From a bacterium (lineage in GTDB: Bacteria; Electryoneota; RPQS01; DYHQ01): a stretch of DNA of 64,000 nucleotides. Shown piece after piece: positions 1-64,000 of this stretch (position 1 is the first letter of the stretch; the number at the start of each line of letters is the position of its first letter). Both the position numbers and the translations under genes were made by a program. The stretch lies in NCBI GenBank assembly GCA_030622545.1, contig JAUXGA010000005.1, positions 1 through 64,000 of the forward strand. The letters run 5' to 3'. Below the pieces are notes generated by a model. The model saw only the letters and a program-made list of their open reading frames with translations, made no database searches and had not been told where the DNA came from.

Positions 1-309
1 AACAGTGTTTGGGCCGGTACGCCTTCGTTCAAGGCTGCTGTTGTGACGGAATATGCGTTGCACCAGAACTACCCGAACCCGTTCAATCCGACCACGGAGA
101 TTGTGTATGACGTTCTTGATCTGACGCATGTGACGTTGAAGGTTTACAACGTGATGGGTCAGGAAGTGGCGTCGCTGGTGAATCAGGAACTGAACACCGG
201 CCGTTATACGGTAACATTCGATGCGACAGGTCTGACATCGGGAATCTACTTCTACACGGTTTCGATGGGTGACTTCTCTGCAACGAAGAAGATGTTGCTC
301 GTTCAGTAA
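1..309 (+). CDS. C-terminal end of a secreted protein with a T9SS type A sorting domain (5' truncated)
   Basis: The reading frame is open from the first base of the window, so the start lies upstream. The visible 102 residues contain the motif YPNPFNP followed by a small beta-sandwich ending GIYFYTV and KKMLLVQ. This is the usual C-terminal signal for export and surface attachment through the type IX secretion system in FCB bacteria. The functional part of the protein is outside the window, so its role cannot be stated. A strong terminator follows the stop codon. Confidence 0.9.
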   Translation, partial: NSVWAGTPSFKAAVVTEYALHQNYPNPFNPTTEIVYDVLDLTHVTLKVYNVMGQEVASLVNQELNTGRYTVTFDATGLTSGIYFYTVSMGDFSATKKMLLVQ

Positions 310-333
310 TTCTGTTTTCTTAGAATGCTGAAA

Positions 334-369
334 GGCGGGATCCGGCTGCGGTCTGATCCCGCCTTTTTC
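334..369 (+). terminator. Rho-independent terminator of the T9SS-tagged gene
   Basis: A perfect 9-bp stem (GGCGGGATC with GATCCCGCC) with a 12-nt loop is followed by TTTTTC. It lies 24 nt after the stop of the truncated gene. The rest of 370-657 is AT-rich with no convincing gene and presumably holds the promoter of the next gene. Confidence 0.85.
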
Positions 370-657
370 TATATAGTTTCGTGAAGAACTCTTCAAAGAG
401 AAAGTATGGTGCTGACCCTCTAATTTTTATTATCATTCTGATTGTAATAGCACGCGGCATGATATTATAGCAACGAATTAACTCCATTGAGTCGAAGAAA
501 AAAAATATGTGACAAAAGATTTGGCTTGCTTATTTGCGAGAAATTTCTTAACTTACACGTTGTGCTATCTGAACGTATCCCACAAAGAAATCCTTGATAT
601 TATTTATTTTCACGGCACTCACGATGGACGAGTAGTGTGATTTAGGAGGAAAATCCG

Positions 658-1122
658 ATGAAGTTTCGAGTGTTATTTATTGCAATCGCGCTAGTCGCGA
701 TGACATCATTGTCGTTTGGTGCCACCCCCGCCCAGGTTTTGTACTACTATCCGGGCGATTGGGATCATAGTAGCCATGACCCGCTGACCTATGAGTCGTG
801 TTGGACGGGTACCGGGATTCCCCTCGGCTCGGAGGACGTCCTGTATGTCTTCATTGAAGGTGTAGAGTATGCGCCTTATGACTTTGTCGACTGGGGTGGA
901 TTAGCTGGTTACTTTACGATGGATTATTATGCCGGGGGCGGTGTTGCCGTAGAGGGTGATGTCACGTATTTGGAAGTTCGGTATGAGGGTTGTATCTATC
1001 GGACTGGAGAGTATATCCTTGGACCGGGCGCCATTGATATCCCTCTCTATGAAGCCGATTTCGTTTACTGCTATTGCGTAAACCCGGGCTGCGAGGTTAT
1101 CGAAGAATACAGCAGCGAATAG
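658..1122 (+). CDS. Short secreted protein, truncated paralogue of the gene at 4446-5927
   Basis: The protein has 154 residues and begins with a signal peptide (hydrophobic core IAIALVAMTSL, likely cut after SFG-A). An AGGAGG ribosome binding site lies 9 nt before the ATG. Residues from about 13 to 132 are nearly identical to the N-terminal part of the protein at 4446-5927, with five amino-acid differences. It then diverges and stops after a short Cys-containing tail (CYCVNPGC). It lacks the FnIII-like and T9SS sorting domains of its long paralogue, so it would be released to the periplasm or would be a by-product of the duplication. No function is recognised for the shared domain. Confidence 0.75.
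   Translation: MKFRVLFIAIALVAMTSLSFGATPAQVLYYYPGDWDHSSHDPLTYESCWTGTGIPLGSEDVLYVFIEGVEYAPYDFVDWGGLAGYFTMDYYAGGGVAVEGDVTYLEVRYEGCIYRTGEYILGPGAIDIPLYEADFVYCYCVNPGCEVIEEYSSE
695..1053 (+). repeat. Direct repeat, copy 1 (coding; copy 2 at 4489-4847)
   Basis: These 359 nt match 4489-4847 without gaps and with about eight substitutions, by eye about 98% identity. The similarity stops abruptly at both ends. The two copies bracket the putative selenoprotein operon at 1622-4301. Confidence 0.9.
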
Positions 1123-1305
1123 TCTCCCCAGTAATCCCGACTGAGGGTGAGGCTATTGCAGCGATAATTTCCAAGCACAGGTGATCAGTTCTGTTTATTG
1201 TATTTTCTTCCTGGTTTTCTTGAGGGAATCTGTCTTGTAATGAAAGAAAGCCAGACGGTCCAACTGAAGCGTAAGTGATTTCACTTTGATCGAGGAGTTT
1301 AGAGG

Positions 1306-1342
1306 CGGGATTTTCATTATGAGAAATCCCGTTTTTCTTTTT
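1306..1342 (+). terminator. Rho-independent terminator
   Basis: The stem CGGGATTT / AAATCCCG with a 10-nt loop is followed by TTTTTCTTTTT. It lies about 180 nt after the stop of the 154-residue secreted protein. I see no gene in 1123-1621 apart from this terminator. The AT-rich part at 1450-1600 probably carries the promoter of the following operon. Confidence 0.75.
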
Positions 1343-1621
1343 AGAGGGCTATCCTGCTCTGCAGTTCTTGATCTCTTAAGTCCCCGTAGAAACTGTCGCA
1401 AATCCCTTCTCTTCATCTTTCATAGTAGCATATGACTATGTGCGAAACTAATTAGTTGGTACGGTTTCTGCGCAATATTTTATTATTATACAATGGAAAA
1501 TAGGGAGGGTAAAGTATCAACTTGCGGATTTTCCGGAAACTTTTTATCTTTAACTTTGTTTGAGAAAATGAGGTCTTCTATCTATTTTAAAAGCAAGAAA
1601 TAAAGAAATACAGAGGCGGCA

Positions 1622-2716
1622 ATGCGAAGGTTTTTTGGGTGGTTTTTAATTATCGGATTTGTTGTGTCAGTGCTTCCTTTCGGCACAGGATGTGTCCGGA
1701 AGCCCGCTCACGGCAAATTGCAGATCCTATTTAGCGGGAATGTGCTTGGCAATCCCAAGCCCTGCGGTTGAAAGGTGAAAAAAGGCGGATTGGTCCGGAG
1801 GGCCAATTTTTATAACAGAATGCGCGACGCTGATGCAAACCAGTTTCTATTGGATGCCGGAGATTTTGTAGGTCGAGTTCATTCTATGAAAGGTGGGTGT
1901 TCCGCGACTTGCCGGCTCATGATCAATAGTTATCGAGAGATGGGGTACAATCTGCTGGGTTTGGGACGAGCCGAGTTTGCTTTGGGTAGCGACTCTTTAC
2001 AAGCGGTTCTCGATACGCTCGATATCCCGGTAATTTGTGCGAATGCTGTTAATGCAAAGACCAATAAGCCGATTGCCAAGCCTTACTATATCCAGAAGTA
2101 CGGCAATATGGTCATCGGAGTAACGGCGCTTATCAAAGATAAGAATCCCCGGAAGTATCACCGGATAGATACAACGCAGTTTACGCTTCTACCCGCCATA
2201 GAAGTTGCGCAGTCTGTGATTCCCAAATTGAAGCGCAAAGTAGATGCGGTTATCCTGCTTTGCGATTTTACACGACCGGATATTGATACGCTTCTCCAAG
2301 CAGTACCGCAAATCGATGTCATCATCACTAAAGGTTCGCTACGACCGAGGTCACAGGTCAGCCTTGCAGGGAAAACATTGCTGGTACCGACAGGCTCATC
2401 CGGGCATAATGGAACCGCTCTTACGCTGGAATTCAACCCATCCTGGGGGGACAGTATTGGGTATGATTTCGTAGATGTCCCGTTGACAGACGAATATGAA
2501 GGCGAAAATACGATTTCACCTCTCTTGGCTAAATTCAAGAAAGAATCCAGGAAGAAACCGCACAGGAAAAGTTCAGAATCGAGATTACCCACTGAAGCGA
2601 AACCACTTATTCCAGCGCCCAGTAAGGAATCTCCTGACAAAAAAGGCCAAAGCCTCAGAGAAGCGAATCAAAAGGTACAAGTAAAACGTTCGGAAAAACC
2701 GGGAACTAAGAAGTAG
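1622..2716 (+). CDS. Putative selenoprotein 1: metallophosphatase/5'-nucleotidase-like lipoprotein with PCG-Sec motif
   Basis: Reading TGA at 1769-1771 as selenocysteine gives one 364-residue protein with Sec at position 50. The ATG at 1622 has GAGG five bases upstream. The N-terminus is a hydrophobic export signal ending in a possible lipobox (GTGC, Cys24). Sec lies in the sequence GNPKPCG-Sec-KVKKGGLVRR. The paralogue just downstream has the same context and the same TGA. Later segments (LLDAGDF near 82-88, a degraded GNHE-like GRAEF, VICANAV) resemble the N-terminal domain of 5'-nucleotidase/UshA-type metallophosphatases. Several metal ligands are missing, so hydrolase activity is doubtful. 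From family memory, related proteins carry Cys at the Sec position (PCGC). The C-terminus is a Lys/Pro-rich tail. Without Sec insertion only a 49-residue peptide would be made. The internal GTG at 1775 has no ribosome binding site. Confidence 0.8.
1789..1807 (+). promoter_or_regulatory. SECIS-like hairpin of selenoprotein 1
   Basis: Bases 1789-1796 (ATTGGTCC) pair with 1800-1807 (GGGCCAAT), including one U-G pair, and leave the loop GGA. The loop begins 26 nt after the TGA. Known bacterial SECIS elements are hairpins shortly downstream of UGA with G residues in the apical loop, so size and distance fit. The hairpin overlaps codons for the conserved GGLVRRAN segment, so part of its conservation may reflect the protein. 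Confidence 0.6.
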
Positions 2717-2747
2717 CCGTTTGTGCAGGCGATTGGAAGGATTTTTC

Positions 2748-3668
2748 ATGAAGCATCGCACCACGTGGTTTCTTTTCATTCTATTCTTAGCCGGATCTCA
2801 GTTCTGGCAGATCGCGGAAGCGCGTCGTCGGATTAAGGAGCCTACTCCTATCTGGATTTGCTATTCAGGCAATCTTGTGGGGAACCTTAAACCGTGCGGT
2901 TGAAAGTCTAAAAAAGGCGGCTTGGCCCGGAGGGCCAGCTTTATCGACACGAACCGGCCGGAAGATCAGGCGAGTCTTGTTGTTGAAATTGGGAATTTCA
3001 CCGGACGACGCGGCGCTCGCGACGCAAATTATAAGAACAGCGTGTTGGCGGCATACTACAAAGCTTTGGAGTATGACGCCGTCGGTATCGGCAAAAACGA
3101 GTTGGGAATGGGGATGGATTCTCTAATCAGTTTTGTCGAACGCGAGCAATTACCGGTAATCTGCGCCAATCTTTGTGACCGCAGAACTCGCAAACCGATT
3201 TTCCAGCCCTATATGATAAAGAAAGACCACGATGTCCGCATGGGCATTGTTGGTTTGCTTTCAACAGCGCTGATTCCCGCTATGGGGCCGGATACCTCTC
3301 ACTACGAGATCCGATCCGCGTACACCTACGCGAAGCGTTGGATCCGCAAAGCCGCCAAGAAATCGGATCACCTGACTGTCATCGGCGATTTTGGGAAGGA
3401 TGAAATTGATTCTTTGCTGAATCGCTATCCCGAAATCGACTTGCTTTTAACGCTGTCCAGTCCTAAAGGTGATCGTCCGATTGAACACGGGAATTCGCTG
3501 GTCCTGGGGGCTCAACACAAAGGCTATTATGGAAATTATATCGAGTGGACTTTAGCCTCCCCGGACACCGTCCTTCCCTATCAAGCAAAGAAAGCGACAT
3601 TGGATAAGCGATTTCCGAATGATTCGCTGATTGTTTCCATTCTAAAAACCTGTGCAACTTCAAAATAA
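2748..3668 (+). CDS. Putative selenoprotein 2: paralogue with PCG-Sec motif
   Basis: Reading TGA at 2901-2903 as Sec gives a 306-residue protein with Sec at position 52. The ATG at 2748 has GGAAGG seven bases upstream and lies 31 nt after the previous gene, so the two are likely co-transcribed. It has a signal peptide (cleavage likely after AEA, residue 25). Alignment by eye with gene 1 continues across the TGA: SGNxxGNxKPCG-Sec-KxKKGGLxRRA. Downstream it keeps metallophosphatase-like blocks (VVEIGNF, YDAVGIGKNELGMGMDSL, VICANLCD, MGIVGLL). The GNHE catalytic motif is changed to GKNE. Periplasmic location and a redox role for the Cys-Gly-Sec pair are inferences. Confidence 0.8.
2922..2938 (+). 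promoter_or_regulatory. SECIS-like hairpin of selenoprotein 2
   Basis: Bases 2922-2928 (TTGGCCC) pair with 2932-2938 (GGGCCAG), leaving the loop GGA at exactly 26 nt from the TGA, as in gene 1. Compared with gene 1 one U-G pair has become C-G, a pairing-preserving change. The conserved Arg pair is encoded CGG-AGG in both genes, which builds the loop and one side of the stem. Confidence 0.6.
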
Positions 3669-3698
3669 TCTCTGTTCAGATATTGTGAGGGCTTGACC

Positions 3699-4301
3699 GT
3701 GGATTGTTTTTACAACCGAATCCCCTATACATCTGTTTTAATTTTCTGTATGCTCATATTTATAGCACCATTTGCACTGTCAAGCGATGAATTCGATCCG
3801 GATAGCATTGCTTTTCATCCGAAGGCTGTAGGAAACTACAATCCTACCCAAACTCTTTGTGGCATGAATTCCTGGTTATCTCCGGTTCTTGACCACAATG
3901 GGAATCCTCACCCAGATGGACATATTATCCAGATTATTGCCGATGGAGGCAATGGTATTCAAGACCCTCCCAATCTGGATGGCAGTCCCAGTGGCGATGA
4001 TACATTAGCGGAGGGCAACTTTAATATCCAGTATATCAATGGCGAGAAGCACATTCCGCATGGGCTATCAGCGGGCATGTTTATTGGGATGTTCTATTTC
4101 ATATCGTATAAACCGAATCAAAGTATATACTTACGGATATGGGAGGGGCGTGATCCCTCGAAAGCTGAATATTATCAAGATTCAAGGGAGTTTACAACCG
4201 AACGCGGGAATAGTGGAGGGCACATGTTTGCCCCCCATCCGAATCGCGTAGAAAGCGTCCAATGGCTTTTTAGCGAAAGCAAGAAAGTCCTCAGAAAATA
4301 A
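3699..4301 (+). CDS. Secreted protein of unknown function, third gene of the selenoprotein operon
   Basis: I do not recognise this 200-residue protein. A hydrophobic segment (SVLIFCMLIFIAPFAL) followed by SS-DEF marks a signal peptide. The mature part has a single Cys, several His residues and Gly/Asp-rich stretches (ADGGNGIQDP, GSPSGDD). It begins 30 nt after selenoprotein 2. I chose the GTG at 3699 because GAGG lies about 8 nt before it; a TTG at 3693 is too close to the same site. It has no sorting domain or lipobox. Its position suggests it acts with the two selenoproteins in the periplasm, but this is inference. Confidence 0.65.
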   Translation: MDCFYNRIPYTSVLIFCMLIFIAPFALSSDEFDPDSIAFHPKAVGNYNPTQTLCGMNSWLSPVLDHNGNPHPDGHIIQIIADGGNGIQDPPNLDGSPSGDDTLAEGNFNIQYINGEKHIPHGLSAGMFIGMFYFISYKPNQSIYLRIWEGRDPSKAEYYQDSREFTTERGNSGGHMFAPHPNRVESVQWLFSESKKVLRK

Positions 4302-4445
4302 TAGGTTTTCTCTTGCATAATGTGAAATTATTGAGTATATTATCTTATATGGGCTCTTCTATGCCCACCAAACATTCGTTTATTGCTACTCGTCGATAAT
4401 ACCGGGCTGTTCTTCAGGCCAACTTCTATTTTTGGGAGGTTTTAC

Positions 4446-5927
4446 ATGAGCGTCACACAAAGGATATTTGTAACCGTTTTTGTGCTTTTCGCGATGACAT
4501 CATTGTCGTTTGGTGCCACCCCCGCCCAGGTTTTGTACTTCTATCCGGGCGATTGGGATCATAGTAGCCATGACCCGCTGACCTATGAGTCGTGTTGGAC
4601 GGGTACCGGGATTCCCCTCGGCTCGGAGGACGTCCTGTATCCCTTCATTGAAGGTGTAGAATATGGGCCTTATGACTTTAACGACTGGGGTGGATTAGCT
4701 GGTTACTTTACGATGGATTATTATGCCGGGGGCGGTGTTGGCGTAGAGGGTGATGTCACGTATTTGGAAGTTCGGTATGAGGGTTGTATCTATCGGACTG
4801 GAGAGTATATCCTTGGACCGGGCGCCATTGATATCCCTCTCTATGAAAACGACTGGATCTACTGCAATTGTGGAATTGCTGATACATGTGATTCAGTCGA
4901 TCCACTTGAAGAGGGATTCGATGGTCCTCACGATATTCTGAGTGACGATACATTGTCGTTCATCGATACCTGCACAGTCCGTATTACCGCTCAGGGTGGC
5001 GATGCCCATGGTGTGAGTGTCGAAGTTTATGACGGGATTCCGGAATGTCATCCCGTGGATTTTAACTATATGAGTCGTGTTGTTGCCGTTTACTGGGATG
5101 GTTCCGCGGACGAAGGCACGACTCTGTTGGTGCGAATGTATTATTCTTCCGATGAATTTGATGAATCGGGATTCGATGGAGTCACCTGCTTGTTTGCAGC
5201 TCGCTTCAATGAACTCGCTTGCTCATGGGCTCCCATCATAGCACATGATAAAACGGAGAAATATGTTGAGTTCGCCACGGATCGGAGCGGCTTTTTTACC
5301 TTTGATTGTCATGGAACGACTCCTCGGCGTATCCCCTTGAATTCGGATCCTACAATTACGGCAGGCGATAACGAATTAGTCCTTTGCTGGCAGACAATAG
5401 AAGAATTCGAAACCTATCGCTTTCATGTCCTGCGCGCAGAAGCACCCGAAGGACCTTTTGCAGAAGTGGCGACGATCCCTTCACAATTACCTGATATCAA
5501 GACGACCGGGTCGTATAATTACGAATATCAGGATGGAGGTCTGGAAAACGGGCATGTCTACTACTACAAGCTGAGCCGGGAAGACCTGCACGGGAATCAG
5601 GATGGTTATCCGGGCATCTTTTCAGGAGTTCCTTCTCTCAACGGTGGTGCGGTTAAAATCGAAGCTTATGCTCTGCATCCAGCCTATCCCAATCCTTTCA
5701 ATCCCGAAACCCGGATTACTTATGACGTGCTTGAGGCGGGACGTGTTGACCTGCGTGTCTTTGATATTCTTGGACGGGAAGTTGCGCTGCTCGTAGACGA
5801 TGTGAAGCTGAAAGGTCGCCATAATATCGTCTTCAACGCGAAGGATCTTCCTTCGGGTTTGTATTTCTACCGGATTGATATTGGCGGACAGTTCACGAGC
5901 ACCCAGAAAATTCTGCTTATCAAGTAA
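4446..5927 (+). CDS. T9SS-tagged secreted protein, long paralogue of 658-1122
   Basis: The protein has 493 residues with a signal peptide (MTSLSFG-A) and starts at the ATG preceded by GGGAGG. Residues about 15-134 match the short paralogue almost exactly. The central region has an unassigned domain with several Cys residues. It is followed by an FnIII-like stretch (LCWQTIEEFETYRFHVLRAE) and a C-terminal type A sorting domain (YPNPFNPETRITYDV, SGLYFYRI, QKILLIK). It is therefore expected to be exported through the type IX system to the cell surface or medium. An upstream in-frame start at 4383 is possible but has no ribosome binding site. Confidence 0.85.
   Translation: MSVTQRIFVTVFVLFAMTSLSFGATPAQVLYFYPGDWDHSSHDPLTYESCWTGTGIPLGSEDVLYPFIEGVEYGPYDFNDWGGLAGYFTMDYYAGGGVGVEGDVTYLEVRYEGCIYRTGEYILGPGAIDIPLYENDWIYCNCGIADTCDSVDPLEEGFDGPHDILSDDTLSFIDTCTVRITAQGGDAHGVSVEVYDGIPECHPVDFNYMSRVVAVYWDGSADEGTTLLVRMYYSSDEFDESGFDGVTCLFAARFNELACSWAPIIAHDKTEKYVEFATDRSGFFTFDCHGTTPRRIPLNSDPTITAGDNELVLCWQTIEEFETYRFHVLRAEAPEGPFAEVATIPSQLPDIKTTGSYNYEYQDGGLENGHVYYYKLSREDLHGNQDGYPGIFSGVPSLNGGAVKIEAYALHPAYPNPFNPETRITYDVLEAGRVDLRVFDILGREVALLVDDVKLKGRHNIVFNAKDLPSGLYFYRIDIGGQFTSTQKILLIK
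4489..4847 (+). repeat. Direct repeat, copy 2 (coding; copy 1 at 695-1053)
   Basis: Gap-free match to 695-1053 with an offset of 3794 nt. Five of the six codon differences change the amino acid (Tyr/Phe, Val/Pro, Ala/Gly, Val/Asn, Ala/Gly) and one Glu codon is silent. Confidence 0.9.
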
Positions 5928-5984
5928 ACCTAAAGCAGTTCTTCAGCTTGTTATAACATCGTAAAAATAAAAGTTTTACGTTAA

Positions 5985-6015
5985 AAATCCCTTGCTTTTG
6001 CGAGGGATTTTTTTT
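5985..6015 (+). terminator. Rho-independent terminator
   Basis: An 11-bp stem (AAATCCCTTGC with GCGAGGGATTT, one G-U pair) with a TTTT loop runs into a T-rich tail. It lies 58 nt after the T9SS-tagged gene. Confidence 0.85.
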
Positions 6016-6116
6016 ATATTAAATATAGTTGATAGAGAGAAATCGCTTTGATTTAACTTATAGGAAAGCTGAAGTTCTTTCTATTTATGAAATATTGACT
6101 TGTCGGATGAGAATGT

Positions 6117-6947
6117 ATGAAACTTTGCTATCGCAAAATCGCTCTTTTGCTTCTTCTTACGACCGTATTCTGGGCGTTGGCACAGGCGAGGCATGGTACT
6201 AAACAGCTTCAAATGACGTCGTATTCGACCTCAGACGGACATTCACGGGAAGCGGTGTTGATAGAACAGGTCACGATAGAAAACGCCGTACGTATCGACA
6301 GATTTCCCTTTGTGGCGCTGGATAATACCTGCTTATATGAGATGAAAGGTGTTGAGCTTTGGGACTGTACAGGCTTGATTTCCAACCAATCGGCAATTGG
6401 TTATCAGATAGCACTTCATGACGTTGAATCTATTTTTATTACCGTACGGCCGATGCGAGATGATTTCGATGTCGCCGTGGGCTTGTTCCGCGCGGATGCG
6501 TTGGGTGAGTTGTTCTGTGTTGCGGGGAAGGATACAGAAAAGGAAGGGCGGGCAGAGAGGATAAGACTCGCGTCAGTTCCGCCGGGAGTCTATTATGTCC
6601 TTATCGGGGGATATGGCTCTGATTGCGGTAGTTTCGAGCTTTCGGTGGAATTCGAATATACGCTTCCGGTGTCTCTACAGGAATTCACGATAGCCGAGCA
6701 GGATAGTGGAACCGTTATCCGTTGGAAAACGGGTTTTGAAGCTGATTTGCATCACTTTGAGCTGTATCGAGTGAGCAATGCCGATGGAACTTGGCAGCGC
6801 GTTTTTCAACCGCGCAGTCGCGGCAGTTTTTCCAGCGGAGCGCGTTATGAATTCTTTGATCGGCATACCGGTTCCGAGCAGCAATATGTGCTGGCTGGGA
6901 TTGATGTCACCGGAAGAGAATTCGAACTGAAAATCGGTTCGCTGTAG
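6117..6947 (+). CDS. Secreted protein, possibly with a PPC-like domain
   Basis: The 276-residue product starts with a signal peptide (LALLLLLTTVFWALAQA). Residues about 95-180 (DVAVGLFR, PPGVYYVLIGGYGS, GSFELSVEF) resemble a bacterial pre-peptidase C-terminal (PPC) beta-sandwich. The C-terminal 80 residues (VIRWKTGFEADLHHFELYR) look like a single FnIII module. No T9SS sorting domain follows. The specific role is unknown. Assignment of the PPC fold is by pattern only. Confidence 0.7.
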   Translation: MKLCYRKIALLLLLTTVFWALAQARHGTKQLQMTSYSTSDGHSREAVLIEQVTIENAVRIDRFPFVALDNTCLYEMKGVELWDCTGLISNQSAIGYQIALHDVESIFITVRPMRDDFDVAVGLFRADALGELFCVAGKDTEKEGRAERIRLASVPPGVYYVLIGGYGSDCGSFELSVEFEYTLPVSLQEFTIAEQDSGTVIRWKTGFEADLHHFELYRVSNADGTWQRVFQPRSRGSFSSGARYEFFDRHTGSEQQYVLAGIDVTGREFELKIGSL

Positions 6948-6954
6948 CCATACT

Positions 6955-6983
6955 CGCTGCGGCATGCATCCCCGCATGCCCGG
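6955..6983 (+). repeat. GGCATGC/GCGTGCC interspersed repeat, copy a
   Basis: 29-bp imperfect palindrome of the family with arms GGCATGCG and CGCGTGCC around TCCT. Other copies: 16925-16953, 34385-34413, 51747-51775, 51880-51908 and 60908-60935. All copies are intergenic. Confidence 0.8.
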
Positions 6984-7000
6984 CTTTCTTGTAAGTTTCA

Positions 7001-7073
7001 GTTCCGGCCGGATTACGCGCGACAAAATGTGTTATTAAGCTTACGGCAATCTGCGCTGAACCCGGCTCGGCGG
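7001..7073 (+). repeat. 73-bp MITE-like element with terminal inverted repeats, copy 1
   Basis: The left end (GTTCCGGCCGGATTACGCGC) and right end (GCGCTGAACCCGGCTCGG) are imperfect inverted repeats around an AT-richer centre. A second copy with the same ends and a diverged centre lies at 49659-49730. Both copies are intergenic and encode nothing. Confidence 0.7.
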
Positions 7074-7112
7074 AATTCTGAAGCTACCATCTCCTCCCAC
7101 AGGAGCGCGCAT

Positions 7113-7146
7113 AAAAAACGCCCCTGCTGTGATTACAGCAGGGGTG
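7113..7146 (-). terminator. Terminator of the ferritin-like gene
   Basis: The stem CGCCCCTGCTGT / ACAGCAGGGGTG has a GATT loop. On the minus strand it is followed by a T6 run. It lies about 35 nt after the stop of the minus-strand gene at 7181-7666. Confidence 0.85.
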
Positions 7147-7180
7147 TTTCATATTCCAAGACCAAGATATAGCAGACCTG

Positions 7181-7666
7181 TTAATAGTCCTTCCCGATGT
7201 TTCCCCATTCGGCATCCTCCAACCAGGTTTTCGGTCGCTGGACAAATTCAATGATGCCGTCGAGAATCAGGAAGTGTTTCTTTTCTTCGTCGGCGATTTT
7301 GACAAAGATTTCTTTCTGGTCGCTATCGGAGATTTCGGCCGCTTTCTCCCGATAGAAGTTCTCACTCTTCTTTTCGATTTCCTGAGCTTTGCGATAGTAA
7401 TTCACTTGCTCCGTTGCGAAATCGAACGCTTCACCTCTCTGCTGCATTTCGGCGAAGATATTTTTCACATTTGCCAAGAGCGGAATCTCGGAGTATTCGG
7501 CCTTGCCTGCTTTCATCTGCTTAAGGAGATTATAGTGTTTCACCTCTTCGTCGGCGAGCATAATTAGAATCCGCGCCAGACCGGTATCGCTGCATTTCTG
7601 AGCCAACTCCCGATAGTAGGCTTCGCCGTCTTTTTCCATTTGCATGGCATAATCAAAGACGTTCAT
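7181..7666 (-). CDS. Ferritin-like diiron protein (rubrerythrin family, no rubredoxin domain)
   Basis: The 161-residue protein has two helical halves, each with a Glu and ExxH-type iron-ligand pattern: EKDGEAYYRELA ... ADEEVKHYNLL, and EKKSENFYREKA ... ADEEKKHFLIL. This is typical of rubrerythrin-like four-helix bundles that reduce peroxide or bind iron. The C-terminal rubredoxin domain of classical rubrerythrin is missing. The gene stands apart from the main oxygen-defence cluster and has its own terminator; a tRNA lies directly upstream. Its electron donor is not evident. Confidence 0.85.
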   Translation of the reverse strand: MNVFDYAMQMEKDGEAYYRELAQKCSDTGLARILIMLADEEVKHYNLLKQMKAGKAEYSEIPLLANVKNIFAEMQQRGEAFDFATEQVNYYRKAQEIEKKSENFYREKAAEISDSDQKEIFVKIADEEKKHFLILDGIIEFVQRPKTWLEDAEWGNIGKDY

Positions 7667-7703
7667 CTGAGGAATCTCCGCTGTAAAGTGTTGATATTTC
7701 TTG

Positions 7704-7776
7704 AGCCACCGGTCGGATTCGAACCGACGACCTGCTGATTACGAATCAGCTGCTCTACCGACTGAGCTACAGTGGC
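7704..7776 (-). tRNA. tRNA-Thr (anticodon CGU)
   Basis: The minus strand reads GCCACTG at the 5' end, pairing with CGGTGGC at the 3' end (one G-U pair). The D arm, T arm (GTCGG TTCGAAT CCGAC) and anticodon stem GCTGA/TCAGC are intact. The anticodon loop is TTCGTAA, so the anticodon is CGU, reading ACG (Thr). The discriminator base is U. CCA is not encoded. Confidence 0.95.
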
Positions 7777-7877
7777 GGGGTAAAAGGGATAATCTTTACT
7801 AACCCTGAAATCTACAAAATTCCCGCGTCTTTGTCAATAGAGCAGAGGTTTCTCAAGGTGTCGCAAAAACCATATCG

Positions 7878-9434
7878 TTAATTCGATTCGACAAGGCCGC
7901 GGGTTGCCAGACGAGCACGATAGTCGTAAAGGTCCAACCAGTATTTATCATCTGTGACCAGAGGAACAGGGTCATCAATCGTAAGAATTTGAGCCAGCGC
8001 TTCATCCACGCTTGCAGTGAGTTCCGGAGGAATGAACTCTTCAAAGCGGATGGAATCCGGAGCGATTTCCAAATTCCGTCCCGCCGCAATCATAACATTC
8101 ACCGGAATTATTGACTCCGGATTTCCATAGGCGCGAACGTCCGGGAAAACATGCCGCATGCTTGCCAGAATCCCCGCGACAGGTTTACGTTTACTTTCTG
8201 CTGTGCTGCAGATATAGTTTGTCACTAAGACACCATCATCCTCCAAATGCTCTTTGCAGGCTTCGAAAGCTTCGGCGGTCGCGAGATGAAACGGCGGAGC
8301 GTCCGCGCTGAAGGCGTCAAGGATAATCACGCCGTATTTTTCGGATGTCCTGTTCAGGAAAACGCGCGCATCTTCAATGACGACCTTTCCTTTGAAGATA
8401 TCAAAGCCCATATACTTCCGCGCGAAGTCAACAACGACGGGATCAATATCCAAAGCGGTGACATCGAAACCCTGCCGCTCGAGGAAAATAGGAATCGCGC
8501 CGCCTCCCAGACCAATGACGAGAACTTTGCGGCTCTCCGGGAGAAACTGATTCATCAAACGCACGAGGCCGTGTGTGTAGTGGACGAGTGACACCTGATC
8601 ATCTTTCCTCATCAGCGACTGCATAGCGCCGTTCAAGTGCATGCCTCGAAAATCTGGAGCCTCAGCAATCGCGACCTGGCCATAATTGCTCTCCTGCATA
8701 ACCAGAAGCGGGATCGGCCTTCCCTTGTAGTAAATAGGTGAATCGGGACGAAGAAACGCGAAGATGACAGCGAGCACGATAAAGACTGCGGGGCTTAGTG
8801 GAGGTACTTTTTTTCGGAAACCCCATAATGCAATTAAGTAAGCTATGACGGCCATGACGAATCCTGAACCGAGAAAGAGGAATTTCAATCCCAGCCACGG
8901 GATCAGCCAAAATCCCGTTACCATCGCTCCCAAGAGACTTCCGGCGGTCGAAATAGCAGCGATTGTTCCAGAAACATCGCCTGCCTCATCAGTTCTTCGA
9001 ATGCGCAGCCGTATCGCGAAGGGATTCATCATTCCTAAACCTATCAGCGGTGGAAGCACCAGGAGGGCTCCACCAAGAAGAGAGCCGAGCCGGGGACCGA
9101 GAGGCTGAAGATGGAACATCAACATGCCTTGAAAAGGCACTAAAATAAGAATCCAGGCTGCTATGCCAAGGAAGATGAAAAACAATGTCCGCGCCGACGG
9201 CCATCGGTCTGCGATGCGTCCTCCGACGCGATAACCTATTGCCAGACCCAGCAGTGTGATGGTGATAAGCGCCGACCAGACATAGAGTCCCTGACCGAAA
9301 CTGGGAGCGAGCTGACGAGCTCCTCCCAATTCGAGAATCATCACGATGCCACCGCAGATGAACACCACCAGATAAACAACGAAGCGTGGCAAAGGCGCCT
9401 GTGAGGGGACTGTTTTCTTCTTTTTCTTCTTCAT
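7878..9434 (-). CDS. Membrane-anchored spermidine synthase-like protein
   Basis: The 518-residue protein has a Lys-rich N-terminus, then about seven transmembrane helices (to about residue 220) resembling half of a major-facilitator transporter. A cytosolic Rossmann domain of the spermidine-synthase/methyltransferase type follows: VLVIGLGGGAIPIFL binds the nucleoside cofactor, ALDIDPVVVDFAR follows beta2, and IILDAFSADAPPFHL is the active-site region. Such fusions are common but their substrate is unproven. It may make a polyamine or methylate a substrate near the membrane. It is transcribed alone, between the tRNA and the rubredoxin-fusion gene. Confidence 0.85.
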   Translation of the reverse strand: MKKKKKKTVPSQAPLPRFVVYLVVFICGGIVMILELGGARQLAPSFGQGLYVWSALITITLLGLAIGYRVGGRIADRWPSARTLFFIFLGIAAWILILVPFQGMLMFHLQPLGPRLGSLLGGALLVLPPLIGLGMMNPFAIRLRIRRTDEAGDVSGTIAAISTAGSLLGAMVTGFWLIPWLGLKFLFLGSGFVMAVIAYLIALWGFRKKVPPLSPAVFIVLAVIFAFLRPDSPIYYKGRPIPLLVMQESNYGQVAIAEAPDFRGMHLNGAMQSLMRKDDQVSLVHYTHGLVRLMNQFLPESRKVLVIGLGGGAIPIFLERQGFDVTALDIDPVVVDFARKYMGFDIFKGKVVIEDARVFLNRTSEKYGVIILDAFSADAPPFHLATAEAFEACKEHLEDDGVLVTNYICSTAESKRKPVAGILASMRHVFPDVRAYGNPESIIPVNVMIAAGRNLEIAPDSIRFEEFIPPELTASVDEALAQILTIDDPVPLVTDDKYWLDLYDYRARLATRGLVESN

Positions 9435-9505
9435 GGATAGGAGTTCCTTTTTCAGGATTCAACAAATTCTACAGCGAAAAATGCACGCAATTTATAGGCC
9501 AGTGA

Positions 9506-10219
9506 TTAGTCTTCCGGCTCAAAATCCTCTTTGGAAGCGCCGCAAATCGGACAAACCCAGTCAACCGGAAGCGCTTCAAAGGCGGTTCCCGGAGCAATCC
9601 CGTTGTCCGGGTCTCCGAGAGCCGGTTCGTAGATATAGCCGCACACGTTGCACTTGTACTTCGTCATGGCTTTTTCACCTCTTTCCTTTTTGATTGCCGA
9701 TTCGGGTGACCTGTAGGTCGGGGCATTCTTGGGAGTCTTGCCTTTCTTGACAAGATGATAATCGGCATAGGTCAATGGGTGACCTTTACTGAGTACTTCC
9801 GCACCAACCACATCCGCGATAAACAGCGTATGAGTGCCGCAATCCACCTGCTCGATGACCTTCGCTTCAAGAACGGAAAGAGCGTTCTCGAGAACAAGCG
9901 GGCAACCGGTAATTCCCTTTTTAAAGGATACCTGAGAAAGCTTGTCGATGTTCCGACCCGATTTGAATCCAAAAAGACCGATGAAGGTCATCGGAGTGGA
10001 CTCATCCAAAACGGAGACGGCGAAGGCGCCGCTGTGTGATATAAAGTCGTGAGTGAAATTCTTTTTACTGATACTCACGGCGATACGTGGCGGTTCCGCC
10101 GTCACCTGAATAACTGTGTTGGCGATTTGACCGTTGAACTTTCCGTCGAGCTGGGAGGTAATCACATAGAGGCCGTAGCTCAAGTTCCAAAAAGCTTCGA
10201 GGTTGATTTCAGGAGTCAC
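9506..10219 (-). CDS. Flavin reductase-like domain fused to rubredoxin (high-molecular-weight rubredoxin type)
   Basis: From the GTG at 10219 (AGGAAA ribosome binding site) the product has 237 residues. Residues 1-165 are a flavin-reductase/flavoredoxin FMN-binding domain ([35 protein letters not shown]). Residues about 183-237 are a rubredoxin with both iron ligands pairs (CNVCGY and CPICG). The same fusion is known in Moorella as high-molecular-weight rubredoxin, which passes electrons from NAD(P)H to flavodiiron oxygen/NO reductases or rubrerythrins. This suits its position after the cytochrome bd and peroxide-defence genes. The frame is open up to 10318, but that extension translates a repeat and is unlikely to be real. 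Confidence 0.9.
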
Positions 10220-10254
10220 GGCTTTTCCTATTTTGTGGATACTGTTTGATGTCG

Positions 10255-10374
10255 GGCAGGCAGAGCCAGCCCGTGGGAGGGGGAGATTGAATATGAACCC
10301 TAAGGGGACGAAATTCAATATAAGCCTAAGGGAAGGAAATTGTATATGAACCCTAAAGGCTGGCTCTGCCTGCC
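10255..10374. repeat. Inverted repeat with internal degenerate tandem units
   Basis: A perfect 17-bp inverted repeat (10255-10271 GGCAGGCAGAGCCAGCC and its complement at 10358-10374) encloses 86 nt. The enclosed part contains about three degenerate ~26-nt tandem units sharing AATATGAACCCTAAGGG. The element lies between cydB and the flavin reductase-rubredoxin gene. Confidence 0.8.
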
Positions 10375-10463
10375 TTCCTTTTCAAAGGAAACACTCGATC
10401 GTCAAAGAATAAATCGGACACTATTTCGAGATATAGTATAGTCTTTCTCTTGAGGAATGCTGA

Positions 10464-11486
10464 TTAGTAATGGAGATCAGTTTCCATATTCACTTTTCCG
10501 CGGAAGATGCGGTAAATCCAAATCGTGTAGCCGAAAACGAAAGGCATCCCGATAATCGCGATAATCAACATCACCCATTGCGTCAGCGGCGATGAAGCAG
10601 AGTTCGCAATGGTCAGACTCAACGCAGGGTTGCTGAGCGCGGGGACCAGATTCGGAAAGATCGCCGCAGCCACCGTGGCGCACATACCGACAATCGAAAG
10701 CGACGATGCAAGGAACGCCTTGCCGGGTTTATCTTTCTTGTTGAAGATGGCGAGCGCGATAATCATCCCCAGCGTGAGCAGCGGGAAAATCCAGAGTACC
10801 AGAACAGCTTTGTAGTTTGACATGAGCTGCGGCTTGAAAAAGATCGTCACAACGCTCGCAAGGATGAAGAGCGCCAGATAGATGTCCCAGCTTATATCCG
10901 CCCATTTCTTGGCGCGCTTGGCAAGGTCTCCTTCGATTTTTAAGGTGATGTAGATGGCTCCGTGTGTCATGAACATCGCCAGACCTGAAAGCCCGATGAG
11001 CAGGGCGTAGGGATTGAGCAAGGTAAAGAAATTGCCGGTGAAGGTTTTGCTGGCATCGAGGGGGATGCCGTTCATGATATTTCCCACCGCAACACCGAAG
11101 AGAAGCGCCGGGAGAATGCTACCGAGAGCAAAACCGATGTCCCAGCCATTACGCCAGCGTTTGGAGTCACTCTGGCTGCGAAACTCAATCGAAACGGCGC
11201 GAAAGATGAGCGCGAAGAGGATGAGCATCAGCGGAAGATAAAAACCGCTGAAGACCGTGGCATAGACATGAGGGAACGCAGCGAAAATCGCTCCGCCGCC
11301 GGTCACCAGCCAGACTTCATTGCCGTCCCAAACCGGACCGATGGCATTGAGCATGGCGCGGCGTTCCTTGTCTTTCTTGGTAAAGAGATGCCAGAATCCT
11401 ACTCCGAGGTCAAAGCCGTCCAAAATCGCATAGACTGTCAGCAGGACGCCGACAAGCAGGAACCAGATTACTTGGATGGGGGTCAT
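10464..11486 (-). CDS. cydB: Cytochrome bd quinol oxidase subunit II
   Basis: The 340-residue protein opens with WFLLVGVLLTVYAILDGFDLGVG, the hallmark N-terminus of CydB, and has about eight to nine transmembrane helices. With CydA it forms the cytochrome bd oxidase, which oxidises quinol and reduces oxygen to water with high affinity. Its start overlaps the cydA stop by 4 nt, so translation is coupled. In anaerobes this enzyme mainly removes oxygen, which fits the neighbouring genes. Confidence 0.95.
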   Translation of the reverse strand: MTPIQVIWFLLVGVLLTVYAILDGFDLGVGFWHLFTKKDKERRAMLNAIGPVWDGNEVWLVTGGGAIFAAFPHVYATVFSGFYLPLMLILFALIFRAVSIEFRSQSDSKRWRNGWDIGFALGSILPALLFGVAVGNIMNGIPLDASKTFTGNFFTLLNPYALLIGLSGLAMFMTHGAIYITLKIEGDLAKRAKKWADISWDIYLALFILASVVTIFFKPQLMSNYKAVLVLWIFPLLTLGMIIALAIFNKKDKPGKAFLASSLSIVGMCATVAAAIFPNLVPALSNPALSLTIANSASSPLTQWVMLIIAIIGMPFVFGYTIWIYRIFRGKVNMETDLHY

Positions 11487-12823
11487 GCCGCTACCCCCTT
11501 TCCTTGAGTGGGAACGCCTTCGTCCGGGCCTTGATGAAGTTGCCGCTTAAGCAGATAAATCCAGACGAAGAAGAGCAGGATGTAGATAAGAACAAAGATG
11601 ATAATGCTGAACAGCACCTGCCACGCCGGTACCGATATAGATACGGCATCGCTTGTTTTGAGCAAGTGATAAACGATCCACGGTTGACGCCCGACTTCTG
11701 CTGTGATCCAACCCAGCTCATTGGTGATGAAAGGCAGGGGGATAGACCAGAAGGCTATCTTCAAGAAAAGCTTGTTATCATAGAGTTTCTTCTTCCAGAG
11801 TAGAAATATGCCGATAGCGGTGAACAAAATAAAGTACATACCCAGCGCGACCATGAGATGAAATGGATAAAAGGTGAGGGCGAGAGGCGGCCATTCATCT
11901 TTGGGAAAACTCTTCAAACCCCTGACTTCAGCGTCGATATCGCCGAAAGCGAGCAGACTTAAGAGGCCGGGCAATCGAATGGGTGCGTACACCGTTTCGG
12001 CTTCTTTGCTGGGGAAACCAAAGATGAGAGCCGGCGCTCTGGTTTCCGTTTCGAAGAGACCTTCGATGGCGGCGAGTTTTTCGGGTTGTGTGAACGCGAC
12101 TTGAATTGCGTGGAAGTGTCCGAGTCCTAATTCGAGAACCGATGTAACAAAGCCGAAGATGAGACCGATTTTCAGAGAGCGTTTGGCAAATTCAAGATGC
12201 CGTCCCTTGAGGATGTACCATGCACCGATTCCCAGCATAAAAAAAGCGCCGGTGATGAGAGCCCCGTCGACGGTGTGCAGGAGGCGCGGAATTGTAGATG
12301 GATTGAAAACCGCCGCCCAGAAATCCGTCAGCATGGCGCGGCCATCGACAACCTCGAATCCGGCCGGAGTCTGCTGCCACGAATTCGCGATGATAATCCA
12401 GAATGCCGAAAGCGTCGAACCAAACGCGACCATAAGCGAGGAAAACCAATGCACCTTGACGGAAACGCGGTTCCATCCCAGGACAAGAACGGCCAAAAAG
12501 CTCGATTCGAGGAAGAAAGCGAAAATACCTTCGGCGGCCAGAGGCGCTCCGAAAATATCCCCCACAAAACGAGAGTACTCGGACCAGTTCGTACCGAACT
12601 GGAATTCCATAACGATGCCGGTCGCCACTCCAATCGCGAAGCTTAGAGCGAAGACTTTTATCCAGAAGCGCGCCATCTTGCGGTAGAGTTCTTCACCGGT
12701 TTTCTTGTACTTCGTCATGATCCAAAAAATGAGCCACGAGAGCCCAATCGTCAACGGTGGGAAGATGTAGTGAAAACCGATCGTCAATGCAAACTGGATT
12801 CTGGAAAGCAGAACAGCATCCAT
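11483..12823 (-). CDS. cydA: Cytochrome bd quinol oxidase subunit I
   Basis: The 446-residue protein has the CydA signatures: SRIQFALTIGFHYIFPP with the high-spin heme ligand His18, GTNWSEYSRFVGDIFGAPLAAEG, the heme-ligand region RLLHTVDGA, and GRQPWIVYHLLKT. The quinol-binding loop is short, as in most non-enterobacterial enzymes. It is upstream of and overlaps cydB. An AhpD-like gene ends just before it (12826 on the minus strand), so the three are likely one transcript. Confidence 0.95.
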   Translation of the reverse strand: MDAVLLSRIQFALTIGFHYIFPPLTIGLSWLIFWIMTKYKKTGEELYRKMARFWIKVFALSFAIGVATGIVMEFQFGTNWSEYSRFVGDIFGAPLAAEGIFAFFLESSFLAVLVLGWNRVSVKVHWFSSLMVAFGSTLSAFWIIIANSWQQTPAGFEVVDGRAMLTDFWAAVFNPSTIPRLLHTVDGALITGAFFMLGIGAWYILKGRHLEFAKRSLKIGLIFGFVTSVLELGLGHFHAIQVAFTQPEKLAAIEGLFETETRAPALIFGFPSKEAETVYAPIRLPGLLSLLAFGDIDAEVRGLKSFPKDEWPPLALTFYPFHLMVALGMYFILFTAIGIFLLWKKKLYDNKLFLKIAFWSIPLPFITNELGWITAEVGRQPWIVYHLLKTSDAVSISVPAWQVLFSIIIFVLIYILLFFVWIYLLKRQLHQGPDEGVPTQGKGVAA

Positions 12824-12825
12824 AA

Positions 12826-13200
12826 TCAGCTATCCTCTTTTTTATTAGGGGATTTTGCTTTTTTAAGTTCTTCCCAAGCTTGAAACGCTTTTCGCAGATG
12901 GGGGATGGTAATCGAGCCTCCGACAATGACTCCAATCGCAAGAGCTTCCTCAAGCTCCTCATCTGATATACCGGCTTCAAAACATTGTGTCAGGTGATGG
13001 AGGATACAATCATCGCATCGCAGCACCAGAGAAGAAACAAGCCCGATGAGTTCTTTGACTCGACCGGGCAAGGCTCCATCGCGGTAAATTTGCCAATCAA
13101 GATTGTAAAATCGCTTCAGATCTTTGCCGGCATATTTCATGACGAGCTGATTCTGTTCGTCGCGAGTTTCTTGAAAGGCTTCGATTTTATTTTTGGGCAC
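12826..13200 (-). CDS. Carboxymuconolactone decarboxylase/AhpD-like protein
   Basis: The 124-residue all-helical protein has the AhpD-family redox motif CxxC followed by His (RCDDCILHH) and the GISDEELEEALAIGV helix. AhpD-type proteins relay electrons from thiol carriers to peroxidases. Here it may serve the thiol peroxidase of the same cluster, although the true partner is unknown. It lies 2 nt upstream of cydA. Confidence 0.85.
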   Translation of the reverse strand: MPKNKIEAFQETRDEQNQLVMKYAGKDLKRFYNLDWQIYRDGALPGRVKELIGLVSSLVLRCDDCILHHLTQCFEAGISDEELEEALAIGVIVGGSITIPHLRKAFQAWEELKKAKSPNKKEDS

Positions 13201-13297
13201 GTGGAATGTCTCCGAAATATCCTGTTTGATTTCCGAAGTAAAAAGGCGGTTTGATTCTTAAAAAGGAGAGAAGCCGCTGTCCGACCAATAATCCTCT

Positions 13298-13807
13298 TTA
13301 CCCCGCTTCCAGATTGAATTCGGGCATGTCAAACCAGAATCCGTTGCCCGAAACCGCATCCAACTCAGCCTGAACGAGCGCCAGATGACCTTCCTCGATT
13401 TCGACAAAGCGAGAGAACAGTTGTTGTCCTTTTCCCGACAATTCCGCGACCATCTTTTTATAGAAATTGCTGGTTTCCATCTCCAAATCACGAGCAGTTG
13501 TCAGCATGGTGATTTCTGAGCGTTGCGGAGATTCTCGGATTTTGGCGCTCAGTTTCTTGCACTCTTCTTCAATCGCTTCTCGAGATGGAATCGCGGTCTT
13601 CAAATTTTCGACGGTGATGCTTCCAGTCTTCTCCCATTCATCCAGTCGGCTTTTGAGGTATTTCAGATGTCCTTGTTCTTCACTGGCCAGAACTCCGAAG
13701 ACACGCCGTCCGATTTTATTCGTTGCCTGCTTGAGGGCATCTACGTAAACGGTCCATACGCGTGTTTCATATTCAATAGCGGTCTTCAATGCTTCTTCAA
13801 TCGTCAC
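13298..13807 (-). CDS. Ferritin-like protein (two-domain helical, rubrerythrin-related)
   Basis: The start is the GTG at 13807, which shares GTGA with the stop of the upstream ferritin gene and has GGAGGAG just before it. The 169-residue product has two helix pairs with likely iron ligands (EYETRVWTVY ... ASEEQGHLKYL and DLEMETSNFYKK ... EIEEGHLALV). No rubredoxin domain is present. It probably takes part in iron binding or peroxide reduction. A longer open frame to 13954 overlaps the ferritin gene and is not used. Confidence 0.8.
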   Translation of the reverse strand: MTIEEALKTAIEYETRVWTVYVDALKQATNKIGRRVFGVLASEEQGHLKYLKSRLDEWEKTGSITVENLKTAIPSREAIEEECKKLSAKIRESPQRSEITMLTTARDLEMETSNFYKKMVAELSGKGQQLFSRFVEIEEGHLALVQAELDAVSGNGFWFDMPEFNLEAG

Positions 13808-14316
13808 TTCTCCTCCGTTCCCGTTGTTATCGTCCGTGTTCCGAGTTCCCGGTCCAGCATGAACATGCCGTTTCCGGAATCGCCGACTCGCTCCAGCATC
13901 TGCAAAATCTTCGAAGCGGTCGCTTCTTCTTCCACCTGTTCCGTCACGAACCACTGCAGGAGGATTCCTGCCGCGTGATCCTTCTCTTTCGAAGCGAGTT
14001 CGACCAAGGCGTGAATCTTGGAAGAGATGAATTTCTCATGCTTGTACGTATCCTGAAAAACAGCCAACGGCGTCGCCCATTTGATTTTGGGCTTGGTCAG
14101 TGCAAGCAATTCGACCTTGCCGTCGCGCTCCAGAATATGATTAAAAAATCTCATCGCATGTGCGTACTCTTCGTGGGCTTGCATGTGCATCCATTGAGCC
14201 ATGCCGTCAAAACCAGCGGAACCGAAATAAGCGGCCATCGAGAGATATAAGTAAGCAGAGCCTATTTCGTGGTTGATTTGCTCGTTAAGAGCCTGCTGCA
14301 TTTTCTTGTTTATCAT
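13804..14316 (-). CDS. ftnA: Non-heme ferritin
   Basis: From the ATG at 14316 (AAGGAG site) the product has 170 residues, the usual length for bacterial ferritin. The ferroxidase-centre pattern is visible: NEQINHEIGSAYLYLSMAAYF, HEEYAHAMRFFNHI, and VTEQVEEEATASKIL with a Gln/Glu pair. It stores iron and limits Fenton chemistry. It is 5 nt downstream of the desulfoferrodoxin gene and overlaps the next ferritin-like gene by 4 nt. Confidence 0.9.
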   Translation of the reverse strand: MINKKMQQALNEQINHEIGSAYLYLSMAAYFGSAGFDGMAQWMHMQAHEEYAHAMRFFNHILERDGKVELLALTKPKIKWATPLAVFQDTYKHEKFISSKIHALVELASKEKDHAAGILLQWFVTEQVEEEATASKILQMLERVGDSGNGMFMLDRELGTRTITTGTEEK

Positions 14317-14321
14317 GGGTA

Positions 14322-14699
14322 TTATTCTCCTTTCCACAATCCGTGAAGGTTACAATACTCCCGGGCGATGACCTTTTCCGCCGTGACAGGAAATATGGCT
14401 TCAGGCGTATCTCCGGGCTTCAAATATTGCCGGTAGATTTTTCCGTCAGCGATAAGTTCGATCCATTCGATGTAGTGTTTGGCTTCCATCGGATGCGCGA
14501 CGCTTCCCACGCTGACTTTGATACCGTCAGCGGTTTTTTCGATGACAGGCACGTGTTTTTCCTTAGCGGCGTCAACAGAATTCTCGGCAAAGAGTTTCAT
14601 CGGCTGATTGCAGCAGACGAGTTTTCCTGCCCCCTCGTGAAGCACTTCTACGATATTTCCGCAGACTTCACATTTATAGACTTGCATTCTTTGAGTCAT
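14322..14699 (-). CDS. dfx: Desulfoferrodoxin (superoxide reductase)
   Basis: The 125-residue protein starts at the ATG behind AAGGAG. The N-terminal desulforedoxin-like domain has four Cys ligands (CEVCGN and LVCCNQPM). The catalytic domain has the superoxide reductase ligands [22 protein letters not shown] and the Cys-His end [10 protein letters not shown]. It reduces superoxide to peroxide without releasing oxygen. The peroxide can then be removed by the rubrerythrin and thiol peroxidase of the same cluster. Confidence 0.95.
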
Positions 14700-14773
14700 T
14701 ATTTTCTCCTTGTTTCGATCTTTCAATTCGGATATTTTGTTCTTTTCTCTGGGTGGTCCCGAGTGAATCAAGC

Positions 14774-15289
14774 TCAGGCCAGCTTGCGCACAGCGTCCAG
14801 AACCGCTTTATAATCAGGTTCGTTTGATGTCTCTTTCACGAATTGAATGTAGCGAACGATACCTTCTTTGTCAACCACAAATACGGTTCTTGCCAGCAGG
14901 CGCAGCTCCTTGATGAGCACGCCGTAGGACGTACCGAAAGAAGCATCGCGGTGGTCGGATGCCGTAATGACGCGTTCCACTCCCGCCGCGGCGCACCAGC
15001 GCTTTTGGGTGAACGGTAAATCCATGCTGACCGTGAGTACAATGACATCATCGCCCAATTTGGACGCGGCTTCGTTGAACGTGCGCGTTTCAGTATCGCA
15101 GACTGCTGTATCAAGCGATGGAACGCTGGTCAGGATGCCGATTTTTCCTTTCAGGGATGAAAGACGAATTGGCGTCATGTCATTGGCAAGGACTTCAAAA
15201 TCCGGCGCTTTGTCTCCAACACTTACCTCGTTGCCGACGAGGGTTAACGGATTTCCTTTCATCAGGATGATCCCCGTTCTCTCGTTCAA
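14774..15289 (-). CDS. tpx: Thiol peroxidase (atypical 2-Cys peroxiredoxin)
   Basis: The 171-residue protein matches Tpx over its length: [21 protein letters not shown], the peroxidatic Cys in [16 protein letters not shown], and the resolving Cys in [10 protein letters not shown]. It reduces hydrogen and alkyl peroxides. The TTG at 15289 is well placed behind AGGAGAT. An ATG ten codons later is the alternative start. Confidence 0.95.
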
Positions 15290-15300
15290 AGCTATCTCCT

Positions 15301-15756
15301 CTAATTCTCGGTTAAAATGTGTTCGTCGTACTCAAGTTCGAAGCGAAGCTTATGCTTGGCTTCCTCTTGGGCAAGGGACAGAAAAACCTCACATAAATTG
15401 GCATCCTCAATCATCGCGGCCAAATCAGAATAGAGTTTGAACGCTTTCTTCTCTCTCTTCATAGCAAGAATGAGAACATTCTGATAATCGAGTTCTCCGC
15501 TGGGTTCAGGGTCAGCGAGATAGTCTCCGATTTTAAGGTCGACGACCTTCTCAGCAGCGCTCGCCAGAAGCTTGCCCTTTTTGATACCGACGAGCTTCGC
15601 CTTGTGCCTATCTTCTTCACGAGCGAACTCCTCGAAAGTGTCTGTCATCCAGGGCCATTTCGTTTTGTCCATTAGGCTTCGATAGAACGCCGCGGCTTCT
15701 TCTTCTCGCTCGATGGCAAAATCCAAGATTTCGTCTGTGGAACCGAACGTTTTCAT
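15301..15756 (-). CDS. Ferritin-like diiron protein
   Basis: Starting at the ATG at 15756 (AAGGAG site), the 151-residue protein has two ferritin-like halves: IEREEEAAAFYRSLM ... REEDRHKAKLV, and MKREKKAFKLYSDLA ... QEEAKHKLRFELEYDE. No rubredoxin domain is present. It lies between rubrerythrin and tpx on the same strand, so a role in peroxide or iron handling is likely but not proven. Confidence 0.85.
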   Translation of the reverse strand: MKTFGSTDEILDFAIEREEEAAAFYRSLMDKTKWPWMTDTFEEFAREEDRHKAKLVGIKKGKLLASAAEKVVDLKIGDYLADPEPSGELDYQNVLILAMKREKKAFKLYSDLAAMIEDANLCEVFLSLAQEEAKHKLRFELEYDEHILTEN

Positions 15757-15772
15757 GCTTCGCTCCTTATGA

Positions 15773-16348
15773 TTACCAATTTTCTCCCAAGAGTTCAAAA
15801 TAAGCTTGCGGATGCGCGCACGCCGGGCAAACACTCGGCGCTTCCTCGCCTTCATGCAAATAGCCGCAATTTATACAGCGCCAAACAATCTTACCGTTTC
15901 GTTTGAACACGCGTCCGGCTTCTAAATTCGAAGCAAGAGCAAGGTAGCGTTTCTCATGCTGCTTTTCGGCGACCGCGATAGCTTCAAACACTTTCGCAAT
16001 ATTCTCAAATCCTTCTTCGCGAGCGATTTTCGCGAAGCCGGGATACATCTCGGTGTATTCGTAGTGTTCTCCCGCCGCGCCGGCTTTCAAATTTTCCAGT
16101 GTCGTGCCGATGACGCCTGCCGGGAAACTGGCACAGACTTCCAGTTCTCCGCCTTCCAAAAACTTGAACAGGCGCTTCGCATGTTCTCGCTCCTGATTTG
16201 CGGTTTCTTCAAAAATCGCCGCCATCTGCACGAGGCCTTCTTTTTTCGCCTGACTGGCGAAATACGTGTAGCGGTTGCGTGCCTGCGATTCACCGGTAAA
16301 AGCGGTCAGTAGGTTTTTTTCTGTCTGAGTTCCCTTTAGCTTACCCAT
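15773..16348 (-). CDS. rbr: Rubrerythrin
   Basis: The 191-residue protein has the classical two-part structure. A diiron four-helix bundle ([58 protein letters not shown]) is followed by a C-terminal rubredoxin-like domain with CINCGY and CPACAHP. It reduces hydrogen peroxide to water using electrons from rubredoxin. It lies 17 nt downstream of the perR/fur gene, the usual arrangement for PerR-controlled rubrerythrins. Confidence 0.95.
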
Positions 16349-16365
16349 GTTGTTTCTCCTTTCGT

Positions 16366-16839
16366 TTAAGAAATATTTCCGGGTGATATGGGTGTCGTTG
16401 TTTTGGTTTTGTGTGCGTGTTTTTTATTCTTTTTGCATTTCGGGCACAGGCCGATAAACTCCAACCGGTGTCCGATGATTTCGTAATCGCACATTTCGCT
16501 GAGTTTCTCGTCAAGCGCTGTGAGGGTCTCCATGCTGACATCGCTGATTCGTCCGCACTTAAAACAGCGTACATGATAGTGTTCGGACAGCGTCCCATCG
16601 AATCGCTTCTGCGTTCCGGAGAGTTCCAGCTTTTTTATCAGACCCTGTTCGCTCAGGATTTCGAGGTTGCGATAAACGGTGCCCAAACTGATATGCGGCA
16701 ACCGACGCCGAACCTTCAGATAAACGACGCTCGCCGTCGGATGAGAATAATCCTTTTGCAGCTCTTCTAAAATGATCTGTCTCTGCCGCGTCATTCTTAA
16801 GCTTTTGTTTGACAATATCTTACCCGCTTCTTTATTCAC
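16366..16839 (-). CDS. perR: Fur-family regulator, probably PerR
   Basis: The 157-residue protein has a winged-helix domain ([40 protein letters not shown]) and a metal-binding domain with [12 protein letters not shown] and the second structural Cys pair CPKCKK. The placement directly before rubrerythrin and other peroxide-defence genes argues for PerR. Fur or Zur cannot be excluded from sequence alone. A Fur/PerR-type palindrome at 16854-16870 suggests autoregulation of the whole cluster. The tail is Lys/His/Thr-rich. Confidence 0.85.
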
Positions 16840-16853
16840 AATGATGTCATAAA

Positions 16854-16870
16854 ATGATAATAATAATCAT
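16854..16870 (-). promoter_or_regulatory. Fur/PerR-type operator
   Basis: The sequence ATGATAATAATAATCAT is an inverted repeat (ATGAT-7-ATCAT) 15 nt upstream of the perR start. It resembles Fur and PerR boxes, which are AT-rich with TGAT/ATCA ends. It could control the entire oxygen-defence cluster. Confidence 0.65.
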
Positions 16871-16924
16871 TCTCAAGTAGCAATATACAAACAAAATCCT
16901 TCATTGTCAAGCACTTTTTTCACC

Positions 16925-16953
16925 CGCCGCGGCATGCGTCCTCGCGTGCCCGG
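16925..16953 (+). repeat. GGCATGC/GCGTGCC interspersed repeat, copy b
   Basis: Matches the family consensus exactly in the core (GGCATGCGTCCTCGCGTGCC). It lies between the divergent perR and small membrane protein genes. Confidence 0.8.
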
Positions 16954-17114
16954 AACAGGAGCATTTTGGCTCCTAAAGGCGGCATCAGGCACGGGATTGC
17001 GTCGCTTCCATCACATCATGCGATTAATTCTGAGAGCGAGGCACTATATCCTTGATAATATGTTTTAAAATCACTATATTCAAATGAGAATCAGCATATC
17101 CCTGAGATAAATTC

Positions 17115-17567
17115 TTGAACCTTAGAGCAGACACAGTCACAACCGTTGACACAATTATCCAAGGAGTTCGGGATACAATCCCCAAAGCCGCATCTAATCA
17201 TGAGGGTTCTTTTGCTCTATCAACAATTATCATATACTTAGCAGGCGCAGTTCTCGCTGCCATAATTATTCCCTTAGTTATTGTTCTTGCTTTGGCAGCG
17301 TTGAATAGCTTGCTTCGATTATTTGGAATAAAGAGTACAAAGTGGTTAGAAAAGTCCCTTCATAATCTTGGGAAGCCCTATAGGGCATTTGTCAATGGAA
17401 TATCAGGACATAAACAACTAATGTCAGCATCATTTGTCACTGAGATTATTAGAGCGCTTCCAAAGGATAGAGAATGTGAAACCGATTTGGAATTTGATGG
17501 ATCCAAGTCAAAGCTTCGAATAAGAACTGGGTTACCAAAAGATCCTGATGTGGGTTCAAGTATATAG
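17115..17567 (+). CDS. Small membrane protein next to the STAND NTPase
   Basis: I do not recognise a family for this 150-residue protein. It has a polar N-terminus (about 35 residues), a long hydrophobic segment at about 36-68 (TIIIYLAGAVLAAIIIPLVIVLALAAL), and a basic cytosolic part. The TTG start has no clear ribosome binding site. The layout (short polar N-terminus rich in Thr/Asp, transmembrane segment, basic region) parallels the N-terminus of the STAND protein downstream. The stretch is AT-richer than neighbouring housekeeping genes, which hints at transfer. Confidence 0.55.
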   Translation: MNLRADTVTTVDTIIQGVRDTIPKAASNHEGSFALSTIIIYLAGAVLAAIIIPLVIVLALAALNSLLRLFGIKSTKWLEKSLHNLGKPYRAFVNGISGHKQLMSASFVTEIIRALPKDRECETDLEFDGSKSKLRIRTGLPKDPDVGSSI

Positions 17568-17634
17568 TGCCGTTTCTCGAAAGGTTGTCTCGCCGTTGTT
17601 GGTCTCTTGGGCCGGCAATGGTAGTGTCCCATTG

Positions 17635-17706
17635 TGTCATTCCTGCGAAAGCAGGAATCCAGTATTTTCGAGGCTCTTATGGATTCCCGCTTATGCGGGA
17701 ATGACA
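17635..17706 (+). repeat. Paired palindromic repeat (CATTCCCGC..GCGGGAATG family), copy 1
   Basis: Two hairpin units (ATTCCTGCGAAAGCAGGAAT and ATTCCCGCTTATGCGGGAAT) face each other across about 28 nt. The same family is at 34258-34339. Frames through it translate to the well-known spurious pattern HKRESI / SCFRRNDT, so no gene is called here. Confidence 0.9.
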
Positions 17707-17833
17707 TATGTGGCGTAACGCGCAAACCTTTTTAGAAACAGCACTAGTAAATCCAAAGCCACATTTAGCGTAAGCAAATTTATTTCGTAAAGTTGAATTT
17801 TTTCACCCATTATTGTTTTCGCTAATGTAAAAT

Positions 17834-20260
17834 GTGAGTTCTATTGTGAACACAACATCTATAATTGACACCATTTCTGTTACGCGTCAGGACACGCTAT
17901 TCCGAGCAGTGACTGAGCAGATTGTCAGTTCGGATACTTCATCAAATACGTCGTTGGTTCAGGCTGTATTGGATGCATTCATATTCATGTTAGATAATCC
18001 ACTTCTGACAAGTGTTCTCTTTCTATTCTTGATATCTCTCGCGTACCTGCTTATGTATCGCGTTGTAAAGGAAAGGACTTGGAGTCAATTTGGTTACCTA
18101 CTTCGAGAGTTAAAATGTAAATTAACTGGCAAAGAAATCAGGCGGGAGTATATCGAAAAGGTTGAATTACCTATTCAAAGGCGTGCTGATGATTCCTTTC
18201 CTGAGGTACATAAACTTTTTGGTAGAGAGGAAAGACTTAAACAACTGAAAGAGCTCTTAACGAGCCGCAAGCCACCAGTTGTGCAGCTTGTAGGGATGAG
18301 TGGAGTTGGGAAGACGATGTTAGCGGCGAAAGCTGTTGATGAACTCTCCCTCGATTATGTGCGGTTGGAGTTGCATGGCGAAAGCACGGAAAAAGTAGCG
18401 GAACAGCTCTTTGAAATCTTCACACAGCTACCCGCACCACAGAAGAGGCACGCTGATATTGTCGCGTTGGCGATGGAAGGATGGCACCAGCGTGGATGCC
18501 TTCTCGTGATTGATAACCTGCATGTTTTGCTTGATGATAGAGCGAACCCCAAGGATGATATGGCAAAATTGCTGCTCGCAAAACTTAGCGAAGCAGCGGG
18601 AGGACAGCTCCTAACGCTCAGTTGGCTGAGAACCGACGCCCTCGGCACAGGCAAAGACCGCGTGCTTGTCTGGGAGTTGGAAGGCTTGAAAGAGAAACCC
18701 GGTATCGAAAAGCTAAGGGCGGAAGGTGTCAGGGGCGAACCTAAAATCACGCTCGAAAAAGTGGTGGACAATCTCAAAGGCAATCCTAAGATGCTCGAAA
18801 TACTCGGTTTATTACTTGCTCCACATAAAGGAGATGCGAGTATCTTAGACGAGCGTCCGGACTGGATCGAAAGCAGCATGGCACCATTGCGTGCAATGTG
18901 GGAAGCGATTGGAAAGGAATTGCAGAAGCTCTTGGCGGCGCTTTGTGTTTTCCGGCGTGGGAGAAATGCGGAGAGGTTAGGACGCTTCCTCGAGGCAAAG
19001 AACATTCAGCAGCAGCTCGATGCCTTGATTAAATGGGGTCTGGCAAAATCTCTGGATGGCGTTCGCGATTATGCACCTGATCACGACCTTGTGCGTAAAA
19101 TCGTCAAAGAGAAGTTTAGCGAGGAGAAACTACGTGAGTTGCACAAGCGCGCGGCAAGCCTCTGGCTGGAAGAAGGAAAGGATATCGGTAAGGAAAAGAT
19201 GCCGACAACCATAGCCGAGATTCAACCACTGCTTGAAGCGGGAGTGCATCTGGCTGAAGCAAAAGAAGGAACGCGTCTTTTGAATGAGGTCATCGCACGC
19301 CAATGTGGAGACGCAGAATTCCATAATATTGCTGATCGCGTTGGAGCATGGGTGGATTTAACCAGTCTGTTTGAGCAATTAATCGCACTAGAAACAGATG
19401 CTTCCTTGCTTGCCAAACATCGCCACAATCTCGGTATGCGCTATCAAGCCCGCGGAGATTGGGACGCGGCGCTACGAGAATACTGGGACAGTTTGAAAAT
19501 CAAAGAGAAGGTTGGAGACCAGCAAGGGATTGCCAGAACCCGCCACCAGATTGGGAGGGTGTATCAGGACAAGAGCGATTTGGATGCGGCGCTGAAAGAA
19601 TACAAGGCCAACCTGAAAACTTTTGGAGATCTTGGAGACTTACGGAACTTGGCTGCGACCCACCACCAGATTGGGATGGTGTATCAGGACAAGGGCGACT
19701 GGGATGCGGCACTACAAGAGTACAAAGCTAATCTGGAAACTTTCAAGGAACTTGGCGATTTGCCGAAATTAGCTGCGACCCGCCACCAGATTGGAATGGC
19801 TTATCATGACAAGGGCGATTGGGACGCAGCGCTGCAAGAATACCGGGCCAGTCTGGAAATCGCAGAGAAGCTTGGCGACCAACGAGGCATTTCCCGAAGC
19901 CGTCACGAGATTGGGAGGTTGTATCAGAAAAAGGGTGACTTGGACGTGGCGTTGATCGAATACAAGGCTAGCTTGAAAATAGAAGAAAAGATAGGAGACA
20001 AGCAGGGAGTTGCTGAATCGAATGGGCAGTTGGGATTGCTTTTTACGCAGATGAAGCAGTTTGATAAGGCGTTATATCACACGCTGATAGCCCTACAGCT
20101 TTTTGGTGAGTTGGGAGATCCGCGTGCGCCGCAGGCTTTCGCACTTCTCGTTAGGTTGCGGCAGGCTTGGGGTGGAGAGAATTTTGATAAAGCTTGGCGC
20201 GAAAAGATCGGCGAGGAAGTGCCGGAAGAGCTGAAGAAGGCGTCGGAAAAAGCTAAATAA
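17834..20260 (+). CDS. Membrane-anchored STAND NTPase with C-terminal TPR repeats
   Basis: The 808-residue protein starts at GTG. It has a short N-terminal segment and one transmembrane helix (about 57-75, LTSVLFLFLISLAYLLMY). An NTPase domain follows, with Walker A GMSGVGKT (about 154-161) and Walker B LLVIDNL (about 223-229). A helical region comes next, then five to six tetratricopeptide repeats of 40 residues from about 530 to 750 (units such as HQIGMVYQDKGDWDAALQEY). This is the NLR-like STAND layout: sensor repeats, NTPase switch, effector end. The N-terminal effector position is taken by a membrane segment, so activation might act on the membrane. Defence against phage is an inference. 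Signal transduction of another kind is possible. Confidence 0.8.
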   Translation: MSSIVNTTSIIDTISVTRQDTLFRAVTEQIVSSDTSSNTSLVQAVLDAFIFMLDNPLLTSVLFLFLISLAYLLMYRVVKERTWSQFGYLLRELKCKLTGKEIRREYIEKVELPIQRRADDSFPEVHKLFGREERLKQLKELLTSRKPPVVQLVGMSGVGKTMLAAKAVDELSLDYVRLELHGESTEKVAEQLFEIFTQLPAPQKRHADIVALAMEGWHQRGCLLVIDNLHVLLDDRANPKDDMAKLLLAKLSEAAGGQLLTLSWLRTDALGTGKDRVLVWELEGLKEKPGIEKLRAEGVRGEPKITLEKVVDNLKGNPKMLEILGLLLAPHKGDASILDERPDWIESSMAPLRAMWEAIGKELQKLLAALCVFRRGRNAERLGRFLEAKNIQQQLDALIKWGLAKSLDGVRDYAPDHDLVRKIVKEKFSEEKLRELHKRAASLWLEEGKDIGKEKMPTTIAEIQPLLEAGVHLAEAKEGTRLLNEVIARQCGDAEFHNIADRVGAWVDLTSLFEQLIALETDASLLAKHRHNLGMRYQARGDWDAALREYWDSLKIKEKVGDQQGIARTRHQIGRVYQDKSDLDAALKEYKANLKTFGDLGDLRNLAATHHQIGMVYQDKGDWDAALQEYKANLETFKELGDLPKLAATRHQIGMAYHDKGDWDAALQEYRASLEIAEKLGDQRGISRSRHEIGRLYQKKGDLDVALIEYKASLKIEEKIGDKQGVAESNGQLGLLFTQMKQFDKALYHTLIALQLFGELGDPRAPQAFALLVRLRQAWGGENFDKAWREKIGEEVPEELKKASEKAK
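19440..20060 (+). repeat. 120-nt tandem repeats encoding TPRs
   Basis: Five tandem 120-nt units encode nearly identical 40-residue tetratricopeptide repeats inside the STAND gene. Conserved words such as GACAAGGGCGA and CACCAGATTGGGA recur every 120 nt. The high DNA similarity suggests recent unit amplification. Confidence 0.8.
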
Positions 20261-20275
20261 AGATTTTTCGGGTGT

Positions 20276-20316
20276 GGGTCGGCTGCAATCCACCAGTACT
20301 GGTGGACAACACCGCA
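20276..20316 (+). repeat. 41-bp interspersed repeat with palindromic core, copy 1
   Basis: Identical over 41 bp to 38142-38182. The core CCACCAGTACTGGTGG (20290-20305) is a perfect palindrome. This copy lies between the STAND gene and its terminator. Confidence 0.9.
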
Positions 20317-20330
20317 GCGAAATAGACATA

Positions 20331-20360
20331 AAAAACCCGGCAATGCGCCGGGTTTTTCTT
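20331..20360 (+). terminator. Rho-independent terminator of the STAND gene
   Basis: The stem AAAAACCCGGC / GCCGGGTTTTT with a 5-nt loop is followed by CTTTTT. Bases 20361-20661 contain no gene that I can support. Confidence 0.85.
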
Positions 20361-20661
20361 TTTATAGGATTGTATCGGTTGTCAGGTGTCACAGTCAAGA
20401 ACAATCTGACTGCGGCGGTGGTGGGTGATAAAGATGCTGCAGCCGGAAGTTTGGCGCATCGTTACGACATTGCCCGTCGCTTCATTGCTGAGGCTGATTT
20501 TGACTGCCGTAAGGATCCGGGATCTGGTAGGATACGGATTCCACACCGTCCCAAATCGACTGATCTCACGTAACATTTCTTAAGCACCTTGCCAAACAGA
20601 GTCATTTGGTGTTATATTGTGGTTTCAAATCAGAGGATGTGAATAGCTGTGAGGCGAGAAA

Positions 20662-21522
20662 TTGACTTCATGTTTTTTTGTATCTGATCTCCATGGCCGG
20701 GTAAAACGCTACGAGAAACTCTTTCAAGCCATCGCGGATGAACACCCCAATATCGTATTTATCGGCGGGGACATTCTGCCGCATGGTTTTTCTTCTCTTT
20801 CGGCAGATGACGCGCATCAGAATTTCATCCGCGATTTTCTCGTGCCGGAGTTCCTGAAACTCCGTCACGCGATGGGAGAAACGTATCCTCGCGTCTTTAT
20901 AATTCTTGGGAATGATGACAGCCGACTGGAGGAAGCTACCGTTGTGGATGCAGTAACACAGGGAGTGTGGGAATACATTCATAACCGCAGAGTCGATATT
21001 GGGGCATACCAATTCTACGGTTATGCTTATGTGCCCCCGACGCCTTTCCTGCTGAAAGACTGGGAGCGCTATGATGTTTCGCGGTGTGTTGATCCAGGCT
21101 GCGTTTCACCCGAAGAAGGCCGGCGTACAGTAGCGGTGTCGGAACAAGAAAAGAAGTATAAAACCATTAAGGAAGATATTGAACTGCTCGCGGAGAACGC
21201 GAACATGGAACATGCGGTCTTTCTATTTCACACTCCCCCTCACAAAACACATCTTGACCGCGCGGCGCTGGACGAGAAGAAGATTGAGCATGTGTCGCTG
21301 GATGTGCATGTCGGCAGTATAGCGGTGAGACGCTTTATCGAATCGCGACAACCGTTGGTCACCCTGCACGGCCACATTCACGAGTCAGCACGACTCACCG
21401 GTTTTTGGAAAGATGCTATCGGCAGGACACAGATGTTTTCGGCGGCTCACGACGGCCCGGAGCTTTCTCTCGTTCGTTTCTCGTTGGAAAACCCCACCGA
21501 AGCTACGCGCCAGTTGATTTAG
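20662..21522 (+). CDS. Calcineurin-like metallophosphoesterase
   Basis: The 286-residue protein carries all five metal-binding blocks of the family: SDLHG near the N-terminus, GGDI, GNDD, a His in HTPPH, and HGHIH near residue 230. It should hydrolyse a phosphoester in the cytosol, since no signal peptide is present. The start is TTG at 20662, behind GAGG. The 3' end overlaps the convergent gene by 20 nt. Substrate unknown. Confidence 0.85.
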   Translation: MTSCFFVSDLHGRVKRYEKLFQAIADEHPNIVFIGGDILPHGFSSLSADDAHQNFIRDFLVPEFLKLRHAMGETYPRVFIILGNDDSRLEEATVVDAVTQGVWEYIHNRRVDIGAYQFYGYAYVPPTPFLLKDWERYDVSRCVDPGCVSPEEGRRTVAVSEQEKKYKTIKEDIELLAENANMEHAVFLFHTPPHKTHLDRAALDEKKIEHVSLDVHVGSIAVRRFIESRQPLVTLHGHIHESARLTGFWKDAIGRTQMFSAAHDGPELSLVRFSLENPTEATRQLI

Positions 21523-24500
21523 AATCACCTGCGCGCTTTTTCAACGGGAGCTCGCGGGCGGCATCGGTCACCGCTCCGATTTTGGAAGCATAGCTGGTAC
21601 GATTCGCGATATCGTCATCGCTGACAAAATGCACATCGAGCAGTTCACCACAGCGATAGCCGGTGCGCAGATAGTTTATTTCGTCGAGACACCTGCTCCA
21701 GCCTTCCAGCCATTGTTCCAACTCTTTTCTCTTCTTCTCTGTCCCACCGTAGTGAACCAGAATATCAATATCGCTTCCGGGCCCGGCTGTGGCATTCTTG
21801 GCGCTGCCGAAAACATAGAACGCTTTCACCCCGAAGCGATCAGGATCGAGATGTTCGGCGATACGTTCCGCCATCTGCAGCCGCCATCTCCAATGTTCTT
21901 CCGCAGGCTGTTCTTCCGCAAAAGGTTTCCACTCGCTCTTCTGTTCCGCGGCGACAGCAGGCTGCGAGAGAATTCCCACCGCTTCGTCTAAATCAGCGTT
22001 CATCAACACTCGCAGCACGCGCCCTTTCGCTGACTTGGGGACATCAATCACCCTTACATAATCAGCCAAATGAGCACTGTCTGGAACAATTTCCGGAAGA
22101 ATATTGCGAGCAGTTGTCAGGAAGTGTTCGTTGAAATGTATATCTTTGTCATCCGGATAGAGCGGCAGATAACGAATCGAGGCTTCCACCAAATCCTGAA
22201 AGAAATGCGTTCCAAAAGAAAGATCCGGAAGGTAGTTCCCGGTCTTGCGAGCAATTTCTATCAAGACAGCCGTATTATTGATATCGGAATAAGTAACGTT
22301 GACGCCCAATTTGATGTCGCCCCGACTTCCCCAGCGACCGGGTCCCATCAGGATAAACTGCCGCTTGGGCAACGTCTTGTTGAGTTGACTCACCACCCGG
22401 CCTACTTCTTTCAACACGGAGAGTTCGCCAATCTCACTGTAACGTTGAGGATTCACATAAACGATATGAGTTATATCAGGAACCTTGCCGTTGGATACAT
22501 ACCGGTTGGCCGAAAAAATCATATCACGTGCAGGCACATCCTTGGGAATTGGCGCGGGCGCAGAATCTTCAACATAACTCTGTGGACGGCACTGGAGAAG
22601 ATAGAAATCACGACCGTCAGAGGCGAACTCGATATCAACCGGCGTGCCAAGCTTCTCTTCAAGTACGTTAAGAATCGTTTGCACCTTCTTGACGAAAGTT
22701 GTTCGGGAAATGAGTCCTTCAAAGGTAACGACGAAGTCCTCACGATTCAGGTCGGGAAGCAGGCCGGTAGGGATTTGAATATGGTGGTCCTGGCAGATTG
22801 AAATAACCTGTTTCAACCACGGAAGTTCGTGGCCGTACTCGCGCAGGAATTCGAAAACATCCACCGTTTCGAAATTGTTCGTTTCGAGATTGATAACATC
22901 TATCTTATTGGGCGAATAGCGTATAATTTCATCCGGAGTGACATTAACGCGCATACCCGGCTGACCGGGAGCGACAAGAATAGGATAATCATCACTGAGG
23001 CGGTCTACAGCTCTTGTTCCAAGACCGGGAACCATCCGGACTAATCCATCATTCCGACGAATGCGCGGCGACCAACGGAACTCGTTGTTGCTGAATGCGA
23101 CTCCCGCATAGGCAGGCAGAAAATATTTTCCGATGCGATTACCGACAACTCCCTGAATCATGATGCCCATTTCTTCACGGAAATCCAGCAAGCCTCGTTC
23201 TTCGCGGTATTCAATCGGATCCGGACCAAAAATAGACGAATACACTTCTGCCACGGCATCCTTCAAAGCTTCAAGGCGCTCTCGTTTGCTTCCCTGATTA
23301 GCGAGGAACAAGCTCTTATACTTTCCGGAAAACGCGGCTCCGAACCGGTCTTCGAGCAGGCTGGAACTGCGCACAATCAGGGGATGATCTCCGAAATCAT
23401 CCAACGCCATCGAAAGCCCCTGAATAATCTCCGGCGGGAAACTCGAATGCTTGAAAACCTGCACAATCTGATCGTACTCGCGGCGGATTTCATCAATCCC
23501 CTTATACTTCTGTTCAACCAGTTCTTCCAGATTATTATAGGTAACAAAGCTGAGCACGGCATCTGAGGTAACATACCAAGTATTGGGAATCTTTAAATCA
23601 CGTAGGATTTCCAACTCGCCACTCATCTTCTCCAGAATGCGAGTCGCTAAGAATAGACCGGAACTCTTTCCACCGACTTTCCCATGGCTGCCAATCGGGA
23701 AAATAACATGTTGCAAAAGTTCAAAGAAGTCATCGACATCCACAAATTGCTTAGCGACATTGATATATTGCAATTGGTCATTGAGAAATCGTCGAATGAG
23801 AGATACGCGTACTTCTTTTTCACTGGTCGGTGATAACTTGATTCCCTCCGTCGAGAGATGATGAAAGCGACGCACCGCATCGGCGATTTCGTTTAGCGAT
23901 GTGTCAAATTTCTCCAGCGCCGTAACCAGGAAACTCGATCTGTCTTCCTGTATCCACTTTTGAATCCATGACAGGATTTCCGCGTCGCTGAAATATGTCG
24001 CCGCGATGTCGAACACCTCTTGTGTAAACTTGGGGGAAATGTCAACATCCATCTTTCGGATCGGGCGGTTATCATCTTGCGGGCTGCACTTATCGACTTC
24101 TAAGCTCTCCTGCAGATTCTCCGCTTCGAGGATACCGCTCGCGCAGAGACGAATGAACATCTTTCGCACGATACGGCGATAGAGATTCTGGTCCGTTCCA
24201 TGTAAAAGTTCAAGAGCAACGCGCCATTCTCCTTTTTGGGATTTTTCGATATCTTGCTTGGCTGATTTCCATTTCTGATTGATTTTTCGCAGGTTCTGAA
24301 ACTGAAGATAATTCTCAAGTCGGTCGGCGATGGTATTGATAAGCTTTACTTCTTCCTTCAGAAACGGACCTGAATCCACCTGCGGCATTTCCTGCGTATA
24401 ATAGACATAAATTTTCCCCACAACCTCATCCATGAAATTGATATCGGAACATAGAACCCATGGTGTTTCCTTAAAATCCGACGTCGAATAAGTCGTCCCG

Positions 24501-24700
24501 TCATAGATTATCTTGGCTTCACAGGTATCGGGATATTGCAATCCCGGTGGGATTGTCTGAACAACGCCGCCTAAAACCGATGCGAGCTGTGCATTCGTAT
24601 CCGTCAAGAGCTCCTCGATTTTATAGAGGCAGTTCAGCTCTTTTGCTCGTTCCTGAAGATTCCAAAGCACTTTATCAATTGGTCTGTCTTCTTTATTCAT
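21503..24700 (-). CDS. PEP-synthase-like ATP-binding protein fused to a nucleotidyltransferase domain
   Basis: The 1065-residue protein has an N-terminal sensor-like region (to about 150) and a helical linker. A pyruvate phosphate dikinase/PEP synthase type ATP-binding domain runs from about residue 345 to 730 (GKVGGKSSGLFLATRIL, PLIVRSSSLLEDRFGAAFSGKY, VDIEFASDGRDFYLLQCRPQ). The phosphohistidine swivel domain and the PEP-binding barrel of true PEP synthase are absent. The C-terminal 130 residues contain a minimal nucleotidyltransferase motif, FGSAKNATAGPGSDIDILV. It may transfer phosphate or a nucleotide to an unknown partner. Confidence 0.8.
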   Translation of the reverse strand: MNKEDRPIDKVLWNLQERAKELNCLYKIEELLTDTNAQLASVLGGVVQTIPPGLQYPDTCEAKIIYDGTTYSTSDFKETPWVLCSDINFMDEVVGKIYVYYTQEMPQVDSGPFLKEEVKLINTIADRLENYLQFQNLRKINQKWKSAKQDIEKSQKGEWRVALELLHGTDQNLYRRIVRKMFIRLCASGILEAENLQESLEVDKCSPQDDNRPIRKMDVDISPKFTQEVFDIAATYFSDAEILSWIQKWIQEDRSSFLVTALEKFDTSLNEIADAVRRFHHLSTEGIKLSPTSEKEVRVSLIRRFLNDQLQYINVAKQFVDVDDFFELLQHVIFPIGSHGKVGGKSSGLFLATRILEKMSGELEILRDLKIPNTWYVTSDAVLSFVTYNNLEELVEQKYKGIDEIRREYDQIVQVFKHSSFPPEIIQGLSMALDDFGDHPLIVRSSSLLEDRFGAAFSGKYKSLFLANQGSKRERLEALKDAVAEVYSSIFGPDPIEYREERGLLDFREEMGIMIQGVVGNRIGKYFLPAYAGVAFSNNEFRWSPRIRRNDGLVRMVPGLGTRAVDRLSDDYPILVAPGQPGMRVNVTPDEIIRYSPNKIDVINLETNNFETVDVFEFLREYGHELPWLKQVISICQDHHIQIPTGLLPDLNREDFVVTFEGLISRTTFVKKVQTILNVLEEKLGTPVDIEFASDGRDFYLLQCRPQSYVEDSAPAPIPKDVPARDMIFSANRYVSNGKVPDITHIVYVNPQRYSEIGELSVLKEVGRVVSQLNKTLPKRQFILMGPGRWGSRGDIKLGVNVTYSDINNTAVLIEIARKTGNYLPDLSFGTHFFQDLVEASIRYLPLYPDDKDIHFNEHFLTTARNILPEIVPDSAHLADYVRVIDVPKSAKGRVLRVLMNADLDEAVGILSQPAVAAEQKSEWKPFAEEQPAEEHWRWRLQMAERIAEHLDPDRFGVKAFYVFGSAKNATAGPGSDIDILVHYGGTEKKRKELEQWLEGWSRCLDEINYLRTGYRCGELLDVHFVSDDDIANRTSYASKIGAVTDAARELPLKKRAGDSKSTGA

Positions 24701-24864
24701 AAGAGATCATTCCCCTTTCGCTTCCTGAAAAAAAACGGACGCGTAAACGAACTTAATCACCTCGACCAGCTTGCAAAAACGGGTTTCCACATCGAATTGA
24801 TTGTTAGGAATCATTGTCCCTTGTTAAACGAATTCCTTCGGGTTTTTACACTCGGCAAGATGGC

Positions 24865-26151
24865 TTACACCCAACCCCGAGCCGTGCACGCCTGAGCCAC
24901 GCGGCTGACCGAAATGACATAAGCGGCATCGCGCATGAAAAGCTTGCGCTGCTGCGCCAGTTCGCTGACCGCGAGAAATGCGGCTGTCATTTTTACATCC
25001 AATTTCCCCAGCACTTCATCTTTCTCCCAGTAGTAGTTCATGTTGCTCTGCACCTGCTCGAAGTAACTGCAAGTCACGCCGCCCGCATTCGCCAGGAAAT
25101 CGGGAATCATGAAGATGCCGCGCTCGATAATTACTTTGTCGGCTTCCGGGGTTGTCGGGCCGTTCGCTCCTTCAGCAATAAGACGAACTCGTTTGCTGAT
25201 TTTGTCCACATTGTCGGCGGTAATTTGGTTTTCAAGAGCGGAAGGAATAAGAATATCCACCTCTTGTTCAATCCATGCGTCTCCGGGGAGCACCTCGTAG
25301 CCGATATCACGGGCTTTGTCCTTGTCAATGCCGCCGAAACGGTCTGTGATATCGAGTAAGGCTTTCAAATCAATCCCGTCTTTCTTGACGAACGTGTAGG
25401 ATGTCTGGTCTTTTTGATCCCAGCAGGAGACACTAATCACTTTGCCGCCGATTTTCTGATAGAGCTCAATGGCATACTGAGATACATTCCCGAACCCTTG
25501 GAAACCCGCCGTCGTTTCTTCAGGTTTGATTCCCATCTCTTTCAATGCTTCTCGAATCGTAAATACCACACCATAGCCGGTGGCTTCTGTTCTTCCCAGC
25601 GAACCGCCCATACCTACCGGTTTGCCTGTGATAAGACCGGGATAGTGACCGCCGTGAATCCATTCGAACTCATCGAGCATCCATAACATATGCTGAGCAC
25701 TGGTCATGACATCCGGGGCGGGAACATCCACCAACGGTCCAACCACTTTGGAGAGCTGCCGTATCCATCCCCGGCAAATCTGCTCCTGCTCGCGAGCGCT
25801 CAAATTGTGCGGGTCGCAAATAACGCCGCCCTTGCCGCCGCCCAAAGGAATATCCACCACGGCGCATTTCCAAGTCATCCACATGGATAAAGCGCGTACG
25901 GTATCGATGGTTTCCTGAGGGTGAAAACGAATACCGCCCTTGCCGGGCCCTCGCGCATCATTGTGTTGAACCCGAAATCCTCGAAAAACTTTCATACTCC
26001 CATCATCCATATGAACGGGGATGCTGAAATGATATTCTCGCATTGGGTTGCGCAATAAATCGCGTGTTGCCGTATCCAAATCCAGAATGTCGGCAACTTT
26101 GTCAAATTGAGCTTGCGCCATTTCGAATGGATTGAAAGATTTGCCAGCCAT
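24865..26151 (-). CDS. gdhA: Glutamate dehydrogenase (Glu/Leu/Phe/Val dehydrogenase family)
   Basis: The 428-residue protein has the family signatures: RGFRVQHNDARGPGKGGIRFHP, the catalytic Lys region VDIPLGGGKGGVICDP, the cofactor-binding GFGNVSQYAIEL, and NQITADNVDKISKRVRLIAEGANGPTTPEAD. It interconverts glutamate and 2-oxoglutarate with NAD(P). I start it at the ATG at 26151, which has AGGAAAGG upstream and gives the usual length. No gene is recognisable in 26152-26744. Confidence 0.9.
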   Translation of the reverse strand: MAGKSFNPFEMAQAQFDKVADILDLDTATRDLLRNPMREYHFSIPVHMDDGSMKVFRGFRVQHNDARGPGKGGIRFHPQETIDTVRALSMWMTWKCAVVDIPLGGGKGGVICDPHNLSAREQEQICRGWIRQLSKVVGPLVDVPAPDVMTSAQHMLWMLDEFEWIHGGHYPGLITGKPVGMGGSLGRTEATGYGVVFTIREALKEMGIKPEETTAGFQGFGNVSQYAIELYQKIGGKVISVSCWDQKDQTSYTFVKKDGIDLKALLDITDRFGGIDKDKARDIGYEVLPGDAWIEQEVDILIPSALENQITADNVDKISKRVRLIAEGANGPTTPEADKVIIERGIFMIPDFLANAGGVTCSYFEQVQSNMNYYWEKDEVLGKLDVKMTAAFLAVSELAQQRKLFMRDAAYVISVSRVAQACTARGWV

Positions 26152-26744
26152 CTCAAGCCTTTCCTTTTCTTTGGGTACCCGCGATTGCGAGTACGAGTTT
26201 TTTATCATGTGGACTCTGAAAACCCGGGCTTTACATTACCTGTTCAACCGTCAACTCGGCACAGGCCTTCTCCGCCGCCGGGACATCAAAAAACAATCAT
26301 TCAAAGGGAAAATATTTATCCTAAAATATACGGCTTTGAGTGCAAATAATCAACTCCGCAACTGCTGGATTAAGCTGCAAACGAGAGGTTCGTATGAACC
26401 TTGCCTTCTCATTGCATTGGCTACTTATTCAGGGCACGGCCACTCGTACTCAGACCAGACAGAGCACAACATCATGGCGGTCTCTTTCCCCTATTTCCTG
26501 TATTGAAAATGTACTGTTTTGGGGAGAAATCAGAGCAAAGAACAATAACTTACGTCATACCGGAGGACATCCGTAAGAGTAGGCGAAGATTCTGTAAGCA
26601 CTTATTTTATGAGGATTTGGGGATAGGGAGGAGAATGGTTTTAAGTCAGGCGGACAAACGCTCAGATAATCTCCGACAACTCACCTCAGGGCATCGGCAC
26701 ACTCCCTCTCCATAATCTAAGATACCCAAGATACAACATCCCCC

Positions 26745-26786
26745 AAAAAAAGAGGCCATCCCATACTTATGGGACAGCCTCTTTTA
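26745..26786 (-). terminator. Terminator of the lamin-tail protein gene
   Basis: On the minus strand a stem AAAAGAGGCTGTCCCAT / ATGGGATGGCCTCTTTT with a small loop and two mismatches runs into T7. It lies about 25 nt after the stop at 26812. Confidence 0.85.
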
Positions 26787-26811
26787 CTATATTTCGTCGT
26801 GATTCAGCGGG

Positions 26812-29800
26812 TTACGGACATGAATCAACGGCTGTTACGCGGTAGAAGAGTTTGCTTGTTGTTGAGACAGGAGGAGCATATTCATGCTCCGTCGTACCAC
26901 ATACGCAAGCGACTTCCGTCCATCCTCCTGGGAACGCTGCATCGGGAGTGCTGCTCCAGTAGATTTTGTAGCAGTCGCAGGGCAGGGTCGCGCTCGGTTC
27001 CCATCTCAAGATGACGTTTTCCGGAGTGGTGGGCGAGCGGATAACCGTCACATCCTCCGCCGAATCACATTCAGCCGTAGCGAATTCCATGGGGTATATC
27101 TGGTAGCCCTGACAATAGCACAGGCTCCAGTCATATTGACTGAGAATACCAACCACATTCACCGCGCCAACAGGAATTGCTTGATCCAGGAATGAGCTGC
27201 ACGAATCGATACGAACCTGAATCGTGTCGCCGGCCGCGCAAGTGGCCTCATAGTTCGCATCGCCGGGACTGAATGTTCCGGCATTGAGGAATGTGATGTT
27301 GTCCACCTGAATTTTCTCGCTCTCGTAGTCTTCGCCGGTACAGGAATCAGCCCCCGAAGTATCCGCCCAGTTTGAAATCAGCGAGCATGCCAGAGCGGTC
27401 ACCGTCACAACCTTATCGCTGTCCAGTAGAGTGACGATCGGCGACATGCCGAAAGCATACTTAATTTCTGCAAGGCCGTTATACTGCGCCAAGTAGCCCG
27501 TAACCTGAAGCGAGTCGCCCGGTCGCATCTTGCGGTTTGGGGGCGGGAGCAGCTCATACACCGATGAGCCATAAAGAGCAAGGCCACAGCCGTCATCCTG
27601 CATGAAAGCGAGCTCCATACAGGAATCGGCGAAGCTGACAATACCGCTAACCCGAATCAGCGTGTCCAGATAGGTCGGCACACCGCAACTGCTCTGCGCA
27701 CGCGCTTCGCAGATTGTCATGGCAACGGTATCAGGGGGAATACAATCGGACGCTGCACCAGGTGTTCCTAAGTCGCCCATGCTACCGTACCACGCGTTCA
27801 CCGACGCGCACCAATTTGTCACGACATCGTTGTCCAAGGCTACATCCTTGAGCTGCATCGAAGAGCCAGTGCCACACGGCCAAGAACTATAGACATAGCG
27901 GACACTGTCGATGATAACATCCGCCGGCATACATATCTTCAGCGTATCTTCCGTATTTGAAAGCGCCAGGCCGGTCCCTGAATAGCCGTATATATAGTCG
28001 TAATCCTCGGGGACACCGCCATTGGTGAGTGAGTCTGCTCTAACACAGAAGACGAAATAGTCATGGGAAGCAATGATGTTGTCGCCTTCAATGACATCGG
28101 TGCCACTATTTGTTCCGCCATCGTGCAGAATCCAACCGTTTAGGTTGATCGGAGAATCGGTCGTATTGTAGATCTCGAACCATTCTCTAACCGAATCAGT
28201 CCCGCTCGGATTCGGCATAATCTCGGTGATGATAATGTCGAGTGGATCATAATGCACATACTCGAACTGCGCCGTACTGTTGGGGAGAATCGCGTTACCG
28301 GAAGTGTCTTCGACGGCGTTGATGGTAATCGTATAGGTGATTCCCTCGGAAAGTGTGCTCACTGTCAGGTGCACCAAAGCGAGGTTGCCTGCATCGCGTA
28401 CGGCCGCTGAAACGGTAATACCGTTGTCAATAGTATAGTTGCCTGCAGTCTCGGCGGTCGTCTGGTCAACATCCTCGTCGAAAGTAACATCCACTTGAGT
28501 GGCATTGACCGCACCGACACTGGATATCGTTGGTCTTACCGTGTCGCCAAGCGCACAATCGTTGGAGACGCCGGGAGTTCCAAGATCGCCCGCGCTGCCG
28601 GGCCAGGCATAGAGGGAGATACACCAGCTTGTGTCAATGTTGTTGTCGTAGGTAAGGTCTTTAAGCTGATGAGCCGCACCCGCTGTGATACCCCAGCCGG
28701 TATAATCCCAAGCGACGCTGTCCTGCATCTGACCGAGATTATCAAAGATGACAATTCGGTCTGGGTTGCTGTTGGAAAACGCCAAACCCCATCCAGTCCA
28801 GCCGTAGACATAGGTGTAGTCCTCAGGCACACCGCCATTGATTAGCGGGTCCGCTTCAACGCAAAGAACGAAGTAGTCGCCCGCGGCAATGGTTGCCGGT
28901 CCTTCGATGGTGTCCGCACCGTTGTTGTCCTTGATAATCCAATTGCTTAGGTCAATCGGCGAGCCTGTGTTATTGTAAATCTCGAAATACTCCCCTAAAG
29001 TATCATTGACGGCACTCGGATTCGCCATGAATTCCGTGATGATGACATCGCCGATTTCTTCCAGAAACTCAAAAGTAATCTGGCTGCCCGGTATAATGGG
29101 ATTGCCGATGAGGTCTTGGACATTGTTTACCGTTAGCGTATAGGTGACATAGCCTGTAAGCGTGCTGACCGTCAGATGGACGAGAGCATAGTTGCTGGCA
29201 TCGCGTACCGCCGTTGACACCGTAATGCCGCCATCAATGGTATAGTTGCCTGCGTTTTCGGCCGTGGTTTGATCCACATCCTCATCAAAGAGAACGTCCA
29301 CCTGGGTGGATGACGGTGCTCCCGCACTTACAAGAAGAGGACCCTCGGTATCGGGTACGTAATCACTGACTTCGCCAGGAGTACCCAGATCACCTGCACT
29401 GCCTATCCATGCGTTTTCAGATTCGAACCAATTCGCCATGACATCATTGTCCAATACCACATCCCTCAATTGCATTGAAGCGCCGGTGCCAAAGGGCCAT
29501 AAATCCGTGTATTGAACGCTGTCGATAATGACATCCGACGGATCACAGAGCTTCACGATATCGCCGCCATTCGATAGAGACAGACCGGTCGATCCTGTGC
29601 TGTAGGGATAAGTATAGTCTGTTGGGACGCCGCCGTTGGTGGCAGGATTATCATTCACACAGAAGACAAAGTAGTCAAGTGCTGTGACGATGGAGTCCCC
29701 ACTAATCACGTGCGTACCAAAGTTGTCATGCAGTATGAAACCGTTCAGGTTAATCGGGCTCGCCGTCGTATTGTAAATTTCGAACCATTCTCCATCATCG

Positions 29801-30666
29801 TCAAAAACAGCATTCGGATTTGGCATGATTTCGGTGATGATGAGGTCGCCGACCTCGACATCCTGATAATTGAACGTGATCTGGCTGCCGGGAGTAATCG
29901 GATTGCCCGCGATGTCTTCGACATTGTTCACGGTCAGGGTATAGGTGATACCGGTGGAAAGCGTGCTGACGGTCAGATGCACCAAGGCATTGTTCACAGC
30001 ATCGCGTTCCGCCAATGACGGAACGCCGATACCGTTGTCAATAGAATAATTGGCTTCGGTTTCGGCCGTGGTCGGGTCAACATTCTCATTGAAGAGGACA
30101 TCTACTTGCGTTGCTGACACCGCTATAGCGCTCACGAGTTCCGGCGGAGTCGTGTCTGGGCCGTAATCCGCGATGGTGAAATCGTCGACGTGCAGGCGCT
30201 CGCCGCTGGCGCGCTCGACCCGCACGATGATGTTGTCGGACGGATTATCGAGGGCATGCGTCCACTCGGCATAGGTCGTACTGGTTGTGTTGATTTGGGA
30301 GCCAATATTCGTCCAACCAGCGCCATTGATGTTCACTTTGACATCGTATACTGCTGTCGGGTTGCCGTCCCAGGCCCGGTACCAGAAGCTGATGGTGCCC
30401 ACGCCACCGTCTTTACCACCGCCATCGCCCTGGTACTCCAGAAGCGAGCCGGTTGCATCGCGCAGCCGCGGCGCATTTCCAGAACGGGCATTCACACTGT
30501 TGCACAGGGTAACTTCCATGTGCCAGCCGTTGTAGTCGTAGGTTCCGTAAGCGCCCTCGCTAAGCCCATCGAAGTTCTCGACGACATCCGTCGCGAACGA
30601 TTGGCCAGGGAAAGCGATTAAAGCCATAATGCCTAAAAGAAACAAGGTTTTAGAGAGCGTTCTCAT
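26812..30666 (-). CDS. Large secreted protein with three Ig-like/lamin-tail domain units
   Basis: The 1284-residue protein has a signal peptide (LFLLGIMALIAFPGQSFA). An N-terminal beta-sandwich (about 25-165) is followed by three repeats of an Ig-like domain (SATQVDVLFNENVD ...) plus a lamin-tail domain (starts near 270, 537 and 809, motif IITEIMPNP ... EWFEIYNTT). The C-terminus has an OB-fold-like region and a final FnIII-like module (VILRWEPSATLPCDCYKIYW). Lamin-tail domains often occur on surface or extracellular proteins, including nucleases. No nuclease motif or T9SS sorting domain is visible. The three repeat units are also similar at DNA level, spaced about 810 nt. Confidence 0.85.
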   Translation of the reverse strand: MRTLSKTLFLLGIMALIAFPGQSFATDVVENFDGLSEGAYGTYDYNGWHMEVTLCNSVNARSGNAPRLRDATGSLLEYQGDGGGKDGGVGTISFWYRAWDGNPTAVYDVKVNINGAGWTNIGSQINTTSTTYAEWTHALDNPSDNIIVRVERASGERLHVDDFTIADYGPDTTPPELVSAIAVSATQVDVLFNENVDPTTAETEANYSIDNGIGVPSLAERDAVNNALVHLTVSTLSTGITYTLTVNNVEDIAGNPITPGSQITFNYQDVEVGDLIITEIMPNPNAVFDDDGEWFEIYNTTASPINLNGFILHDNFGTHVISGDSIVTALDYFVFCVNDNPATNGGVPTDYTYPYSTGSTGLSLSNGGDIVKLCDPSDVIIDSVQYTDLWPFGTGASMQLRDVVLDNDVMANWFESENAWIGSAGDLGTPGEVSDYVPDTEGPLLVSAGAPSSTQVDVLFDEDVDQTTAENAGNYTIDGGITVSTAVRDASNYALVHLTVSTLTGYVTYTLTVNNVQDLIGNPIIPGSQITFEFLEEIGDVIITEFMANPSAVNDTLGEYFEIYNNTGSPIDLSNWIIKDNNGADTIEGPATIAAGDYFVLCVEADPLINGGVPEDYTYVYGWTGWGLAFSNSNPDRIVIFDNLGQMQDSVAWDYTGWGITAGAAHQLKDLTYDNNIDTSWCISLYAWPGSAGDLGTPGVSNDCALGDTVRPTISSVGAVNATQVDVTFDEDVDQTTAETAGNYTIDNGITVSAAVRDAGNLALVHLTVSTLSEGITYTITINAVEDTSGNAILPNSTAQFEYVHYDPLDIIITEIMPNPSGTDSVREWFEIYNTTDSPINLNGWILHDGGTNSGTDVIEGDNIIASHDYFVFCVRADSLTNGGVPEDYDYIYGYSGTGLALSNTEDTLKICMPADVIIDSVRYVYSSWPCGTGSSMQLKDVALDNDVVTNWCASVNAWYGSMGDLGTPGAASDCIPPDTVAMTICEARAQSSCGVPTYLDTLIRVSGIVSFADSCMELAFMQDDGCGLALYGSSVYELLPPPNRKMRPGDSLQVTGYLAQYNGLAEIKYAFGMSPIVTLLDSDKVVTVTALACSLISNWADTSGADSCTGEDYESEKIQVDNITFLNAGTFSPGDANYEATCAAGDTIQVRIDSCSSFLDQAIPVGAVNVVGILSQYDWSLCYCQGYQIYPMEFATAECDSAEDVTVIRSPTTPENVILRWEPSATLPCDCYKIYWSSTPDAAFPGGWTEVACVCGTTEHEYAPPVSTTSKLFYRVTAVDSCP

Positions 30667-30957
30667 GTGAATTCCTCCTAAAAAAACTGAATGTTTGCGT
30701 ACAAAAATCTAAAGATTTAATCGATTAAAGTCTAATAAGTATATTCCCCCAGATAGTAAAATATAAGTATTTATTCAAGATAATTCAAGCGAAATCCACC
30801 ATTATCTCATATTCGTATGTCCATATTTTTCAGTTTGATACAGTTAGATGGTCAGGAAAAGAGACGTTTCGGCTCACAAGAGAGAGGCATTCATATTTCC
30901 CGCAGACGCTCAGAGGGGTTCCTCGCAGGGAAAATAAGAAGTTATTTTAGAGTGTAA

Positions 30958-31443
30958 TTAGGGGGAGTTTTGACTGTCAGTGGCTTCGTACTCTACTTCT
31001 GACCCTTCTTCTCGCAATGAGGATTGGACAGTATCCAGCAACGTTTGCGCTTGGAAGGGTTTACAGACGAATCCTTCAAGTTTTTCGTTATCAAGAACTT
31101 GGCTCTGAACAACGAGATTGCTCATCAGGAGGATTTTAAATCCGGGCTGAACAGCTCGGAGCATTCGAGCGAGCTCGATTCCATCTATATTTGCTCCATT
31201 CATATCAATCAGCGCAATGGCTGCGGGAGTCGAACTCACGGACAGATAGCTTTGCGCTTCGGCTCCTATGGCCACGGAAACGCAATCGAAACCGTTCAAC
31301 TGTAGGATGCGTTCCGCAAGAGAGCGCACGGTTTCATCTTCATCGACAATGAGCGCTGTGGGTTTTGGGGGATTGATTTCAGGTTCCGACGTGCTGCCAA
31401 CGGGCAATTGTCCGGCGAACTCCTTCGCTTCCTCGCTGAGCAA
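30958..31443 (-). CDS. Response-regulator receiver domain protein, N-terminus uncertain
   Basis: The receiver domain is complete: acidic pocket VDEDE, phosphoacceptor Asp in IALIDMNG, Ser in LLMSN, Lys in FVCKPF. No DNA-binding output domain follows. The only start in frame is a TTG at 31443 without a ribosome binding site. The frame stays open upstream to 31542 and translates to a Pro-rich linker. A 53-codon frame overlaps that extension in another phase, which suggests a frameshifted single gene. Confidence 0.7.
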   Translation of the reverse strand: MLSEEAKEFAGQLPVGSTSEPEINPPKPTALIVDEDETVRSLAERILQLNGFDCVSVAIGAEAQSYLSVSSTPAAIALIDMNGANIDGIELARMLRAVQPGFKILLMSNLVVQSQVLDNEKLEGFVCKPFQAQTLLDTVQSSLREEGSEVEYEATDSQNSP

Positions 31444-31520
31444 TCGAATTTGCGTAGTCGGAGGGGTTTCCGGCTCTTTATGTGCCTGTTCCGGGATAGG
31501 GAGCTGAAAAGGTCGTGCTT

Positions 31521-31682
31521 TCAGCGGCTCTGTGCAGCTGGATTAAAACAGGTCATCCGCCGCATCAATGATACCGCTTCCGCCTCGACGGCTGTGGGTC
31601 GGCCTGAGAACAGTAGAAGGATTCCCAGAATGCCAAAACCGATGTCTCCAACGAGACCGGATAGCTTCAAAAGTTGCTTCAT
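31521..31682 (-). CDS. Small hydrophobic protein, possibly the N-terminus of a frameshifted membrane-bound receiver protein
   Basis: The 53-codon frame has an ATG preceded by GAGGTG with good spacing. It encodes one transmembrane or signal segment (LVGDIGFGILGILLLFS) followed by a polar tail. It overlaps by 22 nt the open upstream part of the receiver gene frame. It could be a separate small protein. More likely it is the start of a single membrane-anchored receiver protein broken by a frameshift. Confidence 0.5.
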   Translation of the reverse strand: MKQLLKLSGLVGDIGFGILGILLLFSGRPTAVEAEAVSLMRRMTCFNPAAQSR

Positions 31683-31826
31683 TTACATCACCTCAAGTTA
31701 GACCGGAAACAGAATTTATAAAATCGGTACCGACGCTATGTCAGGTCGGGGTCAGCTTGACAAAGTTCTCTATTATCAGTATCTTTTGAGGTTAGGCATC
31801 GGTGTGTTTTTACAGAGGAAACGTGG

Positions 31827-32471
31827 ATGTTGCAAACAATTCAGGCGGATTTTCGGGCAATTCGCAAGAACGATCCCGCCGCCCGTAATTGGCTGGAAGT
31901 TCTCGTATGCTATACGACTTTCTACGCAATCCTGATACATCGACTGACCCATTTTCTCTGGCGAATCAAGCTGCCGATTATTCCGCGCGTTTTCTCGCAG
32001 CTTAATCGTTTCCTGACCGGCGTGGAAATTCATCCCGGCGCGAGTATCGGCAAAGGAATTTTCATCGACCACGGCATGGGAGTCGTGATTGGAGAGACGG
32101 CGAAAATTGGCGAGAACTGCATTATCTTTCATAATGTCACGCTGGGCGGTACGAAAACCGTTCGCGGTCGCCGCCATCCCAAGCTCGGAGATAACTGCCT
32201 CGTCGGCACGGGCACGAGTCTTTTGGGGCCGATTCTGATCGGTAGTGATGTGAAAATCGGCGCCGCGACGACTGTGATTAATCGTAATATCCCGGATCAC
32301 TGCTCAGTCGTTGGTGTACCGGGGCATATCGTGCACTACAAGGGCATTCGAACAAAAATTCCTTTGCCGTCGATGGAGTATGAGACGCTTGAAAAGATGC
32401 ATGACTATATGAACGTCATGCTCTCTCAGGACGAAGGAACGGCACATCCCCCTTCGAATGAAGCGGAGTGA
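31827..32471 (+). CDS. cysE: Serine O-acetyltransferase
   Basis: The 214-residue protein has the helical N-terminus and left-handed beta-helix of the CysE/EpsC family (VEIHPGASIGKGIFIDHGMGVVIGETAKIG, GRRHPKLGDNC, VGVPGHIV). It makes O-acetylserine from serine and acetyl-CoA, the precursor of cysteine. The ATG follows GAGGAAACGTGG. It is shorter than E. coli CysE and of the EpsC type. pdxS begins 50 nt downstream, so the two may share a transcript. Confidence 0.9.
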   Translation: MLQTIQADFRAIRKNDPAARNWLEVLVCYTTFYAILIHRLTHFLWRIKLPIIPRVFSQLNRFLTGVEIHPGASIGKGIFIDHGMGVVIGETAKIGENCIIFHNVTLGGTKTVRGRRHPKLGDNCLVGTGTSLLGPILIGSDVKIGAATTVINRNIPDHCSVVGVPGHIVHYKGIRTKIPLPSMEYETLEKMHDYMNVMLSQDEGTAHPPSNEAE

Positions 32472-32521
32472 TGTTTCGAAGGAATGATATTAAATAATCA
32501 ACCATACTATGAGGTGAAGCC

Positions 32522-33406
32522 ATGATTCTGACGGGAACTTTTCGCACAAAAATCGGTCTCGCGGAAATGCTCAAAGGCGGCGTGATTATGGACGTGACCA
32601 ATGCCGAGCAAGCCCGTATCGCCGAAGACGCGGGAGCGTGCGCCGTCATGGCTCTGGAACGCGTACCGGCGGATATCCGGCGCGAAGGCGGCGTAGCGCG
32701 CATGGCCGACCCGCAGCGCATCCGTGAAATTCAGGAAATGGTTTCGATTCCTGTGATGGCCAAATGCCGTATCGGACATTTCGTCGAGGCGCAGATTCTC
32801 GAAGCGCTCGAAGTGGATTTCATCGACGAGAGCGAAGTTCTGACTCCCGCCGATGAAGCGAATCACATCGACAAATATGCCTTCAAGGTGCCGGTTGTTT
32901 GTGGTGCGCGGGATTTAGGCGAAGCGCTGCGCCGCATCGGTGAAGGCGCGGCGATGATTCGCACGAAAGGCGAAGCGGGAACCGGTGACATCGTCGAAGC
33001 GGTTCGGCACATGCGCTCGATTATGAGCAGCATCCGCCGCATTAAGCTTTTGCCCGCTGAAGAATTGATGGCGGAAGCCAAAGCGCTCGGCGCGCCGCTC
33101 GAGCTTGTTCAGGAAGTGCAGAAGCTCGGCAAACTGCCCGTTCCGAATTTCGCGGCGGGTGGAATCGCGACGCCGGCAGACGCGGCGCTGATGATGCAGC
33201 TCGGCGCGGAATCGGTCTTCGTGGGTTCCGGGATTTTCAAATCGGAAGACCCGGCGGCGCGTGCAGAAGTTATCGTCAAAGCCGTCACGCATTATCAGGA
33301 TGCGGCGGTACTGGCGGAAGTTTCAGCCGGGCTTCAGAAGGCGATGCCGGGGCTCGACATCAGTAAAATGCCCGAAGAAGAACTGCTGCAAACGCGAGGC
33401 TGGTAG
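32522..33406 (+). CDS. pdxS: Pyridoxal 5'-phosphate synthase lyase subunit
   Basis: The 294-residue protein is a full-length Pdx[22 protein letters not shown], the catalytic Lys in [32 protein letters not shown] and [21 protein letters not shown]. It condenses ribose 5-phosphate, glyceraldehyde 3-phosphate and ammonia to PLP. Ammonia comes from the glutaminase PdxT, whose gene lies 3 kb away rather than adjacent. Confidence 0.97.
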
Positions 33407-33407
33407 C

Positions 33408-34169
33408 ATGTCTGCATTTTTGGCGCTGAAAAGTGGGATTATCTACGGTCCGGTTTCGTCGCGGCGATTCGGCATGTCGCTGGGTATCAATCTGTCGCCG
33501 ACAAAACGGAAGCTGTGTTCGATGAACTGCGTCTATTGCCAATACGGCCCGACGGAAATTTTGCAGGCGACGGCGAAAGACGCAGAGTTGCCGAAACTCA
33601 GCGATGTCATATGGTCGCTGGAGCAGGTGCTGAAACAGGATACGCATCTCGACCAGATTACGTTCTCCGGCAACGGCGAGCCGACGATGCATCCCGAGTT
33701 TCCGGATATGGTGGAGTGGGCGATTCAGCTCCGGAATCGTTTTATGCCAAAGGCGAAAGTGGCGGTGCTGTCGAACGGCACGATGCTGGGCAACGCAGAC
33801 GTACGTACGGCATGCGATAAGCTTGACCGGTGCGTTATCAAGGTGGATTGTGGCCGGGCGGAAACGTTTTTGCGCTACAACCGACCTGCAAAAGGAATCA
33901 CGCTCGAAAGTGTTCTGGACGGAGCGAAACAGCTCAAACGTTTTTACACCGAGACGCTCCTCACCGCCGGACGCGGCGGCAACAGCAATCCCGACGAGCG
34001 CGCGGCGTGGACGGAAATTATCAAGGAACTGAAACCCGTCGAAGCGCATATCTATTCGATTGACCGGCCTCCCGCCGTCGGAACACTCAAGCTCGTCTCC
34101 CGCGAGATGATGAACAAATGGGCTCGCGAAGCCACCGATACCACCGGCGTCACCGTAAAAGCGTTTTAA
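33408..34169 (+). CDS. Radical SAM protein (COG0731-like)
   Basis: The 253-residue protein has the radical SAM iron-sulfur motif CSMNCVYC, preceded by GPVSSRRFGMSLGINLSP and followed by ITFSGNGEPTMHPEF (the GGE-like motif). This fits a small COG0731-type Fe-S oxidoreductase of unknown substrate. Its ATG lies one base after the pdxS stop, so translation is probably coupled and a role linked to vitamin B6 or amino-acid metabolism is conceivable. The longer frame back to 33261 overlaps pdxS and is not used. Confidence 0.85.
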   Translation: MSAFLALKSGIIYGPVSSRRFGMSLGINLSPTKRKLCSMNCVYCQYGPTEILQATAKDAELPKLSDVIWSLEQVLKQDTHLDQITFSGNGEPTMHPEFPDMVEWAIQLRNRFMPKAKVAVLSNGTMLGNADVRTACDKLDRCVIKVDCGRAETFLRYNRPAKGITLESVLDGAKQLKRFYTETLLTAGRGGNSNPDERAAWTEIIKELKPVEAHIYSIDRPPAVGTLKLVSREMMNKWAREATDTTGVTVKAF

Positions 34170-34257
34170 TAAAATTTCCCTTCTGAAGGATTGCGTGCGA
34201 TATACTGCGGCGACCTCCGCGTACGCGGTGATCCGAAATGTCATTCCCATGCCCGTT

Positions 34258-34339
34258 GTGTCATTCCCGCGAAAGCGGGAATCCACAATGGACACCTATT
34301 ATCGCTGATGGCTGGATTCCCGCTTTCGCGGGAATGACA
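34258..34339 (+). repeat. Paired palindromic repeat (CATTCCCGC..GCGGGAATG family), copy 2
   Basis: Two hairpin units (ATTCCCGCGAAAGCGGGAAT and ATTCCCGCTTTCGCGGGAAT) are arranged as in 17635-17706. Translated frames give the familiar spurious SRESGNP / WIPAFAGMT pattern. Confidence 0.9.
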
Positions 34340-34384
34340 ATCATTTGTAATAGTAATGACAATTATTTTGAAGTTCATACAAAC

Positions 34385-34413
34385 CCGGGCACGCGGGGAC
34401 GCATGCCGCGGCG
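34385..34413 (-). repeat. GGCATGC/GCGTGCC interspersed repeat, copy c
   Basis: Minus-strand copy of the 29-bp family. It is followed at 34422-34500 by another inverted pair (TAGGGGCG ... CAGCCCCTAC). Together with the paired palindromes these fill the whole intergenic stretch 34170-34523, which contains no gene. Confidence 0.8.
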
Positions 34414-34523
34414 AAATAAATCCGTAGGGGCGTTCCCATGTGTGCGCCCGTGTTCAAATTCGTTGTACGTTCGTGGGCTGACACACGGGTCAGCCCCTAC
34501 AAGAATAAAAGAGGAAACCGCCC

Positions 34524-35111
34524 ATGCAAATCAAACCCGACAAAAAATTTTACACCGTTCTCTGGCTGACGCTGCTCACGATTTCAGTTTTTATTGTGAT
34601 TGGCGCGCTTATTTGTCAGATTCTGTTTCCGTTATCGCCGAAGATTGCGGAGGCGCAGGTCGCGAATATTGTCTGGCCGATTGCGCTTTTAGCGATTGTG
34701 CTGCTGTGGATTATTGGCGTGCCAGTAATCATTTTATGGGTGAAGAATTTGTCGTACTACATCGAAGACGACCGCATCACGATTCACAAGGGGATTCTGT
34801 CGAAGATTCAGCAGAACATTCCCTACCGCGCGATAACGGATTTTCAACTGCACCGCTCGCTCTATGACCGCTGGCTGGGCATCGGTTCGATTCGCATTCA
34901 GACCGCCGGTCAACACCAGAATAAAACCGGCTACGAAGGCAAACTCTCCGGCTTGCTCGATTGGGACAGCCTCCACACCGACCTGCGCGCCAAACTCAAA
35001 CACCTGCATCCCTTTTCCGGAGCTACCGCCGTCTCCGAACCCCCGAGCAAAGACACCTCCGCCCTCATCCTGGAAGAACTCCGCGCGATAAGGAAGGCAG
35101 TGGAGAAGTAG
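34524..35111 (+). CDS. PH domain-containing membrane protein (bPH2 type)
   Basis: The 195-residue protein has two transmembrane helices (about 11-35 and 50-72) followed by a bacterial pleckstrin-homology domain (LSYYIEDDRITIHKGILSKIQQNIPYRAITDFQLHRSLYDRWLG; motif R-x-x-I-x-D near 100). The start follows GAGGAAACC. The family is of unknown function and sits in the membrane. Confidence 0.8.
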   Translation: MQIKPDKKFYTVLWLTLLTISVFIVIGALICQILFPLSPKIAEAQVANIVWPIALLAIVLLWIIGVPVIILWVKNLSYYIEDDRITIHKGILSKIQQNIPYRAITDFQLHRSLYDRWLGIGSIRIQTAGQHQNKTGYEGKLSGLLDWDSLHTDLRAKLKHLHPFSGATAVSEPPSKDTSALILEELRAIRKAVEK

Positions 35112-35138
35112 AAGAAACCCTATTATGGAGAATAAAAA

Positions 35139-35762
35139 ATGGCTTTACCATCTCAGTATCTCACAAGTGTAAAGAATCTTGAAGCAATCCTGAATGCTAT
35201 TAAAACGGCCCAGGCACCCGAGAAATTCATACAACGATTTCTCGAGACTCTGGGATTTACGAGTAGCTCCGACCGTCTCATCACTGGCGTACTGAAAGCA
35301 CTGAGATTTCTTGATGACAGCAGCCAGCCGACGGAAAGATATTTTAGGTTTCTGGATCAGACACAGTCCGGTCGCGTTCTTGCCGAAGGGATTAGAGAAG
35401 CCTATGCTGACCTCTTCCAAATAAGGGTTGACGCCCAGAATTTATCCGGCGAAGAACTTGTCAACAAATTGAAAACGCTAACTGAAGGCAAGCCCTCAAA
35501 GTCAGTTCTGAGTAAAATGGCGATGACTTTTTCTAGTTTGGTGAAGCATGCAGATTTTAGTGCGCCACCTTTGCCACAAGCTGCACCAGCCAAGAAAAAG
35601 GAAGATGTAAAAGGCGATAAAATATCCGGGAAAACTTCCGTGATTAGGCCTACTGTGGACTTGGGTGGCCTCGTTTACAACATACAGATCGTTTTGCCGG
35701 AATCACGGAATGGCGAGGTATACGACGTACTATTCAAGAGCTTGAAGGAGCATCTGCTATGA
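35139..35762 (+). CDS. DUF5343 family protein
   Basis: The 207-residue protein matches DUF5343 by pattern: MALPSQYLTSVKNL, APEKFIQRFLETLGFTSSSDR, PTERYFRFLDQTQSGRVLAEGIREAYADLF. The family often neighbours HEPN-domain proteins in mobile or defence regions. Its stop overlaps the start of the HEPN gene by 4 nt (ATGA). The pair is AT-richer than the flanking pdx genes, suggesting acquisition. The biochemical role is unknown. Confidence 0.8.
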   Translation: MALPSQYLTSVKNLEAILNAIKTAQAPEKFIQRFLETLGFTSSSDRLITGVLKALRFLDDSSQPTERYFRFLDQTQSGRVLAEGIREAYADLFQIRVDAQNLSGEELVNKLKTLTEGKPSKSVLSKMAMTFSSLVKHADFSAPPLPQAAPAKKKEDVKGDKISGKTSVIRPTVDLGGLVYNIQIVLPESRNGEVYDVLFKSLKEHLL

Positions 35763-36343
35763 ATAATGAATCTGGGCGTCTGTATGAGTTCGTTTTTAGA
35801 GGACTCTTGACTGAGGAGGCGCTTGACCGCGCTGGTCGTCCAATTCGAAATGTCAGTGGTATCCTTGAAGTAGAACTTGCGAAAGTTCTATCTATAGATT
35901 TACTCGACGACGTTCTGATAGATAGTGCAAGGAGAATGGCTACTGTATATGCAGCTATTGCCGCATTTGAAAATTCTGTTAGGCGCTTAGTATCCAAAGT
36001 GTTATTAGATGAATCTGGTGGAGATTGGTGGAAAAAGTGCGTATCAGCACCTATTCGCTCGAAAACTGAAAAGAGACGCGAAGATGAAGAAAGAAATCGC
36101 TGGCATTCGCATCGTGGGGGTGATCCGATAAATTACACTGACATGGGAGATTTGGCAAAAATCATTCAAAAAAATTGGACCGTATTTGAACCATATATTC
36201 CATCAATCGAATGGGCTGCTGCAATTTTCAAAATTATTGAGCGTTCGCGTAATGTAATTATGCATAGTGGAAGTCTTGAGCGTGAAGACATTGAAAGAAT
36301 CGGTATAAATATTCGTGATTGGATTAAACAAGTGGGGACATAG
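35759..36343 (+). CDS. Swt1-like HEPN-domain protein, putative RNase
   Basis: The 194-residue helical protein ends with a HEPN-type motif R-x4-H (RNVIMH, near residue 165) and a preceding acidic/helical segment. HEPN proteins with an Rx4-6H motif are often metal-independent RNases in toxin-antitoxin and abortive-infection systems. Its gene overlaps the DUF5343 gene. A two-gene defence or toxin module is the likely reading. The assignment to the Swt1-type subgroup is from memory of similar pairs. Confidence 0.7.
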   Translation: MNNESGRLYEFVFRGLLTEEALDRAGRPIRNVSGILEVELAKVLSIDLLDDVLIDSARRMATVYAAIAAFENSVRRLVSKVLLDESGGDWWKKCVSAPIRSKTEKRREDEERNRWHSHRGGDPINYTDMGDLAKIIQKNWTVFEPYIPSIEWAAAIFKIIERSRNVIMHSGSLEREDIERIGINIRDWIKQVGT

Positions 36344-36350
36344 ACTAGAG

Positions 36351-36998
36351 TTGTGCAATCTTATCGGTATACTATCCCTGCAGGGGGATTTTCCGAAGCA
36401 TGAAGAGGCGTTCGGGCGGCTTGATGTTCGGACGCGGCAGGTGCGCACGGAAGCGGATTTAGAGAGACTCGGCGGGCTCGTCGTTCCCGGCGGAGAATCC
36501 ACGACGCTCTCGCGGCTGCTGACGGATGCGCTTGCGGATTCGATTCGGGAATTCGCTCAGGCGCGGCCGGTGTGGGGCACGTGCGCGGGACTCGTGCTGC
36601 TGTGCAAAGATGCGGCTGACTCGCGCGTGACATGTCTGGGACTGATGGACGCGGATGTGATTCGCAACGGCTACGGGCGGCAGGTGCATTCGTTCGAAAC
36701 GGATTTGGCTATTCCATCGCTCAACGAAAGTGATAAGCCGTTTCGAGGCGTTTTTATTCGCGCGCCGCGCGTGACGCGAGTCGGCAACGATGTTCAAGTG
36801 CTGGCGCGCTTGGACGGTCCCCGCTTTCGCGGGGACAAGTCCAGCTTTCGCGGGGACAAGTCCAGCTTTCGCGGGGACAAGTCCAGCTTTCGCGGGGATC
36901 CGGTGATGCTGCGAAAAGGGAATCTGCTCGCGACGGGATTTCATCCGGAGTTGACGGATGATTTAAGGGTGGGGAAATATTTTCTTTCGATGTTTTAA
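36351..36998 (+). CDS. pdxT: Pyridoxal 5'-phosphate synthase glutaminase subunit with an internal repeat insertion
   Basis: The 215-residue protein has the class I amidotransferase features of PdxT: IGILSLQGDFPKHEEA, VVPGGEST, the nucleophile Cys in GTCAGLVLL and the His-Glu pair in HPELTDD. It supplies ammonia to PdxS. An extra segment of about 26 residues (FRGDKSS repeated) sits between LARLDGP and PVMLRKGNL, where homologues have none. It is encoded by 21-bp tandem repeats. All catalytic residues remain. The start is uncertain: TTG at 36351 fits the family N-terminus, but the ribosome binding site is weak. Confidence 0.88.
   Translation: MCNLIGILSLQGDFPKHEEAFGRLDVRTRQVRTEADLERLGGLVVPGGESTTLSRLLTDALADSIREFAQARPVWGTCAGLVLLCKDAADSRVTCLGLMDADVIRNGYGRQVHSFETDLAIPSLNESDKPFRGVFIRAPRVTRVGNDVQVLARLDGPRFRGDKSSFRGDKSSFRGDKSSFRGDPVMLRKGNLLATGFHPELTDDLRVGKYFLSMF
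36825..36899 (+). repeat. 21-bp tandem repeat inside pdxT
   Basis: Four copies of TTTCGCGGGGA(C/T) are spaced 21 nt apart, separated by AAGTCCAGC. The unit core (CCCGCTTTCGCGGGGA) is the hairpin unit of the paired palindromic repeats at 17635 and 34258. The length keeps the reading frame. Confidence 0.9.
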
Positions 36999-36999
36999 A

Positions 37000-37034
37000 C
37001 CCCCCTTAATCCCCCCTGCTGAAGCAGGGGGGAA
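37000..37034. repeat. C-rich/G-rich inverted repeat
   Basis: A hairpin with arms CCCCCCTGCT / AGCAGGGGGG lies just after pdxT and before the lipoprotein gene. It may act as a terminator-like structure, but no T run follows. Confidence 0.55.
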
Positions 37035-37051
37035 AGAAGTGAAGGATTACT

Positions 37052-38053
37052 ATGACGAAGAGAATTTTATTGTTGATTCCGCTGATTGTTTTCTTGGCGG
37101 GATGCGGGGAACGGAATGAAGCGGATATTGTCACCGGCCCGTTCAGACTTTTAGGGCAACTTCAGACGCGGGGATGGGCGGAAGATGTTGCGGTGGATGA
37201 TACGATTGCGGTTGTCGCGGACGGACAGGCGGGAACGGCGATTGTCACGATTCGCGACGCTGCCGCGCCGGAAACATTGGCGACATATCCGGCGGGAAGT
37301 CATAATTTGAGCGTGGTGCTCTGCGTTGTGTCGCTGGAGAACGGCGTTTTCGGGCCGTACAACGAGCAGTGGGGAGGGCCGCCGCTCTATGATATTTCCA
37401 CCGGTCAATCTGCGCTCGGCGGTTTCGCTAATTCGCTTGAAGTCTATAAGCTGGAGCTTGTGTCGAGACCTGACACGCTCCAATTGTTCACCGGCGATAA
37501 AAGTACGAGCGACGGCTTCACGGTGCGCATGATTGCGAAATCCGGAAACAGTTGGAGCACGGTGGACAATGAACAGTTCCAATATGCAAACAGCTACCGG
37601 ATTTACGGCTTCGGACGCACCGACGGAAATCTCGCAGCGCTGTGTTTCGACCAGCTCGGCGTGGTGATTTACAATTGGCGCACGTCCGAGGAAATCACGT
37701 GGGTGGACACGCCCGGCGGTGCGCGCGATGCGGTTTGGGTGGGGGATTATATTTATGTCGCGGACTACGGCAACGGCGTGCAGGTGATAGACGCTTCGAC
37801 ACCGCCAAGCGCTTCGATTGTCGCGTCGGTGATGCCGGTGGGTTCGTCGCGGCTGGAACGGATTGCCGCCGATGGTGATTATGTGTTTGTGCTCGATGCG
37901 AACGACGGGATTTATGTTATCGATGTGTCGAATCCGCTGACACCTGCGGAAGTGCAGCTAATTGAATTGCCGGAACCGAGCGCGGTTGTTGCGCGGGATG
38001 GCAAAGTTTACGTGACTGATAATTATTCCGGCTTGCTGATTTACGGGATGTGA
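37052..38053 (+). CDS. Lipoprotein with beta-propeller (LVIVD-like) repeats
   Basis: The 333-residue protein has a lipoprotein signal with the lipobox LAGC (Cys18). The mature part contains blades such as RDAVWVGDYIYVADYGNGVQVIDAS and GDYVFVLDANDGIYVIDVSNP, typical of LVIVD repeats. It is likely anchored in the outer membrane or facing the periplasm. Its binding partner is unknown. A good GAAGGA site precedes the ATG and a terminator follows at 38107. Confidence 0.8.
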   Translation: MTKRILLLIPLIVFLAGCGERNEADIVTGPFRLLGQLQTRGWAEDVAVDDTIAVVADGQAGTAIVTIRDAAAPETLATYPAGSHNLSVVLCVVSLENGVFGPYNEQWGGPPLYDISTGQSALGGFANSLEVYKLELVSRPDTLQLFTGDKSTSDGFTVRMIAKSGNSWSTVDNEQFQYANSYRIYGFGRTDGNLAALCFDQLGVVIYNWRTSEEITWVDTPGGARDAVWVGDYIYVADYGNGVQVIDASTPPSASIVASVMPVGSSRLERIAADGDYVFVLDANDGIYVIDVSNPLTPAEVQLIELPEPSAVVARDGKVYVTDNYSGLLIYGM

Positions 38054-38106
38054 TTTTTTTTGCGCGAGGGGTGAGGCACCCACTCGCGGCGAGGGAAGGG
38101 AATTAG

Positions 38107-38139
38107 CCCCGGCCGGATTTGGTCGGGGTTTTTGTTTTT
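38107..38139 (+). terminator. Rho-independent terminator of the propeller lipoprotein
   Basis: The stem CCCCGGCC / GGTCGGGG with a 6-nt loop is followed by TTTTTGTTTTTT. Confidence 0.85.
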
Positions 38140-38141
38140 TA

Positions 38142-38182
38142 GGGTCGGCTGCAATCCACCAGTACTGGTGGACAACACCGCA
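38142..38182 (+). repeat. 41-bp interspersed repeat with palindromic core, copy 2
   Basis: Identical to 20276-20316, with palindrome CCACCAGTACTGGTGG at 38156-38171. It lies between two convergent genes, directly after a terminator. Confidence 0.9.
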
Positions 38183-38189
38183 AAATTGG

Positions 38190-38777
38190 TTACTTCTTAA
38201 GAAGTCTATAAATTGCTTCCCAGAGGTCGTCGCGGCCGTGGTTTTTCGATGCGGAATAGGTGAGGATTGCGGTGGCGTTGAAGGGTTGCAGTTCTTGGCG
38301 CAAGCGGGGAAGGATTGTGCGTTGCTCGGAGGGTCTTAGTTTATCTATTTTTGTCAGGACGATGATGAAAGGTCGCTCGTAGTTTTGCAGCCATTTCAAA
38401 AGCTCGCGGTCTTCTTCTCTGGCGCCGCGGCGACTGTCCAGAATGACAATCACGCCGCGCAGCTCGGACGATTCGCGCAAGTAGCCTTCCACGAGTTTCC
38501 CCCAATTTTGCCGCATCGCTTTCGAGACGCGCGCGAAACCGTAACCGGGAAGATCAACAAAGTAGAAGTAGTCGTCGATTTGAAAGTAGTTCAGAAGCTG
38601 CGTCTTGCCGGGTTTTTTTGAGACCAGCGCCAATTTGCGGCGGTTCAGTAGGCTGTTGATGAGCGAGGATTTTCCCACGTTCGAGCGTCCTCCGAAAGCG
38701 ATTTCGGGGAGCGCGGGTTCTATCCTCGTTTTCAAATTTGCGCGGGACGTGATGAATTTTGCTTCAGGGATTTTCAC
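38190..38777 (-). CDS. engB: Ribosome biogenesis GTPase EngB (YsxC/YihA)
   Basis: The 195-residue GTPase has G1 GRSNVGKSSLIN, G3 DLPGYGFA, G4 TKID and the SAS motif of G5, matching EngB in length. It helps assemble the large ribosomal subunit. It starts 8 nt after lon on the same strand, an arrangement common in many bacteria. Confidence 0.95.
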   Translation of the reverse strand: MKIPEAKFITSRANLKTRIEPALPEIAFGGRSNVGKSSLINSLLNRRKLALVSKKPGKTQLLNYFQIDDYFYFVDLPGYGFARVSKAMRQNWGKLVEGYLRESSELRGVIVILDSRRGAREEDRELLKWLQNYERPFIIVLTKIDKLRPSEQRTILPRLRQELQPFNATAILTYSASKNHGRDDLWEAIYRLLKK

Positions 38778-38785
38778 GGGGGTTG

Positions 38786-41155
38786 TTAGGTTTGAAGGGA
38801 CGCGTCTTTTTCAGGTGTCTTTGCCGGTGATATTTCCTCGGACGGGAAAATGAAATCCCAGACCTGCTTGATGGTGGAAACAAAAAGGACGTTCATGCCT
38901 TTGCGAAGTTCCGAATGGAGATCGAGCCATTCCTTTTCGTTCTTTTCGGGGAGAATGATATGCTGAATTCCGGCGCGGTTCGCGGCCATGACTTTGCTCG
39001 GCAATCCTCCGATGGGCAGGACGTTGCCTCGCAGCGTCATCTCACCGGTCATCGCGATGTCCGCACTGACGGGACGCGAAATCAGCGCGGAAAGCATCGC
39101 TGTAGCCAGCGTGATGCCCGCTGAAGGACCGTCTTTCGGAATGCCGCCGACCGGAATATGAATGTGCATATCACTCTTGCGATAGAAATTTTCCGGAACG
39201 CCCCAGTGATGACCATTGGCTCGAATGTACGAGAGCGCCGCTTGAGCGGATTCCTTCATGACATCGCCAAGTTGACCGGTCAGTTGCAGCGTTCCTTTGC
39301 CTTTCATCAGGGTCGCCTGAATGTTCAGGATTTCGCCGCCGGCGTAGGTCCATGACAAGCCCACCACGGAACCAATTCGGTCTCCCTTCTCTATTTCTTC
39401 ACCGAAGAATTTCGGCAAGCCGAGAAGGTTTTCCAAACTTCGCACCGTCACGGGAACAGGCTTCGTGGTTTTTTGAGGATGCGCGCGAGCGATTTTCCGA
39501 CAGGTGCGAGCGATGTGGCGTTCCAGTTCGCGAACGCCTGCTTCCCGGGTGTACGCGTCAATGGTGCGCAACATGGCGGATTCGGAGAACTGAACTTCTT
39601 CCGGCGCTAAGCCGTGTTCGCGGAATTGTTTCGGAAGCAGAAACTGCCGGGCAATTTGCAGCTTTTCGTGGCGCAAATAGCCGGGAAGTTCGATAATCTC
39701 CATGCGATCCTGAAGGGGAAGCGGAATTTCCTGACGCAAATTCGCGGTGGTGATAAACATCACCTGTGATAGGTCGTAATCCACCTCAAGATAGTGGTCG
39801 GAAAAGTGAGCATTTTGTTCAGGGTCTAAAACTTCGAGCAGCGCGGCGGAAGGGTCTCCTCGAAAATCGGTGGACATTTTATCGACTTCATCCAAGAGGA
39901 AGACGGGGTTAATGGTTCCAGCGCGTTTCATTTGCTGGATGATGCGTCCCGGCATCGAACCGATATAGGTGCGTCGGTGGCCGCGAATTTCCGCTTCGTC
40001 GCGAACGCCGCCCAGAGAGACACGGATAAATTTCCTTTCCATCGCGCGGGCAATCGAGCGTCCCAGGGATGTTTTGCCGACACCCGGAGGTCCGACGAGA
40101 CAGAGGATTGGCCCATGCATCTTTTTGACGCGCCCAAGGACGGCCAGATGTTCCAGAATTCGTTCTTTCGGTTTTTCCAGACCGTAATGATCTTCATCAA
40201 GGATGCGCTGCGCCAGAGCGATATCGAGATTATCTTCGGTCGCGGTTACCCATGGCAAGGCGGTCAGCCAATCGAGATAGTTTTTGATAACCGACGCTTC
40301 GGGAGAGAGCATCGGCATGCCTTTGAGCTTATTGAGTTCTTCATTGGCCTTCATGCGAGCTTCTTTCGGCAGGCGCGCCTTGCGGATTTTTCGGCGGTAC
40401 TGAAGAATATCGGTGAAATCGTCTTCGAAATCCTCGCCAAGTTCCTTTTTAATCACCCGCATTTGTTCCTGCAGGTAGTACGCGCGCTGGGAGCGCGTGA
40501 TTTTTTCACGGACTTGTCCTTCAATGGACTGCTCGACTTTGAGAATTTCGATTTCGTCACTGAGAATCTTGGAAATCGCGGAGAGGGATTCCGATAAATC
40601 CACCATGCTCAGGATTTCCTGCTTCCGTTCCAGCGGCAGCGAGAGGTGAGCCATGATGAAATCAGCCACCTGCTGAGGATCAGGGAGATTGGTCAGGGAA
40701 ACTAAAAGCTCGTCGGGCAGTTCGCGATTCAAACTGACATATTCTCGGAACAGGTTCTCCGCGAATCGGACATGACCTTTCAGATGCAGGCTGTCTGTAT
40801 CTTGAGGAGAAAGCGGTTCGACCACCGCATAGAAGCAATCGTCCTGAGTTTTAACGTTCACAATGCGGGCGCGATGAACGCCTTCCACGAGAACTTTAAC
40901 CAGACCATTGGGGAGTTTCAAAACCTGCAGGATGTTTCCGATGACACCGACCTCATGGAGGTCTTCCGGTTCGGGTTCTTCCTTCGCGGGGTCGCGCTGA
41001 GCGATCAGAAGCACCTGCTTCGTTTTTACCATAGCCTGTTCGACGGCCTGCAAGGTTTTTTCCCGCCCGATGAGCAGGGGAAATATCATCGCGGGGAAAA
41101 CCACAACATCTCGCAGGGGTAGGACGGGAAAGGTCGAGAGAGGTTCGTTTTGCAT
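38786..41155 (-). CDS. lon: ATP-dependent protease Lon
   Basis: The 789-residue protein has the Lon substrate-binding N-terminus (FPVLPLRDVVVFPAMIFPLLIGR), the AAA module (Walker A GPPGVGKTSLG) and a C-terminal serine protease domain with catalytic Ser in KDGPSAG and Lys in GLPSKVMAANRAG. It degrades misfolded and regulatory proteins in the cytosol. It lies between rpoN and engB on the same strand. Confidence 0.97.
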   Translation of the reverse strand: MQNEPLSTFPVLPLRDVVVFPAMIFPLLIGREKTLQAVEQAMVKTKQVLLIAQRDPAKEEPEPEDLHEVGVIGNILQVLKLPNGLVKVLVEGVHRARIVNVKTQDDCFYAVVEPLSPQDTDSLHLKGHVRFAENLFREYVSLNRELPDELLVSLTNLPDPQQVADFIMAHLSLPLERKQEILSMVDLSESLSAISKILSDEIEILKVEQSIEGQVREKITRSQRAYYLQEQMRVIKKELGEDFEDDFTDILQYRRKIRKARLPKEARMKANEELNKLKGMPMLSPEASVIKNYLDWLTALPWVTATEDNLDIALAQRILDEDHYGLEKPKERILEHLAVLGRVKKMHGPILCLVGPPGVGKTSLGRSIARAMERKFIRVSLGGVRDEAEIRGHRRTYIGSMPGRIIQQMKRAGTINPVFLLDEVDKMSTDFRGDPSAALLEVLDPEQNAHFSDHYLEVDYDLSQVMFITTANLRQEIPLPLQDRMEIIELPGYLRHEKLQIARQFLLPKQFREHGLAPEEVQFSESAMLRTIDAYTREAGVRELERHIARTCRKIARAHPQKTTKPVPVTVRSLENLLGLPKFFGEEIEKGDRIGSVVGLSWTYAGGEILNIQATLMKGKGTLQLTGQLGDVMKESAQAALSYIRANGHHWGVPENFYRKSDMHIHIPVGGIPKDGPSAGITLATAMLSALISRPVSADIAMTGEMTLRGNVLPIGGLPSKVMAANRAGIQHIILPEKNEKEWLDLHSELRKGMNVLFVSTIKQVWDFIFPSEEISPAKTPEKDASLQT

Positions 41156-41173
41156 CTTTATTCAAACTCTTTT

Positions 41174-42637
41174 TCAGATTTCGCGGCGTAGTCTTTTCAC
41201 GGGAATACGGAGCTGTTCGCGGTATTTTTGGACGGTGCGGCGAGCGATGGGATAGCCTTCTCCCGCCAGCATAATCGCGATAGCCTGATCCGAGAGAGGA
41301 TCCGATTTATCTTCGCTGTCGATAATTTCTTTCAGGCGTCCTTTAATGACTTTCGTGGAAACGTCCTCGCCGGAGGTGCTTTCCATGCGTTCGCTGAAGA
41401 AATATTTCAGTTCAAAAACGCCCCAGTCCGTCTGTACATACTTGCGCGATGTCACACGGGAGATGGTCGAAATATCCATACCGATATCCTCGGCGATATC
41501 CTGCAGAATCATCGGTTTTAAGTACTCTCTTCCCCTGTGGAAAAATGCTGCCTGTCGCGCCACAATCGCACGCATGGTGCGCAGGATTGTCGTGCGGCGC
41601 TGATGGATGGCATTGATAAACCAGCGGGCGCTTTCGAGCTTTCGAGTGACGAATTCCTTAACTTTCTTATCCGACTCGCCTTTCAGGAACATATCTTTGT
41701 AAGCGGTATTGATGTAGAAATTCGGAATATTACCGTCATTTAAAAAGACAACAAATTCGTCTCCGACGAGGTTGACAATCAAATCAGGAATGATGTAGTT
41801 CTGCTTCTCATCGAAATAACCTTCGCCGGGCTTGGGATTGCATTTTCGTATTTCTTCGAATGTTTTTTTGACTTCTTCGAGTGTAATATCAAGTTTGCGG
41901 GAGATGACTTCATAGCGTTTGTTGATGAACGCATCGAAAGACTCTGTCAGCACCCGAATGGCGTTGGGAGCCGGAGTTTCTCGCTGGTGTAATTGACTCA
42001 GAAGACATTCCGTCAGATTGCGGGCGGCAATTCCCGAAGGATCGAAACCCTGCACAGTTTCAAGCACTTTTTCGACGGCTTCGTTTGACGTGCCGATTTC
42101 TTGGGCGATTTCTTCGGTGGACATCGCCAAGTAACCGTCGTTATTCAGACTGCCGATAATGAATAATCCTATTTTCAGTTCCAGCTCCGTCAAACGCTGC
42201 AGACGGAGTTGATCTTCGAGATGATCAGACAGGCTCGGGAGAGCGGCTCGCGGTGTTTCCACTAATTCGTCTGGTGATGGACGGAAGGCGCGATAGTGGT
42301 ATTGATCATCATCCGTCAGGAAATTCTCCCAGTCTATCTCCTGTTCCTTTTTGTGATTCTCTTCGGTTGGAGTCTCTGTAGAGGCTGTCTCGCCCGCGTT
42401 CTCTTCGGTTTCCTCCGTCGCGGCGGCGGACTTGTCCGATTCGAGCTCAGACACATCCTTGTCCACAATCGCTTCCTCTTCCGAGAGTTCTTCAAGAAAG
42501 GGATTATCGACAAGTTCTGTACGCACCCGCAATTCCAGTTGCAACAGGGGCAATTGAATCAGTTCTGACCGGAGAATCTGCTGCGGCTGAAGAATCTGTT
42601 CTTGCCTGAGCCGCAGTTCCTGTCTAAGAGTTTGCAT
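41174..42637 (-). CDS. rpoN: RNA polymerase sigma-54 factor
   Basis: The 487-residue protein begins with the Gln/Leu-rich activator region (LRQEQILQPQQILRSELIQLPLLQLEL). It has an acidic region II and ends with the promoter-binding RpoN box (RRTVQKYREQLRIP). It directs RNA polymerase to -24/-12 promoters with enhancer-binding activators; none is encoded in this window. The order lptB-rpoN is widespread among Gram-negative bacteria. It is followed by lon 18 nt downstream. Confidence 0.95.
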   Translation of the reverse strand: MQTLRQELRLRQEQILQPQQILRSELIQLPLLQLELRVRTELVDNPFLEELSEEEAIVDKDVSELESDKSAAATEETEENAGETASTETPTEENHKKEQEIDWENFLTDDDQYHYRAFRPSPDELVETPRAALPSLSDHLEDQLRLQRLTELELKIGLFIIGSLNNDGYLAMSTEEIAQEIGTSNEAVEKVLETVQGFDPSGIAARNLTECLLSQLHQRETPAPNAIRVLTESFDAFINKRYEVISRKLDITLEEVKKTFEEIRKCNPKPGEGYFDEKQNYIIPDLIVNLVGDEFVVFLNDGNIPNFYINTAYKDMFLKGESDKKVKEFVTRKLESARWFINAIHQRRTTILRTMRAIVARQAAFFHRGREYLKPMILQDIAEDIGMDISTISRVTSRKYVQTDWGVFELKYFFSERMESTSGEDVSTKVIKGRLKEIIDSEDKSDPLSDQAIAIMLAGEGYPIARRTVQKYREQLRIPVKRLRREI

Positions 42638-42834
42638 GGATTTTCATTTCCTTCTCCCGTGCCATCGGGAATTTTCTTGAGGTTTGTGTATTCCTTAATC
42701 CTCACGTCGCGCCGTTTCCCCCAAGACGCACTTGGCCTCCCATAATCCTTTATCGGCAGTTGTTGCAGAAAACTTTATATGAATTATGCCAGTCATGTTA
42801 CAGCGAGTTCTGCGCGGGCTTTAAGAAAAAGCAT

Positions 42835-43583
<749 letters not shown>

Positions 43584-43587
<4 letters not shown>

Positions 43588-46178
43588 GACGTCGCTTTCT
43601 TTTTCGATTTGCGCGAAATCCACCATCCCCATCCAATCAAAGCCCAGATGACAAAGTGTGAGATCGTTGCGATGCCGATTCCCGCCCGCAGAGTATTCGA
43701 GCGGAAGAAGAATCGCACATGATGCTTGCCTTCGCTTAGATAAAGCCCTCGGACGAATGTATTGACAAGGAAAATATCGGCCATTTTGCCGTCCACCATC
43801 GCTTTCCAACCCGGCGGGTAATGCGCGTCGGAGAGTATCATGAAACTCGGCCGATCCGTTTCGACCTTGATGTTCACCTCATGAGTTTCGTAGGACGTGA
43901 CAGTGGCGCTCCGATTCTGTGTCGGGCTGATGGGGCCGGGAAGCTCGCGGTCCACGACCGCCCAGTAATCGGGTTGGAAATTCGGTCGCTGCAGAGCTGT
44001 CAGCGCGTCTTTCCGGTCAGGGATAACCGCGACGGAGTCAACGAAATAGGCGCGAGGCAATACGCGCAGATTCTCATAGAGGTAGCGGTGTCCCTTCGGA
44101 TCCCAAATCACAGGCTTCAGCGTGGGGACTGTGCCAAGTTCGGCGTCTGTTAGAATGTATTTACAATTGAGCGACGACAACAATGGCAGGTGCAAAGGAA
44201 GGCGCGCATCCGGTCCCTTGTAGAAAAGATAATCCAGCATGTCCTGATACGCGCGCATTTTTACCCCATGATAACCGCCGAGGGATTGGATGGAGAAATA
44301 ATTCCAACTGTTGTCCTGAAGCAGTCTTCCGGCGGGGAAGACGCGGTAGAGACTTGAATCCTGTTCGAGATACTGGACAGCGCTGTCTCTCGGAAACATC
44401 TGTTCCGCGGTTTCCGGAGGCTGCGGACTGAAGAATTTATGCGAAAACAGCCAGATGTCAAGCGCGGCAATCGCCAGAATAGCGATGATGAACGGTGTAC
44501 GTTTTATCTTGCCGGTCAGTTTCAAAAACGCCGCGGCAAAGGCCAGCGCTAAAAAGGTGAGCGCCCACAGCAAGTCTGTTCTCAGGAGTGCAAATCGTTC
44601 CGCGCGAATTTGCCCGAGGTACTGCATAACATTTGACTGAGCCTGAGCTTGCGGGATACCTCGTGAAGTAAGTTGCTGCATGTATTGGTTGTATTCTCCC
44701 GGTCTCTCAAACGAACCGAAGGCTCCCTGCAAGGCGCTGCCGCCCACCAAAACGATAAGGAAGAGAGCGATAGAAGCGACGACTCCAATCAGAAAAACTT
44801 TGCGCCAGCGTTTCGATTTTTCGAGACCAGCGATATAGCGAATGCCGAAACCCGCCAGAATGATTCCGGAAAGCTGCACTAAGAGAATAATCAGCGACGG
44901 GACGCGGAATTTATCAAAGAACGGTAGATAGTTAAACAAGAGTTTGTAGAAGCCTTCGAAATGTCGCCCGAGAGACAGGACAAAAGCAACGGCTGAAATC
45001 ACTCCGAGTGAAATCACCATCCGATTTTTAGGTGCGAAAAAGGCGAATACTGCGAAGAGAAGCGGCACGATGCCGAAATAGAAACTCGACGATGTAAACG
45101 GCATCGGACCCCAATACGTAGGTGATTTCAAACCGAACCAAGATGGAACAGCGAACGTCAGCAATTCTTTGGGATGAAAACTCCACATCGTGGCTTGTTC
45201 AATGGAATACCCACCGGTGCTTCCGGCGGAAAACGCCGCCGCCGTTCCCCGAATGGAATACGGGAGGTATTCGTAGAGCGGCATATACCAGATGGCTCCG
45301 TGCGCAAATCCTAAAAGAACCGACGCCGCAATCATCGCCGTGGGCGCGACCCAGCCGAGCGGCTTTGCTTTGACATTCCACAGAGTCCAAACGAGCCAGT
45401 AAAGGCCTGTCATGATGAAGCCGTAATAAACGATTTGCGTATGACCAGCCCAAGCGATTTGCCAGGCGAACGCCAGCGCTAAAAGCGCGACATCCAAAAG
45501 CCGTCTTTTTTCGAGCAACTGATGCGTCAGAAGCAAAATCAGCGGGAGGTAGATAAAGGTCATAAATTTGCCGCCGTGCGCCGCCGTAGCCAGCGAAATC
45601 ATATAGGGATTCCATGCCATCAACAGCGCGGGGACAAGCGCAATCAGCGGTCGAAACGACAACCGCCGCATCAGGAGATAGGTCAGGAGACCCGCATAGA
45701 GAAAAAGCGAAATCAACCAGCGGCTCGTGAGTAATGCTCTCCCTTTGCCCGCACCGAGGAAGAGGACGTTTCGGGAAATAAGGTCTGCCCAGTGGTGAGG
45801 ACTCAGCCATTTTCTTGCCAGCGAATAGGGTGGGCCCATATAATTGTAGTTCGAGTATGCTCCCGCGGCAAGAGACGGGAAACCCCCGAATAGATTGGGA
45901 CACCAAGCCGGGTATTTATGACCGGCTTCGATTTCATGATAGACGAAGCTGTTTTGACCGGTCGAGGTTTCCGTGTCGTCTCCCTTTGAGAAAGACATGT
46001 CGCGAAGGATGAGCTCGTTGAAGAGCAGGAAAACCGCCAAGAAAATCAGCACGCAGGCTATGATATCCGCCTGCCAGATTCTCAAACCCAGTGTTCCCTT
46101 GCTTTCAGACACGGCGGCCGGTGTTTCTTTTTCTTTTCCCGATTTGCCGCGTGGAGGTGTTTTCTTTTTTCGGCTCAA
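43584..46178 (-). CDS. YfhO-family multispanning membrane protein
   Basis: The 864-residue protein starts at a TTG behind GAGG. A short basic cytosolic segment precedes about twelve to fourteen transmembrane helices and a C-terminal extracytoplasmic domain ([35 protein letters not shown]), the YfhO signature. YfhO-like proteins are predicted polyprenyl-phosphate-sugar-dependent glycosyltransferases. Its place between lptA and lptB suggests work on LPS or another envelope glycan. The frame upstream to 46346 overlaps lptA and is not used. Confidence 0.85.
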
Positions 46179-46224
46179 GTTATCCTCGATGTATTTGCGG
46201 GTTATAAAGAATTCGTAAAGCGCG

Positions 46225-47313
46225 TCAGTTGCCTCTGTCCACGAGTCGCTGTGGTATGTAGCGACCCTCGGTTCCCCCGACGACCTGAATTCGGGAGACC
46301 TGATTATTTTCGATAAGGACCCGCAGCCGGTCTCCAGATGTTTCATTCATCCCGCGCTGTTGATCTTCTTCCTGAATATAGTAGGTCGCGCGCGCCGTTC
46401 CTTCGACGAAGATTTGCTCCAGATTATCGTTTTCAATCCAGAGAGTTATCTGTTTGCCTTCCATGCGATGGCGTCGTTCTTCATAGAGAGAATCTCCCGG
46501 TGATGTCGCCACAGCGTGTCCCGCCACGAAAACCTGCCGGAGTTCCTCGCCGTCGAAACGGAGCGTAATCGTGTCTCCGAGAATCTCGTCTCGCTCGTGA
46601 CGGGCTTGAGGAGTTCCGATGAGGATGGCTTCTTCCGTTTCACGGATATAATCGAGGCGGTCGCCGGTCGCTACTAATTTTCCGCGCTGAATTTCGACAT
46701 GACCGCGAACGCGCGCGCGCTTGGTTTCACCGAAGTACTCGACGGTGTCCCCGCGGATTTCCATCCGAACATTTCCGACGGAATCTCGTTCTGTCAAGAC
46801 CGGATTAACAGTCACCCGGCCGTATTGATCCGCTTCGCGAAGGTAGCCTTCTTGTCCCGTCAGTAAAAGGTGCCGGTTATCTTCCCGCAGCCGCACATTC
46901 TGATAGAGAAACGCTTCGCGGCGGCCGTCGAGATATTTTACGCGATAACAGGTGACCGACAGTGTATCCTGATAAATACGAACGTCACCGGAAGCGTCGA
47001 GCGCGCCGGTCCATTCATAATAAATAACTTCATGCGCTAAGAGAATCCGATTGGGATCCGTGCACTCGACATTCCTGCGAAAGATGACCAGTCCCGAATC
47101 CGGGTAGTGAAACGCTTCCTGACACGTGACCGAAAAACTGTCCTGTGTCATCCAAACATCGCCCCTCAGCTCCTGCCATTGCCGATTTCCTTCGGTGTGA
47201 GATCGAAGCACATCGGCGCGCCGGAGCACAATCGGCGAGCGGGGTTTTTCTGCGGCGGCGTCAAGGACTCCCGTTAGCAGAACAAGAGCGGTTATCCAGA
47301 GCAAGAATTTCAT
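46225..47313 (-). CDS. lptA: LptA/OstA-like LPS transport protein
   Basis: The 362-residue protein has a signal peptide and repeats of the OstA/LptA beta-jellyroll (QELRGDVWMTQDSFSVTC, DASGDVRIYQDTLSVTC, RVRGHVEIQRGKLVATGDRLDY). This is longer than E. coli LptA, as in many FCB bacteria. It would bridge LPS across the periplasm. Its start overlaps the lptC stop by 4 nt. Confidence 0.85.
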   Translation of the reverse strand: MKFLLWITALVLLTGVLDAAAEKPRSPIVLRRADVLRSHTEGNRQWQELRGDVWMTQDSFSVTCQEAFHYPDSGLVIFRRNVECTDPNRILLAHEVIYYEWTGALDASGDVRIYQDTLSVTCYRVKYLDGRREAFLYQNVRLREDNRHLLLTGQEGYLREADQYGRVTVNPVLTERDSVGNVRMEIRGDTVEYFGETKRARVRGHVEIQRGKLVATGDRLDYIRETEEAILIGTPQARHERDEILGDTITLRFDGEELRQVFVAGHAVATSPGDSLYEERRHRMEGKQITLWIENDNLEQIFVEGTARATYYIQEEDQQRGMNETSGDRLRVLIENNQVSRIQVVGGTEGRYIPQRLVDRGN

Positions 47314-47930
47314 CGTTTCTTTGCTGCGCGAGGCTCTATTGTATCACGGAGCGCAGGTTCGGTTTCAACAGCGGGCGGCGGAATGTTCTCATGACGAGGT
47401 TTCTCAAGTGTCCGAAAGCTATGCCCCGTCGGTTTCTGGATTTCCCAGTTCTTCAGATGTTCGTCCGAAACGAACCCGATTCCGTAGATAGTGTCCGTCA
47501 ATGTCGTCAAGGTAACGCGTGTATCGGAGACAATACGTCGCGCTTTGTTTTCCCACCGGAGTGCGGGTGTTCTGAGCGATGCCCCGCTGTCGGTGACAGC
47601 GATAACATTCCCGAAAGCCTGAAGATCTTTGCGAACTTCATCCACTTGCCCTCTCGCGGCTGTCAATTGGGACGTGTGCAATCCTTCTTCATTGAAGAAA
47701 TCGACAATGATGCCGCTGTCAAGATAAATAACCGAGCGCTTCGTGAATTTCGTAATGTATCCTGCCTGCAGAATAGATACCGGGATACCATCACGCAGGA
47801 ACGTAATCTTCGCTTCCCAAAGTACCTGATCAGGGATATCCCCCGCTTTCTCGGTTGGAGCAGGCGGCAGAGAAACTTCCGCGCAAGACATCATCATCAG
47901 TGCCGGAATCAGTAACAGGACTCTCCACAT
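47310..47930 (-). CDS. lptC: LptC-like LPS export lipoprotein
   Basis: The 206-residue protein has a lipoprotein-type signal (LMMMSC) and one LptC-like fold (YITKFTKRSVIYLDSGIIVDFFNEEGLHTSQLTAARGQVDEVRKDLQAFGNV). It passes LPS from LptB2FG to LptA. It starts 3 nt after kdsD and overlaps lptA. In E. coli LptC is held by a transmembrane helix; here a lipid anchor is likely. Confidence 0.87.
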   Translation of the reverse strand: MWRVLLLIPALMMMSCAEVSLPPAPTEKAGDIPDQVLWEAKITFLRDGIPVSILQAGYITKFTKRSVIYLDSGIIVDFFNEEGLHTSQLTAARGQVDEVRKDLQAFGNVIAVTDSGASLRTPALRWENKARRIVSDTRVTLTTLTDTIYGIGFVSDEHLKNWEIQKPTGHSFRTLEKPRHENIPPPAVETEPALRDTIEPRAAKKR

Positions 47931-47933
47931 GGT

Positions 47934-48938
47934 TTACTTCGGTATCCCGGATTTCAGGAGCGTATGCATGTGCACGACACCGACAACGCGATGGTCATCT
48001 TCGGCGACAGGCAACACGGTGATATTGTGCGTCTCCATGATGTTGATGGCTCGCGTCACCAGAGCCTTCGGCGAAATCGTTTTGGGATTCTGCGTGGCGA
48101 AATCTTCCGCGCATACCTTGCTCAAATCGCCTCCTTTTCCCAAGAGACGCCGCAGGTCACCGTCGGTGATAATCGCCCAGAGTTTATTCTTATCATTGAA
48201 GACGCACGCAATTCCCAAACCCTTCCGGGTAATTTCCTCGATAATTGCTGGAAGAGGAGTGTGTTTCTGCACTCGCGGAATTCCGTCCCCTTTCACCATG
48301 ACATCTTCGATTTTTTCGCGGAGGTGACGTCCCAGTGCTCCTCCGGGATGGAGAAAAGCAAAGTCTTCGCGGCGAAAGCCTTTGACCTGCAGGAGCGCAA
48401 CCGCCAACGCATCTCCCATTGCCAGCGCGGCGGTTGTCGAAGCGGTCGGCGCTAAATCCAACGGGCAGGCTTCCTCTTCTACCGAACAATCCAGCACGAC
48501 ATCGCAGTTCTCTCCGATAGGAGAATCCAGCGCTCCCAAAAGACCGATGACCGGTACGCGCATAAGTTTGATGTACGGAACAATTCCTTGAAGTTCAACG
48601 GTATCGCCGCTTTTGGAGATGATAATCACCGCGTCGCGTTTGCCGATGATTCCCAAGTCACCATGAACGGCTTCGGATGGATGAAGAAAAACCGCGGGCG
48701 AACCGGTGGAAGAAAGCGTCGCGGCGATTTTGCGACCCACCAAACCGGATTTCCCCATGCCGGTCACCACGATGCGGCCGCGCATACCGGCAAGGAGCTG
48801 GATGGCTTCAGCAAAAGCAGGCCCTATTCTCTGTTCCAGATTCCCCACCGCCTGAGCTTCAATGCGTAAAACTCGTCGCGCGATTTCCAGTGATTCAGTG
48901 GTTTTAACGTTGGTATTCATGTTTTGTATCCGCGCCAT
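47934..48938 (-). CDS. kdsD: Arabinose 5-phosphate isomerase
   Basis: The 334-residue protein has an N-terminal SIS sugar-isomerase domain (RIVVTGMGKSGLVGRKIAATLSSTG, HPSEAVHGDLG, ISKSGDT) and two C-terminal CBS domains (VMVKGDGIPRV, ITDGDLRR). It converts ribulose 5-phosphate to arabinose 5-phosphate, the first step to Kdo. Its start overlaps the kdsC stop (TAATG). An internal ATG seven codons later is another possible start. Confidence 0.93.
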   Translation of the reverse strand: MARIQNMNTNVKTTESLEIARRVLRIEAQAVGNLEQRIGPAFAEAIQLLAGMRGRIVVTGMGKSGLVGRKIAATLSSTGSPAVFLHPSEAVHGDLGIIGKRDAVIIISKSGDTVELQGIVPYIKLMRVPVIGLLGALDSPIGENCDVVLDCSVEEEACPLDLAPTASTTAALAMGDALAVALLQVKGFRREDFAFLHPGGALGRHLREKIEDVMVKGDGIPRVQKHTPLPAIIEEITRKGLGIACVFNDKNKLWAIITDGDLRRLLGKGGDLSKVCAEDFATQNPKTISPKALVTRAINIMETHNITVLPVAEDDHRVVGVVHMHTLLKSGIPK

Positions 48939-49525
48939 TATTTGGCAGTCGGTTGATGGCGAAACGCAAGGAATTCCTCATAATGACCGGTGGCTTGAAG
49001 CCAATGGTCAATCAGTTCTCGCACCGCCCCATATCCGCCCGGAAAACGACTGATGAAATGCACCTTTCGGCGGATTTCCGTATGAGCGTCTGCCGGACAT
49101 GCCGCCAGTCCGACTTGTTCAAGGATAGACAAGTCGAGAACATCATCTCCCATGAAAGCAATTTCTTCCGGGAGCAGACCGTAACGCTTGCAAATTTCCT
49201 CGAAGACCGGAAGTTTTTCAGGATTTCCGAGATGGATTTCGTCCATCTGGAGGTCTTTGCAGCGAAGCAGTGTGGATTCTGAAGCCCGACCGCTAATCGC
49301 GCCGGTTTTCAACCCGAAACGGCGGCAACGAATCAACCCAAGACCATCGCGTACCGAGAAACGCTTGGATTCGATACCTCTATCATCAAGCGTGATGGTG
49401 CCGTCCGTCATGACGCCGTCTACATCCAATAAAAGCATACGAGTACGAGCAAATCGCTGCTGAATATCGTCTGGAAGTTCTGAGGTGCGTGGTTGTTCAG
49501 GGAAAAGATTCGGAACGTCTGGCAT
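48938..49525 (-). CDS. kdsC: Kdo 8-phosphate phosphatase
   Basis: The 195-residue HAD phosphatase has the nucleophile motif LLLDVDGVMTDG, SGR, the Lys region and the third motif FMGDDVLDLSIL, matching KdsC. It removes phosphate from Kdo 8-phosphate, giving Kdo for the LPS core. It is the first gene of the kdsC-kdsD-lptC-lptA-yfhO-lptB cluster. Confidence 0.93.
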   Translation of the reverse strand: MPDVPNLFPEQPRTSELPDDIQQRFARTRMLLLDVDGVMTDGTITLDDRGIESKRFSVRDGLGLIRCRRFGLKTGAISGRASESTLLRCKDLQMDEIHLGNPEKLPVFEEICKRYGLLPEEIAFMGDDVLDLSILEQVGLAACPADAHTEIRRKVHFISRFPGGYGAVRELIDHWLQATGHYEEFLAFRHQPTAK

Positions 49526-49658
49526 ATAGTTTCTTTACAACGATTTAGGGTGACAAATCTGGTAAATAGATCGCCATAGGTATAGTTTTTGCTTAAGGAA
49601 AATGTAACGCTTTTTGAGCTATTTGTCAAGGAAAAAGATGTGGCTTTTGCGGAAAACA

Positions 49659-49730
49659 GTTCCGGCCGGGTTACGCGCGATAGGTTCATCGTTTGGTTTA
49701 CAGGAAGTTGCGCTGAACCCGGCTCGGCGG
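49659..49730 (+). repeat. 72-bp MITE-like element with terminal inverted repeats, copy 2
   Basis: The ends match 7001-7073 (GTTCCGGCCGGGTTACGCGC and GCGCTGAACCCGGCTCGG), the centre differs. It lies between kdsC and the next operon. Confidence 0.7.
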
Positions 49731-49739
49731 GGAAGAAAT

Positions 49740-49770
49740 AAAGGAACCCGGGTTTTTGCCCGGGCTCTTA
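49740..49770 (-). terminator. Terminator of the single-domain response regulator
   Basis: On the minus strand the stem GAGCCCGGG / CCCGGGTTC has a 6-nt loop and one mismatch, and runs into CTTTATTT. Confidence 0.7.
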
Positions 49771-49794
49771 TATTGAGAGCAGTTTCAGGTAAAT

Positions 49795-50163
49795 CTAATG
49801 TTCCAAGTGCTCCTGAGACAACACTTGATCGATGGCTTGGCGTAGGTCTGCGATGGTGAAAGGCTTTTCCAGATAGGCATCGGGTGTGTGAGTCTCCAAT
49901 ATCCCGCGGTATTGAAAATATCCGGTGACAAGAATGACCGGAATTTTAGGATTATGCTGCCGGATATCGCTCATCAGAAGCAGGCCGTTGCGATTCGGCA
50001 TGTGAATATCTGAAATCACGAAACTTGGGAGTTCGCGCTTATAGACTTCCCAAGCTTCGTCTCCATCGCGGGCTGTGAGCGTTTCGAATCCGAGAACTTG
50101 TACAAGATCTGAAAGAACTTGCAGCATGTCGGCGTCATCATCAACAACAAGACACTTTGTCAT
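49795..50163 (-). CDS. Single-domain response regulator
   Basis: From the ATG at 50163 (AAGGAA site) the product is a 122-residue stand-alone receiver. It shows the acidic pocket VVDDDAD, phosphoacceptor Asp in VISDIHMP, Thr in ILVTGYF and Lys in YLEKPF. It has no output domain, so it probably acts by protein contact. No histidine kinase gene lies nearby. It is 80 nt downstream of rtcB on the same strand. Confidence 0.85.
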   Translation of the reverse strand: MTKCLVVDDDADMLQVLSDLVQVLGFETLTARDGDEAWEVYKRELPSFVISDIHMPNRNGLLLMSDIRQHNPKIPVILVTGYFQYRGILETHTPDAYLEKPFTIADLRQAIDQVLSQEHLEH

Positions 50164-50243
50164 TGCGCTTTTTTCCTTGTTTGCTATCGTTCGTGAAGGA
50201 AGGGACAATTTGATACTCAAGGTACGCAAATTTTATGCCGTGC

Positions 50244-51704
50244 TCAGCCTTTGATTCCTCCCAAAGGTCGGAGTTTCGCAACCTTGCGTGAAAGCCCGGC
50301 CTGATGCGCGATTTCGACGACATCTTCCACATTTTTGTAGGCTTCCGGGTATTCTTCCGCCAAGGTCCGTCGTCCTCGCGCATAGACAATGATGCCTTTT
50401 TCCGACCGCAGCTCTTCGGCAATATGTCTCCCTTTTGTCGCTCGAACCGCCGCATGTCGACTTTGCAGGCGTCCCGCGCCATGACAGGTCGAAGCGAACG
50501 TCTCCTGCGCCGCTTTTTCGGTTCCAATAAGCAGATAGGATGCGCGTCCCATGTCGCCGGGAATCAACACCGGGGCTCCGATATGACGATAAACCTCCGG
50601 CACTTTGGGATGACCGGCCGGGAGAGAACGCGTCGCTCCTTTCCGGTGAACACACAATTTCCGGGGGCGTCCGTCCACGTTGTGAGTCTCGAAACGAGCG
50701 ATATTGTGAGTGATGTCATAAATCAGGCGCAACCCGAGCTGCATCGGTTCTTTGTCAAACACCTGCCGGAAAGCTTCGCGCACCCAGTGCACCAGAACGA
50801 GACGATTCGTCCAGCCGTAGTTCGCGGCGGCGGACATCGCTCCGACATACGCTTTGCCTTGTTTCGATTGGATGGGTGCGCAGGCGAGTTGCCGGTCGGG
50901 AAGTTCGAATCCATATTCACGGGCGGCTCTCTGCATAACCCCCAGGAAATCATCGCAGACTTGATAACCGAATCCACGCGAGCCGGAATGCACCATAACA
51001 CAAATCTGATTTCGCTCTAGACCGAAAATCCCGGCGAGTTTCTCATCGAAGATGTCTTCGACAACCTGAACTTCGACAAAATGATTGCCGGAGCCCAGTG
51101 TTCCGAGCTGGTCTTTGCCTCGCAATCGCGCTTTGTCCGACACCTGATTCGGATCCGCTTCTTTCAAACAGCCGTTCTCTTCGATGTGATTCAGGTCAAT
51201 ATCCCACCCATACCCGTGTTCCACCGCCCAGCGCGCTCCTCGTGTCATAACGTTGTCGATGTCTTTGGATTTGAGCCGAATCGGGCCGCCAGTGCCGACT
51301 CCAGCGGGAATCTTGGTAAAGAGGGTGCTGATGAGTTTTTCGAGGACGGGCTTTACATCTGATTGTGACAAATCCGTTCGGAGAAGGCTGACGCCGCAGT
51401 TGATGTCATAACCGACTCCGCCCGGTGAAATAATGCCTTCTTCGATATCGAAAGCCGCCACGCCTCCAATCGGGAAACCGTAGCCCCAATGAATATCGGG
51501 CATGGCCATCGAACTGCCGACGATTCCCGGAAGGGTGGCTACATTGGCGACTTGCTGCGGAGTGTTGTCCGTGCGTACGTGGGCGAGGAATTCAGGACTC
51601 GTATAGATGATTCCATCGGTACGCATGCCAGCGACCGCTCCTTTCGGGATGCGTACACGCCAGCGGTCAATGGGTTCGAGGGGAATATTTGATTTCGTTG
51701 TCAT
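50244..51704 (-). CDS. rtcB: RNA-splicing ligase RtcB
   Basis: The 486-residue protein is a full RtcB: SSMAMPDIHWGYGFPIGG, GGVGYDINCGV with the Mn-binding Cys, GTLGSGNHFVEVQ, HSGSRGFG, HGAGR with the guanylylated His, and the C-terminal AYKNVEDVVEIAHQAGL. It joins RNA 2',3'-cyclic phosphate or 3'-phosphate ends to 5'-OH ends using GTP. The archease gene lies 214 nt upstream on the same strand. The space between them is full of repeats. Confidence 0.97.
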   Translation of the reverse strand: MTTKSNIPLEPIDRWRVRIPKGAVAGMRTDGIIYTSPEFLAHVRTDNTPQQVANVATLPGIVGSSMAMPDIHWGYGFPIGGVAAFDIEEGIISPGGVGYDINCGVSLLRTDLSQSDVKPVLEKLISTLFTKIPAGVGTGGPIRLKSKDIDNVMTRGARWAVEHGYGWDIDLNHIEENGCLKEADPNQVSDKARLRGKDQLGTLGSGNHFVEVQVVEDIFDEKLAGIFGLERNQICVMVHSGSRGFGYQVCDDFLGVMQRAAREYGFELPDRQLACAPIQSKQGKAYVGAMSAAANYGWTNRLVLVHWVREAFRQVFDKEPMQLGLRLIYDITHNIARFETHNVDGRPRKLCVHRKGATRSLPAGHPKVPEVYRHIGAPVLIPGDMGRASYLLIGTEKAAQETFASTCHGAGRLQSRHAAVRATKGRHIAEELRSEKGIIVYARGRRTLAEEYPEAYKNVEDVVEIAHQAGLSRKVAKLRPLGGIKG

Positions 51705-51746
51705 GGCAATTTCCTGTTGTGAATGATTTCGGCCGGGTTGCTGTCT

Positions 51747-51775
51747 CGCCGCGGCATGTGTCCTCGCGTGCTTGG
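51747..51775 (+). repeat. GGCATGC/GCGTGCC interspersed repeat, copy d
   Basis: First of two copies between rtcB and archease (core GGCATGTGTCCTCGCGTGCT). It is preceded by a half-match to the MITE-like element end (TTTCGGCCGGGTTG). Confidence 0.75.
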
Positions 51776-51797
51776 TCTTTATTCCACCATTGACTGG

Positions 51798-51875
51798 TAG
51801 GGGCGGTGTCTGTGACCCGACCGTTTAAATTATTGCAGACTGGTTACGAACGGACAAGGCAGGCCTTGTCCCTAC
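51798..51875. repeat. TAGGGGCGG..GTCCCTAC paired repeat
   Basis: An imperfect inverted pair (GTAGGGGCGG and GGCCTTGTCCCTAC) lies between two GGCATG-family copies. A related pair at 34422-34500 is also next to a GGCATG copy. Confidence 0.6.
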
Positions 51876-51879
51876 AACT

Positions 51880-51908
51880 CGCTGCGGCATGCGTCCTCGC
51901 GTGCTTGG
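51880..51908 (+). repeat. GGCATGC/GCGTGCC interspersed repeat, copy e
   Basis: Second copy between rtcB and archease, same orientation as copy d (core GGCATGCGTCCTCGCGTGCT). Confidence 0.8.
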
Positions 51909-51918
51909 TTTCGCAGTT

Positions 51919-52365
51919 CTATAAATCACAGAGGATGTCGATGGTAACTGAATCTCGCGTGTGGATAATCGACAGATTGTGATAGGTCACCGCTTTAATT
52001 TCCCGCTCGATTTGGTGCCGTTTTGAATCCAGAGGTTCTCCGATGAGCAGTGCTTTTAGCTTCTTGTCCCAAGTCAAGGATTCAACTCTGCGCGGGAGCC
52101 AGCGATGTCCGAAGACAAGGAAAAGCACCTCATTCAGGAAATTTATCATCAGCTCCTCTTCATCTTCACCTGAAACTTCGAGGCTTCGGGTTTCACGCTC
52201 GCGAATAGTATCAAGCGGAAGTAGAGCGGCAACAAGGCTTTGCGCGACTGCTGCCGCAACGGAGAGCAAGTCAGGCCCCTTAGCTCGAAACCCTAAATCA
52301 CCGGAGGCTTCGTACTCTTCCACGGTTACTTTTGACTTAGGGGAGGAGGAGTTATGTGTTTTCAT
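51919..52365 (-). CDS. Archease
   Basis: The 148-residue protein matches archease: EASGDLGFRAKGPDLLSVAAAVAQSL, a central acidic strand, LNEVLFLVF, and the metal-site region QIEREIKAVTYHNLSI followed by IDILCDL. Archease stimulates multiple-turnover RtcB by promoting its guanylylation. It carries an extra N-terminal stretch of about 15 residues. The pairing with rtcB supports an RNA repair or tRNA maturation role. Confidence 0.92.
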   Translation of the reverse strand: MKTHNSSSPKSKVTVEEYEASGDLGFRAKGPDLLSVAAAVAQSLVAALLPLDTIRERETRSLEVSGEDEEELMINFLNEVLFLVFGHRWLPRRVESLTWDKKLKALLIGEPLDSKRHQIEREIKAVTYHNLSIIHTRDSVTIDILCDL

Positions 52366-52631
52366 AGGCTCTTGCGTTTGTCGTAATCTCGGGGGTCAGT
52401 TATATTCATAATAGAGTGCTCAATCTGGCTCAAAGGTAGCGCCAACAGTTAAATATACAACGATTCGGCGCCTGTGGCAACTCTATTTATCGCTATGGAA
52501 AAACGGAGCCCAAAAGAGGATGGAAAAAATCACTTGCTGAAATTTCGCTTAAAAGCCTACTTACCCGAGCATAGTAAACATAAGACCGCCGAAAAAAGGC
52601 AAACTTTATGGAAAAATTCTTATAAAAACTA

Positions 52632-52660
52632 TTGACAATCAGCATGAGATTTGTTATAAT
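52632..52660 (+). promoter_or_regulatory. Consensus sigma-70 promoter of the outer-membrane protein gene
   Basis: Perfect TTGACA at 52632-52637 and TATAAT at 52655-52660 are separated by exactly 17 nt. The gene starts 58 nt further on, leaving a leader of about 50 nt. Bases 52366-52631 hold nothing else I can support. Confidence 0.9.
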
Positions 52661-52718
52661 ACGTAATCTCTGAAAAGTATCCACTTAAATAATCTCGAAC
52701 AATTTTGGAGGAAGACAG

Positions 52719-53906
52719 ATGTCTTTGAAAACTAAGGTTTTAGTGATTTTTCTTATCTTGGTAATCATTCCAGCCACTGCTCTTGGAACCGCAACACGCA
52801 TCGCAGGTCTTGGAGGATGGCCGGGAACGACGTACATCGTGAAGGACGCGGTCAATCCGGTACATTTCCCGTCCACACTCGCGTATTACTCTCATTTGCT
52901 CTATGCAGAGTTCGGGACGAACCCGAGCACTGGCCTCACCGAGCTCGATCGTGTCGGCGCCTGGTACGGTTTTGAAGGAAAAGACTGTGTTTGGGGCTTT
53001 GATATTTTCAACCGAGGAAAGGGCACCTATTCGGGAATGCCTCAGATTCCACTGGGAGACAATGCGCTTCCCTACCGTGCAAATCTGCGTTGGGCGAAGC
53101 CATTTGGCAATGTTATCTTCGGCGCGGCGTTGGGTTTGTTCCACGAATCTCACATGGAGGCTAAAAAATCCGACGGCTCTGACTCGAAACTGGAGCAAAA
53201 AGCAACGGTGATTGGCATCAAACTCGGTGTCACAGCGCTTGATAAGCTCCTCGATGTTGCTCTCGGTTTTGAATTCCCCAGCTTCACAAACACGGACGCT
53301 GATGGGAATACCATTACAGAAAATGACGGCTCAAGCCATATTGATTTTGCCGCTCGCTACTGGTATCACTATGCGGATAAGTGTACCATGATTCCGCATA
53401 TGGAAGTTGTCATGCACAAAGACGGTTATTCGACTCCGGTTCCTGATGGTATGTCCTCTTCTTTGACGGATGTCCGTTTCGGCGTCGGCCACAATTGGAA
53501 GCCGGTCAAGACTGTTCTGGTGATTTTTGAACTTGGTGTTCGCTTCGCAACCACAACGTACTCATCCGAAGTCGCTGGTGCCGAAGATGCGACATACAGC
53601 GCCACCCATATGCCGTATTGGCGTATTGGTTGGGAAGGCCGCGTTTACAAGTGGCTAAAAGTTCGTGCCGGAGCCGCGAAGAGCTGGGATACTGACAAAT
53701 ATGAAAAATATGGCTTCTATCCGCTTGATCCGGATGACGCTGGAACAACCACGGCAATGTTCTTCGGTGGTGATTTCAACTTTGGTCCGGTAACGATCCA
53801 GTACCTCTTGGATCAGGACTTTGTCCGTCGCGGCCCGCATTTCATTTCGGGTTCACCTGGCTCGATTTTCCATCGCTTCAGCATGTTCTACAAGATTCCG
53901 AAGTAA
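52719..53906 (+). CDS. Probable outer-membrane beta-barrel protein
   Basis: The 395-residue protein has a signal peptide (VLVIFLILVIIPATALG) and a mature part rich in alternating amphipathic strands with aromatic ends (YRANLRWAKPFGNVIFGAALGLF, SHIDFAARYWYHY, WRIGWEGRVYKWLKVRAGAA). It ends in a strand with the terminal pattern FSMFYKIPK. The ribosome binding site is GGAGGAAG. The perfect promoter and strong terminator suggest an abundant protein, such as a porin. The family is not identified. Confidence 0.75.
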   Translation: MSLKTKVLVIFLILVIIPATALGTATRIAGLGGWPGTTYIVKDAVNPVHFPSTLAYYSHLLYAEFGTNPSTGLTELDRVGAWYGFEGKDCVWGFDIFNRGKGTYSGMPQIPLGDNALPYRANLRWAKPFGNVIFGAALGLFHESHMEAKKSDGSDSKLEQKATVIGIKLGVTALDKLLDVALGFEFPSFTNTDADGNTITENDGSSHIDFAARYWYHYADKCTMIPHMEVVMHKDGYSTPVPDGMSSSLTDVRFGVGHNWKPVKTVLVIFELGVRFATTTYSSEVAGAEDATYSATHMPYWRIGWEGRVYKWLKVRAGAAKSWDTDKYEKYGFYPLDPDDAGTTTAMFFGGDFNFGPVTIQYLLDQDFVRRGPHFISGSPGSIFHRFSMFYKIPK

Positions 53907-53926
53907 TTCGCAAACACTGCAAAATA

Positions 53927-53960
53927 GAAAAGCCGGAGGCAAATGCTTCCGGCTTTTTTT
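53927..53960 (+). terminator. Rho-independent terminator of the barrel gene
   Basis: A long stem (AAAAGCCGGAGGCA with TGCTTCCGGCTTTT) and T7 tail lie about 20 nt after the stop. Confidence 0.92.
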
Positions 53961-54030
53961 ATCTCTGTTGCAGCTTAATGGCAATCGAGATGGGGAATGG
54001 GAAGCCTCCGGCTTCCGATTGTCTTTAGCC

Positions 54031-54222
54031 TCAGCGAAAATATCCGGGGCCGCAGGAGGAAGACGGATTCCCGGACGAACAGCTCGTGAATCGGGACACT
54101 TGCCTTTCCGCCGCCTCGCTTCCGCAGTGCGGACATTTGATTTTCTCACCATCCCGCCATGTCGATACCCATTCTTCGAAACGCGCGTCGCAGTCGGGGC
54201 AGTGGTACTCAAAAATCGGCAT
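54031..54222 (-). CDS. FmdB-family zinc ribbon protein
   Basis: The 63-residue protein starts MPIFEYHCPDCDARFEEW and has the second Cys pair in CPHCGS, the FmdB zinc ribbon. A Ser/Gly/Cys-rich tail (SCSSGNPSSSCG) follows. It may be a small regulatory or RNA/DNA-binding protein. Its start overlaps the end of the MarR gene by 14 nt, so the two are co-expressed. Confidence 0.87.
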   Translation of the reverse strand: MPIFEYHCPDCDARFEEWVSTWRDGEKIKCPHCGSEAAERQVSRFTSCSSGNPSSSCGPGYFR

Positions 54223-54724
54223 AATTTAGATTTCCTTCTTTTTGCGTGCCGCTTGTTGGTCGAGCGGCATTATCTATTTCTTGTCGAATAATATCTATTT
54301 TTTCTTTCAGCAGATTAAGGTCTTGAATCAGTGCCTGTCGCTTATCGCCTTCGAAAGAGGACAGCAGACGCACGTGGACATCTTCAAGGTAATCGGTGAT
54401 GTGGCACAAGGTTTCATGGCCTTTATCCGTCAAATGTAGGCTCTGGAACCTGCGGTCGCCTTTAAGCTCGGAGCGCTGAATAAGTCCTTTATTTACAAGC
54501 CCATTCACAATTTGGGTAATTCGGCTGCGCGCAACAGACAGAATCTGGGCGGCAGCGCTGGGACTCGAAAAATGTTGTTCAGATAGTGCTTGCAAAAAGC
54601 GTCCCTCTGCGACTGTAAGCCCAAATTGAGAGAAACCCGTGGCTTCTCTGTCCGTGCAGCACTCGACGAGCGCTTTCATAACCGTAGCTATTTCATGAGC
54701 TTGTGAAGTCAATTGATTCATCAT
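54209..54724 (-). CDS. MarR-family transcriptional regulator
   Basis: The 171-residue protein has the MarR winged helix (VAEGRFLQALSEQHFSSPSAAAQILSVARSRITQIVNGLVNKGLIQRSELKGDRR) flanked by dimerisation helices. Two adjacent Met codons can serve as start. Its targets may include the downstream FmdB-like gene or the nearby cytochrome complex. No operator was confirmed. Confidence 0.9.
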   Translation of the reverse strand: MMNQLTSQAHEIATVMKALVECCTDREATGFSQFGLTVAEGRFLQALSEQHFSSPSAAAQILSVARSRITQIVNGLVNKGLIQRSELKGDRRFQSLHLTDKGHETLCHITDYLEDVHVRLLSSFEGDKRQALIQDLNLLKEKIDIIRQEIDNAARPTSGTQKEGNLNYADF

Positions 54725-54810
54725 CTTATGGTTAATACTATTTACTGTTCACATCCTTAACTAAATATACGAAAAAAATTTTGCTTTGTCAAGTGGTAAA
54801 ATCGCATTGC

Positions 54811-54848
54811 AAAAGAGAACCCTGATCGTTTTCGGTCAGGGTTTCTCT
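54811..54848 (-). terminator. Terminator of the Hmc-like complex operon
   Basis: On the minus strand the stem AACCCTGACCG / CGATCAGGGTT with an AAAA loop is followed by CTCTTTT. It lies about 35 nt after the cytochrome stop. Confidence 0.85.
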
Positions 54849-54880
54849 GTCAAGAAAAGATCAATAGCGAATTCTTAAGT

Positions 54881-55975
54881 CTATGGCCCGGGTTTGCTGG
54901 CGGGATATGCCCGGCTATCATCGTGGCAAGCATCACAGGTTGGTTTACGAGCGAAATTGCGATCCATGTGACAGTCGCCGCAGTCCATTTCGAGATGAAT
55001 CTCGTCAAGCCCAACGCCCGTGATCTTGGCGTGATTGAAATTGGCAGTGCTCCAATCACTGTGGCAGGTGTTACAATTCCGAGAGAGACCTTTGAATTTG
55101 CCCTTGGTCTTATGGCATTTAGCGCAACTCAAAGGTTTATGGTAACAATTCAGCGGCCATGTGGCGTGAGTGAAGGCCGCGATTTCTTCCGTTCGATGGC
55201 ACCATTCGCAACTTCGCTTTCCATGGCATTGGTTGCACATATCATGAAAGGCGTCAGCATCCCGATGGAATTTAAAGCGGGGTTCTCCCTTATCATGGCA
55301 GTTGCGACAGCTTTCTCCTTGGTGGCATTTCGTACAGGCAAGGCCGTACAGTTCGACATGGTTCTGATGAAAGAAGGTAACTTTCGTTCCTTTATCGAAT
55401 TCCTCTGAAGGCCAGACCATTTTCATTGGTTCTTCGACGCCGGGATAATGGTGCTCAACAGCGACTTCTTCTCCTTTTTTTGCATGGCATACGACGCATT
55501 TTTTATCATGGCTCCACTCCATGTGGCAAGCCATGCAATTCTGATGATAGGCTCCCTTAAGAGTAGGTTGAATCGGACTTTCAACAGAAGGCTCAATCGT
55601 GTGGCATTCCTGACAAACAGGGTATCCATGGCCGGGCGGCGTATGGTGATGACAGGTACCGCAGTCTTTATCTGTTTCTCCCATATGCATGTGCATTTTG
55701 TGAGAGAAAGAAACGGGTACGTAGAGGTTTTCCAACAGGTCAATGATAATCGTATCCGGGGCTACTTTTTCATAGCCGATTCTGGGGCGCGGGCAAGCTT
55801 GAAGGCAAGGATCCGTTATTGTCGGTGTTTCGCAGGTATGGCAATCGTTGCAAGTGATACCAGAAAATGGCCCGGATGTAATGGTCTTGTTTTCTGGAGC
55901 GCTATGGGCTGTTGCGCCGACAAAGAGAATGATCGCCGATAGTAAGACGGTCACAAGAAGTATCTTTTTTGACAT
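54881..55975 (-). CDS. Periplasmic multiheme cytochrome c with 13 CxxCH motifs
   Basis: From the ATG at 55975 (CGGAG site) the product has 364 residues with a signal peptide (VTVLLSAIILFVGATAHSA). I count 13 CxxCH heme-binding motifs (CNDCH, CGTCH, CQECH, CMACH, CVVCH, CTKCH, CRNCH, CNQCH, CEWCH, CAKCH, CNTCH, CGDCH, CDACH). It is the last gene of a complex with Fe-S, NrfD-like and small membrane subunits, as in the Hmc/Tmc complexes of sulfate reducers. It likely exchanges electrons with the quinone pool through these subunits. An extra Cys-rich stretch near residue 50 has no heme motif. Confidence 0.92.
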   Translation of the reverse strand: MSKKILLVTVLLSAIILFVGATAHSAPENKTITSGPFSGITCNDCHTCETPTITDPCLQACPRPRIGYEKVAPDTIIIDLLENLYVPVSFSHKMHMHMGETDKDCGTCHHHTPPGHGYPVCQECHTIEPSVESPIQPTLKGAYHQNCMACHMEWSHDKKCVVCHAKKGEEVAVEHHYPGVEEPMKMVWPSEEFDKGTKVTFFHQNHVELYGLACTKCHQGESCRNCHDKGEPRFKFHRDADAFHDMCNQCHGKRSCEWCHRTEEIAAFTHATWPLNCYHKPLSCAKCHKTKGKFKGLSRNCNTCHSDWSTANFNHAKITGVGLDEIHLEMDCGDCHMDRNFARKPTCDACHDDSRAYPASKPGP

Positions 55976-56033
55976 TAATATATCTCCGATTACAAAAAGA
56001 AAGATTGTCGGAAACTGCACGCAGGAAAAGATT

Positions 56034-56165
56034 TTATTTTCGAGTCGATTCTTTTTTCTTGTTTAAAATCCCGAAGAAAACGACAAAGACAATCAGGAAA
56101 AAAACCGCAATGAGATATTCCTGACCTTTGGTAAAGAGCATGAAATCATGCAGCGTGTGAATCAT
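56034..56165 (-). CDS. 43-residue membrane peptide, HmcD-like
   Basis: Between the NrfD-like gene and the cytochrome gene the minus strand has an ATG behind TTAGGTGG and 43 codons, ending TAA at 56034. The product is MIHTLHDFMLFTKGQE, then one transmembrane helix (YLIAVFFLIVFVVFFGIL), then a basic end. Hmc-type complexes carry a small membrane subunit (HmcD) of this size at the same place. It was found by reading the gap, as it is shorter than usual ORF cut-offs. Confidence 0.8.
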   Translation of the reverse strand: MIHTLHDFMLFTKGQEYLIAVFFLIVFVVFFGILNKKKESTRK

Positions 56166-56184
56166 TTTCACCACCTAATTTCGC

Positions 56185-57408
56185 TTAGATTTCCGGTTCA
56201 TAGTCCGGGTGTTCCCATAAGATGGGCATCCGGTTCACGATCCAACGGAAGGTTAAAACACCCACGGTAATAATCGTGATGGTCACGGCGAATTCGGTCC
56301 ATTTAGGGACATAACGATCGGGAAGGTTCCAGTTGAATGCGATCATGGAAACATTAACGCGGTTCAGGATAAGTCCGATAACAGTCCAGATGGCTGCAAA
56401 CCGAACCCAACCAGCGCGTTCCTGACGAACCGCCCAGACGAGAAGGAAGCAGGGGGCGAGAACAAATCCGAGAACTTCCAACAGGAACCATTGTCCCATC
56501 GGTGTACCCAACAGATGCCAATGGTCGCCATGAGCCACTCCGATAACTTTCAGGCAGAAATAGCCCATTAAAGTCATCGCAGCCGCTTTTCCCAGACCAA
56601 TCGTAAGTTTATCGAATTTTTTGTGGTCAAGGCTGATTTGATGGGAAAAGACACGGTGTGTGAGAGAGCTCTCGAAAATGACCATCGTCATCCCCCCAAT
56701 AATCGCGGATACAAGAAAGAACACCGGGAGAAAAGGCGTGTACCAAAGAGGATGAAGTTTTTTCGCAGCGAGCAAGTATAAGCCTCCAAGGGCAGATTGG
56801 TGGAGTGTTGAAAGGATGACTCCAAAAATCGTGGCGCCAATCGTCAGTCCTACCACGAATTTACGAAATTTTTTCCAGCCGAGCCATTCAAAAAGCGCCG
56901 GACAGAATTCGACAAACTGACAGGAAAGATACAGCGCGACATGCCATCCCACCAGAAACATCACGGATGTTGTCCCATACGAAACGAACATGGGATAAGG
57001 TAGCCGCCACGGACGCCCGAGGTCAAAGCACAAACCGATGACAACAAAGAAATAACCTAAAAAGCCCGTCAGTACCGCCGGACGAACAATCGGATGGTAT
57101 TCCTTCATGCCAAAGAGATACACGGCGGAGCCCAGCGTGAATCCTCCGGCGGCCAGCGCGACTCCGCACAGGACATCCACGCCAATCCACATTCCCCACG
57201 GGTTGTTATCCGTCAGGTTCGTCGTGGCTGCCAATCCCTGAGTAAACCGGACGAAAGCTATCGGGATTCCAACGCAAAGAATAAGCGTGGCAATGATATT
57301 GAAGGGAGTGATAAGTTTTTTGAAATACTCTTTGAAGGACATCCCCAGAAACAGCTTATCCTGCAGCCACTCTATAAAAGTTATGTTTTCACCGGTAATC
57401 GTCGTCAT
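56185..57408 (-). CDS. NrfD-type quinone-interacting membrane subunit (HmcC-like)
   Basis: The 407-residue protein has ten predicted transmembrane helices and NrfD/HmcC-like segments (LTDNNPWGMWIGVDVLCGVALAAGGFTLG, ADKLHP-like region KKLHPLWYTPFLPVFFLVSAI, PMGQWFLLEVLGFVLAP). It likely oxidises or reduces menaquinone at the membrane. Its start overlaps the Fe-S subunit gene by 4 nt. Confidence 0.9.
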   Translation of the reverse strand: MTTITGENITFIEWLQDKLFLGMSFKEYFKKLITPFNIIATLILCVGIPIAFVRFTQGLAATTNLTDNNPWGMWIGVDVLCGVALAAGGFTLGSAVYLFGMKEYHPIVRPAVLTGFLGYFFVVIGLCFDLGRPWRLPYPMFVSYGTTSVMFLVGWHVALYLSCQFVEFCPALFEWLGWKKFRKFVVGLTIGATIFGVILSTLHQSALGGLYLLAAKKLHPLWYTPFLPVFFLVSAIIGGMTMVIFESSLTHRVFSHQISLDHKKFDKLTIGLGKAAAMTLMGYFCLKVIGVAHGDHWHLLGTPMGQWFLLEVLGFVLAPCFLLVWAVRQERAGWVRFAAIWTVIGLILNRVNVSMIAFNWNLPDRYVPKWTEFAVTITIITVGVLTFRWIVNRMPILWEHPDYEPEI

Positions 57409-58328
57409 GATTTGGCCTCCTCCTCATGTGACGAGTCCCCTTCTTCCTTCGCAATTTCATTTCGACGTCTGGAAAACAGATAGACGCCGGTGAAGAAGAC
57501 CGGCCAAAGCGTAAGGACGAGTGGGACGGAGGACAGGAAACCGCGTGTAAATTCAGGATAAGGGGTTATTCCGAGGTCCATATTGAAACCGAGCTGCTCG
57601 AATGGAACTCCGGTAATATACATCCAACTGGTTCCGCCGACTTCATGTTCGCCGTAGATGTGGTCGATATATTTATCGGGATTTCGGATGATTCTTTCGC
57701 GAGCCAATCGAATCAGGTCGCTTCGTTTGCCGAACGTGAGTGCCTGCACGGGACAGACTTCGACGCAGCCGGGCAGTTTGCCTTCTTCTTTTACGCGGTC
57801 ATGACACATCGTGCATTTCATCACGCGAGGTTTGAGTGCTTTGTCATATTCATAAGCCGGGATATAGAACGGACAGGCCATCAAACAGTAACGGCAACCA
57901 ATGCAGACGCTGGCGTTGTAGGTAACCGCTCCTTCGGGCGTCTTGGAAAAAGCCGAGACAAGACAAGCCGAAGCACATGCCGGTTCATTGCAGTGCATGC
58001 ATTGCTTCTTCACATAAACGGGCGGTTTGTCCGGATCCGGGTTGGGAAAGCGGTTGACGACAGTATAGCTTTGCGCATCGGTTCGCCGGATTTCGTCAAA
58101 AACGGACTTGTCTTCCGGGGACGGCTCCGGCGGGGGTAAATCGTTGACTCTGGCACAAGCTTCTTCACATTTACGACAACCAATGCAAAGGGTCAAGTCG
58201 GTAAGTACACCGTATCGATCCGGCCAGCCCGTAAAGTGCTCCTGCGCTTGCGCCACAGAGCTGCCGACAAGACCTGCTGCTCCAGCAGCCCCGGTCATCC
58301 CCAAAAATTGTCTGCGAGTTATACTCAT
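57405..58328 (-). CDS. Tat-exported 4Fe-4S ferredoxin subunit (HmcB-like)
   Basis: The 307-residue protein starts with a twin-arginine signal (SITRRQFLGMTGAAGAAG), so it is exported folded. It has four cysteine clusters for four [4Fe-4S] centres (CIGCRKCEEAC, CMHCNEPACASAC, CIGCRYCLMAC, CTMCHDR ... CVEVC). A C-terminal transmembrane helix (SVPLVLTLWPVFFTGVYLF) anchors it. It would pass electrons between the NrfD-type subunit and the cytochrome. The start at 58328 has AGGGAAGG upstream. The 317 nt before it (58329-58645) contain no gene and presumably the promoter. Confidence 0.93.
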   Translation of the reverse strand: MSITRRQFLGMTGAAGAAGLVGSSVAQAQEHFTGWPDRYGVLTDLTLCIGCRKCEEACARVNDLPPPEPSPEDKSVFDEIRRTDAQSYTVVNRFPNPDPDKPPVYVKKQCMHCNEPACASACLVSAFSKTPEGAVTYNASVCIGCRYCLMACPFYIPAYEYDKALKPRVMKCTMCHDRVKEEGKLPGCVEVCPVQALTFGKRSDLIRLARERIIRNPDKYIDHIYGEHEVGGTSWMYITGVPFEQLGFNMDLGITPYPEFTRGFLSSVPLVLTLWPVFFTGVYLFSRRRNEIAKEEGDSSHEEEAKS

Positions 58329-58645
58329 AGACACCCTTCCCTGAAAGGTTTGTGAAATATTGTACAATTATAGTTAAAAAATACAGGGCTTCATCCGCAG
58401 TGTCAATTGTTGCAGGACAAATCCCCATTACCTAATCCAAATATAGAAAAAAGAAACAATATTGTCAAGGTGAGACTCTGTTTTTTCAGAGGGTAAGAGC
58501 TGGAAAGAATGCAGAATCACGGATGAAGCGATGAGCTTAATCACCGAATCAGGTGTCGAGAATCCCTTTCATGATGAGATGGAGTGATCCAATAGGAGAT
58601 GGTGAAAAATCGACCTCTTCAAGTGGTTTTCATAACAAAATACGT

Positions 58646-58969
58646 CTAAGGGACTGCAGGTGGATTTTCCGGCGCTTTGAAACCGAATCCACCGGTAGGT
58701 TGAGTCTGGCCGTGCAGTTTGATTTCGCCGAATTGTTTTTCGAAACGTTCGATGTTGTCTCTTAAAGCGTTCAGCAGGAACTTAACATGAGCAGGAGTCA
58801 TGATAATTCGGGCTTGCACGGAGGCTTTGGGAACCCCCGGCACAAGCCGTGCAAAATCGAGAAAGAATTCCGCTGGGCTGAAAGCAATCAAAGCCAGATT
58901 GGAATAGGTGCCCTGTCCGACCTTTTCTTCTAAGGAAATATTAATCTGTTGCGGTTTTTGTTGTTGCAT
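58646..58969 (-). CDS. DUF3467 family protein
   Basis: From the ATG at 58969 (AGGAGG site) the product has 107 residues: NISLEEKVGQGTYSNLALIAFSPAEFFLDFARLVPGVPKASVQARIIMTPAHVKFLLNALRDNIERFE, then a Gly/Pro-rich tail. This is the DUF3467 pattern. The family is small, conserved and of unknown function. The frame upstream to 59158 has no good start. Bases 58970-59372 hold no gene I can support. Confidence 0.88.
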   Translation of the reverse strand: MQQQKPQQINISLEEKVGQGTYSNLALIAFSPAEFFLDFARLVPGVPKASVQARIIMTPAHVKFLLNALRDNIERFEKQFGEIKLHGQTQPTGGFGFKAPENPPAVP

Positions 58970-59372
58970 CGGTTTCGATAATCCTCCTGTTTTACGAGGC
59001 TCGGCGCGGTCTTTTGCATGACCGAATCGGCGCAGCCAGTCCAGATTCAAAAGACAACCTTTCTTATCAATAGAAAAAGGAGCAACGTGCAGTCCTTGCG
59101 AGCTTTGAAAAAGAAGGCTGTACGCTGCATGTATTGCCAAGCCAATTATCCGACTCAAAGAAACATAAAATCCATCTAAAAGTCAAGTAACGGCTTCATG
59201 TTGCCTGCGGCATGTTGTCTATAAGTCCTTTTCAGAAGTGTCTTCCTTATTTGACTATTACCTTTTGCTGCCGTAACTTAGAAAAATCCGGTCGGCTGCC
59301 TGATTTTTTATCGGAACCTCGCGGGGGGGTACGGGGTAAAAAGGTTACTTAATTCAGAGATGAGAAATATTT

Positions 59373-60263
59373 ATGACAAAAGAAAATCCTGACCTTGCGG
59401 CTGACGATACACCCATTGAAATGCGTAAGGCTTATAATAATCCTGCGTTTTTACATTCACCGGATGCCCGTACCGTAAGAATCCTCACCGAGTATCTGGA
59501 ACCTCAAGCCCGCCTCCGGCGTGAAAAGATTCGCGGGACGATTGTCTTCTTTGGTTCGGCGCGCGCCTTGCCGTCTGAAGATGTGCGGCCGATTTTAGAA
59601 GAAGCGGAGCGGCGTGTCCGTGAGGTGGGAGATTCGAAGGCATTAGAAGCTTTAGAAAACGCTCGGGGGATAGCCCGTAATTCTCGTTATTATGAAGAAG
59701 GGGTGGAGTTAGCGCAGAAGCTGACGGAATTCTATCAGAACCAACCGAATCCGCGAGATCGTTTTGTCGTTTGTTCGGGCGGAGGGCCGGGGGTGATGGA
59801 AGCGGCCAATCGGGGCGCTCGCCAAGCGAATGGGAAAACGGTGGGTTTCTGTATCAGCCTGCCGCATGAACAATCGGCCAACCGGTATCTGATGCCTGAT
59901 CTTTCGTTTGAATTCCATTACTTCTTTATGCGCAAATACTGGTTTGTTTATCTTGCCCGTGCGCTGATCGTCTTTCCGGGGGGATTCGGCACTCTCGATG
60001 AGCTTTTTGAAGTCCTGACGCTGATTCAGACGAGGAAAATCAGGAAAACTCTGCCGATTGTTCTCTATGGCAGCGCCTACTGGCGTGAGGTCGTTAATTT
60101 TGAAGCCATGGTTCGGTGGGGGCTGATAACGAAGGAAGATCTTCAATTGTTTCACTGGTGCGACAGCCCGCAGGAGGCGTTTGATTTCCTTCGTGAGGCG
60201 ATTCCACTTCACAAAGCACTTTCGGAGAAACGCGAACTAAGCAGGGCGCAACGCGACCGATAG
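59373..60263 (+). CDS. LOG-family Rossmann protein
   Basis: The 296-residue protein has the LOG/TIGR00730 motifs GGGPGVMEAANRGA and PGGFGTLDE. A longer N-terminal region of about 50 residues precedes the Rossmann fold (RGTIVFFGSARALPS). LOG proteins are nucleoside 5'-monophosphate phosphoribohydrolases, often mislabelled lysine decarboxylases. Cytosolic. It precedes the rhodanese gene by 55 nt. Confidence 0.87.
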   Translation: MTKENPDLAADDTPIEMRKAYNNPAFLHSPDARTVRILTEYLEPQARLRREKIRGTIVFFGSARALPSEDVRPILEEAERRVREVGDSKALEALENARGIARNSRYYEEGVELAQKLTEFYQNQPNPRDRFVVCSGGGPGVMEAANRGARQANGKTVGFCISLPHEQSANRYLMPDLSFEFHYFFMRKYWFVYLARALIVFPGGFGTLDELFEVLTLIQTRKIRKTLPIVLYGSAYWREVVNFEAMVRWGLITKEDLQLFHWCDSPQEAFDFLREAIPLHKALSEKRELSRAQRDR

Positions 60264-60318
60264 ACTATCTGCACATAACGTTTGGAAAGATAATTTCAGA
60301 AATTAGTTTGGATGACAG

Positions 60319-60873
60319 ATGAGAAGAGTTTCCCTTTTTAGAGAAATCGTTTTTGTTTCGCTGCTAAGCATTCTCGTGGGATTCGGCGGCAAGGCTGTGC
60401 ATCAGAGCAATATTCCGCTTTGGGGACGACCGATTCCCGTGAAGTTAATCAATTTGCCGGATGCAAACGCCGGACCCAAGGCGACACATCCGGATAGTAT
60501 GTTCACGCCTGCAGACGCGCCGTATCATATATCGCTGGCGAGAGCCGCCGGGCTGTATCTTCAACGAGAGAAATTAGGTGTTTACTTTGTGGATGCTCGA
60601 TCTCACGAGCTTTATGCGGAAGGGCATATCCCCGGCGCTTTGAGTCTGCCGTGTGAACATTTCGACGAACATTTCGATGTGTTGGTTCAGCTCCTCGATA
60701 AGGAAAAACTGATTGTAATTTACTGCGATAATCATGAGTGCCAGCTATCGCTCGATTTAGCTGAAGTTCTGCTGGCAATGGAATTCCGGCGAATTGCCGT
60801 TTTTGAAGAGGGCTGGGATCAATGGGTGGAATCCGGTTATCCTACAGCAACCGGAATAGAGGAGCAGGATTAG
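60319..60873 (+). CDS. Membrane-anchored rhodanese-like protein
   Basis: The 184-residue protein has an N-terminal membrane segment (EIVFVSLLSILVGFGG) and a rhodanese domain (YFVDARSHELYAEGHIPGALSLPCEHF) with the active-site Cys in IVIYCDNHEC. The usual CxxGxR loop is replaced by CDNHECQ, so the donor specificity may differ. With the MauE/DoxX-like gene downstream it forms a pair seen in many bacteria. Confidence 0.85.
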   Translation: MRRVSLFREIVFVSLLSILVGFGGKAVHQSNIPLWGRPIPVKLINLPDANAGPKATHPDSMFTPADAPYHISLARAAGLYLQREKLGVYFVDARSHELYAEGHIPGALSLPCEHFDEHFDVLVQLLDKEKLIVIYCDNHECQLSLDLAEVLLAMEFRRIAVFEEGWDQWVESGYPTATGIEEQD

Positions 60874-60907
60874 CGCTTATGCAAGAAAGGTCGGCGTGAG
60901 CTCTATT

Positions 60908-60935
60908 CCGGGCACGCGGGATGCATGCCGCGGCG
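60908..60935 (-). repeat. GGCATGC/GCGTGCC interspersed repeat, copy f
   Basis: Minus-strand copy with one base missing in the central loop (GGCACGCGGGATGCATGCC). A half-match to the MITE-like end (GAGCCGGGCTTGAG) follows at about 60953. Confidence 0.75.
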
Positions 60936-61073
60936 GATGGATGCCTCGTCGAGCCGGGCTTGAGCTTGCACCACTCGGACGGAATTCTGGACTGACTTCC
61001 CTAACACTTGGCTGAAATGCCGTAACGAACGAGTCGAATCCACACGCCATAGATTCTCGCGAAATCTTTTGGG

Positions 61074-61104
61074 AAAAAGCCCCCGATGAAAGGGGGCTTT
61101 TTAA
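61074..61104 (+). terminator. Rho-independent terminator
   Basis: The stem AAAAAGCCCCC / GGGGGCTTTTT with a 7-nt loop. It lies between the rhodanese gene and the MauE-like gene, suggesting separate transcription or partial read-through. Confidence 0.85.
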
Positions 61105-61171
61105 GCGCAGAAACTCAATATTGGTGCGGATTTTCGCTTGACTTTGTGAAAAATTATCAATAAGTTTTAGT

Positions 61172-61654
61172 ATGCCAAATTTCACATCTTCGCGACTGTT
61201 TCGCCTCCTGGCAATCGTGTGTCGTTTATGGCTGGCGGCGATACTTTTGTATGCTGCTGTACCGAAACTCCAGGATCCGGCGGCTTTTGCCAAAGCGATA
61301 ACGAATTACCATATGGTGCTGCCGATTGTCGGTATGGACTACGTTTATCTGATGGCATTGTTCCTGCCTGCGATGGAAGCAGTAATTGGTGTCCTGCTTA
61401 TCTTGGGATTCTGGAGGCGGGGCGCAAGTCTGCTTATAGCAGCGATTATGCTCGTGTTTATCGCCGCTCTCGCGTCAGCGCTGGCGCGTCATCTGAATAT
61501 CGACTGCGGTTGTTTCGGTCTCACGGAACGCGGAGCGGAAATCGCTCATAAGATTGGGCTCAATCGCCTCCTTGAAGATGTCGCCTATGTGCTAATGGCG
61601 GGCGTCGTGTTTTGGGAAGCGACGGTCTCGAGAAAACGACGAGTTCAAGAGTAA
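61172..61654 (+). CDS. MauE/DoxX-like membrane protein
   Basis: The 160-residue protein has four transmembrane helices and the family pattern LYAAVPKLQDPAAFAKAITNY at the start and IDCGCFG near residue 112. MauE/DoxX-like proteins pair with thioredoxin or rhodanese-like proteins and are thought to help disulfide or sulfur redox chemistry. No clear ribosome binding site precedes the ATG. Confidence 0.85.
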   Translation: MPNFTSSRLFRLLAIVCRLWLAAILLYAAVPKLQDPAAFAKAITNYHMVLPIVGMDYVYLMALFLPAMEAVIGVLLILGFWRRGASLLIAAIMLVFIAALASALARHLNIDCGCFGLTERGAEIAHKIGLNRLLEDVAYVLMAGVVFWEATVSRKRRVQE

Positions 61655-61657
61655 GCG

Positions 61658-63511
61658 ATGGCGTGCTGCAGACGTACAGGTGTTGTTCTGCTGTTGGTTT
61701 TCACGTGCGGAGTTGTGAATGCTGCCGCGCCAGTGCGCTCTTTTGGGAAAGCGGGAAGTATTTCGCACTATTTCCCGCCGCCGCGCCTGACATCCGCGCA
61801 AATGCCCGCTTTTCAGCGAGGGGAAACGCGGATGGAAGCAGGACGATTGGATGATAACGAGTGGGTTTTCATTGATTCACTCGTCGAAAACAGAACGCCG
61901 CCTCAAGCAGTTGTCCCCACGGGAATTCTCTTCTTTCCTTCGCACGCGCGCGGCCTCATTAGCTCCTGGCATACGATATTCCGGAGTGAAGACGGCGGCG
62001 CTCATTGGGGGGATGCGAATCTAGGCTCGACATATTTGCCAGTTCGCTATCCGAACTACATCTATGGAATGGCGGCGAATTCTTCTGTTCCCAATCAAAT
62101 GCGAATGGACTTGGTGTATTTAGCTTGTATGAATACGTCAGTGGGTTGGGGTTATATCAGGATAGCCCGATTTCAGAATCCGTATTATAGTTCCGTCGAT
62201 ACAAACCCGTACAAGATAGCAGGTTACTGGCTCGGACATATTGTGTTACCGGATACAGCGCACCTTACCGCTTTTGGCAGTTGGGACGGGTATGACCTTC
62301 ATTGGGAAGCATGGTTCGACACTGTTGATTCCATGGTCCATTCGGATTGGACCGAGACGCAAATTGATCCCGGCGGATGGGTGACGGGTCCTATGGCTTG
62401 TGTTGGCGGCTTTCTCTATGCGGTTGGCGCGCGCCAATGGGTGAGTCACGATACAGGCCGCACATGGGAAATTCGTCCCAGCGCCGACGGAGTTTTCGAC
62501 GGCGGCGTTGCTTTTGTGGACACGCTTTACGGTTGGACGGGAGGAGGACGGATTCAGCCATCTCAAGGATGGGTTCATCGAACAACTGACGGAGGGTTGA
62601 CCTGGAGCGGACGCATCCTCGTGACGGACTATCCTATTCGAACAGTGCATTTTCTCACGCGGGATATTGGCTTTGCAGCGGGAGGAAATTACCAAGATAC
62701 GACAGGAGGTATCTGGGATTCGATTGGGGGCATCTGGAGTACGAGAGACGGTGGAGAAACTTGGCAGCAGGATGTCGCTCTGTCAGCTGAGGTGACGGTC
62801 TTAGGTTCACGGCGCGACAGCCCGGCGTATATGAGTATATTTGCGGCGGGATTTTATCCTGATTTTATCGGCGGTGTTTGGAGGACAAGCCTTTTTCTCC
62901 CGGATACCGGCGCGGTTCTCGTTGCATGGCCCGATACAATCGATTTTGGCAGCATTCTTCCGGGCGAAACGGACACCCTTTCTTTCTGGGCGGCTAATTT
63001 CGGTTCGCGTGCAATCACGATTACCGATTTAACGAACGTCGATCCGGTGTTCAATTCGTTGCCGGATGTGCTTCCTTTCGATGTTGTTCCGGGAGATTCG
63101 GTGGAAGTTCCTGTGACATTTCAGCCGGGTGTTGTGGGAATTTTCAGCGACGCAATTTCCATTCTGAACAGCGAGAGTCAGGATGTCCGGGTGATTTGTC
63201 GCGGAGAAGGCCGAGATGTGGCAACGGATTTCTCAAGCTCGGTGCTCCCTGAAGAACCGGCTCTCTCGATTTATCCCAATCCGGGAAATCCAAGTTTTCA
63301 CATCACGTTTTCTTTACCGTTACAGACACATATTCAGCTCGTTGTGTACAACCTTCTCGGCCGCCGGATAGCGCAACCTGCGAGTGGCTCCTATAAAGCG
63401 GGGATTCATCATGTGATTTGGTCGGCGAAGGATTTACCCAGCGGGATTTATTTTGTGCGACTCGAAGGAATTCCATCACCGCAAACGCGGAAGCTTTTCC
63501 TGATGAGATAA
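61658..63511 (+). CDS. T9SS-tagged secreted protein with Asp-box (BNR/YCF48-like) repeats
   Basis: The 617-residue protein has a signal peptide (VVLLLVFTCGVVNAA). It contains at least four Asp-box-like repeats (SEDGGAHW, SHDTGRTW, TTDGGLTW, STRDGGETW), indicating a beta-propeller. An ASH-like beta-sandwich (IDFGSILPGETDTLSF ... VPVTFQPGVVGIFS) and a C-terminal T9SS sorting domain (YPNPGNPSFHITFSL, SGIYFVRL, RKLFLMR) follow. It is predicted at the cell surface. It starts 3 nt after the MauE-like gene. Confidence 0.88.
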   Translation: MACCRRTGVVLLLVFTCGVVNAAAPVRSFGKAGSISHYFPPPRLTSAQMPAFQRGETRMEAGRLDDNEWVFIDSLVENRTPPQAVVPTGILFFPSHARGLISSWHTIFRSEDGGAHWGDANLGSTYLPVRYPNYIYGMAANSSVPNQMRMDLVYLACMNTSVGWGYIRIARFQNPYYSSVDTNPYKIAGYWLGHIVLPDTAHLTAFGSWDGYDLHWEAWFDTVDSMVHSDWTETQIDPGGWVTGPMACVGGFLYAVGARQWVSHDTGRTWEIRPSADGVFDGGVAFVDTLYGWTGGGRIQPSQGWVHRTTDGGLTWSGRILVTDYPIRTVHFLTRDIGFAAGGNYQDTTGGIWDSIGGIWSTRDGGETWQQDVALSAEVTVLGSRRDSPAYMSIFAAGFYPDFIGGVWRTSLFLPDTGAVLVAWPDTIDFGSILPGETDTLSFWAANFGSRAITITDLTNVDPVFNSLPDVLPFDVVPGDSVEVPVTFQPGVVGIFSDAISILNSESQDVRVICRGEGRDVATDFSSSVLPEEPALSIYPNPGNPSFHITFSLPLQTHIQLVVYNLLGRRIAQPASGSYKAGIHHVIWSAKDLPSGIYFVRLEGIPSPQTRKLFLMR

Positions 63512-63627
63512 GCTTTCGAGCGGCGCAACTTCTTCCGGAATAACATGCTCCAATAGAATAGAGTTCAAATGACTGCTCACATCTGTTGGAAATTGTTTGC
63601 CGCACCCTTAAATTCAAGAGGTTTGAC

Positions 63628-64000
63628 ATGTCACGCATAACTTTTTTACTCATGCTCGCTGTGGGAATTCTGGTCTGTTTTCCTCTCGCGGGTTTTGCTC
63701 AGTGGGATGATGAAACTTGGGACGACGAGTATTGGGAAACGGAAACGTTCGTGAAACGTCCCGGATTTGTCTTTGAAGGAGCGTTGCCTGTCCCGCGTGC
63801 TCATATCGAAGACGCTTACGAGGGAGATTTCGGTTATGGAGTCTCCGTCGTGCTCACTCAGCTCGATTTCGGTCACTGGCGACCTGTGCGCGATAAAATT
63901 CGTCTGCGCTACACCGAAGATCGGATCATCCTTAAGGATGATTTTACGACGTCGCTGAATCTGACGGATTCGCAAAAACGCGCGCGTTTGTGGGGAGTCA
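63628..64000 (+). CDS. Secreted protein, truncated by the window end
   Basis: An ATG behind AGAGG opens a frame that runs off the end of the window (124 codons visible). It encodes a signal peptide (LLMLAVGILVCFPLAGFA-Q) and an acidic mature start (WDDETWDDEYWETE). The rest (RPGFVFEGALPVPRAHIEDAYEGDFG, FGHWRPVRDKIRLRY) suggests an envelope protein. No family is recognised. Confidence 0.75.
   Translation, partial: MSRITFLLMLAVGILVCFPLAGFAQWDDETWDDEYWETETFVKRPGFVFEGALPVPRAHIEDAYEGDFGYGVSVVLTQLDFGHWRPVRDKIRLRYTEDRIILKDDFTTSLNLTDSQKRARLWGV

What the first reader, a model, noticed from the sequence alone, without database searches (positions are those of the whole stretch)
1622..3668. Two tandem genes read through an in-frame TGA: a new selenoprotein family with a PCG-Sec motif
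Both genes have an intact signal peptide and ribosome binding site upstream and a long continuing frame downstream of one TGA. Protein similarity between the paralogues runs across the TGA (SGNxxGNxKPCG-TGA-KxKKGGLxRRA). Two independent sequencing errors at the same codon are very unlikely. TGA ends many other genes here, so a genome-wide code change does not explain it. The fold resembles 5'-nucleotidase-type metallophosphatases with lost metal ligands, so a Cys-Gly-Sec redox site would be a new use of that fold. I know of no described selenoprotein with this motif, but I cannot search.
Basis: partly seen in the sequence, partly recalled or inferred. Interest (0 to 1): 0.93.

Follow-up and report, generated by a model that had tools for sequence, protein, structure and literature searches.

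The report
Tandem haem-less UshA-like selenoproteins
Two neighbouring bacterial genes read a UGA stop codon as selenocysteine, using all the machinery the genome needs for it, but they belong to an already catalogued selenoprotein group; what is new is a short, duplicated, haem-free version of it.

Summary
Two adjacent genes (1622-2716 and 2748-3668) each carry one in-frame TGA at the same aligned codon (1769-1771, 2901-2903), in the motif PCG-TGA-KxKKGGLxRRA. The selenocysteine reading is very strongly supported. The genome has SelA, SelB, SelD (itself read through a TGA), tRNA-Sec (UCA) and a TGA-containing formate dehydrogenase. About 50 homologous genes in three phyla have only TGA or a Cys codon at this site. 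A SECIS-like hairpin lies 25-28 nt after the TGA; its top six pairs form in 50 of 50 TGA genes, with compensatory changes, and decay in most Cys copies.

The 'new family' claim is not supported. UshA-like 'CxU' selenoproteins were reported in 2008 and NCBIfam has a model, NF041198 'UshA_like_PCGU'. What is new is the variant: the NF041198-type relatives carry a C-terminal four-haem c554-like domain, whereas this pair lacks it, scores well below the model cut-off (147 and 137 against 275 bits), and is duplicated in tandem in one order, next to type IX-secretion-type proteins. The metallophosphatase metal ligands are lost throughout. Most likely function (inferred): a secreted Cys-Sec redox protein. 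Substrate unknown.

The parts
1622..2716 (+). Gene A: UshA-like selenoprotein, 364 aa with Sec at residue 50; probable lipoprotein signal (FGTGC); extra C-x3-C (GGCSATC, residues 93 and 97); K/P-rich C-terminal tail
1769..1771 (+). In-frame TGA read as selenocysteine (PCG-U), gene A
1787..1809 (+). SECIS-like hairpin of gene A, three-base loop GGA at 1797-1799, loop starts 25 nt after the TGA
2748..3668 (+). Gene B: paralogue, 306 aa with Sec at residue 52, N-terminal signal sequence, no C-x3-C
2901..2903 (+). In-frame TGA read as selenocysteine (PCG-U), gene B
2919..2941 (+). SECIS-like hairpin of gene B, three-base loop GGA at 2929-2931
3693..4301 (+). Conserved downstream neighbour: small secreted protein without Pfam/NCBIfam match, 43-50% identical beside the pair in the relatives whose locus reaches that far
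4383..5927 (+). Downstream secreted protein with T9SS-type sorting domain (Por_Secre_tail)

Best explanation
Two tandem genes encode exported selenoproteins. UGA is decoded as Sec by SelB and tRNA-Sec with the help of a hairpin just downstream of each UGA. The proteins belong to the wider UshA-like CxU selenoprotein group, built on a metallophosphatase domain that has lost its metal ligands and has instead an invariant P-C-G-Sec motif in the loop that followed the old DxH metal motif. In this order the pair is a short form without the haem domain, duplicated before the order diversified: A looks like a lipoprotein with an extra C-x3-C, B looks soluble. The Cys-Gly-Sec pair most likely forms a redox-active selenylsulfide outside the cytoplasm that exchanges electrons with a protein thiol, persulfide or peroxide substrate; haem-bearing relatives would pass the electrons to a c554-type domain. 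Shown: reading frame, Sec machinery, Sec/Cys interchange, hairpin conservation, loss of metal ligands, absence of the haem domain, tandem paralogy. Inferred: export, selenylsulfide chemistry, substrate class.
For: Sec machinery: tRNA-Sec 61 bits with anticodon TCA, SelB 376 bits, SelD 365 bits with its own TGA, SelA 527 bits, TGA-containing FdhA-like gene. Homologues: PCG followed only by TGA, TGC or TGT in the order, in Candidatus Eisenbacteria and in Chloroflexi. P-C-G-[U/C], K-G-G, R and A are the invariant core of 41 aligned members. Hairpin: six inner pairs standard in 50/50 TGA genes with changes on both sides (G-C/C-G/A-U; C-G/U-A), 43-79% in 14 Cys genes; 8.3 of 9 pairs against 6.4 in synonymous shuffles, Cys genes 4.6 against 4.5. 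The Asn and His of GNHE and the second His of GHxH are absent from all 46 members while two true nucleotidases of the same genome keep them. Fold: AlphaFold model pLDDT 83, best PDB matches are 5'-nucleotidases, with SoxB also matched. Sec/Cys interchange needs at least 5 changes on the tree; the A and B clades are supported at 100/96 and 100/98. Redox context: haem fusion and a DUF1573-rhodanese-MauE/DoxX-UshA-like-4Fe4S gene order in five MAG loci, two of them truncated.
Against: No protein-level or selenium-labelling evidence. The hairpin overlaps a conserved protein motif (GGLARRA), so part of its conservation is coding; for most single genes the excess of pairs over synonymous shuffles is weak, and the strength comes from the set. 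Thiol or persulfide chemistry is inferred from motif and neighbours; no substrate is known. In the window clade the genes sit beside surface-protein genes, not beside rhodanese or MauE.
Confidence: 0.85

Rival explanations
1. The TGA codons are true stops or sequencing/assembly errors, and the genes are decayed or truncated.
For: A conventional gene caller would end both genes at the TGA; one GTG frame begins just after it.
Against: The same codon is TGA in about 20 genes of the same order and in Eisenbacteria and Chloroflexi, alternating only with Cys codons; downstream frame conserved; hairpin; full Sec machinery.
Confidence: 0.01
2. TGA is read as another amino acid (a code change such as TGA=Trp) or by simple read-through.
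For: None beyond the open frame.
Against: TGA ends 11 of 45 long frames in the window; homologues have Cys, never Trp, at the site; SelB and tRNA-Sec are present.
Confidence: 0.01
3. The proteins are active metallophosphatases (5'-nucleotidase, cyclic phosphodiesterase or SoxB-like thiosulfohydrolase) in which Sec adds a metal ligand or nucleophile.
For: Fold and sequence similarity to UshA, CpdB and SoxB; some Eisenbacteria members keep one or two of the His residues.
Against: The Asn-His dyad of GNHE and the second His of GHxH are absent from all 46 members; of the eight ligand positions gene A keeps only the Asp of the GD motif and gene B none. In solved UshA- and SoxB-type enzymes these residues hold the two metals (own knowledge).
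Confidence: 0.05
4. Sec and Cys bind a metal or metalloid for trafficking or detoxification and do not carry out redox turnover; the His-rich tails of some A homologues and the C-x3-C fit this.
For: Tails such as HVGHNHG and HEGHDHG in some relatives; C-x3-C of gene A.
Against: His tails are not conserved (absent from the window genes); haem fusion and MauE/rhodanese neighbours in relatives favour electron transfer.
Confidence: 0.1

Closest known systems
UshA-like CxU selenoprotein family (NCBIfam NF041198 UshA_like_PCGU; 'COG0737, UshA-like' of the 2008 GOS selenoproteome)
   Same: P-C-G-Sec/Cys motif, UshA-like N-terminal domain, Sec and Cys forms coexist
   Different: The window pair lacks the C-terminal multi-haem region of the NF041198-type relatives, scores 147 and 137 bits against a cut-off of 275, is duplicated in tandem, and in the sampled phylum this motif form is confined to one order
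UshA-like selenoprotein family 2 (NCBIfam NF049981, CxxU)
   Same: UshA-like domain, Sec protein
   Different: Different motif (CxxU as listed in PMC13188914); window proteins match at only 34 and 40 bits against a cut-off of 140
5'-nucleotidase UshA / 2',3'-cyclic phosphodiesterase / SoxB
   Same: Fold and order of secondary structure of the N-terminal domain
   Different: Metal ligands lost; C-terminal nucleotidase domain absent; Cys-Sec motif added
Cytochrome c554 family proteins
   Same: Fused to the UshA-like domain in the haem-bearing relatives
   Different: Not present in the window genes; the genome has one separate c554-like protein elsewhere (contig C18, L020)

Membership tests
UshA-like CxU selenoproteins (broad group, COG0737-related) | C-x-Sec motif with Cys homologues at the Sec position | tested here: met
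UshA-like CxU selenoproteins (broad group, COG0737-related) | UshA-like domain | tested here: met
NF041198 UshA_like_PCGU (equivalog) | Score over the curated cut-off of 275 bits | tested here: not met
   147 and 137 bits; haem-bearing L086 and L087 score 280 and 298
NF041198 UshA_like_PCGU (equivalog) | C-terminal multi-haem CxxCH part of the profile (about positions 400-516, where the separate c554-like gene matches) | tested here: not met
UshA-like selenoprotein family 2 (NF049981) | Score over the cut-off of 140 bits | tested here: not met
   34 and 40 bits
UshA/5'-nucleotidase metallophosphatases | Dimetal ligands DxH, GD, GNHE, H, GHxH | tested here: not met
SoxB thiosulfohydrolase | Curated cut-off (550 bits) and dimetal site | tested here: not met
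   43 and 18 bits
Selenoprotein | Complete Sec synthesis and decoding genes in the same genome | tested here: met
Selenoprotein | bSECIS-type hairpin downstream of the UGA | tested here: met
Selenoprotein | Selenium in the protein | not testable with these tools
   needs labelling or mass spectrometry

The most novel reading that the evidence does not exclude
A dead metallophosphatase domain has been turned into an exported Cys-Sec oxidoreductase; in this order it has no haem electron-transfer domain and became a two-protein selenoenzyme system (lipoprotein A with a second dithiol, soluble B) that works with a type IX-secreted surface-protein operon, for example in thiol/disulfide or persulfide handling of surface proteins.
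Probability: 0.2. Interest if true: 0.65.

Novelty: new variant of a known kind. Interest (0 to 1): 0.4.

Why it matters
The family's curated model misses this form, so automatic annotation may cut such genes at the UGA (inference). Sec or Cys kept at this site across three phyla while every metal ligand position is eroded points to the Cys-Sec pair as the working part, which makes the function of the family testable.

Tried and rejected
A viral-contig scan found no relative. Plasmid records gave no selenoprotein relative, only weak (<30% identity) matches, those annotated being nucleotidases, a metallophosphatase and SoxB. Fold search against viral proteins gave nucleotidases and phosphoesterases at the top. 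The 'PCGU' literature search found nothing under that word, although the family is listed as 'CxU'. I considered a disulfide-partner role for the conserved downstream neighbour (3693-4301), but its relatives have no conserved cysteine. Rhodanese and MauE genes are in the window at 60.3-61.7 kb, but 57 kb from the pair, so I did not link them.

Full report
Observation. Gene A (1622-2716) and gene B (2748-3668) are as described. Each has an N-terminal signal sequence, then one in-frame TGA (1769-1771; 2901-2903), then a long continuing frame. The paralogues align across the TGA at 32% identity, yet the 75 nt around the TGA are 76% identical as DNA, which suggests constraint on RNA as well as protein. 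TGA is a normal stop in the window: 11 of 45 long frames end in it.

Selenocysteine. The genome (2.66 Mb, 96% complete) encodes tRNA-Sec with anticodon TCA (61 bits), SelB (376 bits), SelD (365 bits, itself with one TGA) and SelA (527 bits), and a formate-dehydrogenase-like gene with a TGA in frame. SelA is present in nearly the whole phylum (34 of 39 genomes over the cut-off).

Homologues. A search of 60 relatives found close TGA-containing homologues in ten other genomes of the same order, mostly as tandem pairs and with up to four tandem pieces. Reading these and 42 loci from named genomes (KSB1/Calditrichaeota-labelled MAGs, Candidatus Eisenbacteria, Chloroflexi) gives TGA or a Cys codon, and nothing else, after PCG. 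Several tandem sets hold a Sec copy beside a Cys copy (loci L056, L057, L062/L077, L100, L102, L106). In 39 genomes of the phylum a pattern search found the motif in 11, all in one order of 13 sampled genomes. A tree gives supported A and B clades that each contain the window copy (100/96 and 100/98), so the duplication is older than the split of these genomes, and at least five Sec/Cys changes.

Hairpin. In all 50 distinct TGA genes a stem GGCCC-GGN-GGGCC or a close variant follows, its loop beginning 25-28 nt after the TGA. The inner six pairs are standard in 50 of 50, with changes on both sides (fifth pair: G-C, G-U, C-G, A-U; second pair: C-G, U-A). In 14 Cys genes (one of them a chance motif match in L083) the same positions pair in 43-79%. 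Against shuffles that keep the protein sequence but redraw synonymous codons, TGA genes have 8.3 of 9 pairs (expected 6.4) and Cys genes 4.6 (expected 4.5). The geometry agrees with the bacterial SECIS consensus (own knowledge). Single genes are only weakly significant; the set is not.

Known family. NCBIfam NF041198 'UshA_like_PCGU' matches both proteins (E 8e-43 and 7e-40), below its cut-off (147 and 137 against 275 bits). The family was listed as 'COG0737, UshA-like, CxU' in the 2008 GOS study (PMC2398784; the table row gives 76 and 92 as counts), and again in PMC9312934 and PMC13188914.

What differs. The haem-bearing Eisenbacteria relatives are about 450-480 aa, with four C-terminal CxxCH motifs (Cytochrome_C554), and those tested score 255-298 bits. 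The window clade lacks this domain, as do the Chloroflexi and some Eisenbacteria members. Gene A and its orthologues have an extra C-x3-C (GGCSxKC) that B lacks. Whether the haem was lost in this branch or gained in the other is not settled.

Fold and active site. The model of gene A (pLDDT 83) matches 5'-nucleotidases and SoxB in the PDB (E 1.9e-20 and 3e-17). Aligned with two true nucleotidases of the same genome, all 46 family members lack the Asn and His of GNHE and the second His of GHxH; of the eight ligand positions gene A keeps one Asp and gene B none. The invariant residues instead are P-C-G-[U/C], K-G-G, R and A. The Cys-Sec pair sits in the loop after the first strand, and the C-x3-C of gene A follows the second strand; in UshA these loops face the metal site (topology, orientation inferred).

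Function. In five MAG loci of a haem-bearing clade (two on short contigs) the gene lies with DUF1573, rhodanese, MauE/DoxX and, where the contig reaches that far, 4Fe-4S membrane protein genes. With the haem fusion this suggests electron transfer to or from a Cys-Sec site, perhaps on sulfur species. In the window's order the neighbours are instead secreted proteins with type IX sorting domains and one conserved small secreted protein of unknown family. I infer an exported Cys-Sec oxidoreductase; the substrate is open.

Verdict. Selenocysteine: about 0.97. Exported redox function: about 0.85 given that. Novelty: a haem-less tandem variant of a known selenoprotein group.

Noticed in passing
window 690-989 and 4484-4783: A 300-nt direct repeat, 97% identical, flanks the selenoprotein pair: the N-terminal parts of two secreted proteins (658-1122 and 4383-5927). 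Recent duplication or gene conversion.
   Followed up: partly
window 3693-4301: Small secreted protein without Pfam or NCBIfam match (motif DGGNGIQDPPNxDGxPGGDD), conserved beside the selenoprotein pair in the relatives of the order whose locus reaches that far: an unnamed partner family.
   Followed up: partly
window 60319-61654: Rhodanese-domain gene followed by a MauE/DoxX-type membrane gene; in other MAGs such a pair lies directly upstream of the haem-bearing PCGU gene, here it is 57 kb away.
   Followed up: partly
window 54881-58367: Multihaem cytochrome (many CxxCH), NrfD-like membrane protein and 4Fe-4S protein genes in a row on the minus strand: probably a quinone-linked electron-transfer complex.
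   Followed up: no
L016:1420-2361 (genome contig C16:181956-182747, minus): A third UshA-like paralogue in the same genome with Cys in place of Sec (EGCGC) and an intact DxH motif.
   Followed up: partly
L086, L085, L088, L089, L090: Conserved gene order DUF1573 - rhodanese - MauE/DoxX - PCGU UshA-like with haems - 4Fe-4S membrane protein (L085 and L089 are short contigs; L089 ends before the last gene).
   Followed up: partly
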